Positions 1 through 36,928 of a stretch of DNA of 36,928 nt are shown one piece after another; position 1 is the stretch's first letter, and each line of letters starts with the position of its first letter. The notes under the pieces were generated by a model. It ran no database searches and was not told the origin of the DNA. It saw only the letters and a program-made list of their open reading frames with translations. This DNA comes from a virus, in IMG/VR virus record IMGVR_UViG_3300015189_000034, positions 1-36,928 of that record, one strand, 5' to 3'. The translations under genes were made by a program, and so were the position numbers.

Positions 1-861
1 GCGCAGGCGATCGCACCGCAGGTCATCACGGATGTCATGTCGAAGGTCGCCGCCTCCGGCGACGGGAGCGCGCTTACGCGCGGCAAAGGCGATGTCGCGG
101 TCGGGGATCAGGTCCGGGCTCAGGTCCGGGATCAGGTCGGGGATCAGGTCCGGGATCAGGTCCGGGATCAGGTCTGGGCTCAGGACTCAGAGGTGCGCTC
201 GCGCCTCGATAACTGGGCTGCAGGCGTCAACGACACCTACTGGGGCCTCGTCTACTCGTCGTGGTTCGACACGATGCGCGAGCTCGGTGTCGAGCACCTC
301 GAGCCGTGGGAGGGCCAGCAGAAGATCGCTGGGGCCGCGTTCTGGTGGTGGTGCTTCTCGGGTTTCGCGATCATTTGCGAACGCCCGACCGTTCTGAAGC
401 GTGACGAGCAGGGGCGTCTGCACTCGGAGTCGGGTCCGGCGATGGAGTGGCCGGACGGGTGGGGCTTTTACTCGTGGCACGGCACCCGCGTTCCAGCCTG
501 GGTTGTGGACGAGCCGACGGTCGAGAGGGTGCTCGCAGAGAGCAACTCGGAGATCCGTCGTTGCGCGTTCGAGTCCCTCGGTTGGGACAAGGCGATCGCC
601 GCCCTCAACCTGACGCCGATCGCGACCGCTCCTGACCCGGCGAACGCACCTCACGAGTTGCGGCTGTTCTCGCTGCCGTCGGACATCTACGGGCAGCCGG
701 TGAACCTCCTGCTGATGACCAACGGCTCCCCCGATCGATCCGGTGACCTTCGCCTCTACGGCGAGACGGTGCCGGCGTCGATCAAAGACCCCATCGCGGC
801 GGCGGCGTGGCAGTACGACGTCGACCCGAACGTGTACGCGCAGCTCGCGCGTCGCACCTGA
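1..861 (+). CDS. DUF6745-type protein, 5' end cut by window
   Basis: The reading frame is open to the first base of the window, so the true start probably lies upstream; the first in-frame ATG is at 37. The visible 286 codons begin with a repetitive V-[GRW]-[DA]-Q tract (codons 34-61) and continue with a conserved-looking region rich in Trp (a WWW near codon 116), then an ICERP segment, a GRLHSESGPA segment and a WPDGW...WHG segment. These resemble the actinobacterial DUF6745 family as I remember it, whose members also carry DQV-type repeats. Function is unknown. It ends 26 bases before the next gene. Family assignment is from memory of motifs, with no search done. Confidence 0.7.
   Translation, partial: AQAIAPQVITDVMSKVAASGDGSALTRGKGDVAVGDQVRAQVRDQVGDQVRDQVRDQVWAQDSEVRSRLDNWAAGVNDTYWGLVYSSWFDTMRELGVEHLEPWEGQQKIAGAAFWWWCFSGFAIICERPTVLKRDEQGRLHSESGPAMEWPDGWGFYSWHGTRVPAWVVDEPTVERVLAESNSEIRRCAFESLGWDKAIAALNLTPIATAPDPANAPHELRLFSLPSDIYGQPVNLLLMTNGSPDRSGDLRLYGETVPASIKDPIAAAAWQYDVDPNVYAQLARRT
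100..183 (+). repeat. 12-bp tandem repeat, 7 units, coding
   Basis: Seven back-to-back 12-base units close to GTC-CGG-GAT-CAG, in frame with the DUF6745-type gene, encode V-[GRW]-[DA]-Q repeats. Units differ mainly at the first base of the second codon (GGG, CGG, TGG) and at GAT versus GCT. Five units contain GATC. Low divergence between units suggests recent expansion by slippage or unequal recombination. Array length could differ between relatives. Confidence 0.92.
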
Positions 862-887
862 AACACCCAACGAAGAAGGAGTAACGC

Positions 888-1310
888 ATGACCAGCACCA
901 CGTACGCCGAGGCGCTCGCGAAGGTGGGTGCGACCGTTCCGGCGCATCTGATCGCCGACGCCGAGGTTCCCATCCTCACTGGGCCGCAGGCGCAGGGTGA
1001 CCTGCTCGTCGTCCCGCTCGACAACTACACGGGTGTGTTGGAGCCGATCCCGGCTCAGGGCATCCAGGTGGTGTTCGGCGAGGCGACGGGCAACAGCCAC
1101 TTCCTCCACGCGGGGTTCGAGTCGCCCGATGTCCGGTTCGCCCGGGTCGATGACGGCACCCTCTGCCTCGCCGTCGTGTCGGTGCCTGAGGGGCAGTCGG
1201 CGCAGCTCATCCACACCGACGAGCACGGCGCGAACGGCATCGGCGCAGGCCTGTACGGCATCCACCAGAAGCGCGAGCTGCGCGAAGAGATCATCCGCGT
1301 TCAGGACTGA
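888..1310 (+). CDS. Small companion of DUF6745 protein (GEATGNSH motif)
   Basis: 140 residues with a good ribosome site (AAGGAG, 7 bases before ATG). The sequence contains GDLLVVPLD followed by a GEATGNSHFLHAG segment and a later HTDEHG. This layout recalls a family of small actinobacterial proteins with a GDVLL..V...GE.TGHAH pattern, often seen beside DUF6745 genes. Here the usual first His of TGHAH is Asn. The conserved His residues (in NSHFLH and TDEHG) could bind metal, but that is inference. Function unknown. It is followed by a 62-base gap holding a tRNA T-arm-like stretch before the exonuclease gene. Confidence 0.7.
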   Translation: MTSTTYAEALAKVGATVPAHLIADAEVPILTGPQAQGDLLVVPLDNYTGVLEPIPAQGIQVVFGEATGNSHFLHAGFESPDVRFARVDDGTLCLAVVSVPEGQSAQLIHTDEHGANGIGAGLYGIHQKRELREEIIRVQD

Positions 1311-1334
1311 CGCGATCGGCGGGACGGTCCCCGT

Positions 1335-1358
1335 CCGGGTTCGATTCCCGGGCCGCCA
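1335..1358 (+). other. tRNA T-arm-like sequence in an intergenic gap
   Basis: A perfect 5-bp stem (CCGGG at 1335-1339, CCCGG at 1347-1351) encloses the 7-base loop TTCGATT, the invariant T-loop pattern of tRNAs, followed by GCCGCCA where an acceptor 3' strand would sit. No matching 5' acceptor strand, D-arm or anticodon arm is visible upstream, so this is not a complete tRNA. It may be a tRNA relic, a tRNA-derived attachment core, or chance. It ends 14 bases before the ATG of the exonuclease gene, and the ribosome site GAAAGGAAC follows it directly. Confidence 0.4.
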
Positions 1359-1372
1359 CGGAAAGGAACACC

Positions 1373-2398
1373 ATGACCACGACCACACTCGATGACCTTG
1401 AGCAGAGATTCGGCCCGTCCGATCAGGATCGCGCCGAGTGGCTTGCCGCACGGACCGTCGGCATCACGGCGACGGAGATCCGTGACTTGTACCTCGGGGT
1501 GAAGCGGCGCGACGATCTGATCGCGGAGAAGCTGGGCCGCCGCAGGGTGTCACACGGTGGGAACCGGTACACGATCTGGGGCCACGACCGCGAGGTAATC
1601 ATCGCCTCGGTAGTCGCCGACCGGTTCGCGATCCCGGCCGAGACTCGGCTGCTGCGCGCCGCCGACAATCCGCGGTTCCTGTTCTCCCCTGATGGCATCG
1701 GCCGCGACCTCGCCGGCGACGTCGTCATCGAAGAGACGAAGACATCGGGTGAGGACATCTCGATCGGGTCGCCCGCCTACGTGAAGAAGGGGTATCGGAT
1801 CCAGAAGACGTGGGGCATGCGCGTCGCTGGTGCGGTCCGCTGCCTCTACGCGTGGGAAGAGCGGCACGAGGTCGACGGTGAGTTCCACCCGGGCGAGTTG
1901 CATTTCGAGTGGCTCGAATGGGACGACGTCGCCGACATGGCCGCAGAGCTCGAGGTGATTGGCACCGAGTTCCTGGTGGCCCTGGATGCTGCTGCGTCGG
2001 AGCCGTGGGAGGAAGTCGACCTCGATGAGGACCTCGACACGCTCGCGGTGAACATCCTCACGGCTCGGGAGAAGGAGTCGGAAGGGAAGAAGGCGAAGGA
2101 GCGCGACTGGGCCGACCTTGTCGCTCGCCTCGCTAAGCGCGGGAAGGACTTCCAGCAGGAGTCGCCGCTGGCTCGGATCACGTATCACGCGGCCACCGAG
2201 GGCACGTCGGAGCAGACAGTGCCCGACGCCGAGGCGGCGATCGACGCCGACCCGGCCCTCTACGCATCCGTGATCGACATCGCTGAGCGGTGGAAGGTGC
2301 ATGCCGCGAAGTTCACGAAGACCGAGACGGTCACGACCACGACGAAGGCGAGCCTCACGGTCACCGCCGCCAAACCCCCGAAAGGCAACACGGCATGA
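1373..2398 (+). CDS. YqaJ-type exonuclease (lambda Exo/RecE-like)
   Basis: 341 residues. Predicted to be the 5'-3' resecting nuclease of a two-component phage recombination system. N-terminal GITATE (30-35) matches the family's GITASE signature; G70...E74, SPDG (105-108, D107) and E121-T-K123 form the D...ExK metal-binding core of PD-(D/E)XK nucleases, followed by YRIQKTWGM (141-149), the family's Y..Q...M motif. The C-terminal third is charged and helical with repeated Glu and Lys. The start has the ribosome site AAAGGA. The stop overlaps the ATG of the annealing protein (ATGA), as expected for an Exo-annealase pair that must be co-expressed. Confidence 0.88.
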   Translation: MTTTTLDDLEQRFGPSDQDRAEWLAARTVGITATEIRDLYLGVKRRDDLIAEKLGRRRVSHGGNRYTIWGHDREVIIASVVADRFAIPAETRLLRAADNPRFLFSPDGIGRDLAGDVVIEETKTSGEDISIGSPAYVKKGYRIQKTWGMRVAGAVRCLYAWEERHEVDGEFHPGELHFEWLEWDDVADMAAELEVIGTEFLVALDAAASEPWEEVDLDEDLDTLAVNILTAREKESEGKKAKERDWADLVARLAKRGKDFQQESPLARITYHAATEGTSEQTVPDAEAAIDADPALYASVIDIAERWKVHAAKFTKTETVTTTTKASLTVTAAKPPKGNTA

Positions 2399-3657
2399 CC
2401 GAGACGACGACTGTCATCGAACTGCTCCCGAGCATCTCGGAGCGTTCCGCCTGGACGGATCAGCAGAAGGCCGTCATGGAGTCGCTCGGGCTCCGTGGTG
2501 AGAAGAACGTCAACCGCAACGGCAGCTGGCAGAAGGTGCCGTTCGAGGCGCCCGACTCCATCGTCGAAGCGTTCCGCTACCAGGTGCAGCGGACCGGCCT
2601 CGACCCGATCGCCCGACAGATCTATTGCATCGAACGCGGCGGGAAGTGGGGCATCCAGATCTCGATCGACGGGTTCCGCCTCATCGCGGAACGGTCGAAG
2701 GAGTACCGCGGGCAGACGCCCGCGCAGTGGACCGACGGGAAGGTCGTGCCCGTCCCTCTTCGCGAGGAAGGCAAGGTCGTCCGGGATGCCGCGGGGAACC
2801 CGGTGATCGTCGAGGACTACCGCTGGGTCGACGCGTGGGTGAGCACGGATCCGCCCGCGGCCGCCCGGGTCGGCGTGTATCGCGACGGGTTCGCCGAGCC
2901 GATGTGGGCTGTCGCCGTGTTCGACGGGTACGCCGTCCGCGACCGCGACGGCAACCTCACTGGGCAGTGGAAGACAAACGGGGCGAACCAACTCGCGAAG
3001 TGCGCCGAGATGCTCTCGCTTCGGAAGGCGTTCCCGCAGGAACTGTCGGGTCTGTACGGCACCGAAGAGATGGACCAGGCCGAGAACCCCCGGTCGGCTG
3101 CTCCCGCCGCGTCTCGCGCATCGTCGGCGCCGATCGTGGCGACTGTCGATGACGACCGCGACTGGGCGGCAGAGATCGCATCGAAGATGACCTGGCCCGA
3201 ACTTGATGCGCTCTACAACGAGGCGCAGACGGTTGGTGCGTTCGCCACGGTCATCGGCACTGACCCCGAGGGTCAGGACATCACCATCAAGGCTGCCTTC
3301 TTCACTCGCAAGAAGGAGATCGAGGCCGCCCCTCAGACCGTCGTCGACGTCGAGCCTGAGACCGAACCCGAGCGGGACTGGCTCGCTGAGGGCCGCTCGC
3401 TGAAGACTGCGGCGGCGGTGACAGATCTGCGTCGCGAGGCGATGGCGAAGGACGCGCCGGACGCGGTGATCGACGGCCTCGCCGACATCGCTGCGGAGAA
3501 GGAGGGTGCTGCGGCGTCTCCGGAGGCTGGTGGGGAGTGGGCTGCTGCTGAGGCTGCGCCGGATGCGTGGGATCAGGGGCCGGCTGCGGTGCTCGCCGAC
3601 GAGGCTGCTGACGCTGAGGTTGATGCTGCGGTCGAGGCACCCGAGGTGAAGAAGTGA
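2395..3657 (+). CDS. RecT/Bet-family single-strand annealing protein
   Basis: Start chosen at the ATG in the ATGA overlap with the exonuclease stop; an in-frame ATG at 2290 would need a 109-base overlap and lacks support. 420 residues. The core (about 55-270) has the family landmarks: GLDPIARQIY (68-77), KWGIQISIDGF, LIAERS and a later AKCAEMLSLRKAFP. It should bind ssDNA left by the exonuclease and anneal it. The C-terminal part (about 275-420) is an acidic, Ala-rich low-complexity tail, longer than in compact Bet proteins, which may contact a single-strand binding protein or be a flexible linker (inference). Confidence 0.87.
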   Translation: MTETTTVIELLPSISERSAWTDQQKAVMESLGLRGEKNVNRNGSWQKVPFEAPDSIVEAFRYQVQRTGLDPIARQIYCIERGGKWGIQISIDGFRLIAERSKEYRGQTPAQWTDGKVVPVPLREEGKVVRDAAGNPVIVEDYRWVDAWVSTDPPAAARVGVYRDGFAEPMWAVAVFDGYAVRDRDGNLTGQWKTNGANQLAKCAEMLSLRKAFPQELSGLYGTEEMDQAENPRSAAPAASRASSAPIVATVDDDRDWAAEIASKMTWPELDALYNEAQTVGAFATVIGTDPEGQDITIKAAFFTRKKEIEAAPQTVVDVEPETEPERDWLAEGRSLKTAAAVTDLRREAMAKDAPDAVIDGLADIAAEKEGAAASPEAGGEWAAAEAAPDAWDQGPAAVLADEAADAEVDAAVEAPEVKK

Positions 3658-4115
3658 CCGCCCTGGTGCTGTCGCCGACCGAGTATGCGCAGGCCGAGAA
3701 GTTCGGTATGCACGTCCCGCTCGGCGCTGACGACGGAATCCGCTACACGCGGGGCGATACCGACCCGACATCGGATGACACGGACCTGCGGTTCTGCTCG
3801 CTGTACGGCGGCCTCTACGACCTCGGGTGCACGTGGCCGGTCGGTCATACGCACCCGCAGCACGTTGCCGGCGGCACGAGGGGCTTCGTGCTCGACGTTT
3901 GGGATGTCGAACCGGCTGCACCCTCCGTCGAGAAGCGCCGCGTACTGACCCTGCTGCAGCAGCAGGAGACTCTCGCACGTGAAGGGGCGGAGCGGATCCG
4001 CGCGTCGTACGCCTTCGCCCCGAAGCCGCAGCGGATCGCTGAGGCGCTGATGGAAGAGGCGCGTGCGGGTGCGTTCGCGTCTGCGGTGGAGATCGTCGAG
4101 CAGGTGGCGTTCTGA
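3654..4115 (+). CDS. Hypothetical protein with Cys/His cluster
   Basis: 153 residues from a GTG overlapping the annealase stop (GTGA). No family recognised. The middle carries C48, C59, H65, H67 and H70, spaced as a possible metal site, followed by a helical C-terminal half with alternating Glu, Arg and Ala (about 95-150). Its place between the recombination pair and a HerA-like ATPase suggests a role in DNA metabolism, but nothing in the sequence proves this. The stop overlaps the next start (TGATG). Confidence 0.75.
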   Translation: MTALVLSPTEYAQAEKFGMHVPLGADDGIRYTRGDTDPTSDDTDLRFCSLYGGLYDLGCTWPVGHTHPQHVAGGTRGFVLDVWDVEPAAPSVEKRRVLTLLQQQETLAREGAERIRASYAFAPKPQRIAEALMEEARAGAFASAVEIVEQVAF

Positions 4116-5833
4116 TGCGCACCCTCGACCTCGGCGTGCAGCACGTCGGCAACCACCCGTACAACGTCGAGCTGCCCCTCGACTTCATCACCGAGTCGTC
4201 GGCGATCCTCGCTAAGAAGGGCGCCGGCAAGACCAACGCGCTCATCGTCCTCCTGGAGGAAGCCGCGGCCGCCGGAGTGCCTGTCGTGTCGATCGACCCG
4301 AAGGGTGACCACTGGGGCCTCCGGGCAGGGTCGGAGGAACACCCTCGCGCTGGTCTGCCGATTCCGGTGTTCGGTGGACTCCACGGTGACGTGCCGCTCG
4401 AACCGACAGCCGGCGCCTACATCGCCGACCTGATCCGCGACCGTGCCCTCTCGGCGGTCCTCGACGTCTCAGAGTTCACGATCGGCGAGCGCGCCCGATT
4501 CCTGACGGCGTTCGCCGATCGGCTGTACCGATTCGACTCGCACGAGCCCATGCTGCTCGGGCTCGAGGAAGCGCACGAGTACATCCCGCAGATGGTCCGC
4601 GGCGAAGAGGCGCGGATGGTGGGCGGGTTCGAGCGGCTCGTGAAGTTGGGTAGGTCGAAGGGCCTCGGCGTCGTCATGGTGACGCAGCGGTCCGCGTCGC
4701 TGAACAAGAACGTGCTGACGCAGGTCGACAACCTCTTCGTGATGCGCACGACGTCGCCGCAGGACCGCGCAGCCGTCACGGCCTGGTTGGACACGAACGC
4801 TGACCGCGGAGTACTCGACGGCCTCGGAGGCCTGCAGACAGGCGAGGTCGTGCTCGTGCAGCCCGCCCGGGGCGAACCCCTGCGCTTCCGGTTCCGCATG
4901 CGTCACACGTTCGACGCGGGGCAGACGCCGAAGGTGGGCGAGAAGCGCCGGGAGCCGGCGACGATCGCCGACGTTGACCTGACAGCGATCGCCGCGGCCA
5001 TGTCCGAGACGATCGAGAAGGCGAAAGCTGACGACCCGAAGGTGTTGCGGGCGACGATCGCCGACCTGCAGAAGCAGCTCGCGGCTCGTCCGACTGAAGA
5101 GGTCGTGCGCGAGGTCGAGGTGCGCGTCGAGGTTCCGATGCTCACCGAGGACGATGAGCGGGTCCTCGCCGAGATCGACGGGATGCTCCGCGGGCTCGCG
5201 CACGTGCTGCCCCTGCACACAGGGATCGCGCAGAAGGTCGCGGCCACGAAAGCGCCCGTCGCTGTACGCCCGCCTGCGCCGACGAAGGTTCAGACGCCCG
5301 TTCCCCCACGGCCCGCATCCAACATCGGCCAGCACGATGCTGGCGATGCTGGCGTGGTGTTGCGGGCTGGTGCTCGCCGCATGGTGGAGACGCTCGGCCG
5401 GATGCATCCGCTGCACCTGACGAAGGCCCAGTGGGGCACCGTGTCGGGTCTGAAGACGACTGGCGGAACCTGGTCGACGTACTTCGGTGAGTTGAAGCGG
5501 CTCGGGTTCATCGACCAGGACCAGGCGGGGTTCTTCCTCACCGCGGCGGGCTTCGACTTCATCGGTGGGCAACCCGATCCGATGACGGCCGGCGAACTGC
5601 AGCAGCACTACCGCACGATCCTCCGCGCGGGTGCGGTGAAGATGCTCGACGCCGTGATGGCCGCGTATCCGTCCGGGCTGTCGAAGGAGCAGATCGGGGA
5701 GGCCGCGGAGATCGTCACGACTGGCGGCACGTTCTCGACCTACCTCGGCGACCTGAAGCGCAACGGACTGGTCGAACAAGACGGCGCGGAGTACTTCGCG
5801 ACCGATGTGCTCATGAAGGGAGCAGCCGCCTGA
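4115..5833 (+). CDS. HerA/DUF87-like ATPase with two C-terminal winged-helix repeats
   Basis: 572 residues. Walker A is GAGKTN (36-41); a Walker B-like segment LLGLEEAHEYIPQ (147-159) has Glu where Asp is usual before EAH; GRSKGLGVVMVTQR (179-192) and TQVDNLFVMRTTSPQDRAAV (202-221) match the sensor and arginine-finger regions of HerA-type hexameric translocases. A helical linker (290-400) leads to two similar modules (about 417-480 and 504-567), each with a TTGGT(W/F)STY(F/L)G(E/D)LKR signature, read as tandem winged helices. It probably moves along or remodels double-stranded DNA. No NurA-type nuclease is adjacent; the YqaJ nuclease two genes upstream may be its partner (inference). Confidence 0.8.
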   Translation: MRTLDLGVQHVGNHPYNVELPLDFITESSAILAKKGAGKTNALIVLLEEAAAAGVPVVSIDPKGDHWGLRAGSEEHPRAGLPIPVFGGLHGDVPLEPTAGAYIADLIRDRALSAVLDVSEFTIGERARFLTAFADRLYRFDSHEPMLLGLEEAHEYIPQMVRGEEARMVGGFERLVKLGRSKGLGVVMVTQRSASLNKNVLTQVDNLFVMRTTSPQDRAAVTAWLDTNADRGVLDGLGGLQTGEVVLVQPARGEPLRFRFRMRHTFDAGQTPKVGEKRREPATIADVDLTAIAAAMSETIEKAKADDPKVLRATIADLQKQLAARPTEEVVREVEVRVEVPMLTEDDERVLAEIDGMLRGLAHVLPLHTGIAQKVAATKAPVAVRPPAPTKVQTPVPPRPASNIGQHDAGDAGVVLRAGARRMVETLGRMHPLHLTKAQWGTVSGLKTTGGTWSTYFGELKRLGFIDQDQAGFFLTAAGFDFIGGQPDPMTAGELQQHYRTILRAGAVKMLDAVMAAYPSGLSKEQIGEAAEIVTTGGTFSTYLGDLKRNGLVEQDGAEYFATDVLMKGAAA

Positions 5834-6021
5834 TGGCTACGACATCTCAGTCCCCCGCGGTGGTCATCGCCGCCCGCAACGCCCTCATCCAGAAAGTCGG
5901 CACGGTCGCGGGTGAGCGGACGACACAGAAGCAGCGTGAGGCCCTCGCGGACTGGCTGATCTCGTCCGGTCACCTCGCCGACTCGTTCTACTCCGATGTT
6001 GCGATCGGCGGTGACGACTGA
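5833..6021 (+). CDS. Small hypothetical protein (62 aa)
   Basis: 62 residues starting at an ATG that overlaps the ATPase stop (TGATG) and ending with the same arrangement into the next gene. The sequence is mostly helical, with no Cys, no membrane segment and an acidic C-terminus (IGGDD). No family recognised. The tight coupling on both sides supports a real gene. Confidence 0.65.
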   Translation: MATTSQSPAVVIAARNALIQKVGTVAGERTTQKQREALADWLISSGHLADSFYSDVAIGGDD

Positions 6022-6200
6022 TGTTCAAGCGCCTCGACATCGTCACCATCCAAGGGCTCGGCACCCGCCGCTGGTCCGTCGACCGGATCCGAGACGTTTA
6101 CGACCGCGACGACGAGGCCTACCAAATGGCCGACCTCTCTGACGAGAACGGGGCCACCACCTCGGCCCGCGTCGATCAGCTGACGAAGGTGGCCGGCTGA
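6021..6200 (+). CDS. Small hypothetical protein (59 aa)
   Basis: 59 residues, starting MFKRLDIVTI and ending KVAG. It fills the space exactly between two other genes, overlapping each by one base (TGATG at both ends). It has a basic N-terminus and an acidic centre (DRDDEAYQ). No family recognised. Its beta-like start (LDIVTIQGLGTRRWSV) and the regular two-sided overlap argue for expression. Confidence 0.65.
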   Translation: MFKRLDIVTIQGLGTRRWSVDRIRDVYDRDDEAYQMADLSDENGATTSARVDQLTKVAG

Positions 6201-6637
6201 TGCCTTCGGGCGTCGTCGACGAGTTGGAGCCGAACGAATGGAACACACCGGAGTACCTGCCATGGATGAACGACGCGCTGTGCGCGGAGACGGATCCGGA
6301 GGCGTTCTTCCCCGAGAAGGGCGGCTCGACGAGGGACGCGAAGAAGATCTGCACGGCGTGCGAGGTGAAGGAGCAATGTCTCGACTTCGCGCTCGAGCGG
6401 GACGAGCGCTTCGGAATCTGGGGCGGCCTGTCGGTGCGGGAGCGGCGGAAGTTGCGTCGTCCACGCCAATCGCCGGCTCAGAAGGCAGCGGAGGCGATGG
6501 CGGCTCGGTTGCCGAAGTTTCAGCGCCTGTACGACCTGGGCCTGATGGACACGGAGATCGCGATCGAGAACGGGAACCTGCCGCCGAACGGCGTCGGCGG
6601 GTATCGGAGAAGCAAGAGAAGGGAGGACCCGGCATGA
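6200..6637 (+). CDS. WhiB-family iron-sulfur transcription factor
   Basis: 145 residues. Four Cys ligands for a [4Fe-4S] cluster are at C28, C51, C54 and C60 (C-x22-C-x2-C-x5-C), followed by the G[VI]WGG turn (72-76) and a basic stretch (about 79-90) expected to contact DNA. This is the complete WhiB (Wbl) signature. Known members act with the host primary sigma factor, so it may redirect host or phage transcription. It is longer than most phage Wbl proteins owing to a C-terminal helical region (about 92-145) with another basic end. Start overlaps the preceding stop by one base; the end overlaps the next ATG (ATGA). Confidence 0.93.
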   Translation: MPSGVVDELEPNEWNTPEYLPWMNDALCAETDPEAFFPEKGGSTRDAKKICTACEVKEQCLDFALERDERFGIWGGLSVRERRKLRRPRQSPAQKAAEAMAARLPKFQRLYDLGLMDTEIAIENGNLPPNGVGGYRRSKRREDPA

Positions 6638-7452
6638 ACGGATCCGACGTGTTGCTGGATGACGGGTCGTTCCCCCACGGGACGCCGCAAGGTTGGGAAG
6701 ACGGTTGCCGTGGCGGCTCATGCCCGGCCGCGCGCGAGGACGGGCTGCTCTCGTGCGCCCAGGCGAAGATCCGCTACAACGGCGACTTCGCGTACAAGCG
6801 GATGGTCGACGGCGGGATGACGCCTCAGCAGATCCGCGACGCCGATCAGGAGACGGCCGCGACGATCCGTTCGAAACCAGCCGCTCCGCCCGTCGCCGTC
6901 GAGCGTCCCTCCGAGCGCTTCCCGGATGCCGAGCCGCCGACCACCGATGTCGTGGCTGAGCCTCGCCCGTCGCCGTCGAGCGTCCCTCCGAGCGAGGACG
7001 TGCACGGCACGACCCGTGGGTACGGCCGTGGATGCCGTGGCACTGGCTGCCCGAACGTCGCACGAGGCGGAATCTCGTGCAGCGCTGCGCAGGCGGAATA
7101 CATGCGCCAGTACGCCGCCCGCAAGAAGGCGGAGAAGGCCGAAGCCGAGCAGTCGTCGGTGAAGCCGCCGAAGAAGGACGTGGTGCCGGATCCGGTACCC
7201 GAGGTTGTGGAGGCGGCACCCGACGCCGCTCCCGAAGTGAAGGAGAGCATCGTGGCAGAGACAGGCGTCGCCGAGCGCGGCGAAAAGACGGAGGCGGCCG
7301 CGGTGCCGCTGCAGGGGCAGGCCGTGGGCCTCCGCATCGACCCGGACGGACACGGTGTCGAGATCATCCTCGGCGCCGGCGGTGAGACGGTCCGCGTCGA
7401 GCTGCAGGTCGACGGCCGGATCACGGGCGTCGCGATGAAGGTCGGCGCCTGA
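6634..7452 (+). CDS. Protein with two HGTxxGxxxGCRGxxC modules
   Basis: Start taken at the ATGA overlap with the WhiB stop; a longer in-frame reading from 6238 would lie inside the WhiB gene. 272 residues. Two similar Cys modules, each beginning with HGT, then G(W/Y)..GCRG..CP and a later SC..A...Y, occupy about 15-56 and 123-163. They are joined by a Pro/Ser-rich linker and followed by an Ala/Glu-rich linker and a small beta-rich domain (about 228-272). The modules look like zinc knuckles related to the GCRCxxC motif in the protein at 9391. DNA binding is plausible but not shown. Confidence 0.72.
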   Translation: MNGSDVLLDDGSFPHGTPQGWEDGCRGGSCPAAREDGLLSCAQAKIRYNGDFAYKRMVDGGMTPQQIRDADQETAATIRSKPAAPPVAVERPSERFPDAEPPTTDVVAEPRPSPSSVPPSEDVHGTTRGYGRGCRGTGCPNVARGGISCSAAQAEYMRQYAARKKAEKAEAEQSSVKPPKKDVVPDPVPEVVEAAPDAAPEVKESIVAETGVAERGEKTEAAAVPLQGQAVGLRIDPDGHGVEIILGAGGETVRVELQVDGRITGVAMKVGA

Positions 7453-8870
7453 TGGGCGCCGGGCAGATCGTCGAGGTCGATCCGTCGACATTGACGATCG
7501 CGCTGAACGTGCGCGCCGACGCGAAACTCGACAAGGAGTTCGTCGCGTCGATCAAGGAGCTCGGGGTCCTGCAGCCGCCGATGGTCACCGCGGCCGAGGG
7601 CGGAGGGTACGACGTCGTCCTCGGGCAGCGGCGCACCCTCGCCGCGGTCGAAGCCGGGTTGAAGAGTATCCCGGTGTACCTGGTGGACAAGCACGAGGCC
7701 GAGGCCGCTCGCGTAATCGACCAGCTGACCGAGAACGAGCAGCGCCAGTCGCTGAGCGAGGTCGACCGCATGCGCGGCTACAAGGAGCTGTCGCTGTTCG
7801 GCATCTCGCCCGCGCAGATCGCAAAGCGCACGGCCACCCCCCGAGGCCAGGTCGACGCAGCACTTGCTGTGGCCGACAGCGATGTCGCGACCGCGGCGCT
7901 CGAGCAGTTCGAGATCACGCTCGACCAGGCCGCTGTCATCGTGGAGTTCGCCGACGATGCGGCCGCGGTGGAGAAGCTGCGGGGAACGGCCGAGTCGGAC
8001 CCGAGGCAGTTCGAGCACGTGGTCGCGGACCTGCGCAAGAAGCGGGAGCATGCCGCCGAGCGAGCGCGCCTCGAAGCGGAGTTCGCCGCAGCCGGCGTCA
8101 CGGTCCTCAAGTACTCGACGTACCGGCATGAGTACGCGGCCGGGTTCGTCAACGTCGCGAAGTTCGGCAAGCCGGGAGCACCAGAGGAACCGGCGAGCGC
8201 CGACGACGTCGCAGACAAGGCCCTGCTCGGTGCGCGTGCGCTGCAGGACTGGGTGAACGGCGGCTATGTGATCGTTCCGCAGTACTTCGTCGCGGACGGG
8301 GGCGAGCACGGTCTGCCGAAGAGGGAGTACGCGAACGGCCTCGGGAGTGCGGTCGCCGAGACGAAGGAAGAAAAGGCTGCCCGCCTCGCGGATGAGGCGA
8401 AACGGAAGCAGGAGCAGCAGGAGCGGGAGGCCCGCATCGCTGCAGCCAACGCGGCGCGCGAGGTCCGCTCCGCCTGGTTGAAGACCGACCTTCTGCAGCG
8501 TGCGAAGTTGCCGGACTACACAGCCCTGCTGGCGGTGCAGCTCACCTGGAACGGGATCAACACCTACGACGAGAACATCGACGAAGACACCCTCGCGCTC
8601 GCCGGCATCCCCGAGGTCGCAGATGGCGCCGATGAGATCGACCTCGGCGAATACGTTCGCGAGCACCTGGCAGCGCGTCCGACGCTCGTGCCGCGGTGGA
8701 TCCTCGCGGCACTGATCGAGTCCTGCGAGGGCGACATGAACAGCTACCGCGCGCCCGAGTCGACGTGGGCGAAGACCTACCTCGAGCAGCTTGAGGCGTG
8801 GGGCTACGGGCTCAGTGACTACGAGCGTGCGCTGACCGTCATCCAGGATGCCGAGGGCGAAGCCGCGTGA
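7452..8870 (+). CDS. ParB/Srx-domain protein
   Basis: 472 residues; start overlaps the preceding stop by one base. The N-terminal 110 residues follow ParB: a LNVR segment, LDKEFVASIKELGVLQPPMV, then GQRRTLAA (58-65, matching the G.RR..A box) and TENEQRQSLSEVDR (93-106). A helix-turn-helix-like stretch around GISPAQIAKRT follows. The long C-terminal part (about 190-470) is unfamiliar. In phages such proteins are annotated as ParB-like nucleases or DNA-binding partners of methyltransferases; the adenine methyltransferase directly downstream fits that pairing. No ParA is seen, so plasmid-type partition is not supported. Confidence 0.82.
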   Translation: MGAGQIVEVDPSTLTIALNVRADAKLDKEFVASIKELGVLQPPMVTAAEGGGYDVVLGQRRTLAAVEAGLKSIPVYLVDKHEAEAARVIDQLTENEQRQSLSEVDRMRGYKELSLFGISPAQIAKRTATPRGQVDAALAVADSDVATAALEQFEITLDQAAVIVEFADDAAAVEKLRGTAESDPRQFEHVVADLRKKREHAAERARLEAEFAAAGVTVLKYSTYRHEYAAGFVNVAKFGKPGAPEEPASADDVADKALLGARALQDWVNGGYVIVPQYFVADGGEHGLPKREYANGLGSAVAETKEEKAARLADEAKRKQEQQEREARIAAANAAREVRSAWLKTDLLQRAKLPDYTALLAVQLTWNGINTYDENIDEDTLALAGIPEVADGADEIDLGEYVREHLAARPTLVPRWILAALIESCEGDMNSYRAPESTWAKTYLEQLEAWGYGLSDYERALTVIQDAEGEAA

Positions 8871-9394
8871 GTCTCGTCGGATTCAAAGCACAGAATCACC
8901 CGCAGCAGCATCGCTTGCGCGGTGCCTCTGACGACGTCGATGACCGTGCGACGGATCCGAAGTTCTTCGCGGAATGGGATCAGAGGTTCGGCCCGTTCAC
9001 GCTCGACGTTGCAGCATCACGGCACAACGCCAAGGTCGAGCGGTTCTTCACCCGCCGTGACGATGGGCTGCAGCAGAGGTGGGCCGGTGAGCGGGTCTGG
9101 TGCAACCCGCCGTACTCGGACATCTACCCGTGGGTGGAGAAGGCGTGGATTGAGCACCCGTCGACGCGCGGGATCGTGATGCTGCTGCCGGCGAACCGGA
9201 CTGAGCAGCGCTGGTGGCAGGAGCTGATCGAGCCACACCGCGATTCGTTCGGGGGGGTGCTCCGTGTCGAGTTCCTCCCCGGCCGGCTGCGGTTTCTGCG
9301 ACGAGGGCAAACCGTGATCGGGCCGAACGAGCGCCCGCCTTTCGGCTGCTGCCTCGTCATCTGGACCGACCCGACGGGACGGTCTGACGCATGA
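8867..9394 (+). CDS. Phage Dam-type DNA N6-adenine methyltransferase
   Basis: 175 residues from a GTG overlapping the ParB-like stop (GTGA). The FTLDVAAS motif (44-51) and NPPYS (80-84, the DPPY-class catalytic motif) match the short phage Dam family (Pfam DNA N-6-adenine-methyltransferase). The C-terminal GCCLVIW strand is also typical. It should transfer a methyl group from S-adenosylmethionine to adenine; the target site cannot be read from sequence. GATC is abundant in this window, so if GATC is the target, protection from host restriction is a reasonable role (inference). Confidence 0.88.
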   Translation: MSLVGFKAQNHPQQHRLRGASDDVDDRATDPKFFAEWDQRFGPFTLDVAASRHNAKVERFFTRRDDGLQQRWAGERVWCNPPYSDIYPWVEKAWIEHPSTRGIVMLLPANRTEQRWWQELIEPHRDSFGGVLRVEFLPGRLRFLRRGQTVIGPNERPPFGCCLVIWTDPTGRSDA

Positions 9395-9990
9395 GCTGCC
9401 GCCTCTGCCCCCGTGAAGACATCACCGCAAGGGACCTCTGCAACGCCCACTACCAGTCCGAGAAGGATGCCGGGCGCATCCACCTGTACCCGGCGAAGCA
9501 ACGGGTCAGAGTTCAGCGCGCTGTGGACGGGCTGTGCCCGACCGAACACTCTCACGACGGCACTCACACCTGCTACAACGCCCACGGATGCCGCTGCACC
9601 CCGTGCAGGACCGCGAAAGCGTCGAGACGAGCCGGGTACGACCGGGAGGACCGCCGCCGGCACGGTCGGGACGTGTGGATCCGCGCGACGGGGACCATGC
9701 GACGGCTCCAAGCGCTCGCCGTGATGGGGTGGTCGACGCAGGCGATCGCCGAACGCATCGGCTCTCACTATCGGCCTCTGCAGAAGATCCGTGGCGGGGA
9801 GCGGCGGTCCGTTCGTACCTCGACGGCGCTCCGTGTCGCCACGGTATTCGAAGCCCTGTGCATGACCTACCGTCGCGGCCACGACGGCAACATCACCATC
9901 CACGCAGCCCGTCGTCATGGGTGGTTGCCGCCTCTCGCGTGGGATGACATCGACCGGGATAAGCAGCCGCGAATGCGAGGCGCCGCATGA
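9391..9990 (+). CDS. Actinophage zinc-knuckle and helix-turn-helix DNA-binding protein
   Basis: 199 residues, ATGA overlap at its start. N-terminal C-x2-C...C-x2-H (C3, C6, C17, H20), then a second Cys cluster with HDGTHTCYNAHGCRCTPC (about 55-72) followed by a basic YDREDRRR stretch. The second half has a helix-turn-helix-like segment (GWSTQAIAERIG) and an RGGERRSVRTSTALRV segment, ending in a HGWLPPLAWDDID motif. This composition is widespread in actinophages as a putative DNA-binding protein. Likely a regulator or DNA-binding accessory; target unknown. Confidence 0.75.
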   Translation: MSCRLCPREDITARDLCNAHYQSEKDAGRIHLYPAKQRVRVQRAVDGLCPTEHSHDGTHTCYNAHGCRCTPCRTAKASRRAGYDREDRRRHGRDVWIRATGTMRRLQALAVMGWSTQAIAERIGSHYRPLQKIRGGERRSVRTSTALRVATVFEALCMTYRRGHDGNITIHAARRHGWLPPLAWDDIDRDKQPRMRGAA

Positions 9991-10166
9991 GCGGGTTCCA
10001 CCTGTGGTGGCGGGACGACGCTGACGGTTACGTGAGGTCGTTCGCTGGGAAGCGAGCGAGCCGCGAGCCGGTAGCGACCCTTGCTGAGGCTGAAGAGCTG
10101 CGGCGGGCAATGCCGAATGGTGTGCACATCGACATCCGGCCCGCGACTGAGGACGGTGCAGCGTGA
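9987..10166 (+). CDS. Small hypothetical protein (59 aa)
   Basis: 59 residues beginning MSGFHLWWRD. It sits exactly between two genes with four-base overlaps on each side (ATGA in, GTGA out), which is the main support. A Trp-rich beta-like start is followed by an Ala/Glu helix (LAEAEELRRAM). No family recognised. Confidence 0.65.
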   Translation: MSGFHLWWRDDADGYVRSFAGKRASREPVATLAEAEELRRAMPNGVHIDIRPATEDGAA

Positions 10167-10591
10167 TCGCGCAGCGGGCGCCGAAGCAGACATCAGGTGA
10201 TGAGCGTCGTGCTCGCGCGATCGTGAACGAGCGTGACGAGGGTCGCTGTGTCCGCTGTCGCCGGGTGGGTCGGGGGACGCATTGGGATCACCGGCAGAAC
10301 CGGTCGCAGTTGGGTCGGTGGGAGGCGGCGAACGGGCAACTGCTGTGTGGGCCGTCGACGGGTGATCCGGGCTGCCACGAGTGGAAGACGAAGAACGGTC
10401 GTGCGGCCGCTTTGGAGGGGTGGGCGGTGCCTGCGGATGAGGACCCGCACACGTACCCGGCTCGCCGGTGGGCGGTGGGGAAGTACGGGGTGCTGCACCT
10501 GATCTGGGTGCTCTACAACAACGCGGGCTCCTGGGTGGAGATCACGGATGAGGAAGCGCGGGAGCGCATCGAGAAGGGACGGGCGGCCTGA
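10163..10591 (+). CDS. HNH-like endonuclease
   Basis: 142 residues from a GTG in a GTGA overlap. RDEGRCVRC (24-32) gives a first Cys pair; HWDHRQNRSQLGRW, NGQLLCG and GCHEWKTKNGRAA follow the order of an HNH/beta-beta-alpha-metal site as in phage proteins of the HHR...LC..GCH type. It would cut or nick DNA. It could be a homing nuclease or a packaging or recombination helper; the context of small zinc proteins does not decide this. Confidence 0.75.
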   Translation: MIAQRAPKQTSGDERRARAIVNERDEGRCVRCRRVGRGTHWDHRQNRSQLGRWEAANGQLLCGPSTGDPGCHEWKTKNGRAAALEGWAVPADEDPHTYPARRWAVGKYGVLHLIWVLYNNAGSWVEITDEEARERIEKGRAA

Positions 10592-10806
10592 TGGGTGCGT
10601 TCAAGGCGAAGTACTCAGGCCGGTGTGCAGCGAACTGCGGCGAGCCGATCGAAGAGGGCGACCAGGTCATCCACGTCGACGACGAGGTCGTGCACGTGGG
10701 CTGCGAGGACACCGCGCGGATCCGGTCGCTCGAGAGCGAGAAGACCCGCGTGGTGTGTGAGAACTGCTGGCTGTTGAAGCCCTGTCCTTGTTTGGACGGT
10801 CAGTGA
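10591..10806 (+). CDS. Small zinc-ribbon-like protein
   Basis: 71 residues; overlaps both neighbours by one base (TGATG). The pattern FKAKYSGRCAANCGEPIEEGD is followed by V.HV.CE and C..C...PCPC at the end, giving seven Cys plus His. This resembles small actinophage zinc-binding proteins with an A.Y.G.C..C...I..GD layout. No catalytic signature. Probably a DNA- or protein-binding adaptor. Confidence 0.7.
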   Translation: MGAFKAKYSGRCAANCGEPIEEGDQVIHVDDEVVHVGCEDTARIRSLESEKTRVVCENCWLLKPCPCLDGQ

Positions 10807-11369
10807 TGACTGCGGCATGTGAGCGTGAGGGCTGCGCCGTTCCGGTGAAGCGCGCTGGGCGGTGGTTCTGCTCCAACAGGTGCGCGCGGCTCAGCGACGA
10901 CTACGCAGGCCGCACGACGCCGATTGCAGAACGGTACTGGGCTCTCGTTGACGTTCGGGGTGCGGACGAGTGTTGGCCGTGGCTTGGCGCGACCGCGAAG
11001 GGCTATGGCTTTCTGAGCCGCGGCGGCCGTGCTGGGCCGAACGTCCCCGCGCATGTCGTCGCCTTCGAGATCGAGCACGGTCGGGCCCCGTCTGGGGTTG
11101 TCGACCATGAGTGTCACAACGCCGATCTGACATGCGAGGGCGGGGTTACGTGCCCGCACCGCCTCTGCCAGAACCCTGTGCATCTGGCTGAGAAGACGCA
11201 GCGCGAGAACCTGCTCGCCTCTTCGCTGACTGAGACCTCGAAGAACGTAGCGAAGAGCTCGTGCCCGGAAGGTCACCCGCTCGACGGTCGAACGACTACC
11301 GGTCGCTACTGCAAGACGTGCAAGCGCGCTTCTCAGGCTCGGCGAGACGCAACACGACGGCCCGTGTGA
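10806..11369 (+). CDS. HNH homing-type endonuclease
   Basis: Start at the ATG overlapping the preceding stop (TGATG), giving 187 residues; an in-frame ATG at 10788 is also possible. N-terminal zinc-finger-like Cys residues (CEREGC, CSNRC) are followed by an HNH_3-type core: CWPWLGATAKGYG, AHVVAFEIEHG, VVDHECHN, and CQNPVHLAEKTQRENLLAS. The C-terminus has a further SCPEGHPL...YCKTCK zinc ribbon. This arrangement is that of free-standing or intron-type homing nucleases. It sits in a coding cluster without an obvious intron, so it is probably free-standing. Confidence 0.85.
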   Translation: MTAACEREGCAVPVKRAGRWFCSNRCARLSDDYAGRTTPIAERYWALVDVRGADECWPWLGATAKGYGFLSRGGRAGPNVPAHVVAFEIEHGRAPSGVVDHECHNADLTCEGGVTCPHRLCQNPVHLAEKTQRENLLASSLTETSKNVAKSSCPEGHPLDGRTTTGRYCKTCKRASQARRDATRRPV

Positions 11370-11392
11370 TGACGGGCAGTGAGGAAGAGACG

Positions 11393-11728
11393 ATGACCGA
11401 TCACAAGCATGTGCCGGCGTGTTCGGTGCCAGGGGCGGATACGTGCCCTGAGCATCACGAGGCGGCGCGGCAGGAACGCATCCGGACGATGTTCGCGGAG
11501 TCTCTGGCGTCGTTCCTGGATGACGAGCAGGGGATCGCGGAAGCGACCGAGGTGACGGAGGCGGATCAGCGGGTCGCGGATCGGCTGTTGGCGTCGCCGG
11601 CGATCGCGTTGGTGAAGGCTGCTGCTCTCGACGAGGCGTACGGCATAGCGTGCAAGCGGGGACTGTATGAGACGGGGATCGACTTGTTGGCGCGGGCTGC
11701 GGAGTACGAAGCGGAGGCCGCACGATGA
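11393..11728 (+). CDS. Hypothetical protein
   Basis: 111 residues from ATG 11393, chosen for the clear ribosome site GAGGAAGAG just upstream. An in-frame ATG at 11369 overlapping the preceding stop would add eight residues and is a reasonable alternative. The N-terminus has HKHVPAC, GADTCPEHH, a Cys/His group that may bind metal. The rest is helical and Glu/Ala-rich. No family recognised. The end overlaps the next start (ATGA). Confidence 0.7.
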   Translation: MTDHKHVPACSVPGADTCPEHHEAARQERIRTMFAESLASFLDDEQGIAEATEVTEADQRVADRLLASPAIALVKAAALDEAYGIACKRGLYETGIDLLARAAEYEAEAAR

Positions 11729-12144
11729 GCGACCTGGACCTCGACGCCATCGCCGAGCGGGCGACTCTGTGTCAGGCCGAGCGGGAGCAGTCCTACGGGA
11801 TGGACTCGTGGGAAGACGCGCTCAGCGAGTCGCAGCTCGACGTCGAGCCGTTGATCGCGGAGGTGAGGCGTCTCCGGGAGGTCGAGGCAGCGCGCCTCCG
11901 TGACGCTGCGCATCCGGAGTTCGTCCCGGAGGCGGTGATGGATGCCGCGTTCGCATCTCAGGCGGAGTGGTGGTCGCCCGGCGATGACAACCGGCATCCG
12001 GCAATCCAGATCGACCACACCGGCACGTATCAGCGCACGTTGGTCGTCGCCACGTTGATCGAGTCGGTAGCGGATGCCGTGTATCGGGCAACGCGCGCGA
12101 GCGACGCAGCTCAACTGCCATCAGATGTTGGAGGCGAAGAGTGA
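11725..12144 (+). CDS. Hypothetical protein
   Basis: 139 residues. The N-terminal half (LDAIAERATLC, LIAEVRRLREVEAARLR) is helical, resembling the ead/Ea22-like start common in phage proteins, though that likeness is weak. The C-terminal half contains WWSPGDD and VVATLIESVADAVYRATR. Function unknown. It is coupled on both sides by four-base overlaps (ATGA in, GTGA out). Confidence 0.7.
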   Translation: MSDLDLDAIAERATLCQAEREQSYGMDSWEDALSESQLDVEPLIAEVRRLREVEAARLRDAAHPEFVPEAVMDAAFASQAEWWSPGDDNRHPAIQIDHTGTYQRTLVVATLIESVADAVYRATRASDAAQLPSDVGGEE

Positions 12145-12479
12145 AGCGCACCAACGAGTTGCAGGGCCAGCGCGGCCCCGACCTCGACTACATGGAGAAC
12201 TTCTCGATGCGGCAGGACCCTCCGGGTACGTTCCGCAAGATCACCAACTTCCCACCGTCAGCGGTGGGCGCGACGAACCTCACGGGCGGGCTCTGGTTCG
12301 TCATCACGCCGAATGGGCTGGTGGGCAACCTCGGCAACCACACAGTGCGGGAGGAAGACGACGGCTCGATCTCCGTGAAGCCTGGCGACGGGTCGAGCAA
12401 CAGCATCCTCGTCAACGGCGGGGACCGCGGAACCTGGCATGGATACATCACCCGCGGACTCTGGTGGTCCCTCGCATGA
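12141..12479 (+). CDS. Hypothetical protein with WHGYIT C-terminal motif
   Basis: 112 residues from a GTG (GTGA overlap). The second half runs GGLWFVITPNGLVGNLGNHT, then SISVKPGDGSSNSILVNGG, then WHGYITRGLWWS. This order (fold start, SI/PS segment, WHG(Y/F) end) recalls phage proteins assigned to DUF6527, but the Cys motifs of that family are missing, so the assignment is tentative. The product is beta-rich, with no membrane segment. It ends in an ATGA overlap with a small ORF. Confidence 0.65.
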   Translation: MKRTNELQGQRGPDLDYMENFSMRQDPPGTFRKITNFPPSAVGATNLTGGLWFVITPNGLVGNLGNHTVREEDDGSISVKPGDGSSNSILVNGGDRGTWHGYITRGLWWSLA

Positions 12480-12634
12480 ATCGCCGAGCCCGCATCGTCC
12501 TCCGGCTGCGCGAGCGAGCACTGCTCGATCAGATGCGCGTCGCGGCCTTCGGCGACCATGAGTGCCGCCCGTTCGCCGTGGCATTAGAACAGGGTCATGT
12601 CCTTGATTCGGACGATTCAAGGGTGCAGCAGTGA
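12476..12634 (+). CDS. Small hypothetical protein (52 aa)
   Basis: 52 residues beginning MNRRARIVLRLRERALLDQM. Four-base overlaps on both sides (ATGA in, GTGA out) are the main support. The N-terminus is strongly basic and helical, the C-terminus acidic (DSDDS). No family recognised; could be a DNA-binding peptide. Confidence 0.55.
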   Translation: MNRRARIVLRLRERALLDQMRVAAFGDHECRPFAVALEQGHVLDSDDSRVQQ

Positions 12635-12996
12635 GGGCGCCGAAGCGGGTGCAGATCCGTCGCGACGTCGCCTGGCAGGACCGTGACAACCCGGCGGTGA
12701 AGGTCGACCGGAGCACGAAGTGGGGCAACCCGTCACGCGTGCAGCACTCCGGCGATGAACGGACGGCCCGGCAGTGGGCGGTGGACTTCTTCGTCGGCTA
12801 CGTGACGACGATGCAGGGTGCCGGCCACTACGTCCACGGATCCCCACACGGAACCAACCTCGATGAGTTGCGGGGTCGCGATCTTGCTTGTTGGTGCAAA
12901 CCGACAGACCCCTGTCATGCCGATTACCTATTGGAGATTGCAAATGCGCCCCGTCGACTATTCCAAGATCACGGCGAAGATCTGCTCGAGATGTAA
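12631..12996 (+). CDS. DUF4326 protein
   Basis: 121 residues from a GTG overlapping the preceding stop. KWGNPSRV (30-37), the central Arg/Ala helix, ELRGRDLACWCKP and CHADYLLE match the DUF4326 family (KWGNP...L.G..LACWC.P..CH...L). The function of DUF4326 is unknown; the conserved Cys and His residues suggest metal or nucleotide binding. Its last 53 bases are overlapped by the start of the endonuclease VII gene in another frame, a much deeper overlap than elsewhere in this cluster. Confidence 0.85.
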   Translation: MRAPKRVQIRRDVAWQDRDNPAVKVDRSTKWGNPSRVQHSGDERTARQWAVDFFVGYVTTMQGAGHYVHGSPHGTNLDELRGRDLACWCKPTDPCHADYLLEIANAPRRLFQDHGEDLLEM

Positions 12997-13495
12997 GACG
13001 GAAAAGCCTGTGAGTGAGTTCGGGAAGTACACGGATGCCGCGCAGCCGATCAACAGGTGGCGCTATTACGCGCGGTGCCTCGACTGCTCGCGCGAAGCAT
13101 CCCGAGAGTTCGGCGCTCGCGACCGCGGTCACCGCAACGCTCGTCTAACCCGTTGGCGCAAAGAGAACCCCGCCGCCGCGTTCAAGGTCGATGAACGGAA
13201 GAGGCTCCGCGCGAAGTACGGCATCAACGTGGAACAGCGGGATGCGATGTTCGCTGCGCAAGGAGGCCGCTGTCTGATCTGCGGCGAGGTGAAGGTGCTC
13301 AGTGTCGATCACGACCACCAGACGGGTCGCGTCCGTGGCGGGCTCTGCACTCGTTGCAATGTGGCGCTCGGTCGAGTGGAGGCTGACCGTTCACGAGCCG
13401 ATCGCACGCCACTGGGCCCGGCGATGCTGGCCTACCTCTCCAACGTCCCTGACCCGATCCCGTACATGCCGATCACGGAGGAACTGGATGCCTGA
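12944..13495 (+). CDS. Endonuclease VII-type nuclease
   Basis: 183 residues from ATG 12944, chosen because GGAG lies 8 bases upstream; earlier in-frame ATGs (12818, 12917) would deepen the overlap with DUF4326. An N-terminal CSRC...CLDC zinc ribbon precedes RAKYGINVEQRDAMFAAQ, CLICG, VDHDHQTGRVRGGLC and CN..LG, the complete recombination endonuclease VII core (His-Me finger). It would resolve branched DNA, or act as a mobile homing nuclease. Its deep overlap with the gene before suggests later insertion (inference). Confidence 0.88.
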   Translation: MRPVDYSKITAKICSRCKTEKPVSEFGKYTDAAQPINRWRYYARCLDCSREASREFGARDRGHRNARLTRWRKENPAAAFKVDERKRLRAKYGINVEQRDAMFAAQGGRCLICGEVKVLSVDHDHQTGRVRGGLCTRCNVALGRVEADRSRADRTPLGPAMLAYLSNVPDPIPYMPITEELDA

Positions 13496-13679
13496 CACGT
13501 ACACCCGCGACACGGGCATCACTCGGCGGGTGATCTTCCAGGCCTGGTGCAAGCGGACGAGATGCGCATGGCGGGGCATCGACTGCGCGACGAAGTGGGA
13601 GGCGGGGGAAGACCTCGCGTTGCACGAGATCAACGCGCACGGCGGAGCACGACGGGGCGAGCAGGACGACGAGCAGTGA
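13488..13679 (+). CDS. Small C2H2-like zinc protein (63 aa)
   Basis: 63 residues from ATG 13488, which has a strong GGAGGA ribosome site and overlaps the nuclease stop by eight bases. WCKRTRCAW (C-x4-C) and later LHEINAH (H-x4-H) form a possible C2H2 zinc site, with a GEDLALHEINAHGG stretch common in small actinophage proteins. Function unknown. The stop overlaps the next GTG (GTGA). Confidence 0.68.
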   Translation: MPDTYTRDTGITRRVIFQAWCKRTRCAWRGIDCATKWEAGEDLALHEINAHGGARRGEQDDEQ

Positions 13680-13954
13680 GCGACGAGGAAGTGGAAGACA
13701 TGATCTACAGGGCATCTGCTGGCCCGCAGCTCGAGGTACTCAGGCACCACGCTGCGGGCCTCTTCGAGGTGACGCCTCGAATTGAAATTGAGGCGTCGAT
13801 GCTCGCAGAGCTCGGAGTCTCGCCTGGCGACGTTGCCCGAGCCTGTGATGCCTGGTTGAACAGTCGCCGCGTCGTGGACGACTGGGCGTATATCCGGACG
13901 GTGCTGTTCGTGCGTGAAGCCGACCGTCGCGAGCGTGAGGAAGAAGATCGATGA
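13676..13954 (+). CDS. Hypothetical protein (92 aa)
   Basis: Start at GTG 13676 in a GTGA overlap; a longer reading would run inside the previous gene. The acidic N-terminus is followed by a helical body (SMLAELGVSPGDVARACDAW) resembling a compact helix-turn-helix, and a charged C-terminus (REREEEDR). No family recognised. Its place directly before the replication initiator could indicate a partner role (inference only). Confidence 0.65.
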   Translation: MSDEEVEDMIYRASAGPQLEVLRHHAAGLFEVTPRIEIEASMLAELGVSPGDVARACDAWLNSRRVVDDWAYIRTVLFVREADRREREEEDR

Positions 13955-14724
13955 CCGCCGGCGTACCTGCTGATCTCCTGATCGGCGACGACCACATTCA
14001 GGTCAAGGCCGCGCTGGTCGCGTACCTCGGCGGAGGCAACGCGGCGCTTGTCTTCCACCGGATCAAGTACCGGACCCAGCACGTCTCTTACTCGTATCCC
14101 CGCGACGGGCTGCAGTGGTGGAAGGCCAAGGAGAAGAAGATCGGAGCCGAGGTTGGCCTCACTGAGTCGCAGGTGAACACCGCCGTGAAGAACCTGTTGA
14201 AGAGGGGCGCGATCCGTAAAGAGGCGCACTCGTATCCGGATCAGACGTGGTCGTACGCGGTGGTGATCGCCGAATCGGGAGATTCCAGGATTGGCGGTGA
14301 GCGCGGCCTCAAATCTCCCGATTCCAAGGCGGAGATTTCGGGCTTGCAAGGCGGAGATTTGCCGATTCCTCCTTTAGCTGAAGAAAGAGAAGAAGCTGAA
14401 GAAGCTCTTCTGTCCGACGCTGGCGCATCGGACAGAGTTCTGTTCCCTCGGGATTGGCGCCCCAGCCAGGCGCACATGGACAAGGCAGCGTCGCTCCACC
14501 TCGACGTGGTGCGCGAATACCAGCGGTTCCGTACCCATTCGGAGCGTCGGCACCGTCGCCTGAAGAACTGGAACGCGGGCTTCACAAACTGGCTGCGTAA
14601 ACAGGCGGAGTTCAACCAAGAGGCCCTTGGGTCGTCGGGCAAGCCGACCACAGTCGATCACGGTCGCGAAGTGGACCGCATGCTCGCCGCCGAAGAGTCG
14701 CAGCAGCTGGCGGTGACGAGGTGA
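13951..14724 (+). CDS. Replication initiator-like protein
   Basis: 257 residues. The N-terminal half (about 15-105) holds a winged-helix-like domain with KKIGAEVGLTESQVNTAVKN followed by LLKRGAIRKE, as in phage O-type and DnaD-like initiators. A low-complexity linker (about 108-150) is encoded by a repeat cluster. The C-terminal part (about 167-220) has WRPSQAHM...VVREYQRFR and LKNWNAGFTNWLRKQ, matching the DnaT/DnaD-type tail that contacts ssDNA or helicase (F...W...F..WL). Directly downstream lie a helicase-loader-like gene and DnaB, so this is a standard initiator-loader-helicase set. The internal repeats suggest the origin lies inside this gene, as in lambda O. Confidence 0.8.
   Translation: MTAGVPADLLIGDDHIQVKAALVAYLGGGNAALVFHRIKYRTQHVSYSYPRDGLQWWKAKEKKIGAEVGLTESQVNTAVKNLLKRGAIRKEAHSYPDQTWSYAVVIAESGDSRIGGERGLKSPDSKAEISGLQGGDLPIPPLAEEREEAEEALLSDAGASDRVLFPRDWRPSQAHMDKAASLHLDVVREYQRFRTHSERRHRRLKNWNAGFTNWLRKQAEFNQEALGSSGKPTTVDHGREVDRMLAAEESQQLAVTR
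14272..14410 (+). other. Candidate replication origin: iterons in initiator gene
   Basis: A 13-bp perfect inverted repeat (GAATCGGGAGATT at 14272-14284, its complement at 14312-14324) is followed by a 14-bp perfect direct repeat (CAAGGCGGAGATTT at 14325-14338 and 14347-14360, period 22 bases). Together they give four copies of GGAGATT (starts 14278, 14331 and 14353 on plus; 14312-14318 on minus). CCGATTCC also recurs 44 bases apart (14318, 14362). A purine-rich, less GC-rich tract (about 14372-14410) follows, like the AT-rich unwinding part beside iterons. Position in the initiator linker mirrors lambda ori in gene O. Function is inferred. Confidence 0.62.
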
Positions 14725-15146
14725 ACGCGCGTGAGGTGAACATCCTGCTGACGAAGGCCGCGCTGCGGGATCCGCGGATGAAGCGGGTCAACGCGGCCGA
14801 GCAGAAGGACATGGCCGTCGAGTGGGCGACCGACCTCGCCGGCGTCTCGTTGGATGACGCGCTCGAGGCGGTGCGCGCGCACTACGCGGTGTCGCGGGAG
14901 CCGATCATGATCGCCGACATCCTCGAACGCTGCGGTGTCGTCGAAGACCCGTGGGAGCACCTTCCCGATGTCGATGCGGAGCTCGCGCCGATCCGACGCG
15001 AACGTGCGCTCGAGGCGGCTGGTGTGACCGAGGAAGAGTTCGCGGCGAACTGGCGGGACCCCGAATGGCGGGCGCTGAAGTTCCCGCCCCAGGTTGACGG
15101 GCCCGGATGGCCGAAGGAGATCGAGGGGCGCGACCAATGGCTGTGA
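14721..15146 (+). CDS. Helicase loader-like protein
   Basis: 141 residues from a GTG overlapping the initiator stop. The N-terminal region (LLTKAALRDPRMKRVNAAEQKDMAVEW segment, then SLDDALEAVRAHYAVSREPIMIADIL) has the helix pattern of replicative helicase loaders of the G39P type (W..L.....A..A...HY.......I...DI). The tail has ERALEAAGVTEEEF and a DPEWRAL stretch. Its place between initiator and DnaB supports loading the helicase, but the family match is remote. The stop overlaps the DnaB start by ten bases. Confidence 0.6.
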   Translation: MNAREVNILLTKAALRDPRMKRVNAAEQKDMAVEWATDLAGVSLDDALEAVRAHYAVSREPIMIADILERCGVVEDPWEHLPDVDAELAPIRRERALEAAGVTEEEFAANWRDPEWRALKFPPQVDGPGWPKEIEGRDQWL

Positions 15147-16525
15147 ACGACGACGAGTACACCCCGAACGACTCCGACGCTCCCGACGAGGACGGCATCG
15201 TCGCACGCGTTCCACCGCACGATCTGCTCGCCGAACAGTCCGTGCTCGGCGCGATGATGCTCGCCGACTTGATCCGCGACCGCGACATCGTCGATGACGT
15301 CACCGACCGCATGAATCCGGGCGACTTCTACCTCGAGAAGCACCAGTACATCGCCAAGGCGATCGTCACCCTCCACCGAGCGGGAAAGCCGACCGACGTC
15401 ATCGCGGTCACCGACGAGCTCACCCGAACGGGGATGCTGCGACGTGCTGGCGACGCCGAATACCTGCACACCCTCACCGCTGCAGTCCCGAACGTCGCGG
15501 CCGCGGGATCGTACGCCGAGATCGTCGCGGAGAAGGCGGTCATGCGGGGCCTCGTCGTCGTCGGTACTCACCTGGTTGCGAAGGGCTACGCGTCCGAGGG
15601 GACCGTCGAGGAGCTCGTCGAGTCCGCCCGCGCCGAGGTCGAGTCCCTCGTCGGCCGCCGCCGGTTGGTTGTCTCATCGGTCGGGGAGACGTTCGACGCG
15701 TTCATCGAAGATCTCGACAAGGCCCCCGACTACATGCCGACTCCATGGGAGTCACTGAACTACCGCGTCGGTGGATTCACCCCGGGAGGCCTGTACATCG
15801 CGGCGGCTCGGCCCGGGGCGGGAAAGAGCATCACGCTGCTGCAGTCGGCCATCCACGCCGCCCACTATGGAGGGGTTGCGTTGTCGTCGCTTGAGATGGA
15901 CGTCCCGGAACTTCAGCAGCGTCTGCTCGCGCAGTACGGCGGCATCGAGATGGGTGTCATCCGCTCCCGCAACCTCACCGACCTGGACTGGAAACTCGCC
16001 GCGGAAGCCCGCAGTCGGCTGATGGACGCGCCGCTGTTCATCGACCCCAGCCACGGGGTGACCGTGTCGCACATTCGCGCGCACGCTCGCGCTGTCCTCC
16101 GCCGCCACGGGTCGCTGTCACTCATCGCGGTCGACTACCTGCAGCTGGTCGAGGGTGAAGGCCGCGACAGGCAGGAGACGGTGTCGAACGTCGCTCTCGC
16201 GTTGAAGAACCTCGCGAAGGACCTGAACGTGCCCGTGCTCGCGGCCGCGCAACTCAACCGAGGTGCACCCGCCCGCGGTGGAAAGACGATCGCCCCGACG
16301 CTGCGGGATCTGCGCGAGTCGGGCGGTATCGAGAACAACGCCGACGTCGTGATTCTCATGGACCGGCCGGATGAGAAGCGTGACGAGATCGAGTTCATCA
16401 TCGCGAAGAACCGCCACGGGTCGCAGGGGCGTTTCAAGTTGCTGTGGCAGGGGCAGTTCGCCCGTCTGAAGGACCGTCAGGGTGACCCGTTCGACGGGTT
16501 GTTCCCGAGAGAGGAAGCCCTGTGA
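15137..16525 (+). CDS. DnaB-type replicative helicase
   Basis: 462 residues from ATG 15137, with GAGGGG upstream; an in-frame ATG at 15107 lies further inside the previous gene and lacks a good ribosome site. The N-terminal domain begins PPHDLLAEQSVLGAMM (26-41), the family signature. The RecA-like domain has Walker A RPGAGKS (225-231), SLEM (251-254), Walker B region VDYLQL (332-337), AQLNR (371-375), LRESGGIENNAD (392-403) and AKNRHG. Complete and normal in length. It unwinds DNA 5'-3' at the phage fork as a hexamer. Confidence 0.95.
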   Translation: MAVNDDEYTPNDSDAPDEDGIVARVPPHDLLAEQSVLGAMMLADLIRDRDIVDDVTDRMNPGDFYLEKHQYIAKAIVTLHRAGKPTDVIAVTDELTRTGMLRRAGDAEYLHTLTAAVPNVAAAGSYAEIVAEKAVMRGLVVVGTHLVAKGYASEGTVEELVESARAEVESLVGRRRLVVSSVGETFDAFIEDLDKAPDYMPTPWESLNYRVGGFTPGGLYIAAARPGAGKSITLLQSAIHAAHYGGVALSSLEMDVPELQQRLLAQYGGIEMGVIRSRNLTDLDWKLAAEARSRLMDAPLFIDPSHGVTVSHIRAHARAVLRRHGSLSLIAVDYLQLVEGEGRDRQETVSNVALALKNLAKDLNVPVLAAAQLNRGAPARGGKTIAPTLRDLRESGGIENNADVVILMDRPDEKRDEIEFIIAKNRHGSQGRFKLLWQGQFARLKDRQGDPFDGLFPREEAL

Positions 16526-17436
16526 TCGACTTCGACACCGAAACCGAGGCGCAGGCCGCCGAACGGATCCGACGCGCGAAAGCACGCGCTGCTCTTTCAG
16601 CTGCACCCGAGACGGCGGCGCGGCTCCGCGCCAAGGGCATCCCGGCCGACGGTCGCACTGAGGCTGACGTTCTGCCCGAGTGGCGCACCCCGATCCTCAC
16701 CGAAGTCGTCGACGCTGCCGACGCCCTGTTCGTTGCACTCCGCGACTGGGCAGAGATCTGGGCGGCCCGTCTGCACCTCGAGGCGCCCACTCCCGGGGTA
16801 TGGATGCGTCGCGACGGAACCCCGCTCGGCTTCCGCGCTGGCACCACGGAAGAGCAAGCCTCCCTGCTGGTCACGACGGTCGCGGCGTGGCTGCTGCTCC
16901 ACGACGAAGAGATCGCCACGGCGCCCGGTGCGGCCGAGTTTCATGAGGCTGTCGTCGCCGCGGTGTGGTCGCTGCGGACGAAGAGCGCGTTCCGTACGGC
17001 CGTGGTCACGTGGTCGGATCGTGCATGCCCGGCCTGTCGCAGCGACGAGGTGCGGGGCGAGTTCTTCGGCGAACCTATGGAGGCAGCAGAAGCCCGAGGT
17101 GAGGACCTGCTCGAAGAGGTGAAGGGCGTCGCGGTCAGCTGCGCGTTCTGCGGATGGACCGCCGAGGCACATCCGTCGAGCATCGCCCGGTGGCTCGCCG
17201 GCGACGCAACCAAGGGGAACCGCAACCACCCGGACCGACAGAGCTTCGACGATGAGTACTGGTCCATCGACCAGGCCGCCCGACACTTCGGCTACTCGGC
17301 TGCGACGATCCGGAGGTACATCCGTGAGGGGTTGCCGGCGTACCGCAACAAGCACTGGGTGAGGCCGTCTGAGGTGGCCGATGACGTCGTGCGCAGGCTT
17401 CGGAAGGAAAGCGACACGCAGCCGCGAAAGCGCTGA
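16522..17436 (+). CDS. Zinc-ribbon and MerR-like HTH DNA-binding protein
   Basis: 304 residues, overlapping the helicase stop by four bases (GTGA; GTG start). A helical N-terminal half (about 1-160) includes DAADALFVALRDWAEIWAAR. A zinc ribbon follows, with CPACRSDEV and CAFCGW (about 171-215), then a C-terminal helix-turn-helix, WSIDQAARHFGYSAATIRRYIREG (about 248-271), ending RPSEVADDVVRRL, as in MerR/excisionase-type domains. It is the last gene before the dyad-rich gap, so it is a good candidate for the regulator that binds there (inference). It is not convincing as an excisionase because no integrase is present. Confidence 0.75.
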   Translation: MIDFDTETEAQAAERIRRAKARAALSAAPETAARLRAKGIPADGRTEADVLPEWRTPILTEVVDAADALFVALRDWAEIWAARLHLEAPTPGVWMRRDGTPLGFRAGTTEEQASLLVTTVAAWLLLHDEEIATAPGAAEFHEAVVAAVWSLRTKSAFRTAVVTWSDRACPACRSDEVRGEFFGEPMEAAEARGEDLLEEVKGVAVSCAFCGWTAEAHPSSIARWLAGDATKGNRNHPDRQSFDDEYWSIDQAARHFGYSAATIRRYIREGLPAYRNKHWVRPSEVADDVVRRLRKESDTQPRKR

Positions 17437-17767
17437 TTTCTTCGGCATGTGCGCATAGCGATGTAGCATCCTGCTAGCAGGACGTGTATCCGGACCCGGG
17501 TCGCGTCCTTCTCGCATTCCCACGCGATTCTCGGATGCTCCAGTTCGCGTGCGGTCCTCTAGCCACGTCGGGTGGCGATGATGAGTGACCTTCCGGGGCG
17601 GTTCCTCGCTGGGCCGCCCCGACGACTTCCGCGGTGCCGGGCGGCGCGGACATCCACCTCGCGGTGGGTGCTGGAACGAGCAGGCTCTGCATCCCCTAGC
17701 CGGGAGACATCCACACACTGAGGCCTCGGTGTGCTCGCTACCGTCCACCACTTCCGGGGAGGCGCCG
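17437..17767. promoter_or_regulatory. Dyad-rich non-coding control region
   Basis: 331 bases without a credible gene. Visible structures are: a 14-bp perfect palindrome TCCTGCTAGCAGGA (17469-17482); a 10-bp palindrome GACCCGGGTC (17493-17502); a hairpin with stem CGGGGCGG (17594-17601 with 17614-17621); an RNA hairpin CATCCACC/GGTGGGTG with a 4-base loop (17651-17670, one G-U pair); and a near-perfect 20-bp palindrome centred on GAGGCCTC (17714-17733). GACATCCAC occurs twice (17649, 17706). It separates the replication block from the virion block, so promoter, operator or small RNA roles are plausible. Confidence 0.6.
17464..17469 (+). promoter_or_regulatory. Possible -10 element (TAGCAT)
   Basis: TAGCAT fits the actinobacterial TANNNT -10 pattern. 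A weak -35 (TTCGGC, 17 bases upstream) is present but matches TTGACA poorly. The 14-bp palindrome begins at the last base of this hexamer, as an operator would. Low confidence: such hexamers occur by chance. Confidence 0.25.
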
Positions 17768-17884
17768 ATGCTCATCGCGCTCGCCATCCTCATCCCCGCC
17801 GCGGTGATCGGCTGCATCGTCGCGTACAGCATCCGACAGACTCGCATCCATGAAGCGATGCGCACGATCGCGGAGAACCGCTGA
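17768..17884 (+). CDS. 38-residue single-span membrane peptide
   Basis: Too short for most ORF lists. ATG 17768 has an excellent ribosome site (GGGGAGG, 7 bases upstream) and the stop overlaps the next ATG by one base (TGATG). The sequence starts with a hydrophobic helix of about 20 residues (MLIALAILIPAAVIGCIVAY) and ends with a basic, polar tail (SIRQTRIHEAMRTIAENR). It is first in the unit after the control region. It could be a small membrane effector or inhibitor; it is unlikely to be a holin by itself because no endolysin is nearby. Confidence 0.72.
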   Translation: MLIALAILIPAAVIGCIVAYSIRQTRIHEAMRTIAENR

Positions 17885-18141
17885 TGGCCAACCCGATCCA
17901 CATCGACGTCGTCGCAGACCCGCGCCCAGGATCCCGGGGATACCTCAAGTGGTTTTGGACCAAAGGCCCCGGACTGGCCAAGTGGGTGAAGAGCCCGCAC
18001 CCGTACACGGCGCTGAAGCGTCACCTCCGCGGGAAGGTGCCGTCCGCATTCCTCGACCAGACGGTCGCCCAGTGGTTCCACGACGTCTTCGGCATCTGGC
18101 CCGGCGAGCGTAAGGGTAAGAACCCGCTCGGTCGCGGATGA
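17884..18141 (+). CDS. Conserved-looking hypothetical protein (85 aa)
   Basis: 85 residues, basic, with KWFWTKGPGLAKWVKSPHPY and AQWFHDVFGIWPGERKG. This WV.SPHP.TAL...L.....QWFH..FG.WPG pattern recalls a small family found before terminase genes in actinophages. Function unknown. It overlaps both neighbours (TGATG in, ATGA out). Confidence 0.72.
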   Translation: MANPIHIDVVADPRPGSRGYLKWFWTKGPGLAKWVKSPHPYTALKRHLRGKVPSAFLDQTVAQWFHDVFGIWPGERKGKNPLGRG

Positions 18142-18587
18142 CTCGCGGCCGCTGGATCATCACGACGCACGTGACCGGGAAGCCTCGCGAGATTGAGGTG
18201 TTCCTCTACGACCGCGTTCAGGATCTCCGCGCTTCGGCCGCCCGGTTTGTGCGCGGGTGGGATCGCGACGCGCAGTTCCTCGACGCGCTCGGCATCGTCC
18301 ACGGCTTCACTCGGTACAACGATGCCGACGACTACAGCGAGCCCGACTCACGTGTAGCGATTATCCGCCTAGCGCGGCGCGGGCTGACGCCGCTCATCGT
18401 CGCGCATGAGGTGCAACACGCGGTCGCCCACATCTACAGCCTCGACCACCTCTCCGAAGGGGACCTCGCCGCAGACCACTTCGACTCCGGCAACGAGGAC
18501 CTCGCGCACCTGTACGGGGAGATCTTCGGCGCGCTGTGGCCGCTCGTCGCTGAAGCGGTCGAGCAAGCCCGACACGAGGCAGGCTGA
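18138..18587 (+). CDS. HExxH metallopeptidase-like protein
   Basis: 149 residues. HEVQH at 90-94 in the context LIVAHEVQHAVAHIY is a zincin signature; a downstream acidic NEDLAHLYGE (119-128) offers a third ligand. Soluble, with no signal peptide. The N-terminal part holds beta strands (RWIITTHVTG, EIEVFLYD). Zinc-dependent cleavage is a motif-based inference; SprT-like or ImmA/IrrE-like roles are possible, and a cleavage target among head proteins or a host repressor cannot be judged. It overlaps both neighbours by four or one base. Confidence 0.7.
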   Translation: MTRGRWIITTHVTGKPREIEVFLYDRVQDLRASAARFVRGWDRDAQFLDALGIVHGFTRYNDADDYSEPDSRVAIIRLARRGLTPLIVAHEVQHAVAHIYSLDHLSEGDLAADHFDSGNEDLAHLYGEIFGALWPLVAEAVEQARHEAG

Positions 18588-18946
18588 TGCCGAACTGGGA
18601 AGGCTCCGATCGGCAATACACGCTCCCGCCTGACTGGGATCGCATCGTCACCCGCATCAAACGCCGCGACGGCAACCGCTGCCAGTGGGTGAGGGAAGAC
18701 ACGCAACGCCGCTGCATGCGCCGCGCTGACGGTGGAGTAGATCACATCACCCCCCACAGCGAGGGCGGCACCGACGCCGACTCCAACCTCATGGCCATCT
18801 GCAGGTACCACCACGACCGCAAGTCCGGCGCCGAGGGCGGCCGCGCATCAGGGGTGGCACGCAGGGCCAAGCGGGACGCAGCGAAGCCGCTGCACCCGGG
18901 GCTCCTGAGCGAGCGTCCACGGGTAGAGTCACCACCACCGTTCTAG
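18587..18946 (+). CDS. HNH endonuclease next to terminase
   Basis: 119 residues. A compact HNH site: RDGNRCQWV (28-35), CMRRADGGVDHITP (43-56; D52 H53), GGTDADSNLMAICRYHHDRKS (60-80; N67, H75, H76). Small HNH proteins beside terminase genes are known to help terminase cut cos sites (HK97 gp74 type), so a packaging role is more likely than homing here. That would imply cos-type ends, but none is identified. The C-terminus is a basic, Pro-rich tail. Confidence 0.88.
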   Translation: MPNWEGSDRQYTLPPDWDRIVTRIKRRDGNRCQWVREDTQRRCMRRADGGVDHITPHSEGGTDADSNLMAICRYHHDRKSGAEGGRASGVARRAKRDAAKPLHPGLLSERPRVESPPPF

Positions 18947-18957
18947 GGAGCGCGCAC

Positions 18958-19164
18958 ATGGAGACAACCACCTGCCGCTTCATCCGCGACTGGGCAGGAC
19001 GATGCACCAACCCTGCTACCGACGGTGAGTACTGCGCAGAGCACACCGAGTACGCCTGCACCGTGTGTGGAGAGCAAGCCACCCGGTCCTGCTCGCACGC
19101 AGGCTCGTTCGTCTGCGGCGCTCCCCTCTGTGACGAACACCACACCCACCCCGGCGCCCACTGA
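18958..19164 (+). CDS. Small Cys-rich zinc-binding protein
   Basis: 68 residues with a ribosome site TAGGGAG upstream. Nine Cys and several His lie in the order CRF...GRC...YCAEH, CTVCG...C...CG, LCDEHH, suggesting two or three zinc sites. Similar small proteins occur beside terminase genes in other actinophages. Function unknown. The stop is 13 bases before a C-rich tract with a minus-strand G-quadruplex motif. Confidence 0.72.
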   Translation: METTTCRFIRDWAGRCTNPATDGEYCAEHTEYACTVCGEQATRSCSHAGSFVCGAPLCDEHHTHPGAH

Positions 19165-19177
19165 CCCCCGGCAGGGA

Positions 19178-19200
19178 CCCCCTCCCCACCCCCATGCCCC
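19178..19200 (-). other. Strong G-quadruplex motif on minus strand
   Basis: On the plus strand, C runs of 5, 4, 5 and 4 lie at 19178-19182, 19184-19187, 19189-19193 and 19197-19200, separated by loops of 1, 1 and 3 bases. The minus strand therefore has four G runs of at least four with very short loops, a textbook stable quadruplex; a further C5 run is at 19165-19169. It lies in the gap before terminase, on the template strand for the virion genes. Folding is predicted, not shown. Confidence 0.75.
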
Positions 19201-19232
19201 GCACCGCTTCGCGTTCTGCTGGACGCGGTGCG
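19200..19232 (+). repeat. Hairpin after the C-rich tract
   Basis: An 8-bp perfect stem (CGCACCGC at 19200-19207, GCGGTGCG at 19225-19232) with a 17-base loop. No T-run follows, so it is not a classic intrinsic terminator. With the quadruplex motif next to it, it could mark a packaging site or transcription control. Confidence 0.5.
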
Positions 19233-19394
19233 CGTGAGTCTGGGGGATTTCGTGTTCGCGGTGCGTGCTGGTGCGCCCGCCCAATGTTCTTCTGGCCTCT
19301 CGGCCTGTACGCGCTCGCTCTGGGCGTGAGCGTCGAGGGGTGATTCTGACGGTCGTCGCTCAGGCGATCGAACTCCGATCTGGAGGTAGCACCG

Positions 19395-19865
19395 ATGGCT
19401 GGACGTGGTCCTGCACCCGCCGATTCGCGGACGCGCTCGAGGGACGAGAAGGCAACGACGCAGCTCGTGTCGGACGGGAAGAAGCGCGGGTGGATCCTGC
19501 CTCCCCTGACGATCGACGGGAAGCGTGCGACCTGGCACCCCCGGACGAAGAAGTGGTGGGAGGCGTGGCGGTCGTCGCCGCAGGCTCTCCGGATGATGAC
19601 GGAGCCCGACTGGGAGTACCTGCTCACCACGGCGCGCATCCATCACGAGTTCTGGTCGTCGGGTCGATGGGAGCTCGCGGCCGAGTTGCGGCTGCGCGAG
19701 GCGAAGTTCGGTGCGACTCCGGAGGACCGTTCGCGCTTGCGGGTCGAGATCGGCATCGGCATGCCGAACAAGAAGACCCCGGGCACGAGCCAGGCCAAGA
19801 CCGGCAGCAACGTGTCTCAGATCGACCCGGCGCGTAGGAAGCGCGTCGCAGCGCAGGGCGTCTGA
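19395..19865 (+). CDS. Terminase small subunit
   Basis: 156 residues with a good ribosome site (GGAGG). Begins GRGPAP, then GWILPPLTIDG, WHPRTKKWWEAWRSSPQA, TEPDWEYLLTTARIHHEFW, and LRLREAKFGATPEDRSRLR, the order of actinophage small terminases of the P27-like group. It should recognise phage DNA and hand it to the large subunit. The C-terminus is basic with a polar tail. Overlaps the large subunit ATG by one base. Confidence 0.85.
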   Translation: MAGRGPAPADSRTRSRDEKATTQLVSDGKKRGWILPPLTIDGKRATWHPRTKKWWEAWRSSPQALRMMTEPDWEYLLTTARIHHEFWSSGRWELAAELRLREAKFGATPEDRSRLRVEIGIGMPNKKTPGTSQAKTGSNVSQIDPARRKRVAAQGV

Positions 19866-21583
19866 TGCCCCGCCGGGTGATCACCGCGCCCGGCCACGAT
19901 CGCAACGTCTCGCTCGGCCACCTGGCCGTGTGGTGGATCGAGAACCTCACCGTCCACGGTCCCGGCGCCGTCGTCGGCCAGGCCCCGGCGTTCGAGGACG
20001 AGTACTACGGCTTCGTCGTCGACGCGTACGCGCTGAACAAGGCCACCGGCCGGCGACTCTACGACTCCGGTTTCTTGTCGCGCCCGAAGGGGTGCGACAA
20101 GTCCGGGCTCGCGGCGAAGCTGGCGCTGTTCGAGGCGTTCGGTCCGGCGCGGTTCGCGGGGTGGGCCAAGGGCGGCGAGAGGTACGAGTACCTTGGCCGG
20201 ACCTACGTCTACTCCAAGGGCGAGCCGATGGGCCGCGAGGTCGTGTCGCCGTTCGTCAGGATCCTTGCGACTGAAGAAGAACAGACCGGCAACACGTTCG
20301 CGACGATCTACTACAACCTGACCGACTCGCGCGCGCCGCTGTTCGATCTGCAGGCGTGGGGCGTCGTCCCCGGGCTGTCGAAGGTCATCATCCCCGGCGG
20401 CGGACAGATCGTTCGCTCGACCTCAGGTTCGTCGTCGAAGGACGGCGGCCTGGAGACTTTCGTGGTCTTCGACGAGACGCACCTGTACGTCACGCCGCAG
20501 CTGCGCGAGATGTACCGCGTCGTGACCGACAACCTCGGCAAGCGTGAAGGTGACGCCGAGCCGTGGTCGCTCGAGACTACGACGATGTACGGGCCCGGCG
20601 AGGAATCGATCGCCGAGGAAACGTACGAATACGCCGACCTGATTGAGGAAGGCCGCGCTCGCCGACCGCGTCTTCTGTTCGATCACCGTTTCGCGCTGAT
20701 CTCTGACGAAGACTTCCGCGACGAGGAAAAGCTCGCGGCCGCATTCGTCGAAGCGTACGGCGACGCAATCGCGTGGAATCCCGTCGAGGGATTGATTTCG
20801 CGAGCATACGATCCGCGTCGACCGCTGCAACGCACGCGGAGGATGCGCCTGAACGCCGTCGTCGCATCGCAGAATGCCTGGGTCAGTCCTGAGGATTGGA
20901 CGCCGCGCGGGATCCGGATGCGCAGGGCGGTCGCGCAGAAGCTGCAGATCGCGTGGGATTTCGTGCGCCCGTGGCAGGGTGACACGGTCACGCTCGGATT
21001 CGACGGATCGCTGACGAACGATGCGACGGCGCTGGTCGCGTGCCGGATCAAGGACCGCTACCTGTTTCCGCTCCACATCCAGCAAGCGCCCGACACGAAG
21101 GACGCCGACGGGTGGGAAGTCGACCAGGACGCCGTCGACGCTGCCGTGCACGCCGCGTTCAAGAAGTACAAGGTCGTCGGGTTCTACGCCGACCCTCCGT
21201 ACTGGCAGGACTGGGTGCGCGCGTGGGCGAAGGAATTCGGCGAGCAGCTGAAGGTGAAGGCTGGCGCGAAGAACGACATCGCCTGGTACACCAAGCGTGA
21301 CGTGCAGATGGCTGAGGCGCTTGAGCTGCTGCGCACAGCGATCGCGTCGGGGACCGTGAGTCACGACGACGACTCGAAGCTCGGAAAGCAGATGACCCGC
21401 CACTTCCTCAACGCGAGGCGGTGGCCGCGCCGCGGCGGTGACGTCATCGGCAAGGAGAAGAAGAACTCGGTCCGCAAGATCGACGCCGCGGTCGCCGCGA
21501 CGCTCGCCTTCCAGGCCGCCGCCGACTTCGACGGCAAGAAGACCGAAGACGAAGACGAGTTCGTGCCGTTCGCGGTTCGCTGA
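19865..21583 (+). CDS. Terminase large subunit
   Basis: 572 residues. ATPase: Walker A-like SRPKGCDKS (72-80), Walker B VFDETH (201-206), and a following LETTTM coupling motif. Nuclease (RNase H-like): LGFDGSLTNDATA (377-389), with D380 and probably D386, and a later FYADPPYWQDW. The Walker A has C-D before KS where most families have other small residues. Length is normal. It powers packaging and cuts the DNA at the portal. Confidence 0.93.
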   Translation: MPRRVITAPGHDRNVSLGHLAVWWIENLTVHGPGAVVGQAPAFEDEYYGFVVDAYALNKATGRRLYDSGFLSRPKGCDKSGLAAKLALFEAFGPARFAGWAKGGERYEYLGRTYVYSKGEPMGREVVSPFVRILATEEEQTGNTFATIYYNLTDSRAPLFDLQAWGVVPGLSKVIIPGGGQIVRSTSGSSSKDGGLETFVVFDETHLYVTPQLREMYRVVTDNLGKREGDAEPWSLETTTMYGPGEESIAEETYEYADLIEEGRARRPRLLFDHRFALISDEDFRDEEKLAAAFVEAYGDAIAWNPVEGLISRAYDPRRPLQRTRRMRLNAVVASQNAWVSPEDWTPRGIRMRRAVAQKLQIAWDFVRPWQGDTVTLGFDGSLTNDATALVACRIKDRYLFPLHIQQAPDTKDADGWEVDQDAVDAAVHAAFKKYKVVGFYADPPYWQDWVRAWAKEFGEQLKVKAGAKNDIAWYTKRDVQMAEALELLRTAIASGTVSHDDDSKLGKQMTRHFLNARRWPRRGGDVIGKEKKNSVRKIDAAVAATLAFQAAADFDGKKTEDEDEFVPFAVR

Positions 21584-21599
21584 TCAATCGGGGGTGCTC

Positions 21600-23015
21600 A
21601 TGTTGCTCGACGAGACGGGCACCCCCGGATCCGACGACTGGTGCGTGATGCAGCTGGCGCAGAAGTACGGCGCCGGCCTGCCGAGGTTGCACGAACTGCG
21701 GTCACACGTCGACGGCACCTCGCTGCTGCCGGTCAACGGTGCAATGAGCGCCACGCAGCGCGAGGCCTACCTTCGATTCGTACGCCGCGCTGGGCTGACG
21801 CTCGGCGACACGGCCGTGAAGGCACGCGTCAACCGCCGCAAGGTCCTTGGCTTCCGAACGGCCGCCCCCGGCGACCTGCTCGGCGACGCCGCGGCGATGG
21901 CGAACTGGACGCGCTCGAAGATGAAGGTCGGGTCGAAGGACCTCTTCAGCGACGAGGCGACCTACGGTGCCGGCTACCTGGTGATGTCGGGCCCGCTTCG
22001 CCCTTCGGCGGAGGCGCGGCCGATGATGATCCGGATGTCGCCGTGGAGCGCGATTGCAGTTCCGTCGACGGTCGAGCCTTGGCTCACCGAGTACGGCGCG
22101 ACGTTCGGGTTCGACCCCGTCGAGCAGCTCGATGTCATCACCCTCTACCGCCCGGGTTACATCCGCGTCGCGGTCCGCGACGCCAAGGGCCACAGCCGCA
22201 TCCCCAGTGACGGGAAGCGCTGGACGCCGGGTCGCGGGTGGGCGTGGACCACCGACGCGCCGATCTCGCTCGGCTACACCCGCGACAACGCGATGGTGCA
22301 GTTCTCCGGCGAAGACGGAAAGGGCGTCTTCGAGAACCACCTCAACACGCTCGAGCGGATCAACCACGGAATCCTGGAGCGACTGACGATCGTCGCGATG
22401 CAGGCGTTCCGCCAGCGCGCGATCGAGGGCAAGCTCCCCTCAGTTTGGCCGAAGGACCACCCGAAGGCCGGCCAGGCCATCGACTACGAGGAGCTGTACT
22501 CTTCCGGCCCGGCCGCTCTCTGGATGCTGCCCGAGGGCGCGAAGGTGTGGGAGTCGGCTGTCACGGACACAACGCCGCTGATCGCGGGCTCGAAGTTCGA
22601 CGTGACGATGTTCGCCGCCGGCACGGGGACCCCGCTCTACACGCTCATGCCCGACTCGAGCAACGTCGCAGCCGGTGCCGCGGATCTCTCGCGTGAGGGC
22701 ATCGTGTTCGCGGTAGAGGACCAGAACGAACGCGACGAGGTTCCGATCGCGCTCGCGCAGAGCCTGAACTTCCAGGCTCTCGGTGACACGGTCCGCTCGG
22801 ATCCTGACCAGATCGAAGTGATCTGGAAGTCCGTCGCGCGTCTGTCGCTCACCGAGCAGGCGTCGGCGGCGTCGCAGGCGAAGGCGGGTGGGCTTCCGCA
22901 GCGGATGCTCGACGAGATGATCTGGCAGATGAGCCCGGCGCAGATCTCTCAGGCGAAGCAGGATCGCTCCGACGAGGCGTTCGAAGCGGCTGTGCCGGCA
23001 CCGACAGGAGCGTAA
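21600..23015 (+). CDS. Portal protein
   Basis: ATG 21600 chosen for the GGGGG ribosome site 6 bases upstream; earlier in-frame starts lie inside the terminase gene. 471 residues. The start LAQKYGAGLPRLHELRSHVDGTSLLP recalls SPP1 gp6-type portals of actinophages, and the late segment with SLNFQALGDTVRSDPDQIEVIWKSVARLSLTEQASAASQA matches their stem and crown region. It forms the dodecameric DNA channel. The position between terminase and MuF is canonical. Confidence 0.9.
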   Translation: MLLDETGTPGSDDWCVMQLAQKYGAGLPRLHELRSHVDGTSLLPVNGAMSATQREAYLRFVRRAGLTLGDTAVKARVNRRKVLGFRTAAPGDLLGDAAAMANWTRSKMKVGSKDLFSDEATYGAGYLVMSGPLRPSAEARPMMIRMSPWSAIAVPSTVEPWLTEYGATFGFDPVEQLDVITLYRPGYIRVAVRDAKGHSRIPSDGKRWTPGRGWAWTTDAPISLGYTRDNAMVQFSGEDGKGVFENHLNTLERINHGILERLTIVAMQAFRQRAIEGKLPSVWPKDHPKAGQAIDYEELYSSGPAALWMLPEGAKVWESAVTDTTPLIAGSKFDVTMFAAGTGTPLYTLMPDSSNVAAGAADLSREGIVFAVEDQNERDEVPIALAQSLNFQALGDTVRSDPDQIEVIWKSVARLSLTEQASAASQAKAGGLPQRMLDEMIWQMSPAQISQAKQDRSDEAFEAAVPAPTGA

Positions 23016-23018
23016 CTC

Positions 23019-24056
23019 GTGGCGACGATGCAGGGTCTGCAGACGGCATCGGACAAGCACGTCGCACAGCGGCGCAACATCCTCGAAAAGCTGCTCCGGT
23101 TGCTGCTCGGTCTCTGGGCGGACTTCGACCGGTGGGACGACGAGGACGTAGTCGCTGGGATGGCGGCCAAGTCCGCAACCATCGTGAACAGTGCCGTGGC
23201 GGAGGTGCGCCGCACTCAGCGGAGCTACCTCCGTCCTGTGCTGAACGCTTTCGGGGTCGACACGACCCAGCTGCCCGCCATCATCGACTCCTACCCTCGC
23301 GCGAACACTTTCACGTCCGAGGTGTACGCCCGCCCGGTGGAGCAGTTCATCTGGGCGCGACGCAACGGTGGCACGCTGACGGAGTCGAAGGAGGCGTTCG
23401 AGCAGCGTCTGCGCGACGTGGCCGAGGCTGACATGCTCGCGGCCGAGCGCGAGGAATCGCAGCGGGTATACAAGTCGCGTACGGAGATCATCGGCCACCG
23501 CCGCATCATCCACCCCGAGAAGGCAGAGTCCGGATTCTCCTGCGGCCTCTGCGTCGTCGCGGCGACACGGTTCTACACGACCGATGAACTGCTCGCGATC
23601 CATGGCGGCTGCAACTGCGACACCGCGCCGATCACTGCGACCTCCGACCCGGGTCTCTCGCTGAACGAGAACGACCTGAAGGAGTTCTACAACGCCGCCG
23701 GATCGACAGCGTCCGAGGATCTGCTCAACACGCGGATCCGGTACGTCGAGCACGGAGAACTCGGCCCGATTCTCGTGAAGCAGGGCGACCACTTCCGCAC
23801 GCCCGAGGATGCCGGCCGTCCCAAGTGGCAGCCGTCCACGCCCGAGACCCGACGCGCAGCGACGGTCGCCGAACTCAATGACCTCACCGGCAAGATCACG
23901 AGGGCGCAGACGCGCTACGACGAGATGGTGCGTCTCCACCCGGAGACGCTGACCCCGAACTCTGCGCTCGGCGATGAGCGTGTTGCGCTCTTCCGCTCCC
24001 TCACGTACATGCGCGAACTCTCAGCAGCGCTCGCCGTGCGGCTGACGCGCGAATAG
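23019..24056 (+). CDS. MuF-like minor capsid protein
   Basis: 345 residues from GTG 23019 with AGGAG eight bases upstream (ATG 23028 is an alternative). An N-terminal helical region with LLRLLLGLW and IVNSAVAEVRRTQRSYLRPVL is followed by ESGFSCGLCVVAATRFYTTDELLAIHGGCNCD, the MuF C..C...H.GC.C core. A C-terminal extension of about 100 residues follows. MuF proteins sit inside the head near the portal and may be ejected with the DNA. No extra toxin domain seen. Confidence 0.88.
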   Translation: MATMQGLQTASDKHVAQRRNILEKLLRLLLGLWADFDRWDDEDVVAGMAAKSATIVNSAVAEVRRTQRSYLRPVLNAFGVDTTQLPAIIDSYPRANTFTSEVYARPVEQFIWARRNGGTLTESKEAFEQRLRDVAEADMLAAEREESQRVYKSRTEIIGHRRIIHPEKAESGFSCGLCVVAATRFYTTDELLAIHGGCNCDTAPITATSDPGLSLNENDLKEFYNAAGSTASEDLLNTRIRYVEHGELGPILVKQGDHFRTPEDAGRPKWQPSTPETRRAATVAELNDLTGKITRAQTRYDEMVRLHPETLTPNSALGDERVALFRSLTYMRELSAALAVRLTRE

Positions 24057-24135
24057 ACCACCGGCATCCCGCCGGGACCCCGACGCCGTTCCGGCGCCGG
24101 TTCGACTCTCCGTTCTGGAGAAAGGAACCGCATCA

Positions 24136-24837
24136 ATGTTCACCATCGACGCATTCGGTCAGCGCGCTCTGTGCTCGCCGCGTCTCAGCTTCATGGCACC
24201 GAAGCCCGACCCCGCTGGGGGCGGCGGCGGAGGTGGCGGGGGCGACGACCAGTCGGTCGAGCTCGACGGCGAGAAGTTCGCCTTCCCGGCCAAGACCGCT
24301 GTCGCGGACATGACGCCGGACCAGCGTGCCGAGTACTGGCGGCACGAAGCCAAGAAGCAGCAGTCCAAGGCTCCCAAGAAGCCGAAGGACTACGACCAGC
24401 TCGCAGCCGACTCGGCAGAGCTCGCCCGGATCCGGGCCGAGCAGACGCCGAAGGAGCAGCGCGAAGAGCAGGAACGTCTCGACGAGGCTCGCCGCGAGGG
24501 CGAGAACACCGGTGCCGAGAAGTACCTCAAGGACGCCGTGCAGGGCAAGTTCCAGGCTCTCACCGGCATGAAGGACGAGGACGCGGACAAGGTGTTCGCT
24601 CACCTCGACGTGCGGTCGTTCGTTGATGACGAGGGAAACCTCGACGCCGACGCGATCGCCGACTACGCCAGCACCCACGGTTCCGTGGGCGAAGGCGGGG
24701 GCCACGGCCCCGATCCCGTTCGGGATGCCGTACGACGTCAGCGACCTGCTGGCGCAGGCGGCGGCGGTCAGTCGATGCGCGAGCGCCGCGAGGCGGAAGC
24801 TGCGCGACTGACCAAGAAGAAGCAAACCGACAACTAA
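24136..24837 (+). CDS. Scaffolding protein
   Basis: 233 residues with ribosome site AAAGGAA. A nine-Gly run (about 28-36) precedes DGEKFAFPAKTAVADMTPDQRAEYWRHEAKK, then a long charged coiled-coil region rich in Glu/Lys/Arg/Gln (about 80-150) and a basic C-terminal tail (RERREAEAARLTKKK) that would bind the capsid protein. Position before the decoration and capsid genes is that of a scaffold. No protease motif seen, so the scaffold would be expelled or degraded by something else. Confidence 0.85.
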   Translation: MFTIDAFGQRALCSPRLSFMAPKPDPAGGGGGGGGGDDQSVELDGEKFAFPAKTAVADMTPDQRAEYWRHEAKKQQSKAPKKPKDYDQLAADSAELARIRAEQTPKEQREEQERLDEARREGENTGAEKYLKDAVQGKFQALTGMKDEDADKVFAHLDVRSFVDDEGNLDADAIADYASTHGSVGEGGGHGPDPVRDAVRRQRPAGAGGGGQSMRERREAEAARLTKKKQTDN

Positions 24838-24848
24838 CTGGAGGAACA

Positions 24849-25556
24849 ATGGACCTGCGTGTCCGTACCACCCCCGGTGCCCCGGTCGCGGATCACTCGT
24901 GGCTCGCTGGTGACAGCGCTGCCTTCGACAACGCGCAGTCGGGCACCCTCGATGTCTCGGAGTTCATCTCCGGGACGCACTACGACGCCACCACGAAGGT
25001 GATGCCCGCGGGCGTCGCCGTCGCTGAGGTTGGCGGCGTTCTCGTGCCGTTCGCCCCGACCGCGGAAGCCCAGACCATCACGGTCACGGGCACCCCGACC
25101 GGTGGCAGCTTCACGCTGAACGTGAACGGTGAAGTCACCGGCAACATCGCCTGGAATGCCGATGCGGCCGCTGTTCAGACTGCGCTGGAGGCCCTGGCCA
25201 ACATCGCGGTCGGCGACGTGACGGTCACCGGTACCACCACGAAGACGATCACGTTCGGCGGCAAGTACGCCGGCGTGGACGTCCCGCAGATCACGCTCGC
25301 TGGCAACGCCCTCACCGGCGGCACCAACCCGAGCGTGACCGTCGCAACGACCGCCGCCGGCGGATCGCAGGACCTCTTCGGGTTCCTCGCGTTCCCCGAG
25401 GCGCTTCTCGGCTCCGATGGCGTCCTCGCGGACGTCGCCGCAGTCGCGGTGATCGTCGACGCGATCATCATCCCGTCCAAGCTGCCGGTCACCGCGCAGC
25501 GCACCATCAGCCGGAACACGCCCACCACGGGCAAGTTCGGCTTCGTGAACCGCTAG
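24849..25556 (+). CDS. Head decoration protein with inserted beta domain
   Basis: 235 residues; GGAGGA ribosome site. The N-terminal part (about 1-75) and the C-terminal part (about 168-235, LFGFLAFPEALLGSDG and KFGFVNR) resemble a lambda D-like decoration protein. Between them lies a repeat-type beta domain (about 76-165: TITVTGTPTGGSFTLNVNG, AAAVQTALEALANI, VTVTG, ITFGGKYAG), a module seen in other phage structural proteins. The insert would stick out from the head surface. It probably trims the capsid and presents an accessory binding domain (inference). Confidence 0.78.
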   Translation: MDLRVRTTPGAPVADHSWLAGDSAAFDNAQSGTLDVSEFISGTHYDATTKVMPAGVAVAEVGGVLVPFAPTAEAQTITVTGTPTGGSFTLNVNGEVTGNIAWNADAAAVQTALEALANIAVGDVTVTGTTTKTITFGGKYAGVDVPQITLAGNALTGGTNPSVTVATTAAGGSQDLFGFLAFPEALLGSDGVLADVAAVAVIVDAIIIPSKLPVTAQRTISRNTPTTGKFGFVNR

Positions 25557-25569
25557 GAGGCGAGACGAC

Positions 25570-26610
25570 ATGGGTATCTACAACGGAACCATCCGGACCG
25601 CCGCCGAGCTGTCCGCAGTTGCACGCGGCGCCGCAGACGCGGTCGAGGCGGGTGACCTGCTCGCACAGGTCCTGCCGAGCATCGAGACCGAAGACCTCGA
25701 CTACGACCTCGCCGCTGGCGAGCAGTCGCTGCCGAAGTCGGCCTCGTTCCGCGCGTACGACGCCACGGCGCCGTACGGCAAGGAGACGAACGTCGGCTCG
25801 AAGAAGGGCAGCCTGCCCGCGTCGAGCGTGAAGTTCGCGCTCAGCGAGCTCGCGAAGCTCCAGCTCCGCGGTGCGTCCGACGACGCACTCGGCGCCAACC
25901 TCGAGAGCAAGGCACGCACCGCGGGGCAGTCGATCGCCATCCGGTCGATCCTTGCCCGTGGTGAGGCGCTCTCGACGGGCAAGGTGTCGATGTCGGCCGA
26001 GAACGGGCTCACGCTCGAGATCAACTTCGGTCGAGACGCGTCGCTCAGCGCAGCGGTCGGAACGACCTGGTCGAACATCGCCGCTCCGGCGTACACCGAC
26101 CTGCTCGCCGGCATCGCGGCCTACCGCGCCTTCAACGGCGGTGACCCGCGCGGCGCGCTCGTGTCCTCGCAGACGCTGAACGACCTGTCCCTGAACACTG
26201 GGTTCATCTCGGCCGCGAAGGGCACCACCTCGTCGGGTCTCACGCGCATCACGCGTCGCGAGGTCCTGGCTGTGCTGTCCGACCTCGGAATCAGCGACGT
26301 TCGCGTCTACGACGAGCAGTACGTCAACCCGGCCGGCGCCACCGTGCGTCCGATCGCGGCGGACAAGCTGCTCCTCGTCGGATCGTTCGACGGTGGGTTC
26401 GGAGACACGGGCCCGCTCGGCGTCACGCAGTGGGGTATCCCCGCTGAGGCGTTGAACGAGTCCTACGGGATTCCAGCCGGTGACGGCGCGGGGATCTTCG
26501 CGGCGCAGTTCGACCGCACCGACCCGGAGGGCAGCGACGTGCTCGGCTCGTCGATCTTCCTGCCCATCCCGGACGTGAACAAGGTCTTCGACCTGGACAC
26601 GCGCGTCTGA
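25570..26610 (+). CDS. Major capsid protein
   Basis: 346 residues with a strong AGGAGG ribosome site. Position after scaffold and decoration genes, and motifs GDLLAQVLPSIETEDLDYDLA and LNESYGIPAGDGAGIFAAQFDRTDPEG, fit an HK97-fold capsid protein of the lambda gpE group. No N-terminal delta domain and no prohead protease gene nearby, so assembly is scaffold-driven. It overlaps the next gene by one base (TGATG). Confidence 0.9.
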   Translation: MGIYNGTIRTAAELSAVARGAADAVEAGDLLAQVLPSIETEDLDYDLAAGEQSLPKSASFRAYDATAPYGKETNVGSKKGSLPASSVKFALSELAKLQLRGASDDALGANLESKARTAGQSIAIRSILARGEALSTGKVSMSAENGLTLEINFGRDASLSAAVGTTWSNIAAPAYTDLLAGIAAYRAFNGGDPRGALVSSQTLNDLSLNTGFISAAKGTTSSGLTRITRREVLAVLSDLGISDVRVYDEQYVNPAGATVRPIAADKLLLVGSFDGGFGDTGPLGVTQWGIPAEALNESYGIPAGDGAGIFAAQFDRTDPEGSDVLGSSIFLPIPDVNKVFDLDTRV

Positions 26611-27008
26611 TGGGGGTGAGGCTCGGCCGGACGGTCAACATCACGCTGGACGACAACTCGGTCGTCTCGCTTCGGCCCGGTGACGAGGTGCCCGCCGATC
26701 TGGCGAAGCACTTCGTCTCGGAGTTCGAGGTCCACCGCGCCTTCGCCACCGGCTCTGACTCGCCCGCTCCGGCCATCGCGGCTGCCGCGGGCGAGCAGGA
26801 GTCCGGCGAGCAGGGCGAGCAGCAGAGCAAGGGCGACGAGTACGACGGTCTCGGTTATCCCGAGCTGAAGGCTCTCGCCAAGGAACGCGAACTGCCGCAG
26901 GACGGCAAGACTGCGGACCTGGTCGCGCGTCTCCGTGAGGACGACGCCGAGAAGGCCGCGGGCGAGCAGGAGTCCGGCGAGCAGGGCGAGCAGCAGAGCG
27001 GAGAGTGA
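26610..27008 (+). CDS. Connector-region protein with SAP-type helix motif
   Basis: 132 residues. The N-terminal 45 residues look beta-rich (TVNITLDDNSVVSLRPGDEVP). The C-terminal part has a SAP/HeH-like helix-extended-helix (YDGLGYPELKALAKERELPQ, then GKTADLVARLRE) flanked on both sides by the same Gly/Glu/Gln-rich linker (GEQESGEQGEQQS). The two linkers are encoded by perfect 45-bp direct repeats. SAP motifs bind DNA, so it may touch DNA at the head vertex; alternatively the domain only mediates protein contacts. Confidence 0.75.
   Translation: MGVRLGRTVNITLDDNSVVSLRPGDEVPADLAKHFVSEFEVHRAFATGSDSPAPAIAAAAGEQESGEQGEQQSKGDEYDGLGYPELKALAKERELPQDGKTADLVARLREDDAEKAAGEQESGEQGEQQSGE
26784..26828 (+). 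repeat. 45-bp direct repeat, copy 1
   Basis: Identical over all 45 bases to 26955-26999. Encodes the linker before the SAP-type motif. Perfect identity within a coding sequence points to recent duplication or gene conversion. Confidence 0.95.
26955..26999 (+). repeat. 45-bp direct repeat, copy 2
   Basis: Identical to 26784-26828, offset 171 bases (57 codons, in frame). Encodes the linker after the SAP-type motif, at the C-terminus of the protein. Recombination between the copies would remove the motif in frame. Confidence 0.95.
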
Positions 27009-27011
27009 ACG

Positions 27012-27404
27012 ATGGCATCCGTGACAGCTGAAGATGTCGCTAAGCGGTACGAGGGCGACCTGCTCTCGGAGTTCCGCGAGGAATACGTCAACACGCAGAT
27101 CACGGATGCCGTCGCGCTCGCCGATGCCCACTGGCGGGACCGCATAATCGCGCGTCTCGCCAGTGGGGAACTCGCACTGGCGGTCTATCAGCGGGTCATC
27201 TCGAACGCTGTGCTGCGGGTGCTCCGCAACCCCGAGGGATACACCTCGGAGAACGAAGGCGGCTACGGCAACTCGCGCCGTGTCGTCGTCGCATCCGGCG
27301 ATCTCTGGTTCACGGCAGAGGAAGCCGAGCAACTCAGCGGCATCGTCGAGGGCTCCCTCCCTCCCGGCACGGTGAGCCTGGGCCTGGATCGCGGGTGGGC
27401 CTGA
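27012..27404 (+). CDS. Head-to-tail adaptor protein
   Basis: 130 residues with GGAG nine bases upstream. VTAEDVAKRYEGDL and helices with DAHWRDRIIARL, followed by VISNAVLRVLRNPEGYTSENEG and DLWFTAEEAEQL, match the gp6/Gp19-Gp15-type adaptors of siphoviruses. It would bind under the portal as the first connector ring. The stop overlaps the next ATG (TGATG). Confidence 0.8.
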   Translation: MASVTAEDVAKRYEGDLLSEFREEYVNTQITDAVALADAHWRDRIIARLASGELALAVYQRVISNAVLRVLRNPEGYTSENEGGYGNSRRVVVASGDLWFTAEEAEQLSGIVEGSLPPGTVSLGLDRGWA

Positions 27405-27712
27405 TGCGGGCGCACCACAGCCTGACCGTCCAGAAGACGAAGAAGAAGCTCGGCTCGGCCGGCCAGCGCGAGCGGGAGAGCGACGGCGACCCGGTCACCG
27501 TCCGCGGCAACTACCACCCGCTCAGCGACGAAGAGATCCAGCTCTGGGGCGACAGTGAACGAGAGACCGGGAAGTGGTTCTCGAAGACCTGGCCCGGTGA
27601 CCTCTACAGCGTGATCACGTTCCGCGGCCACACCTGGGACCAGGTCGCGATGGAGACGTTCGACATCGGGTCGTCTACCAAGCACATCGAGGTCGTCATT
27701 CGTCGGAGGTAA
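27404..27712 (+). CDS. Head closure (stopper)-like protein
   Basis: 102 residues from ATG 27404 in a TGATG overlap; an in-frame ATG at 27395 is possible. Beta-rich: VTVRGNYHPLSDEEIQLWG and DLYSVITFRGHTWDQ. Size and position (second connector gene) fit a head closure protein that seals the DNA channel. Confidence 0.68.
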   Translation: MRAHHSLTVQKTKKKLGSAGQRERESDGDPVTVRGNYHPLSDEEIQLWGDSERETGKWFSKTWPGDLYSVITFRGHTWDQVAMETFDIGSSTKHIEVVIRRR

Positions 27713-27715
27713 GCC

Positions 27716-28027
27716 ATGGCCACCGTCTACCGCAACGCTGGCATCGAGGCCGCGAAGATCACCGGCCGATCCTCTGAGATGGACCGCATCGCCGGGATCC
27801 TCGCGACCCGGGCGTCCGCCGCCGGCATCGAGCCGGTGCGTGTGCGCAACGTTCCCGGCCCTCGTGGTGTCCGCGACCGGATCGTCGAGTCGCTCGATCC
27901 GCTCGAGGTGCCGAAGGAGTTCGGGCACGTCATCCGCAACCAGGCGGACGGCCCTGTGCTCGGTTACGTTCGCGGGCTCCACCGGATGCAGAAGGTCGTC
28001 AAGTCGATGCCCGGCACGAGCGCATGA
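27716..28027 (+). CDS. Neck/tail-completion protein, HK97 gp10-like position
   Basis: 103 residues with GGAGG ribosome site. Helical start (GIEAAKITGRSSEMDRIAG) then VRVRNVPGPRGVRDRIV and HVIRNQADGPVLGYVRGLHRM. Size and gene order match the small neck or tail-completion protein that precedes the tail terminator in siphoviruses. Family assignment is by position more than sequence. It overlaps the next gene by four bases (ATGA). Confidence 0.65.
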   Translation: MATVYRNAGIEAAKITGRSSEMDRIAGILATRASAAGIEPVRVRNVPGPRGVRDRIVESLDPLEVPKEFGHVIRNQADGPVLGYVRGLHRMQKVVKSMPGTSA

Positions 28028-28488
28028 TCGACGTCGAGGTCTACCTGAACCTGCTGTTGAAGCAGTCGATCGCCGCCGCCTACGCGGCCAATAAGTTCGA
28101 CCCGGCACTGTTCGCGGCGGCGCCATGGTGCTCGCCCGACATCGACATCGACACCCTCGATAACTTCCCGGCCGTCACCTGGAACATCCTCGCCGACGGT
28201 GAAGCGGCGAACGGCCCCGGCCTCTGGTATTTCGTGCTCAACCTGAACCTGTTCGGCAACGGCATGGACCAAGCGAAAGCACTCATGCGCGTGATGCACG
28301 ACATCGCCGAAGCGTGGGATGCCGACACGGCCACGACCGCGATCAATGTCGATGGTGACGACGTGTGGCTCTCCGGGGTCGACACGGACCGCGACATCCC
28401 CACCCGACTTCCCGCCGCGATCATCGACGGTCGCATGGTCGTGCAATACAGCGGCGGCTACGGCATCGGAGTCCGTAGCAACGCCTGA
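28024..28488 (+). CDS. Tail terminator protein
   Basis: 154 residues. Position immediately before the tail tube gene and size fit the tail terminator. The sequence has LLLKQSIAAAYAANKF, WNILADGEAANGPGLWYFVLNLNL and ALMRVMHDIAEAWD, a mixed alpha/beta layout like gpU-type proteins. It would cap the finished tail and join it to the head. Confidence 0.75.
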   Translation: MIDVEVYLNLLLKQSIAAAYAANKFDPALFAAAPWCSPDIDIDTLDNFPAVTWNILADGEAANGPGLWYFVLNLNLFGNGMDQAKALMRVMHDIAEAWDADTATTAINVDGDDVWLSGVDTDRDIPTRLPAAIIDGRMVVQYSGGYGIGVRSNA

Positions 28489-28547
28489 ATCCCTGATCCT
28501 CCAGCGCCCATTCCGGGCGGGTCCGCAAACCCTTAGGAGGAACGCGC

Positions 28548-29390
28548 ATGAGCGCAAGCAAGGCCGCGACGATCGTGCCCGGGCACGGCGCTCTGTTCGT
28601 CGCTACTGTCAACACCGCGCTGCCGGCGACCCCGCTGACGGCATTCACGCTCAACGGGGCTGCCCCGTCGAACTGGATCAACATCGGCCACACGTCGAAG
28701 GACAACCAGCCAGCCTTCTCGAAGGATGGTGGCGACAAGACCGTCCTCGACTCGTGGCTGTCGGATGCCGTCGACGTTGTCTACGCCTCGACAGCGTGGG
28801 CTCTCGGGTTCAACTCGTTGCAGATCGACGAGGACAACCTGAACCTGGCGTTCGGCGGCAACTTCGACACCGACGGCGGCTACATCGTTCCGAGCTCGCA
28901 GAACGGCCTCGACAAGGCGCTCGTGCTGTTCATGACGGATGGCACAGGCTCGCTGCTGTTCTACATCCCCGTCACGAACGTCGCGGTCGGTGATGCCCCT
29001 TCCGTCGACGCGTCGAAGTTCTTCGAGATCGCGCTCACGGCACAGATCCTCGCCGCTGACTCGGCCGTGATCCCTGCAGCCGCGAACGGCCTGCCGGGCA
29101 TCATGAAGATCTACAAGACGGGCCTCGTCCAGGCGGTTCCGACCGTCGTGTCGGCCACCCCGTCGGCGGTCGCCGTCGGCGGTCTGGTGCAGATCATCGG
29201 CACGAACTTCCTCGGCGTCACGGGCGCTACGGGAGTCAAGTTCGGAGCGGTCAACGCCACGTCGTACACCGTCATCGACGACACGCACATCAACGCGATC
29301 ATGCCGGCCGGTTCGGCTGGTTCCGCGCCGGTGACGGTCACGTCGTCCGGCGGCACGTCGAACGCTCTCGCGTACACACGCGGGGCGTAG
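28548..29390 (+). CDS. Major tail (tube) protein with C-terminal IPT/TIG domain
   Basis: 280 residues with AGGAGGA ribosome site. The N-terminal about 195 residues are the tube protein (NWINIGHTSKDNQPAFSKDGG, VDVVYASTAWALGFNSLQ, KALVLFMTDG). The last about 80 residues form a classic IPT/TIG Ig-like domain: PTVVSATPSAVAVGGLVQIIG, NFLGVTG...VKFGAVNATSYT, and IMPAGSAGSAPVTVTSSGG. Such domains decorate the tail surface. A 14-bp-stem hairpin follows the stop by five bases. Confidence 0.9.
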   Translation: MSASKAATIVPGHGALFVATVNTALPATPLTAFTLNGAAPSNWINIGHTSKDNQPAFSKDGGDKTVLDSWLSDAVDVVYASTAWALGFNSLQIDEDNLNLAFGGNFDTDGGYIVPSSQNGLDKALVLFMTDGTGSLLFYIPVTNVAVGDAPSVDASKFFEIALTAQILAADSAVIPAAANGLPGIMKIYKTGLVQAVPTVVSATPSAVAVGGLVQIIGTNFLGVTGATGVKFGAVNATSYTVIDDTHINAIMPAGSAGSAPVTVTSSGGTSNALAYTRGA

Positions 29391-29395
29391 CAATC

Positions 29396-29440
29396 CACCT
29401 CGCGCTCGGTTCTGGATGCGGACCGGCCGAGCGCGAGGTG
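29396..29440 (+). terminator. Strong hairpin after tail tube gene (likely terminator)
   Basis: A perfect 14-bp stem (29396-29409 with 29427-29440) encloses a 17-base loop. It is followed by CTCTCTCTGT, not a T-run. Position right after the most highly expressed tail gene fits a partial terminator, or an mRNA-stabilising 3' structure, that lowers downstream expression. Confidence 0.7.
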
Positions 29441-29479
29441 CTCTCTCTGTAGGTCCGCATCCCAGAAAGGTCCGCAACC

Positions 29480-29848
29480 ATGGATATCCCCGAAGGGGCC
29501 AAGCGCCCTGACGACCACCAGTCCGCACAGATCAAGCCCGTCGAGCATGCTGAGGGCTGGGAACTGCTGCGCCCCCCGCTCGACCTCGAGTTCTGGGAAG
29601 TCACCGACTTCACAGCGCTCGCGGCCAGCATCCCCACCCGCGGGGACAGGGTCAAACTCGACGAAGCCGGACTCCGCGCTGTCGGGGCAGTGGTGAAGCA
29701 GATGCAAGAGGTATTCGCGAAGAACTCATCTGAGTTCCGGGCGTGGCTGAAGTCGGGCACGTTCGTCGAGACCGCGGAGAAGGTGCTCCCGCTGGTCTTC
29801 GAGTATGCGAATGCACTGGGGGAAGCACTCGGCTCCGAGAAGAGCTAG
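29480..29848 (+). CDS. Tail assembly chaperone, short frame (G-type)
   Basis: 122 residues with GAAAGG upstream. Starts MDIPEGAKRPDD and carries WELLRPPLDLEFWEVTDFTAL and VVKQMQEVFAKNSSEFRAWL. Position between tail tube and tape measure and an overlapping second frame identify the chaperone pair of siphoviruses. It coats the tape measure during tail assembly. GGGGGAA near its end would allow a -1 shift into the long form. Confidence 0.87.
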   Translation: MDIPEGAKRPDDHQSAQIKPVEHAEGWELLRPPLDLEFWEVTDFTALAASIPTRGDRVKLDEAGLRAVGAVVKQMQEVFAKNSSEFRAWLKSGTFVETAEKVLPLVFEYANALGEALGSEKS

Positions 29849-30216
29849 ACGCGCACGGCCGCGCTCTCTTCGGCGACTTCCAACAGTTCTACGGGGTGAA
29901 CCTCGAGGGACTGTGGACCGGCGAAGTGAGCGTGCGTCGAGCGCTGATCCTCTCGGAGCAGCTCACTCTCATTCCCGCTTCTCGGTACCGTGCCGCGCGG
30001 CTCGGCGATCCGCGTTTCATGGGGTGGACCGAAGACACGAGCATCCTCGCGAGTGTCTCTGACACCCTCCTGGGCATTACGGGTGCTCTCGGTGGATCGA
30101 AGGTCACCGCAGCCGACATGTGGGAGCGGCCGAAGAAGGTCGAGCCGGAGAAGCCGGAGGTCGGCACCATCGCCGAGTTCAACCCCGACACCTTCATGCG
30201 GTGGCTCATGACTTAG
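29480..30216 (+). CDS. Tail assembly chaperone, -1 frameshift long form (G-T)
   Basis: The -1 frame (open from before 29821 to the stop at 30214-30216) contains REELDAHGRALFGDFQQFYG and the following NLEGLWTGEVSVRRALILSEQL, the typical T domain, without a start codon of its own at the right place. Joining at GGGGGAA (29818-29824) gives about 245 residues: frame 2 codons to 29824, then frame 1 from 29824 (or from 29821 if the slip occurs on the GGG alone). The T part should bind the tube protein or tape measure end. Confidence 0.83.
29818..29824 (+). promoter_or_regulatory. Candidate -1 ribosomal slippery site GGGGGAA
   Basis: The heptamer is in the right zero-frame phase (G GGG GAA), 8 codons before the short-frame stop and inside the overlap of the two frames. 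The GGG codon re-pairs perfectly after a -1 slip; GAA re-pairs less well to GGA. No clear pseudoknot was identified downstream. Confidence 0.7.
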
Positions 30217-30224
30217 GAGGCATC

Positions 30225-32648
30225 GTGGCGCGACCGGGTGGGAAGGAAGTCGGCCGCGTCTCTATCCGGGCCGTGCCCGACAGCACGAAGTTCCGCAACG
30301 ACCTGAAGGTCATGCTCGAGCGGGTCGAGCGGACGGTCACGGTCACCCTCCCTGTGGCGGCGGACACCCGCCTCGCCGACTCGCAGATCGCGCGGTTCCA
30401 GAAGGAGTGGAACGGCAAGCAGATCGGTCTGGGCGTCGGCGTTGCCACGGCGGGCGCTCGCGCTCAGATCGGCGTTCTGACGCGGCCGCGGTTCGTGCCG
30501 CTGATCGTGCGTGTGCAGAAGGCGTCGATCGTGAAGGCGCAGGCGCTGCTCGCCGCTTTCTCTGGCGCGAGGGTCGCGAACGACCTCATCCAGAACCTGT
30601 CCGAGCGGCTGCAGAACCTCGACCGGGCTCTGCCGAAGGCAGCGGTCGTCACGACATCCATCGCGAACATCTCATCGGTGGTCCTCAACGCGCTCGGCGG
30701 GATCCTGACCGTCGGCGGCGGCGTCGTGCAGTTGCTTGGTCTGCTCGCTGCGGGCCCGGGCATTCTCACCGGCATGGCGGTTGGCGGGCTTGCCTTCGGG
30801 CTTGCGTTGGTGGATGTGAAGGAGCAGCTCGGCGTTCTCACGCCGGGGTTTCAGAATCTGCAGAACGTCGTCTCACGCAACTTCTGGACGGTTGCGCGGA
30901 AGCCGATCATCGACTTCGTTCGCAACACCCTTCCGGAGTTCACGGCCGGCCTTGGGGCGACATCGAGCGCGGTCGGCTCGTGGGCGACGTCCGTCGTCGA
31001 CTCGATCGGCGCCGCCTTTGGCGGAGGCCGCATCACGACGATGTTCGCGCCGCTGATCGAATCGATCGGTATCGCTTCGACGGGCACCACGGGGTTCGCT
31101 ACCGCCGTAGCCGTGCTCGGCCAGGTCGGCGGGACGTATCTGCCTCGCCTGGCCCAGTGGGCCGCTGATCTGTCCAACCGGTTCGGCGCGTTCCTTACTC
31201 AGGTCGAGGCCAGTGGGGCGCTGCAGCAGTTCATCGAGAACGGCATCAAGGCGGGGCACGAGCTCTGGGATGTGCTGTACGCCGCCGGGTCGATCCTCAA
31301 CGGCATCGCGACGGCAGCTGGCAGCGGTGGCGGATTCGGTCCGCTCGCGGACGGTCTGGGCCGTATCGCGGAGATCGTCAACGCGGAGCCATTCCAGTCG
31401 ACTCTGACGATGATCTTCGCGGGTGCCGCCGCAGGCGCTGCCGGGCTTGCCACGGCTCTCGGGCCGATCGGCGCGATGCTCGCGGTCCTCGCTCCTGGTA
31501 TCCAGGCGGTGCTGGGGGCAAGCGGGTCTGTCAGCGGCAGCCTGATCGGCCAGATCGCTGCGGTGCTCGGCTCACCGGCGGTGGCGATTGGCTTGCAGCA
31601 GTTCTTCAATGGGCTGCTGGGTGGCCTCGCGGCTCTCGGTCCGGCACTACCGGCGATCGGGTCCGCGTTCGGATCACTGCTGGGGTTCGCTGGCGAGCTG
31701 GCGTCCCAACTGGGGCCGGTTCTGTCGACGGTGCTTCAGGCGCTCGCTCCGATCCTCGTGACGATACTCAGCGCTCTGAAGCCGATCCTCCCGATCTTGG
31801 GTACGGCGCTGATCTCGATCGTCACGCAACTCGCGCCGCTGATCATGCAGTTGCTCGATGCGCTGTTGCCGTTCGTGGCTGTGCTCGCCGCGCAGTTGGG
31901 GCCGATCCTCGAACAGTTGATCACGAACTTCATCGGCGTCCTTGGGCCGGTGACGCAGCTCGCGCTCATCCTGCTCGATGCCCTCCTGCCTGCCCTCGAT
32001 CCGATTCTCACGCTGACGGCACTTTCGACTGAGATGTCTGGCGAACTCGGTGGTGCGCTGACCGAACTAATGCCGCTCTTCACGGCGTTGGCCGCGATTG
32101 TGAAGCTGGCCTTCACGATCATCGGCGCCGTCGTCTCGACGGTCGTCGCGTTGATGAAGGGTGACTTCGAGTCGATCGGTAAGACCTGGGAGAAGGTTTG
32201 GACGGCGATTTCCGACTTCGGGAAGATCGTATTCAACGGGATCATGGGGAACCTCGAAGGTTTCATCAACGGAGCCATCGACATCATCAACGGTCTGACC
32301 GGTGGGCTGAGGGCGTTCTTCTCGGCGTTGGAGACGGCCACCAGCGGAGCGGTAACGATCCGCCTCGGGACCATCCCGCACGTCGCCCTGCCGCGTCTCG
32401 CGGTCGGCGCCGACATCCTTCCGAGGGTGGGTGGCACTGCAGCGATCCTGGCCGAGGGTGGGCAGGTGGAGTCGGTGGTCAACCGTGGGCGCACGAACCG
32501 GCTGATCGAGCTCGCGAGCGCGTTGGCGAACCGGGCGATTGAGTCCGGATCCGGTTCGGGTGGCGACACGATCACCATCCATGAGGCGGTGAGCGCTGAC
32601 GCGACGGCGAAGGAAGTCCAGCGTCGTAAGAACCGGAGGAAGCCGTAA
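30225..32648 (+). CDS. Tape measure protein
   Basis: GTG 30225 chosen because AGGAGG lies just upstream, after the chaperone stop; a longer in-frame reading from 30120 would overlap the T frame. 807 residues. An N-terminal beta/alpha part (about 1-110) is followed by long hydrophobic helical runs (ILTVGGGVVQLLGLLAAGPG, TVLQALAPILVTILSALKP, LITNFIGVLGPVTQLALIL), typical of tape measures. Using the usual rough ratio of 1.5 angstrom per residue, the tail would be about 120 nm (inference). No peptidase or lysozyme domain recognised. Confidence 0.93.
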   Translation: MARPGGKEVGRVSIRAVPDSTKFRNDLKVMLERVERTVTVTLPVAADTRLADSQIARFQKEWNGKQIGLGVGVATAGARAQIGVLTRPRFVPLIVRVQKASIVKAQALLAAFSGARVANDLIQNLSERLQNLDRALPKAAVVTTSIANISSVVLNALGGILTVGGGVVQLLGLLAAGPGILTGMAVGGLAFGLALVDVKEQLGVLTPGFQNLQNVVSRNFWTVARKPIIDFVRNTLPEFTAGLGATSSAVGSWATSVVDSIGAAFGGGRITTMFAPLIESIGIASTGTTGFATAVAVLGQVGGTYLPRLAQWAADLSNRFGAFLTQVEASGALQQFIENGIKAGHELWDVLYAAGSILNGIATAAGSGGGFGPLADGLGRIAEIVNAEPFQSTLTMIFAGAAAGAAGLATALGPIGAMLAVLAPGIQAVLGASGSVSGSLIGQIAAVLGSPAVAIGLQQFFNGLLGGLAALGPALPAIGSAFGSLLGFAGELASQLGPVLSTVLQALAPILVTILSALKPILPILGTALISIVTQLAPLIMQLLDALLPFVAVLAAQLGPILEQLITNFIGVLGPVTQLALILLDALLPALDPILTLTALSTEMSGELGGALTELMPLFTALAAIVKLAFTIIGAVVSTVVALMKGDFESIGKTWEKVWTAISDFGKIVFNGIMGNLEGFINGAIDIINGLTGGLRAFFSALETATSGAVTIRLGTIPHVALPRLAVGADILPRVGGTAAILAEGGQVESVVNRGRTNRLIELASALANRAIESGSGSGGDTITIHEAVSADATAKEVQRRKNRRKP

Positions 32649-33499
32649 TGGCGGCATGGACGGGCGACTGGGCGGAGATCGACGGGCTCAACCTGAATGG
32701 GGTTGACGAGTTCGGGGTGAAGTGGGGCATCGACGGCGACAAGTTCGACGGTTGGGGCTCCACTTCACCCACGCTGGAGATGATGCAGCGCACGCGTCAG
32801 TCCGGCGGGTGGGCTGGGGACTCGTTCGGGAAGCCGCGCACGCTCGCGATCTCGGGTTGGGTGACGGGTCCGACGGCGGCACTTCTCGTCGAGGCCGAGA
32901 ACCGTCTCATCGCGGCGACCTCGCGCGACGAGCGTCTGCTCCGCGTGTCGGAGGCGGGCGTCGTCCGCTGGATCACGGTTCGCCGTGCCGGCGAAGTGAT
33001 CTTCGACCGGCACCGCCCCACCTACGCCACCTGGTCGATTCTGGTGTCGTCGGAGGACTGGCGGAAGTTCGGAACGGAGTTGGTGGGGTCGACGGCTCTG
33101 CCGGCGACGTCCGGCGGCTTGGTGATCCCGTTCACGATCCCGTTCACGATCGACGCGACGGTCACCGCGGGATTAGTGACGTTGACCAACGATGGCAACG
33201 AGACCGGGCCCTCACACGCCCGAGTCGACGGTCCAGCCATCGGCCCGATCATCACCCATCGCGGGTCCGGACTGTCGCTGGTGTTTGCCTCGTCGCTGGA
33301 GCTTCTGGCTGGTGAGTGGCTCGACATCGACTTCGACAACCACACGGCGCTCGCAAACGGGCAGGCTTCACGCGCGACCTACATCACGTCTCGCGGATGG
33401 CCGCAGTTCGAGCCTGGCGCGAATCAGTGGGCGTTCACTGCGTCTTCGTACACCCCGGGCGCGCTGCTCACTGTCTACGGCACGCCTGCTGACGAGTGA
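32648..33499 (+). CDS. Distal tail (Dit)-like protein
   Basis: 283 residues overlapping the tape measure stop by one base (TAATG). GDWAEIDGLNLNGVDEFGVKW, WAGDSFGKPRTLAISGWV and FDRHRPTYATWSILVSSEDWRKFG match the first domain of Dit-type proteins of actinophages; a beta-sandwich second domain follows. It forms the hub ring between tail tube and tip. Position right after the tape measure is canonical. Confidence 0.83.
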   Translation: MAAWTGDWAEIDGLNLNGVDEFGVKWGIDGDKFDGWGSTSPTLEMMQRTRQSGGWAGDSFGKPRTLAISGWVTGPTAALLVEAENRLIAATSRDERLLRVSEAGVVRWITVRRAGEVIFDRHRPTYATWSILVSSEDWRKFGTELVGSTALPATSGGLVIPFTIPFTIDATVTAGLVTLTNDGNETGPSHARVDGPAIGPIITHRGSGLSLVFASSLELLAGEWLDIDFDNHTALANGQASRATYITSRGWPQFEPGANQWAFTASSYTPGALLTVYGTPADE

Positions 33500-33508
33500 G
33501 GGACGCCG

Positions 33509-34651
33509 ATGTCTGAGTGGGTCGCGGTTTCGCTGACGACGGGCGATCTCATCTCCGATCTGCCTCTGCTCGAGGTCGACTCGGTTGCGGCGTCCATGGG
33601 GCGGTACGAGATCGCCAACGGCTCGCTGCCGATCGCGACAGGAAAGGCTCCGCCGGAGTGGTTGCGCGCCACGAAGCCGAAGGCGTCAGTGCTGATCCTG
33701 CTAGATGACAACCCACTCGACCCGGCTCATGGAATCCCCGTGTGGGGTGGGATGGTGAACCGGCGGCGACGGTCACACAAGGACGTCTTGCCCTTGGACC
33801 TCATCACGATCGAGGGGTACTTCGAGCAGCGGTACGTCCGCGACAAGTTGTACACCGGGGTGGCGGAGTGCACGATCCTCTCCGACCTGATCACGACGTA
33901 CGCGGGCGCTGGGTCGAACGGAGGCATCCCGATTCGGGTGCAGCAGATCGGCTCGCTCGGTCAGGCCCGCGATCGCGAGTACTTCAGCCGCGACGACAAG
34001 ACGCTGTACTCGGCGATTCGCGATCTCGCCGCTGTCCTCAATGGCCCCGAGTGGTATGTCGGCTGGGAGTGGCAGTACAACCCCGACAGGCTCACCCCGG
34101 TCGCGTACATCGGCGACAGGGTTGGTTCGGCAGTCGCAGTGGGGTTCGCTCCAGCAGCGGTGTTCGACATCCCCGGGTCTGGTACGGAGTTCGAGCTCGT
34201 TGAGGACTACGGCGTGGGCCGCGGGGGCAATGAGGTCATGGCGACGTCGTCGGGTGAGGGGGAGACCCGGCCGCAGTCGTCGCCGGTGCTCTACGCGGAT
34301 CCGGAGCGCCCGACTTTCGAGCTGCGGTTCTCCCCGTCGACGTCGATCACGAACATCAGCACCCTCGACGATCATGCTGCGGCGCGGGCGGCCGAGGTTC
34401 GGCACGGCGTCACGTCGGTATCGATCACCGCGAACCTTGGCACGGCACCGCGTCTGGGTGTCGACTGGGGTATCGGCGATGAGGTCGGTGTGTCCCTCGG
34501 CGGGATCGCGTTCGACGGCCGCGACACTGTCCCGTCCATTCCAGGTGGGGCTGAGGCTCGTGGGCGGGTTGCGGGTTGGAAGCGATCGCTCGCGGAACCG
34601 CAGACGATCACTCCGCTGATTGTCACGGAGACGGGGGCGTTCGATGGGTAA
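33509..34651 (+). CDS. Tail tip (Tal / Gp37-like) protein
   Basis: 380 residues with GAGGG ribosome site. An N-terminal segment with LPLLEVDSVAASMGRYEIANG and VWGGMVNRRRRSHKDVLPLDL, then a YFEQRYVRDKL segment and EYFSRDDKTLYSAIRDLAA, fits siphovirus Gp37-type or Tal hub proteins of actinophages. No peptidoglycan-degrading domain recognised. It would form the tail tip with Dit. Confidence 0.82.
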   Translation: MSEWVAVSLTTGDLISDLPLLEVDSVAASMGRYEIANGSLPIATGKAPPEWLRATKPKASVLILLDDNPLDPAHGIPVWGGMVNRRRRSHKDVLPLDLITIEGYFEQRYVRDKLYTGVAECTILSDLITTYAGAGSNGGIPIRVQQIGSLGQARDREYFSRDDKTLYSAIRDLAAVLNGPEWYVGWEWQYNPDRLTPVAYIGDRVGSAVAVGFAPAAVFDIPGSGTEFELVEDYGVGRGGNEVMATSSGEGETRPQSSPVLYADPERPTFELRFSPSTSITNISTLDDHAAARAAEVRHGVTSVSITANLGTAPRLGVDWGIGDEVGVSLGGIAFDGRDTVPSIPGGAEARGRVAGWKRSLAEPQTITPLIVTETGAFDG

Positions 34652-35378
34652 CCTCGGTGACCTCGTACCTGCGGATGAAGACAGCGAGTCTCGGCAGATT
34701 CGCGACATCGAGCGGCGACAGCAGGAAGAGGCGGCCGCACGTCGTCTGCCGTCGTCGACGATCGGGATTGGCGGCACCCTCGTAGTGAAGGGAACGCTGC
34801 AGGTCACAGGCGACCTCCAGGTGCCAGCGGGCGCTCTTTCAAGCTCCGGAAACATGACCGCAGGTGTGGACGTAGTGGCCGGCCGCGACGTAAGCGCCGT
34901 CCGCGACGTGCTCGCTAGCCGTGACGTCGCAGCCGTAGCGCAGGTACGGGGCGACAATGGCCTCTTCACAAATGGACTCCGAGTCCCCGACGCCTACAAT
35001 CGCAACCTGACAGGATCTGGCGGATACAAGGTCGCGTACTGGGACCTGAACGGGCAGGCAGGCTACGTGCCATCGTCCCTGCGGTTCAAACAGGATGTTG
35101 CCGCAGCCGATATCGACCCGCTGGCCATCCTGAGCATCGAGATCGTCACGTACCGCTACAAGGAAGCCGTCGCCAACTTCGGCGAGGAAACCAACGTGGA
35201 GTTCGGGGTCATCGCCGAGCAGGTTGCGGCGTGCGGCCTTTCCTGGCTGATCGACTACGACGAGGATGGCGAACCGCTCGGTTTCAAGTACGAACGGTTG
35301 GCGGTGGGTCTTCTCGCAGTCGTGCAGAACCTCGAAGCGCGCGTGGCGACTCTAGAGGCAGCGCGCGACTCCATTTGA
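34644..35378 (+). CDS. Minor tail protein with S74 chaperone domain
   Basis: Start at ATG 34644, overlapping the preceding stop by eight bases and with a GGGGG stretch upstream; ATG 34620 would go deeper into the previous gene. 244 residues. After a helical N-terminus and a short repeat region (VDVVAGRDVSAVRDVLASRDV) comes SSLRFKQDV (144-152), then VTYRYK (168-173), NVEFGVIAEQVA (184-195) and a C-terminal coiled coil: the S74 intramolecular chaperone, with S144 or S145 and K149 as the expected self-cleavage dyad. It helps a trimeric fibre fold and is then cut off. Its 3' end overlaps the reverse PKD gene by 27 bases. Confidence 0.85.
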   Translation: MGNLGDLVPADEDSESRQIRDIERRQQEEAAARRLPSSTIGIGGTLVVKGTLQVTGDLQVPAGALSSSGNMTAGVDVVAGRDVSAVRDVLASRDVAAVAQVRGDNGLFTNGLRVPDAYNRNLTGSGGYKVAYWDLNGQAGYVPSSLRFKQDVAAADIDPLAILSIEIVTYRYKEAVANFGEETNVEFGVIAEQVAACGLSWLIDYDEDGEPLGFKYERLAVGLLAVVQNLEARVATLEAARDSI

Positions 35379-35957
35379 GTCGGTGTAGCCAGCGCTGGAA
35401 GCGCAGGCACTCGTGTCTGGAGCGTCAGTGCCGGGGACCATCGGCATCGGGTACCCGCTCGGGTAGCTCCCGTACGCCGGCCCGCTGGGAGGGGCGACAG
35501 GGGCGCTGACCTCGATGTCGGCGGTGAAGTCGTCGCTCGCTCCGGCGTCGTCGGTGACGGTGACGCTGATCGAGTACGAGCCGGATGCGCCGAAGGTGTG
35601 CTCGGTCGTCGAGCCGGACGCGGTCGATCCATCACCGAGGTTCCACGCGTACGAGACGAGCGAGCCGTCAGGGTCGGTCGAGGTCGAAGCGTCGAGGGTG
35701 ATCGTGAGGCCGTTGAACGACGACACAACGTAGTCGGCTGTCGGGATTTCGTTCGGTGCGGCCGTCGGCGTCTCCGTCGGTTCGGAACCCTCGATCGACT
35801 CGGGCGTCGACGCTTCCGGTTCGCCTACTGCCTGGCCGATTGCCCATGCGGTGGCGCCGACTCCGCTCAGCGCGACGACGGTCGCGGCGATGAGCGCCGC
35901 CGTCAATAACGGTCGACGCGGCTTCCGCAGCGTCTCGACCGGGCTCTTCTGTGCCAT
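35352..35957 (-). CDS. Membrane-anchored PKD-domain protein (only minus-strand gene)
   Basis: 201 residues. A basic N-terminus (KSPVETLRKPRRP) precedes a hydrophobic helix (LLTAALIAATVVALSGVGATA) as an anchor or signal, a Thr/Pro/Glu-rich stalk (about 46-72), a PKD domain (about 74-151: LDASTSTDPDGSLVSYAWNLGDG and HTFGASGSYSISVTVTDDAG), and a Pro/Gly tail with two Cys near the end (TSACASSAGY, VARCL). GGGGG lies upstream of the ATG. It would be exposed on the host surface. In the reverse direction amid tail genes, it looks like a separately controlled accessory (moron) gene; a role in exclusion or host surface change is inference. Confidence 0.85.
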   Translation of the reverse strand: MAQKSPVETLRKPRRPLLTAALIAATVVALSGVGATAWAIGQAVGEPEASTPESIEGSEPTETPTAAPNEIPTADYVVSSFNGLTITLDASTSTDPDGSLVSYAWNLGDGSTASGSTTEHTFGASGSYSISVTVTDDAGASDDFTADIEVSAPVAPPSGPAYGSYPSGYPMPMVPGTDAPDTSACASSAGYTDSNGVARCL

Positions 35958-35984
35958 TCCTGATCCCCCTTCGTGGGTGGCCTG

Positions 35985-35990
35985 ACCTTA
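35985..35990 (-). promoter_or_regulatory. Possible -10 of the PKD gene (TAAGGT on minus)
   Basis: On the minus strand TAAGGT fits TANNNT, 28 bases before the ATG, leaving room for a short leader with its ribosome site. The -35 region is a poor match and coincides with the 36005-36023 dyad. Confidence 0.35.
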
Positions 35991-36004
35991 ACCGAATCCC
36001 CGGA

Positions 36005-36023
36005 CAAGGGGAAGACCCCCTTG
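36005..36023. repeat. 7-bp hairpin between divergent genes
   Basis: CAAGGGG (36005-36011) and CCCCTTG (36017-36023) around a 5-base loop. It lies between the start of the reverse PKD gene and the ribosome site of the next tail gene, and would overlap the -35 region of the reverse promoter. Could be an operator or a weak terminator. Confidence 0.5.
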
Positions 36024-36031
36024 GAGGACGC

Positions 36032-36928
36032 ATGACCGTCGCCTGCTATCCACTGGATGCCGTCTCGGGGTCTCCGTCGTACACGGGCCGGAAGTTGCGG
36101 GACACGATCGCTGCGCTGCTCGGTGGCGCGACGAGTGCCCGGCCGCTCGGCGCGTACTCCGGAGTGCGCCCCGGAACGCCGTCGAACACGGTGACGCTGT
36201 CGGGTCTGAACTGGACGTGCAAGACCCACGCGGGTGTGCTCGACGTCCAGGCTGCAGCGGAGGCCGGCCCGTACCTGTACGCCGTGACGGCGAACGAGGT
36301 GGGCACTCTGAACGCCGCGGCCGTCGGCAACGCCCGCACCGATCTCCTGGTCGCGCAGCTGTCGGACCCGGCGGAGGCGGATGGCACGAGCGTGCCGAAG
36401 GTCGAGATCGTGTACGTGGCCGGCGTCGCAGGTCCAGGAGCGCCAGCACCGGCAACCCCGGCCCGCTCGATGGTGCTCGTGCGATTCAACGTGCCGCAGT
36501 CCGGCGGTGGCTCGCCCACGGGCACCTGGGTTGCGCCGACGCTGTTTGCGGCTGGGGCTCGGGCATCGGTTGCGACGGTTGCAGACCTCGCGCTGCTGAC
36601 GGCCTATACGAACATGGAAGCAACCGTCGAGGCGACACCGGGCGGCTTCTGGAAGCACAACGGATCCTCCTGGATCTTGTACGGCATCCCTCGTTTCGCG
36701 GACGCGACGGCGCTCGGTGTCGCGATCCCTGCCCCCGCCGCGGGCATGCGCTGCCGTCTCACGGCGGAACTGTGGGACCGCGAGTACATCGGCACGACCT
36801 GGGTGCCCAGCGGGGGCACGGGGCGGGTGAAGCCGTCCGCGGCGACGAACGGATCCGTCGATGCGCTCGGCGCCGTGTCGAGCACCGCGCAGGCGCTCGT
36901 GCGCGTGCGTGACGCGTTCCCGCCTGAC
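36032..36928 (+). CDS. Minor tail protein, 3' end cut by window
   Basis: ATG 36032 with GGAGG upstream; the frame stays open for 299 codons to the last base. Start MTVACYPLDAVSGSPSYTGR and the following KLRDTIAALLGG, then GAYSGVRPG and a WTCKTHAGVLDVQAAAEAGPYLYA segment, resemble actinophage minor tail proteins that begin with a PLDAVSG...PSYTGR...SGVRPGT module. Further on are WKHNGSSWILYGIPRF and LWDREYIGTTWVPSG, repeat-like segments suited to a fibre or host-binding tip protein. Domain content after the window is unknown. Confidence 0.85.
   Translation, partial: MTVACYPLDAVSGSPSYTGRKLRDTIAALLGGATSARPLGAYSGVRPGTPSNTVTLSGLNWTCKTHAGVLDVQAAAEAGPYLYAVTANEVGTLNAAAVGNARTDLLVAQLSDPAEADGTSVPKVEIVYVAGVAGPGAPAPATPARSMVLVRFNVPQSGGGSPTGTWVAPTLFAAGARASVATVADLALLTAYTNMEATVEATPGGFWKHNGSSWILYGIPRFADATALGVAIPAPAAGMRCRLTAELWDREYIGTTWVPSGGTGRVKPSAATNGSVDALGAVSSTAQALVRVRDAFPPD

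Follow-up and report, generated by a model that had tools for sequence, protein, structure and literature searches.

Positions 14272 to 14413 of the virus record IMGVR_UViG_3300015189_000034 very likely constitute a phage replication origin of the lambda/SPP1 type, embedded in the gene for its own initiator. The window that we analyzed is the whole IMG/VR record (36,928 bp, 66.7% GC), from an actinobacterial virus. Support for an origin came from the repeats themselves, from their excess at the DNA level, from the AT minimum of the record, from an architecture conserved among relatives, and from the way in which particular repeat types go with particular HTH types.

Initiator gene and replication operon

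The gene that holds the repeats encodes an initiator with an N-terminal HTH, and its operon includes a gene for a helicase of the DnaB type, as in the SPP1 module. Positions are those of the window.

13951 to 14724, plus strand: O-like replication initiator gene, 257 aa (open reading frame; PHROG initiation families)
13984 to 14268, plus strand: part coding for the N-terminal winged HTH, putatively the domain that binds the iterons (40% identity to the N-termini of L010 to L012; weak HTH Pfam matches)
14431 to 14652, plus strand: conserved C-terminal domain, putatively for helicase/loader recruitment (62 to 68% identical to L002 and L003)
14721 to 15146, plus strand: 141-aa gene after the initiator and before the helicase, a candidate loader from its position alone (homologues in the equivalent place in L002, L003, L014, and L015)
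15107 to 16525, plus strand: DnaB-type replicative helicase (Pfam DnaB_C, 3.5e-62; DnaB N, 3.6e-25; phrog_19, 7.6e-93)

The C-terminal part of the initiator matched phrog_1032 best among several PHROG replication initiation families (E = 6e-5), and the N-terminal part matched the O-like family phrog_391 (E = 0.007). Matches to O-like PHROGs were weak (E = 0.007 to 0.28), and the initiator was not filed as a lambda O homologue. HTH matches in Pfam fell below the cut-offs, as did a weak DnaT-like match of the C-terminal domain; L010 to L012, with N-termini ~40% identical to that of the window, are prophage initiators with other C-termini. An AlphaFold model of the single sequence (pLDDT of 39) was too poor for use. 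The nearest partial relatives of the initiator were a gut phage contig and a Microbacterium prophage, and those of the helicase were Microbacterium phages. The 141-aa gene overlaps the 3′ end of the initiator gene, and its position and size fit a loader; neither Pfam nor the PDB, including 1NO1, gave a match that would identify it as gp39-like.

Probable iterons and AT-rich tract in the linker-coding region

A preliminary description of this DNA had reported four copies of GGAGATT within about 90 bases of the linker-coding part of the initiator gene, organized as a 13-bp perfect inverted repeat and a 14-bp direct repeat with a 22-base period, beside a purine-rich, less GC-rich tract. Each of these elements was recovered. 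The copies, at 14278 (+), 14312 (−), 14331 (+), and 14353 (+), fall within 83 bp (14278 to 14359), between the DNA-binding and C-terminal parts of the gene, and make up four of the five copies in the 36,928 bp; the sole other copy is at 12933.

14272 to 14284, plus strand: iteron 1, GAATCGGGAGATT, one arm of the 13-bp perfect inverted repeat
14312 to 14324, minus strand: iteron 2, inverted copy AATCTCCCGATTC, the other arm
14325 to 14338, plus strand: iteron 3, CAAGGCGGAGATTT, first unit of the 14-bp direct repeat
14347 to 14360, plus strand: iteron 4, CAAGGCGGAGATTT, second unit, 22 bp after iteron 3
14357 to 14369, minus strand: partial fifth copy, ATTTGCCGATTCC, 85% of 14313 to 14325
14354 to 14413, no strand: putative DNA unwinding element, the AT-richest 60-mer of the record (GC scan), with the direct repeat AGCTGAAGAA (14376, 14394)
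14409 to 14436, no strand: 12-bp inverted repeat TCTGTCCGACGC/GCATCGGACAGA at the 3′ edge of the region (repeat listing)

Because the GGAGATT copies lie in different frames and on different strands (frame 0, reverse, frame 2, and frame 0, which makes three frame/strand settings), they do not encode a single peptide repeat. Repetition was scored as repeated 8-mer pairs in the best 140-bp stretch and compared with synonymous-codon shuffles within the gene, which keep the protein and its codon use. The 140 bp here held 22 pairs, against a mean of 1.3 across the record and 2.9 in the shuffles; the shuffles gave 13 at most, and 0 of 2000 reached the observed value (P ≤ 0.0005). Comparable density occurs at three further places in the record, ~53 to 231 (a 12-bp tandem array), 6865 to 7014 (a perfect 31-bp direct repeat), and 4926 to 5065 (one 19-bp pair), so repeat density alone is not unique to the initiator linker. 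No second cluster of GGAGATT-type sites was found in the 36,928-bp record.

An AT-rich element adjoins the iterons, and the preliminary description had understated it: whichever length was scanned (30, 40, 50, 60, or 80 nt), the stretch with the lowest GC in the record fell at 14332 to 14413 (37 to 47% GC versus 66.7%), within or just 3′ of the iterons. Positions 14370 to 14409 are purine-rich with 40% GC, and the stretch after the iterons encodes a Glu/Ala-rich peptide. The AAG repeats of the purine tract were considered as DnaA trios, and this reading was dropped because the tract encodes this peptide and no DnaA-like initiator is involved. GC skew passes from 0.094 (9 to 14.3 kb) to 0.000 (14.3 to 19.8 kb) at the putative origin, a change that gene content could equally explain, and stays flat from ~14.3 kb to ~30 kb; the change is compatible with an origin at ~14.3 kb and is not decisive.

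From this arrangement we infer initiator binding, tract opening, and helicase loading. The N-terminal winged HTH of the initiator would bind about four iterons with a GGAGATT(T) core and form a nucleoprotein complex, strain from which would open the adjoining AT- and purine-rich tract at ~14354 to 14413. The C-terminal domain would then recruit the phage's own DnaB, perhaps through the 141-aa protein.

Conservation of the repeats among relatives

Scans of viral contigs with the single protein or an N-terminal alignment found no relatives, and a C-terminal alignment and genome searches were therefore used. Searching with a C-terminal domain profile yielded 62 viral loci, which together with earlier loci gave 43 nonredundant genes; 41 of these had sufficient length for the test. 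No relatives were found in the plasmid collection. The densest repeat cluster exceeded synonymous shuffles at P ≤ 0.01 in 34 of the 41 genes, a level that none of 43 control ORFs taken from these loci reached. The center of the densest stretch lay no more than 220 nt 5′ of the C-terminal domain in 38 of 41 genes, where about a third would be expected by position. When the genes were aligned on this domain, the repeat maximum lay between −120 and −40 nt, and the maximum of AT excess, between −60 and −40 nt, fell to its 3′ side. Five of the 41 relatives had no cluster that reached significance; at this sensitivity the signature is thus frequent without being universal. Lambda O, the positive control, gave a peak at 39004 to 39153 that encloses the four annotated iterons (39034 to 39118). 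The check proposed in the preliminary description, a comparison of initiator genes in relatives, supports its reading of the repeats as the phage origin: nearly all relatives with the C-terminal domain have a repeat cluster in this linker. The parallel with lambda gene O holds as well.

Repeat sequences follow the DNA-binding domain

The window and loci L002 and L003 have C-terminal domains that are 62 to 68% identical, with unrelated HTHs and unrelated repeats (GGAGATT in the window, ACCGGTCAC in L002, and CCGCAAGCGGTTCAG in L003). The C-terminal core is 94% identical between L002 and L003, which indicates a recent exchange. The converse was seen in the Gordonia and Mycobacterium phages Oregano, Whitney, Yoshi, Sbash, and Tortellini, which have a common HTH and keep TAACCC/AAGGGT-type repeats, with C-termini of several unrelated types: that of Oregano resembles that of Whitney, and those of Yoshi, Sbash, and Tortellini differ from both. 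Fitzgerald and Ruthy carry drifted repeat forms (GTTAACCCC and GTTGACCCC), and Mbo4 has TAACCC runs in a cluster that is not significant (P = 0.38).

Across the 41-gene set, a repeated 7-mer was shared by 21 of 63 pairs with related N-terminal parts, a figure explained in part by homologous linkers, versus 28 of 735 pairs with unrelated ones. Among the N-unrelated pairs, sharing did not differ between those with related C-terminal parts (10/226) and those without (18/509). The repeat sequence follows the DNA-binding domain, as expected if the product of the same gene binds the repeats. Within the window's own HTH family, L010 to L012 and the weaker relatives L089, L090, and L093 carry repeats such as GGGCGAATATGCCC, GGCGGCGAATCCGCC, and GGCGAAATCGCC, which in some cases recur with a period of 22 bp. 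At least two copies of GGCGRA occur in 6 of 7 linkers of this family (window included) versus 0 of 40 linkers with other HTHs; the motif was chosen post hoc, so this count is supportive and is not a test. Covariation in both directions is indirect evidence that each set of iterons is matched specifically to the HTH that its own gene encodes, and the relatives show exchange of the HTH domain and its matching repeats as a single unit.

Further repeats were noted among these and other loci. HTH_36-like initiators of quite different phages have the palindrome GGTCACAGTGACC as an iteron in their linkers (L002 at 2833 to 2929, L008, and L070), with diverged C-termini. The linker of RepA from Mycobacterium phage prophiGD102-1 (L076; repA at 1276 to 2094), a protein with relatives in >400 phage records, has the repeats TTGCGCGGATTTTGCGCGG and GGAACAGGGGAACAGGGG. 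Gordonia phage Oregano, an isolated and culturable phage, has clear in-gene iterons at 1600 to 1770 of locus L075 (~42,840 to 43,010 of its record, ON456355), where its origin is predicted; its initiator has relatives in >260 phage records, and no report of an origin for this phage was found.

Alternative explanations for the repeats

The repeats might be operator sites at which the initiator or another HTH regulator controls transcription of the replication operon, with replication starting elsewhere. HTH proteins often bind inverted repeats, of which there is a pair here, and lambda-type initiators possibly influence transcription as well. However, the sites are located ~320 bp into the gene and adjoin the tract that is AT-richest in the record; the arrangement of repeats and then AT excess is conserved at this place across unrelated HTH types; and where it has been mapped, in lambda and SPP1, it is an origin. 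We consider the operator reading very improbable.

Slightly less credible again is a recombination joint for swaps of HTH and C-terminal halves, in which origin function would be absent or secondary. Unrelated N- and C-terminal halves do join in the linker, but repeats that serve homology would have to be shared, and exchange partners do not share them: C-related, N-unrelated pairs had no more repeats in common than unrelated pairs, which counts against such a joint. We give least weight of all, close to none, to the idea that the repeats have no function in DNA and arise only because the protein linker is of low complexity. Linkers evolve fast, several encode repetitive peptides, and a portion of the Glu/Ala-rich stretch may be one such case, yet codon shuffles that preserve the protein never reached the repeat density seen in the initiator linker, 34 of 41 relatives likewise exceeded their shuffles, none of the 43 control genes did, and the copies occupy three frame/strand settings.

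In-gene origins in known systems

In-gene origins are reportedly treated as frequent already in the 2006 review of phage replication modules by Weigel and Seitz. Lambda, lambdoid phages, SPP1, and lactococcal phages all have established origins of this type (PMC7466680, PMC6316719, PMC8965321), and the window therefore adds another case of a known kind; by itself it is very probably an ordinary lambda/SPP1-type origin. In lambda, iterons in the middle of gene O are followed immediately 3′ by an AT-rich tract, and the N-terminal part of the initiator binds DNA (PMC7466680). The same order, within the initiator gene, is seen at 14272 to 14413. The iterons themselves are unrelated (four 18-bp sites spaced 20 to 24 bp in lambda; one of four inverted here), O-like profile similarity is weak, and lambda borrows host DnaB whereas this phage encodes its own.

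In gene order, SPP1 comes closer still. Its oriL, with repeats and an AT-rich element, lies in gene 38, followed by the gp39 loader and the gp40 helicase, and it has a second origin, oriR (PMC6316719). Genes 38, 39, and 40 encode 256, 126, and 442 aa, compared with 257, 141, and 472 aa for the overlapping genes here (PMC6316719). Sequence searches turned up no likeness of the 141-aa protein to gp39, and the window has no second GGAGATT-type cluster to set beside oriR. Replisome organizers of the lactococcal phages TP901-1 and Tuc2009 bind direct repeats in their own genes (PMC8965321); these are Firmicute phages, and the likeness is taken from their published description.

Among actinobacteriophages, the RepA-like initiators of the Oregano type share the N-terminal HTH, linker repeats, and tandem tract, and in Oregano and Whitney also a C-terminal domain of the same broad family; they differ in HTH family and in their TAACCC/AAGGGT-type iterons. 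RepA of mycobacteriophage Miko is proven to support plasmid replication, and the study that showed this suggests, by analogy with lambda, that the origin lies within or beside repA (PMC7157519). It too is a phage initiator with an N-terminal HTH, but our test found no in-gene repeat cluster in its gene (P = 0.28). Miko RepA was rejected as a model for lack of in-gene repeats and appears to be a different, plasmid-like type of initiator.

Most actinobacteriophage replication origins are unmapped, and a 2020 study of mycobacteriophage origins described the replication systems of mycobacteriophages as not well characterized, with the origin only suggested to lie within or beside repA (PMC7157519). 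The value added here is that movement of HTH and iterons as one cassette is demonstrated across actinobacterial and other phages; a literature search, in which coverage of subscription journals was poor, surfaced no paper that states this generally. The two-part signature, linker repeats beyond synonymous expectation and then an AT-rich tract, yields origin predictions at base resolution for many isolated phages, such as Oregano, and the paired HTH and iteron types are ready-made swap experiments on initiator specificity.

A second repeat element and other repeats

In most relatives, a second, unrelated family of short repeats (e.g., CTACTACTACAG, GAGATA, or GAACCATCA) lies between the iterons and the C-terminal domain. 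By a loose criterion, two separated repeat families were present in 40 of 41 genes, where 12.8 were expected from shuffles. This second element can be common to related initiators with different iterons, as is AAAGACA in L028, L031, L054, and L068. An obvious guess is that it is an unwinding or helicase-loading site. On balance we lean toward a two-cassette organization for many tailed-phage initiator genes, in which an HTH and its own iterons would travel as one unit of specificity plus origin. Through the linker, this unit would be connected to interchangeable C-terminal domains that recruit the helicase, and the site of opening or loading would be marked by a second tandem-repeat element that evolves on its own.

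Second tandem-repeat families, CTACTACTACAG or AAAGACA for example, were also noted across different iterons in the linkers of L007, L006, L021, L009, L028, L023, and others. Elsewhere in the window, seven tandem copies of the 12-bp unit GGTCCGGGATCA at 87 to 194, apparently within an ORF at 37 to 861, form the most repeat-dense place of the record, and a perfect 31-bp direct repeat (6887 to 6917 and 6964 to 6994, 77 bp apart) lies in an ORF at 6238 to 7452.
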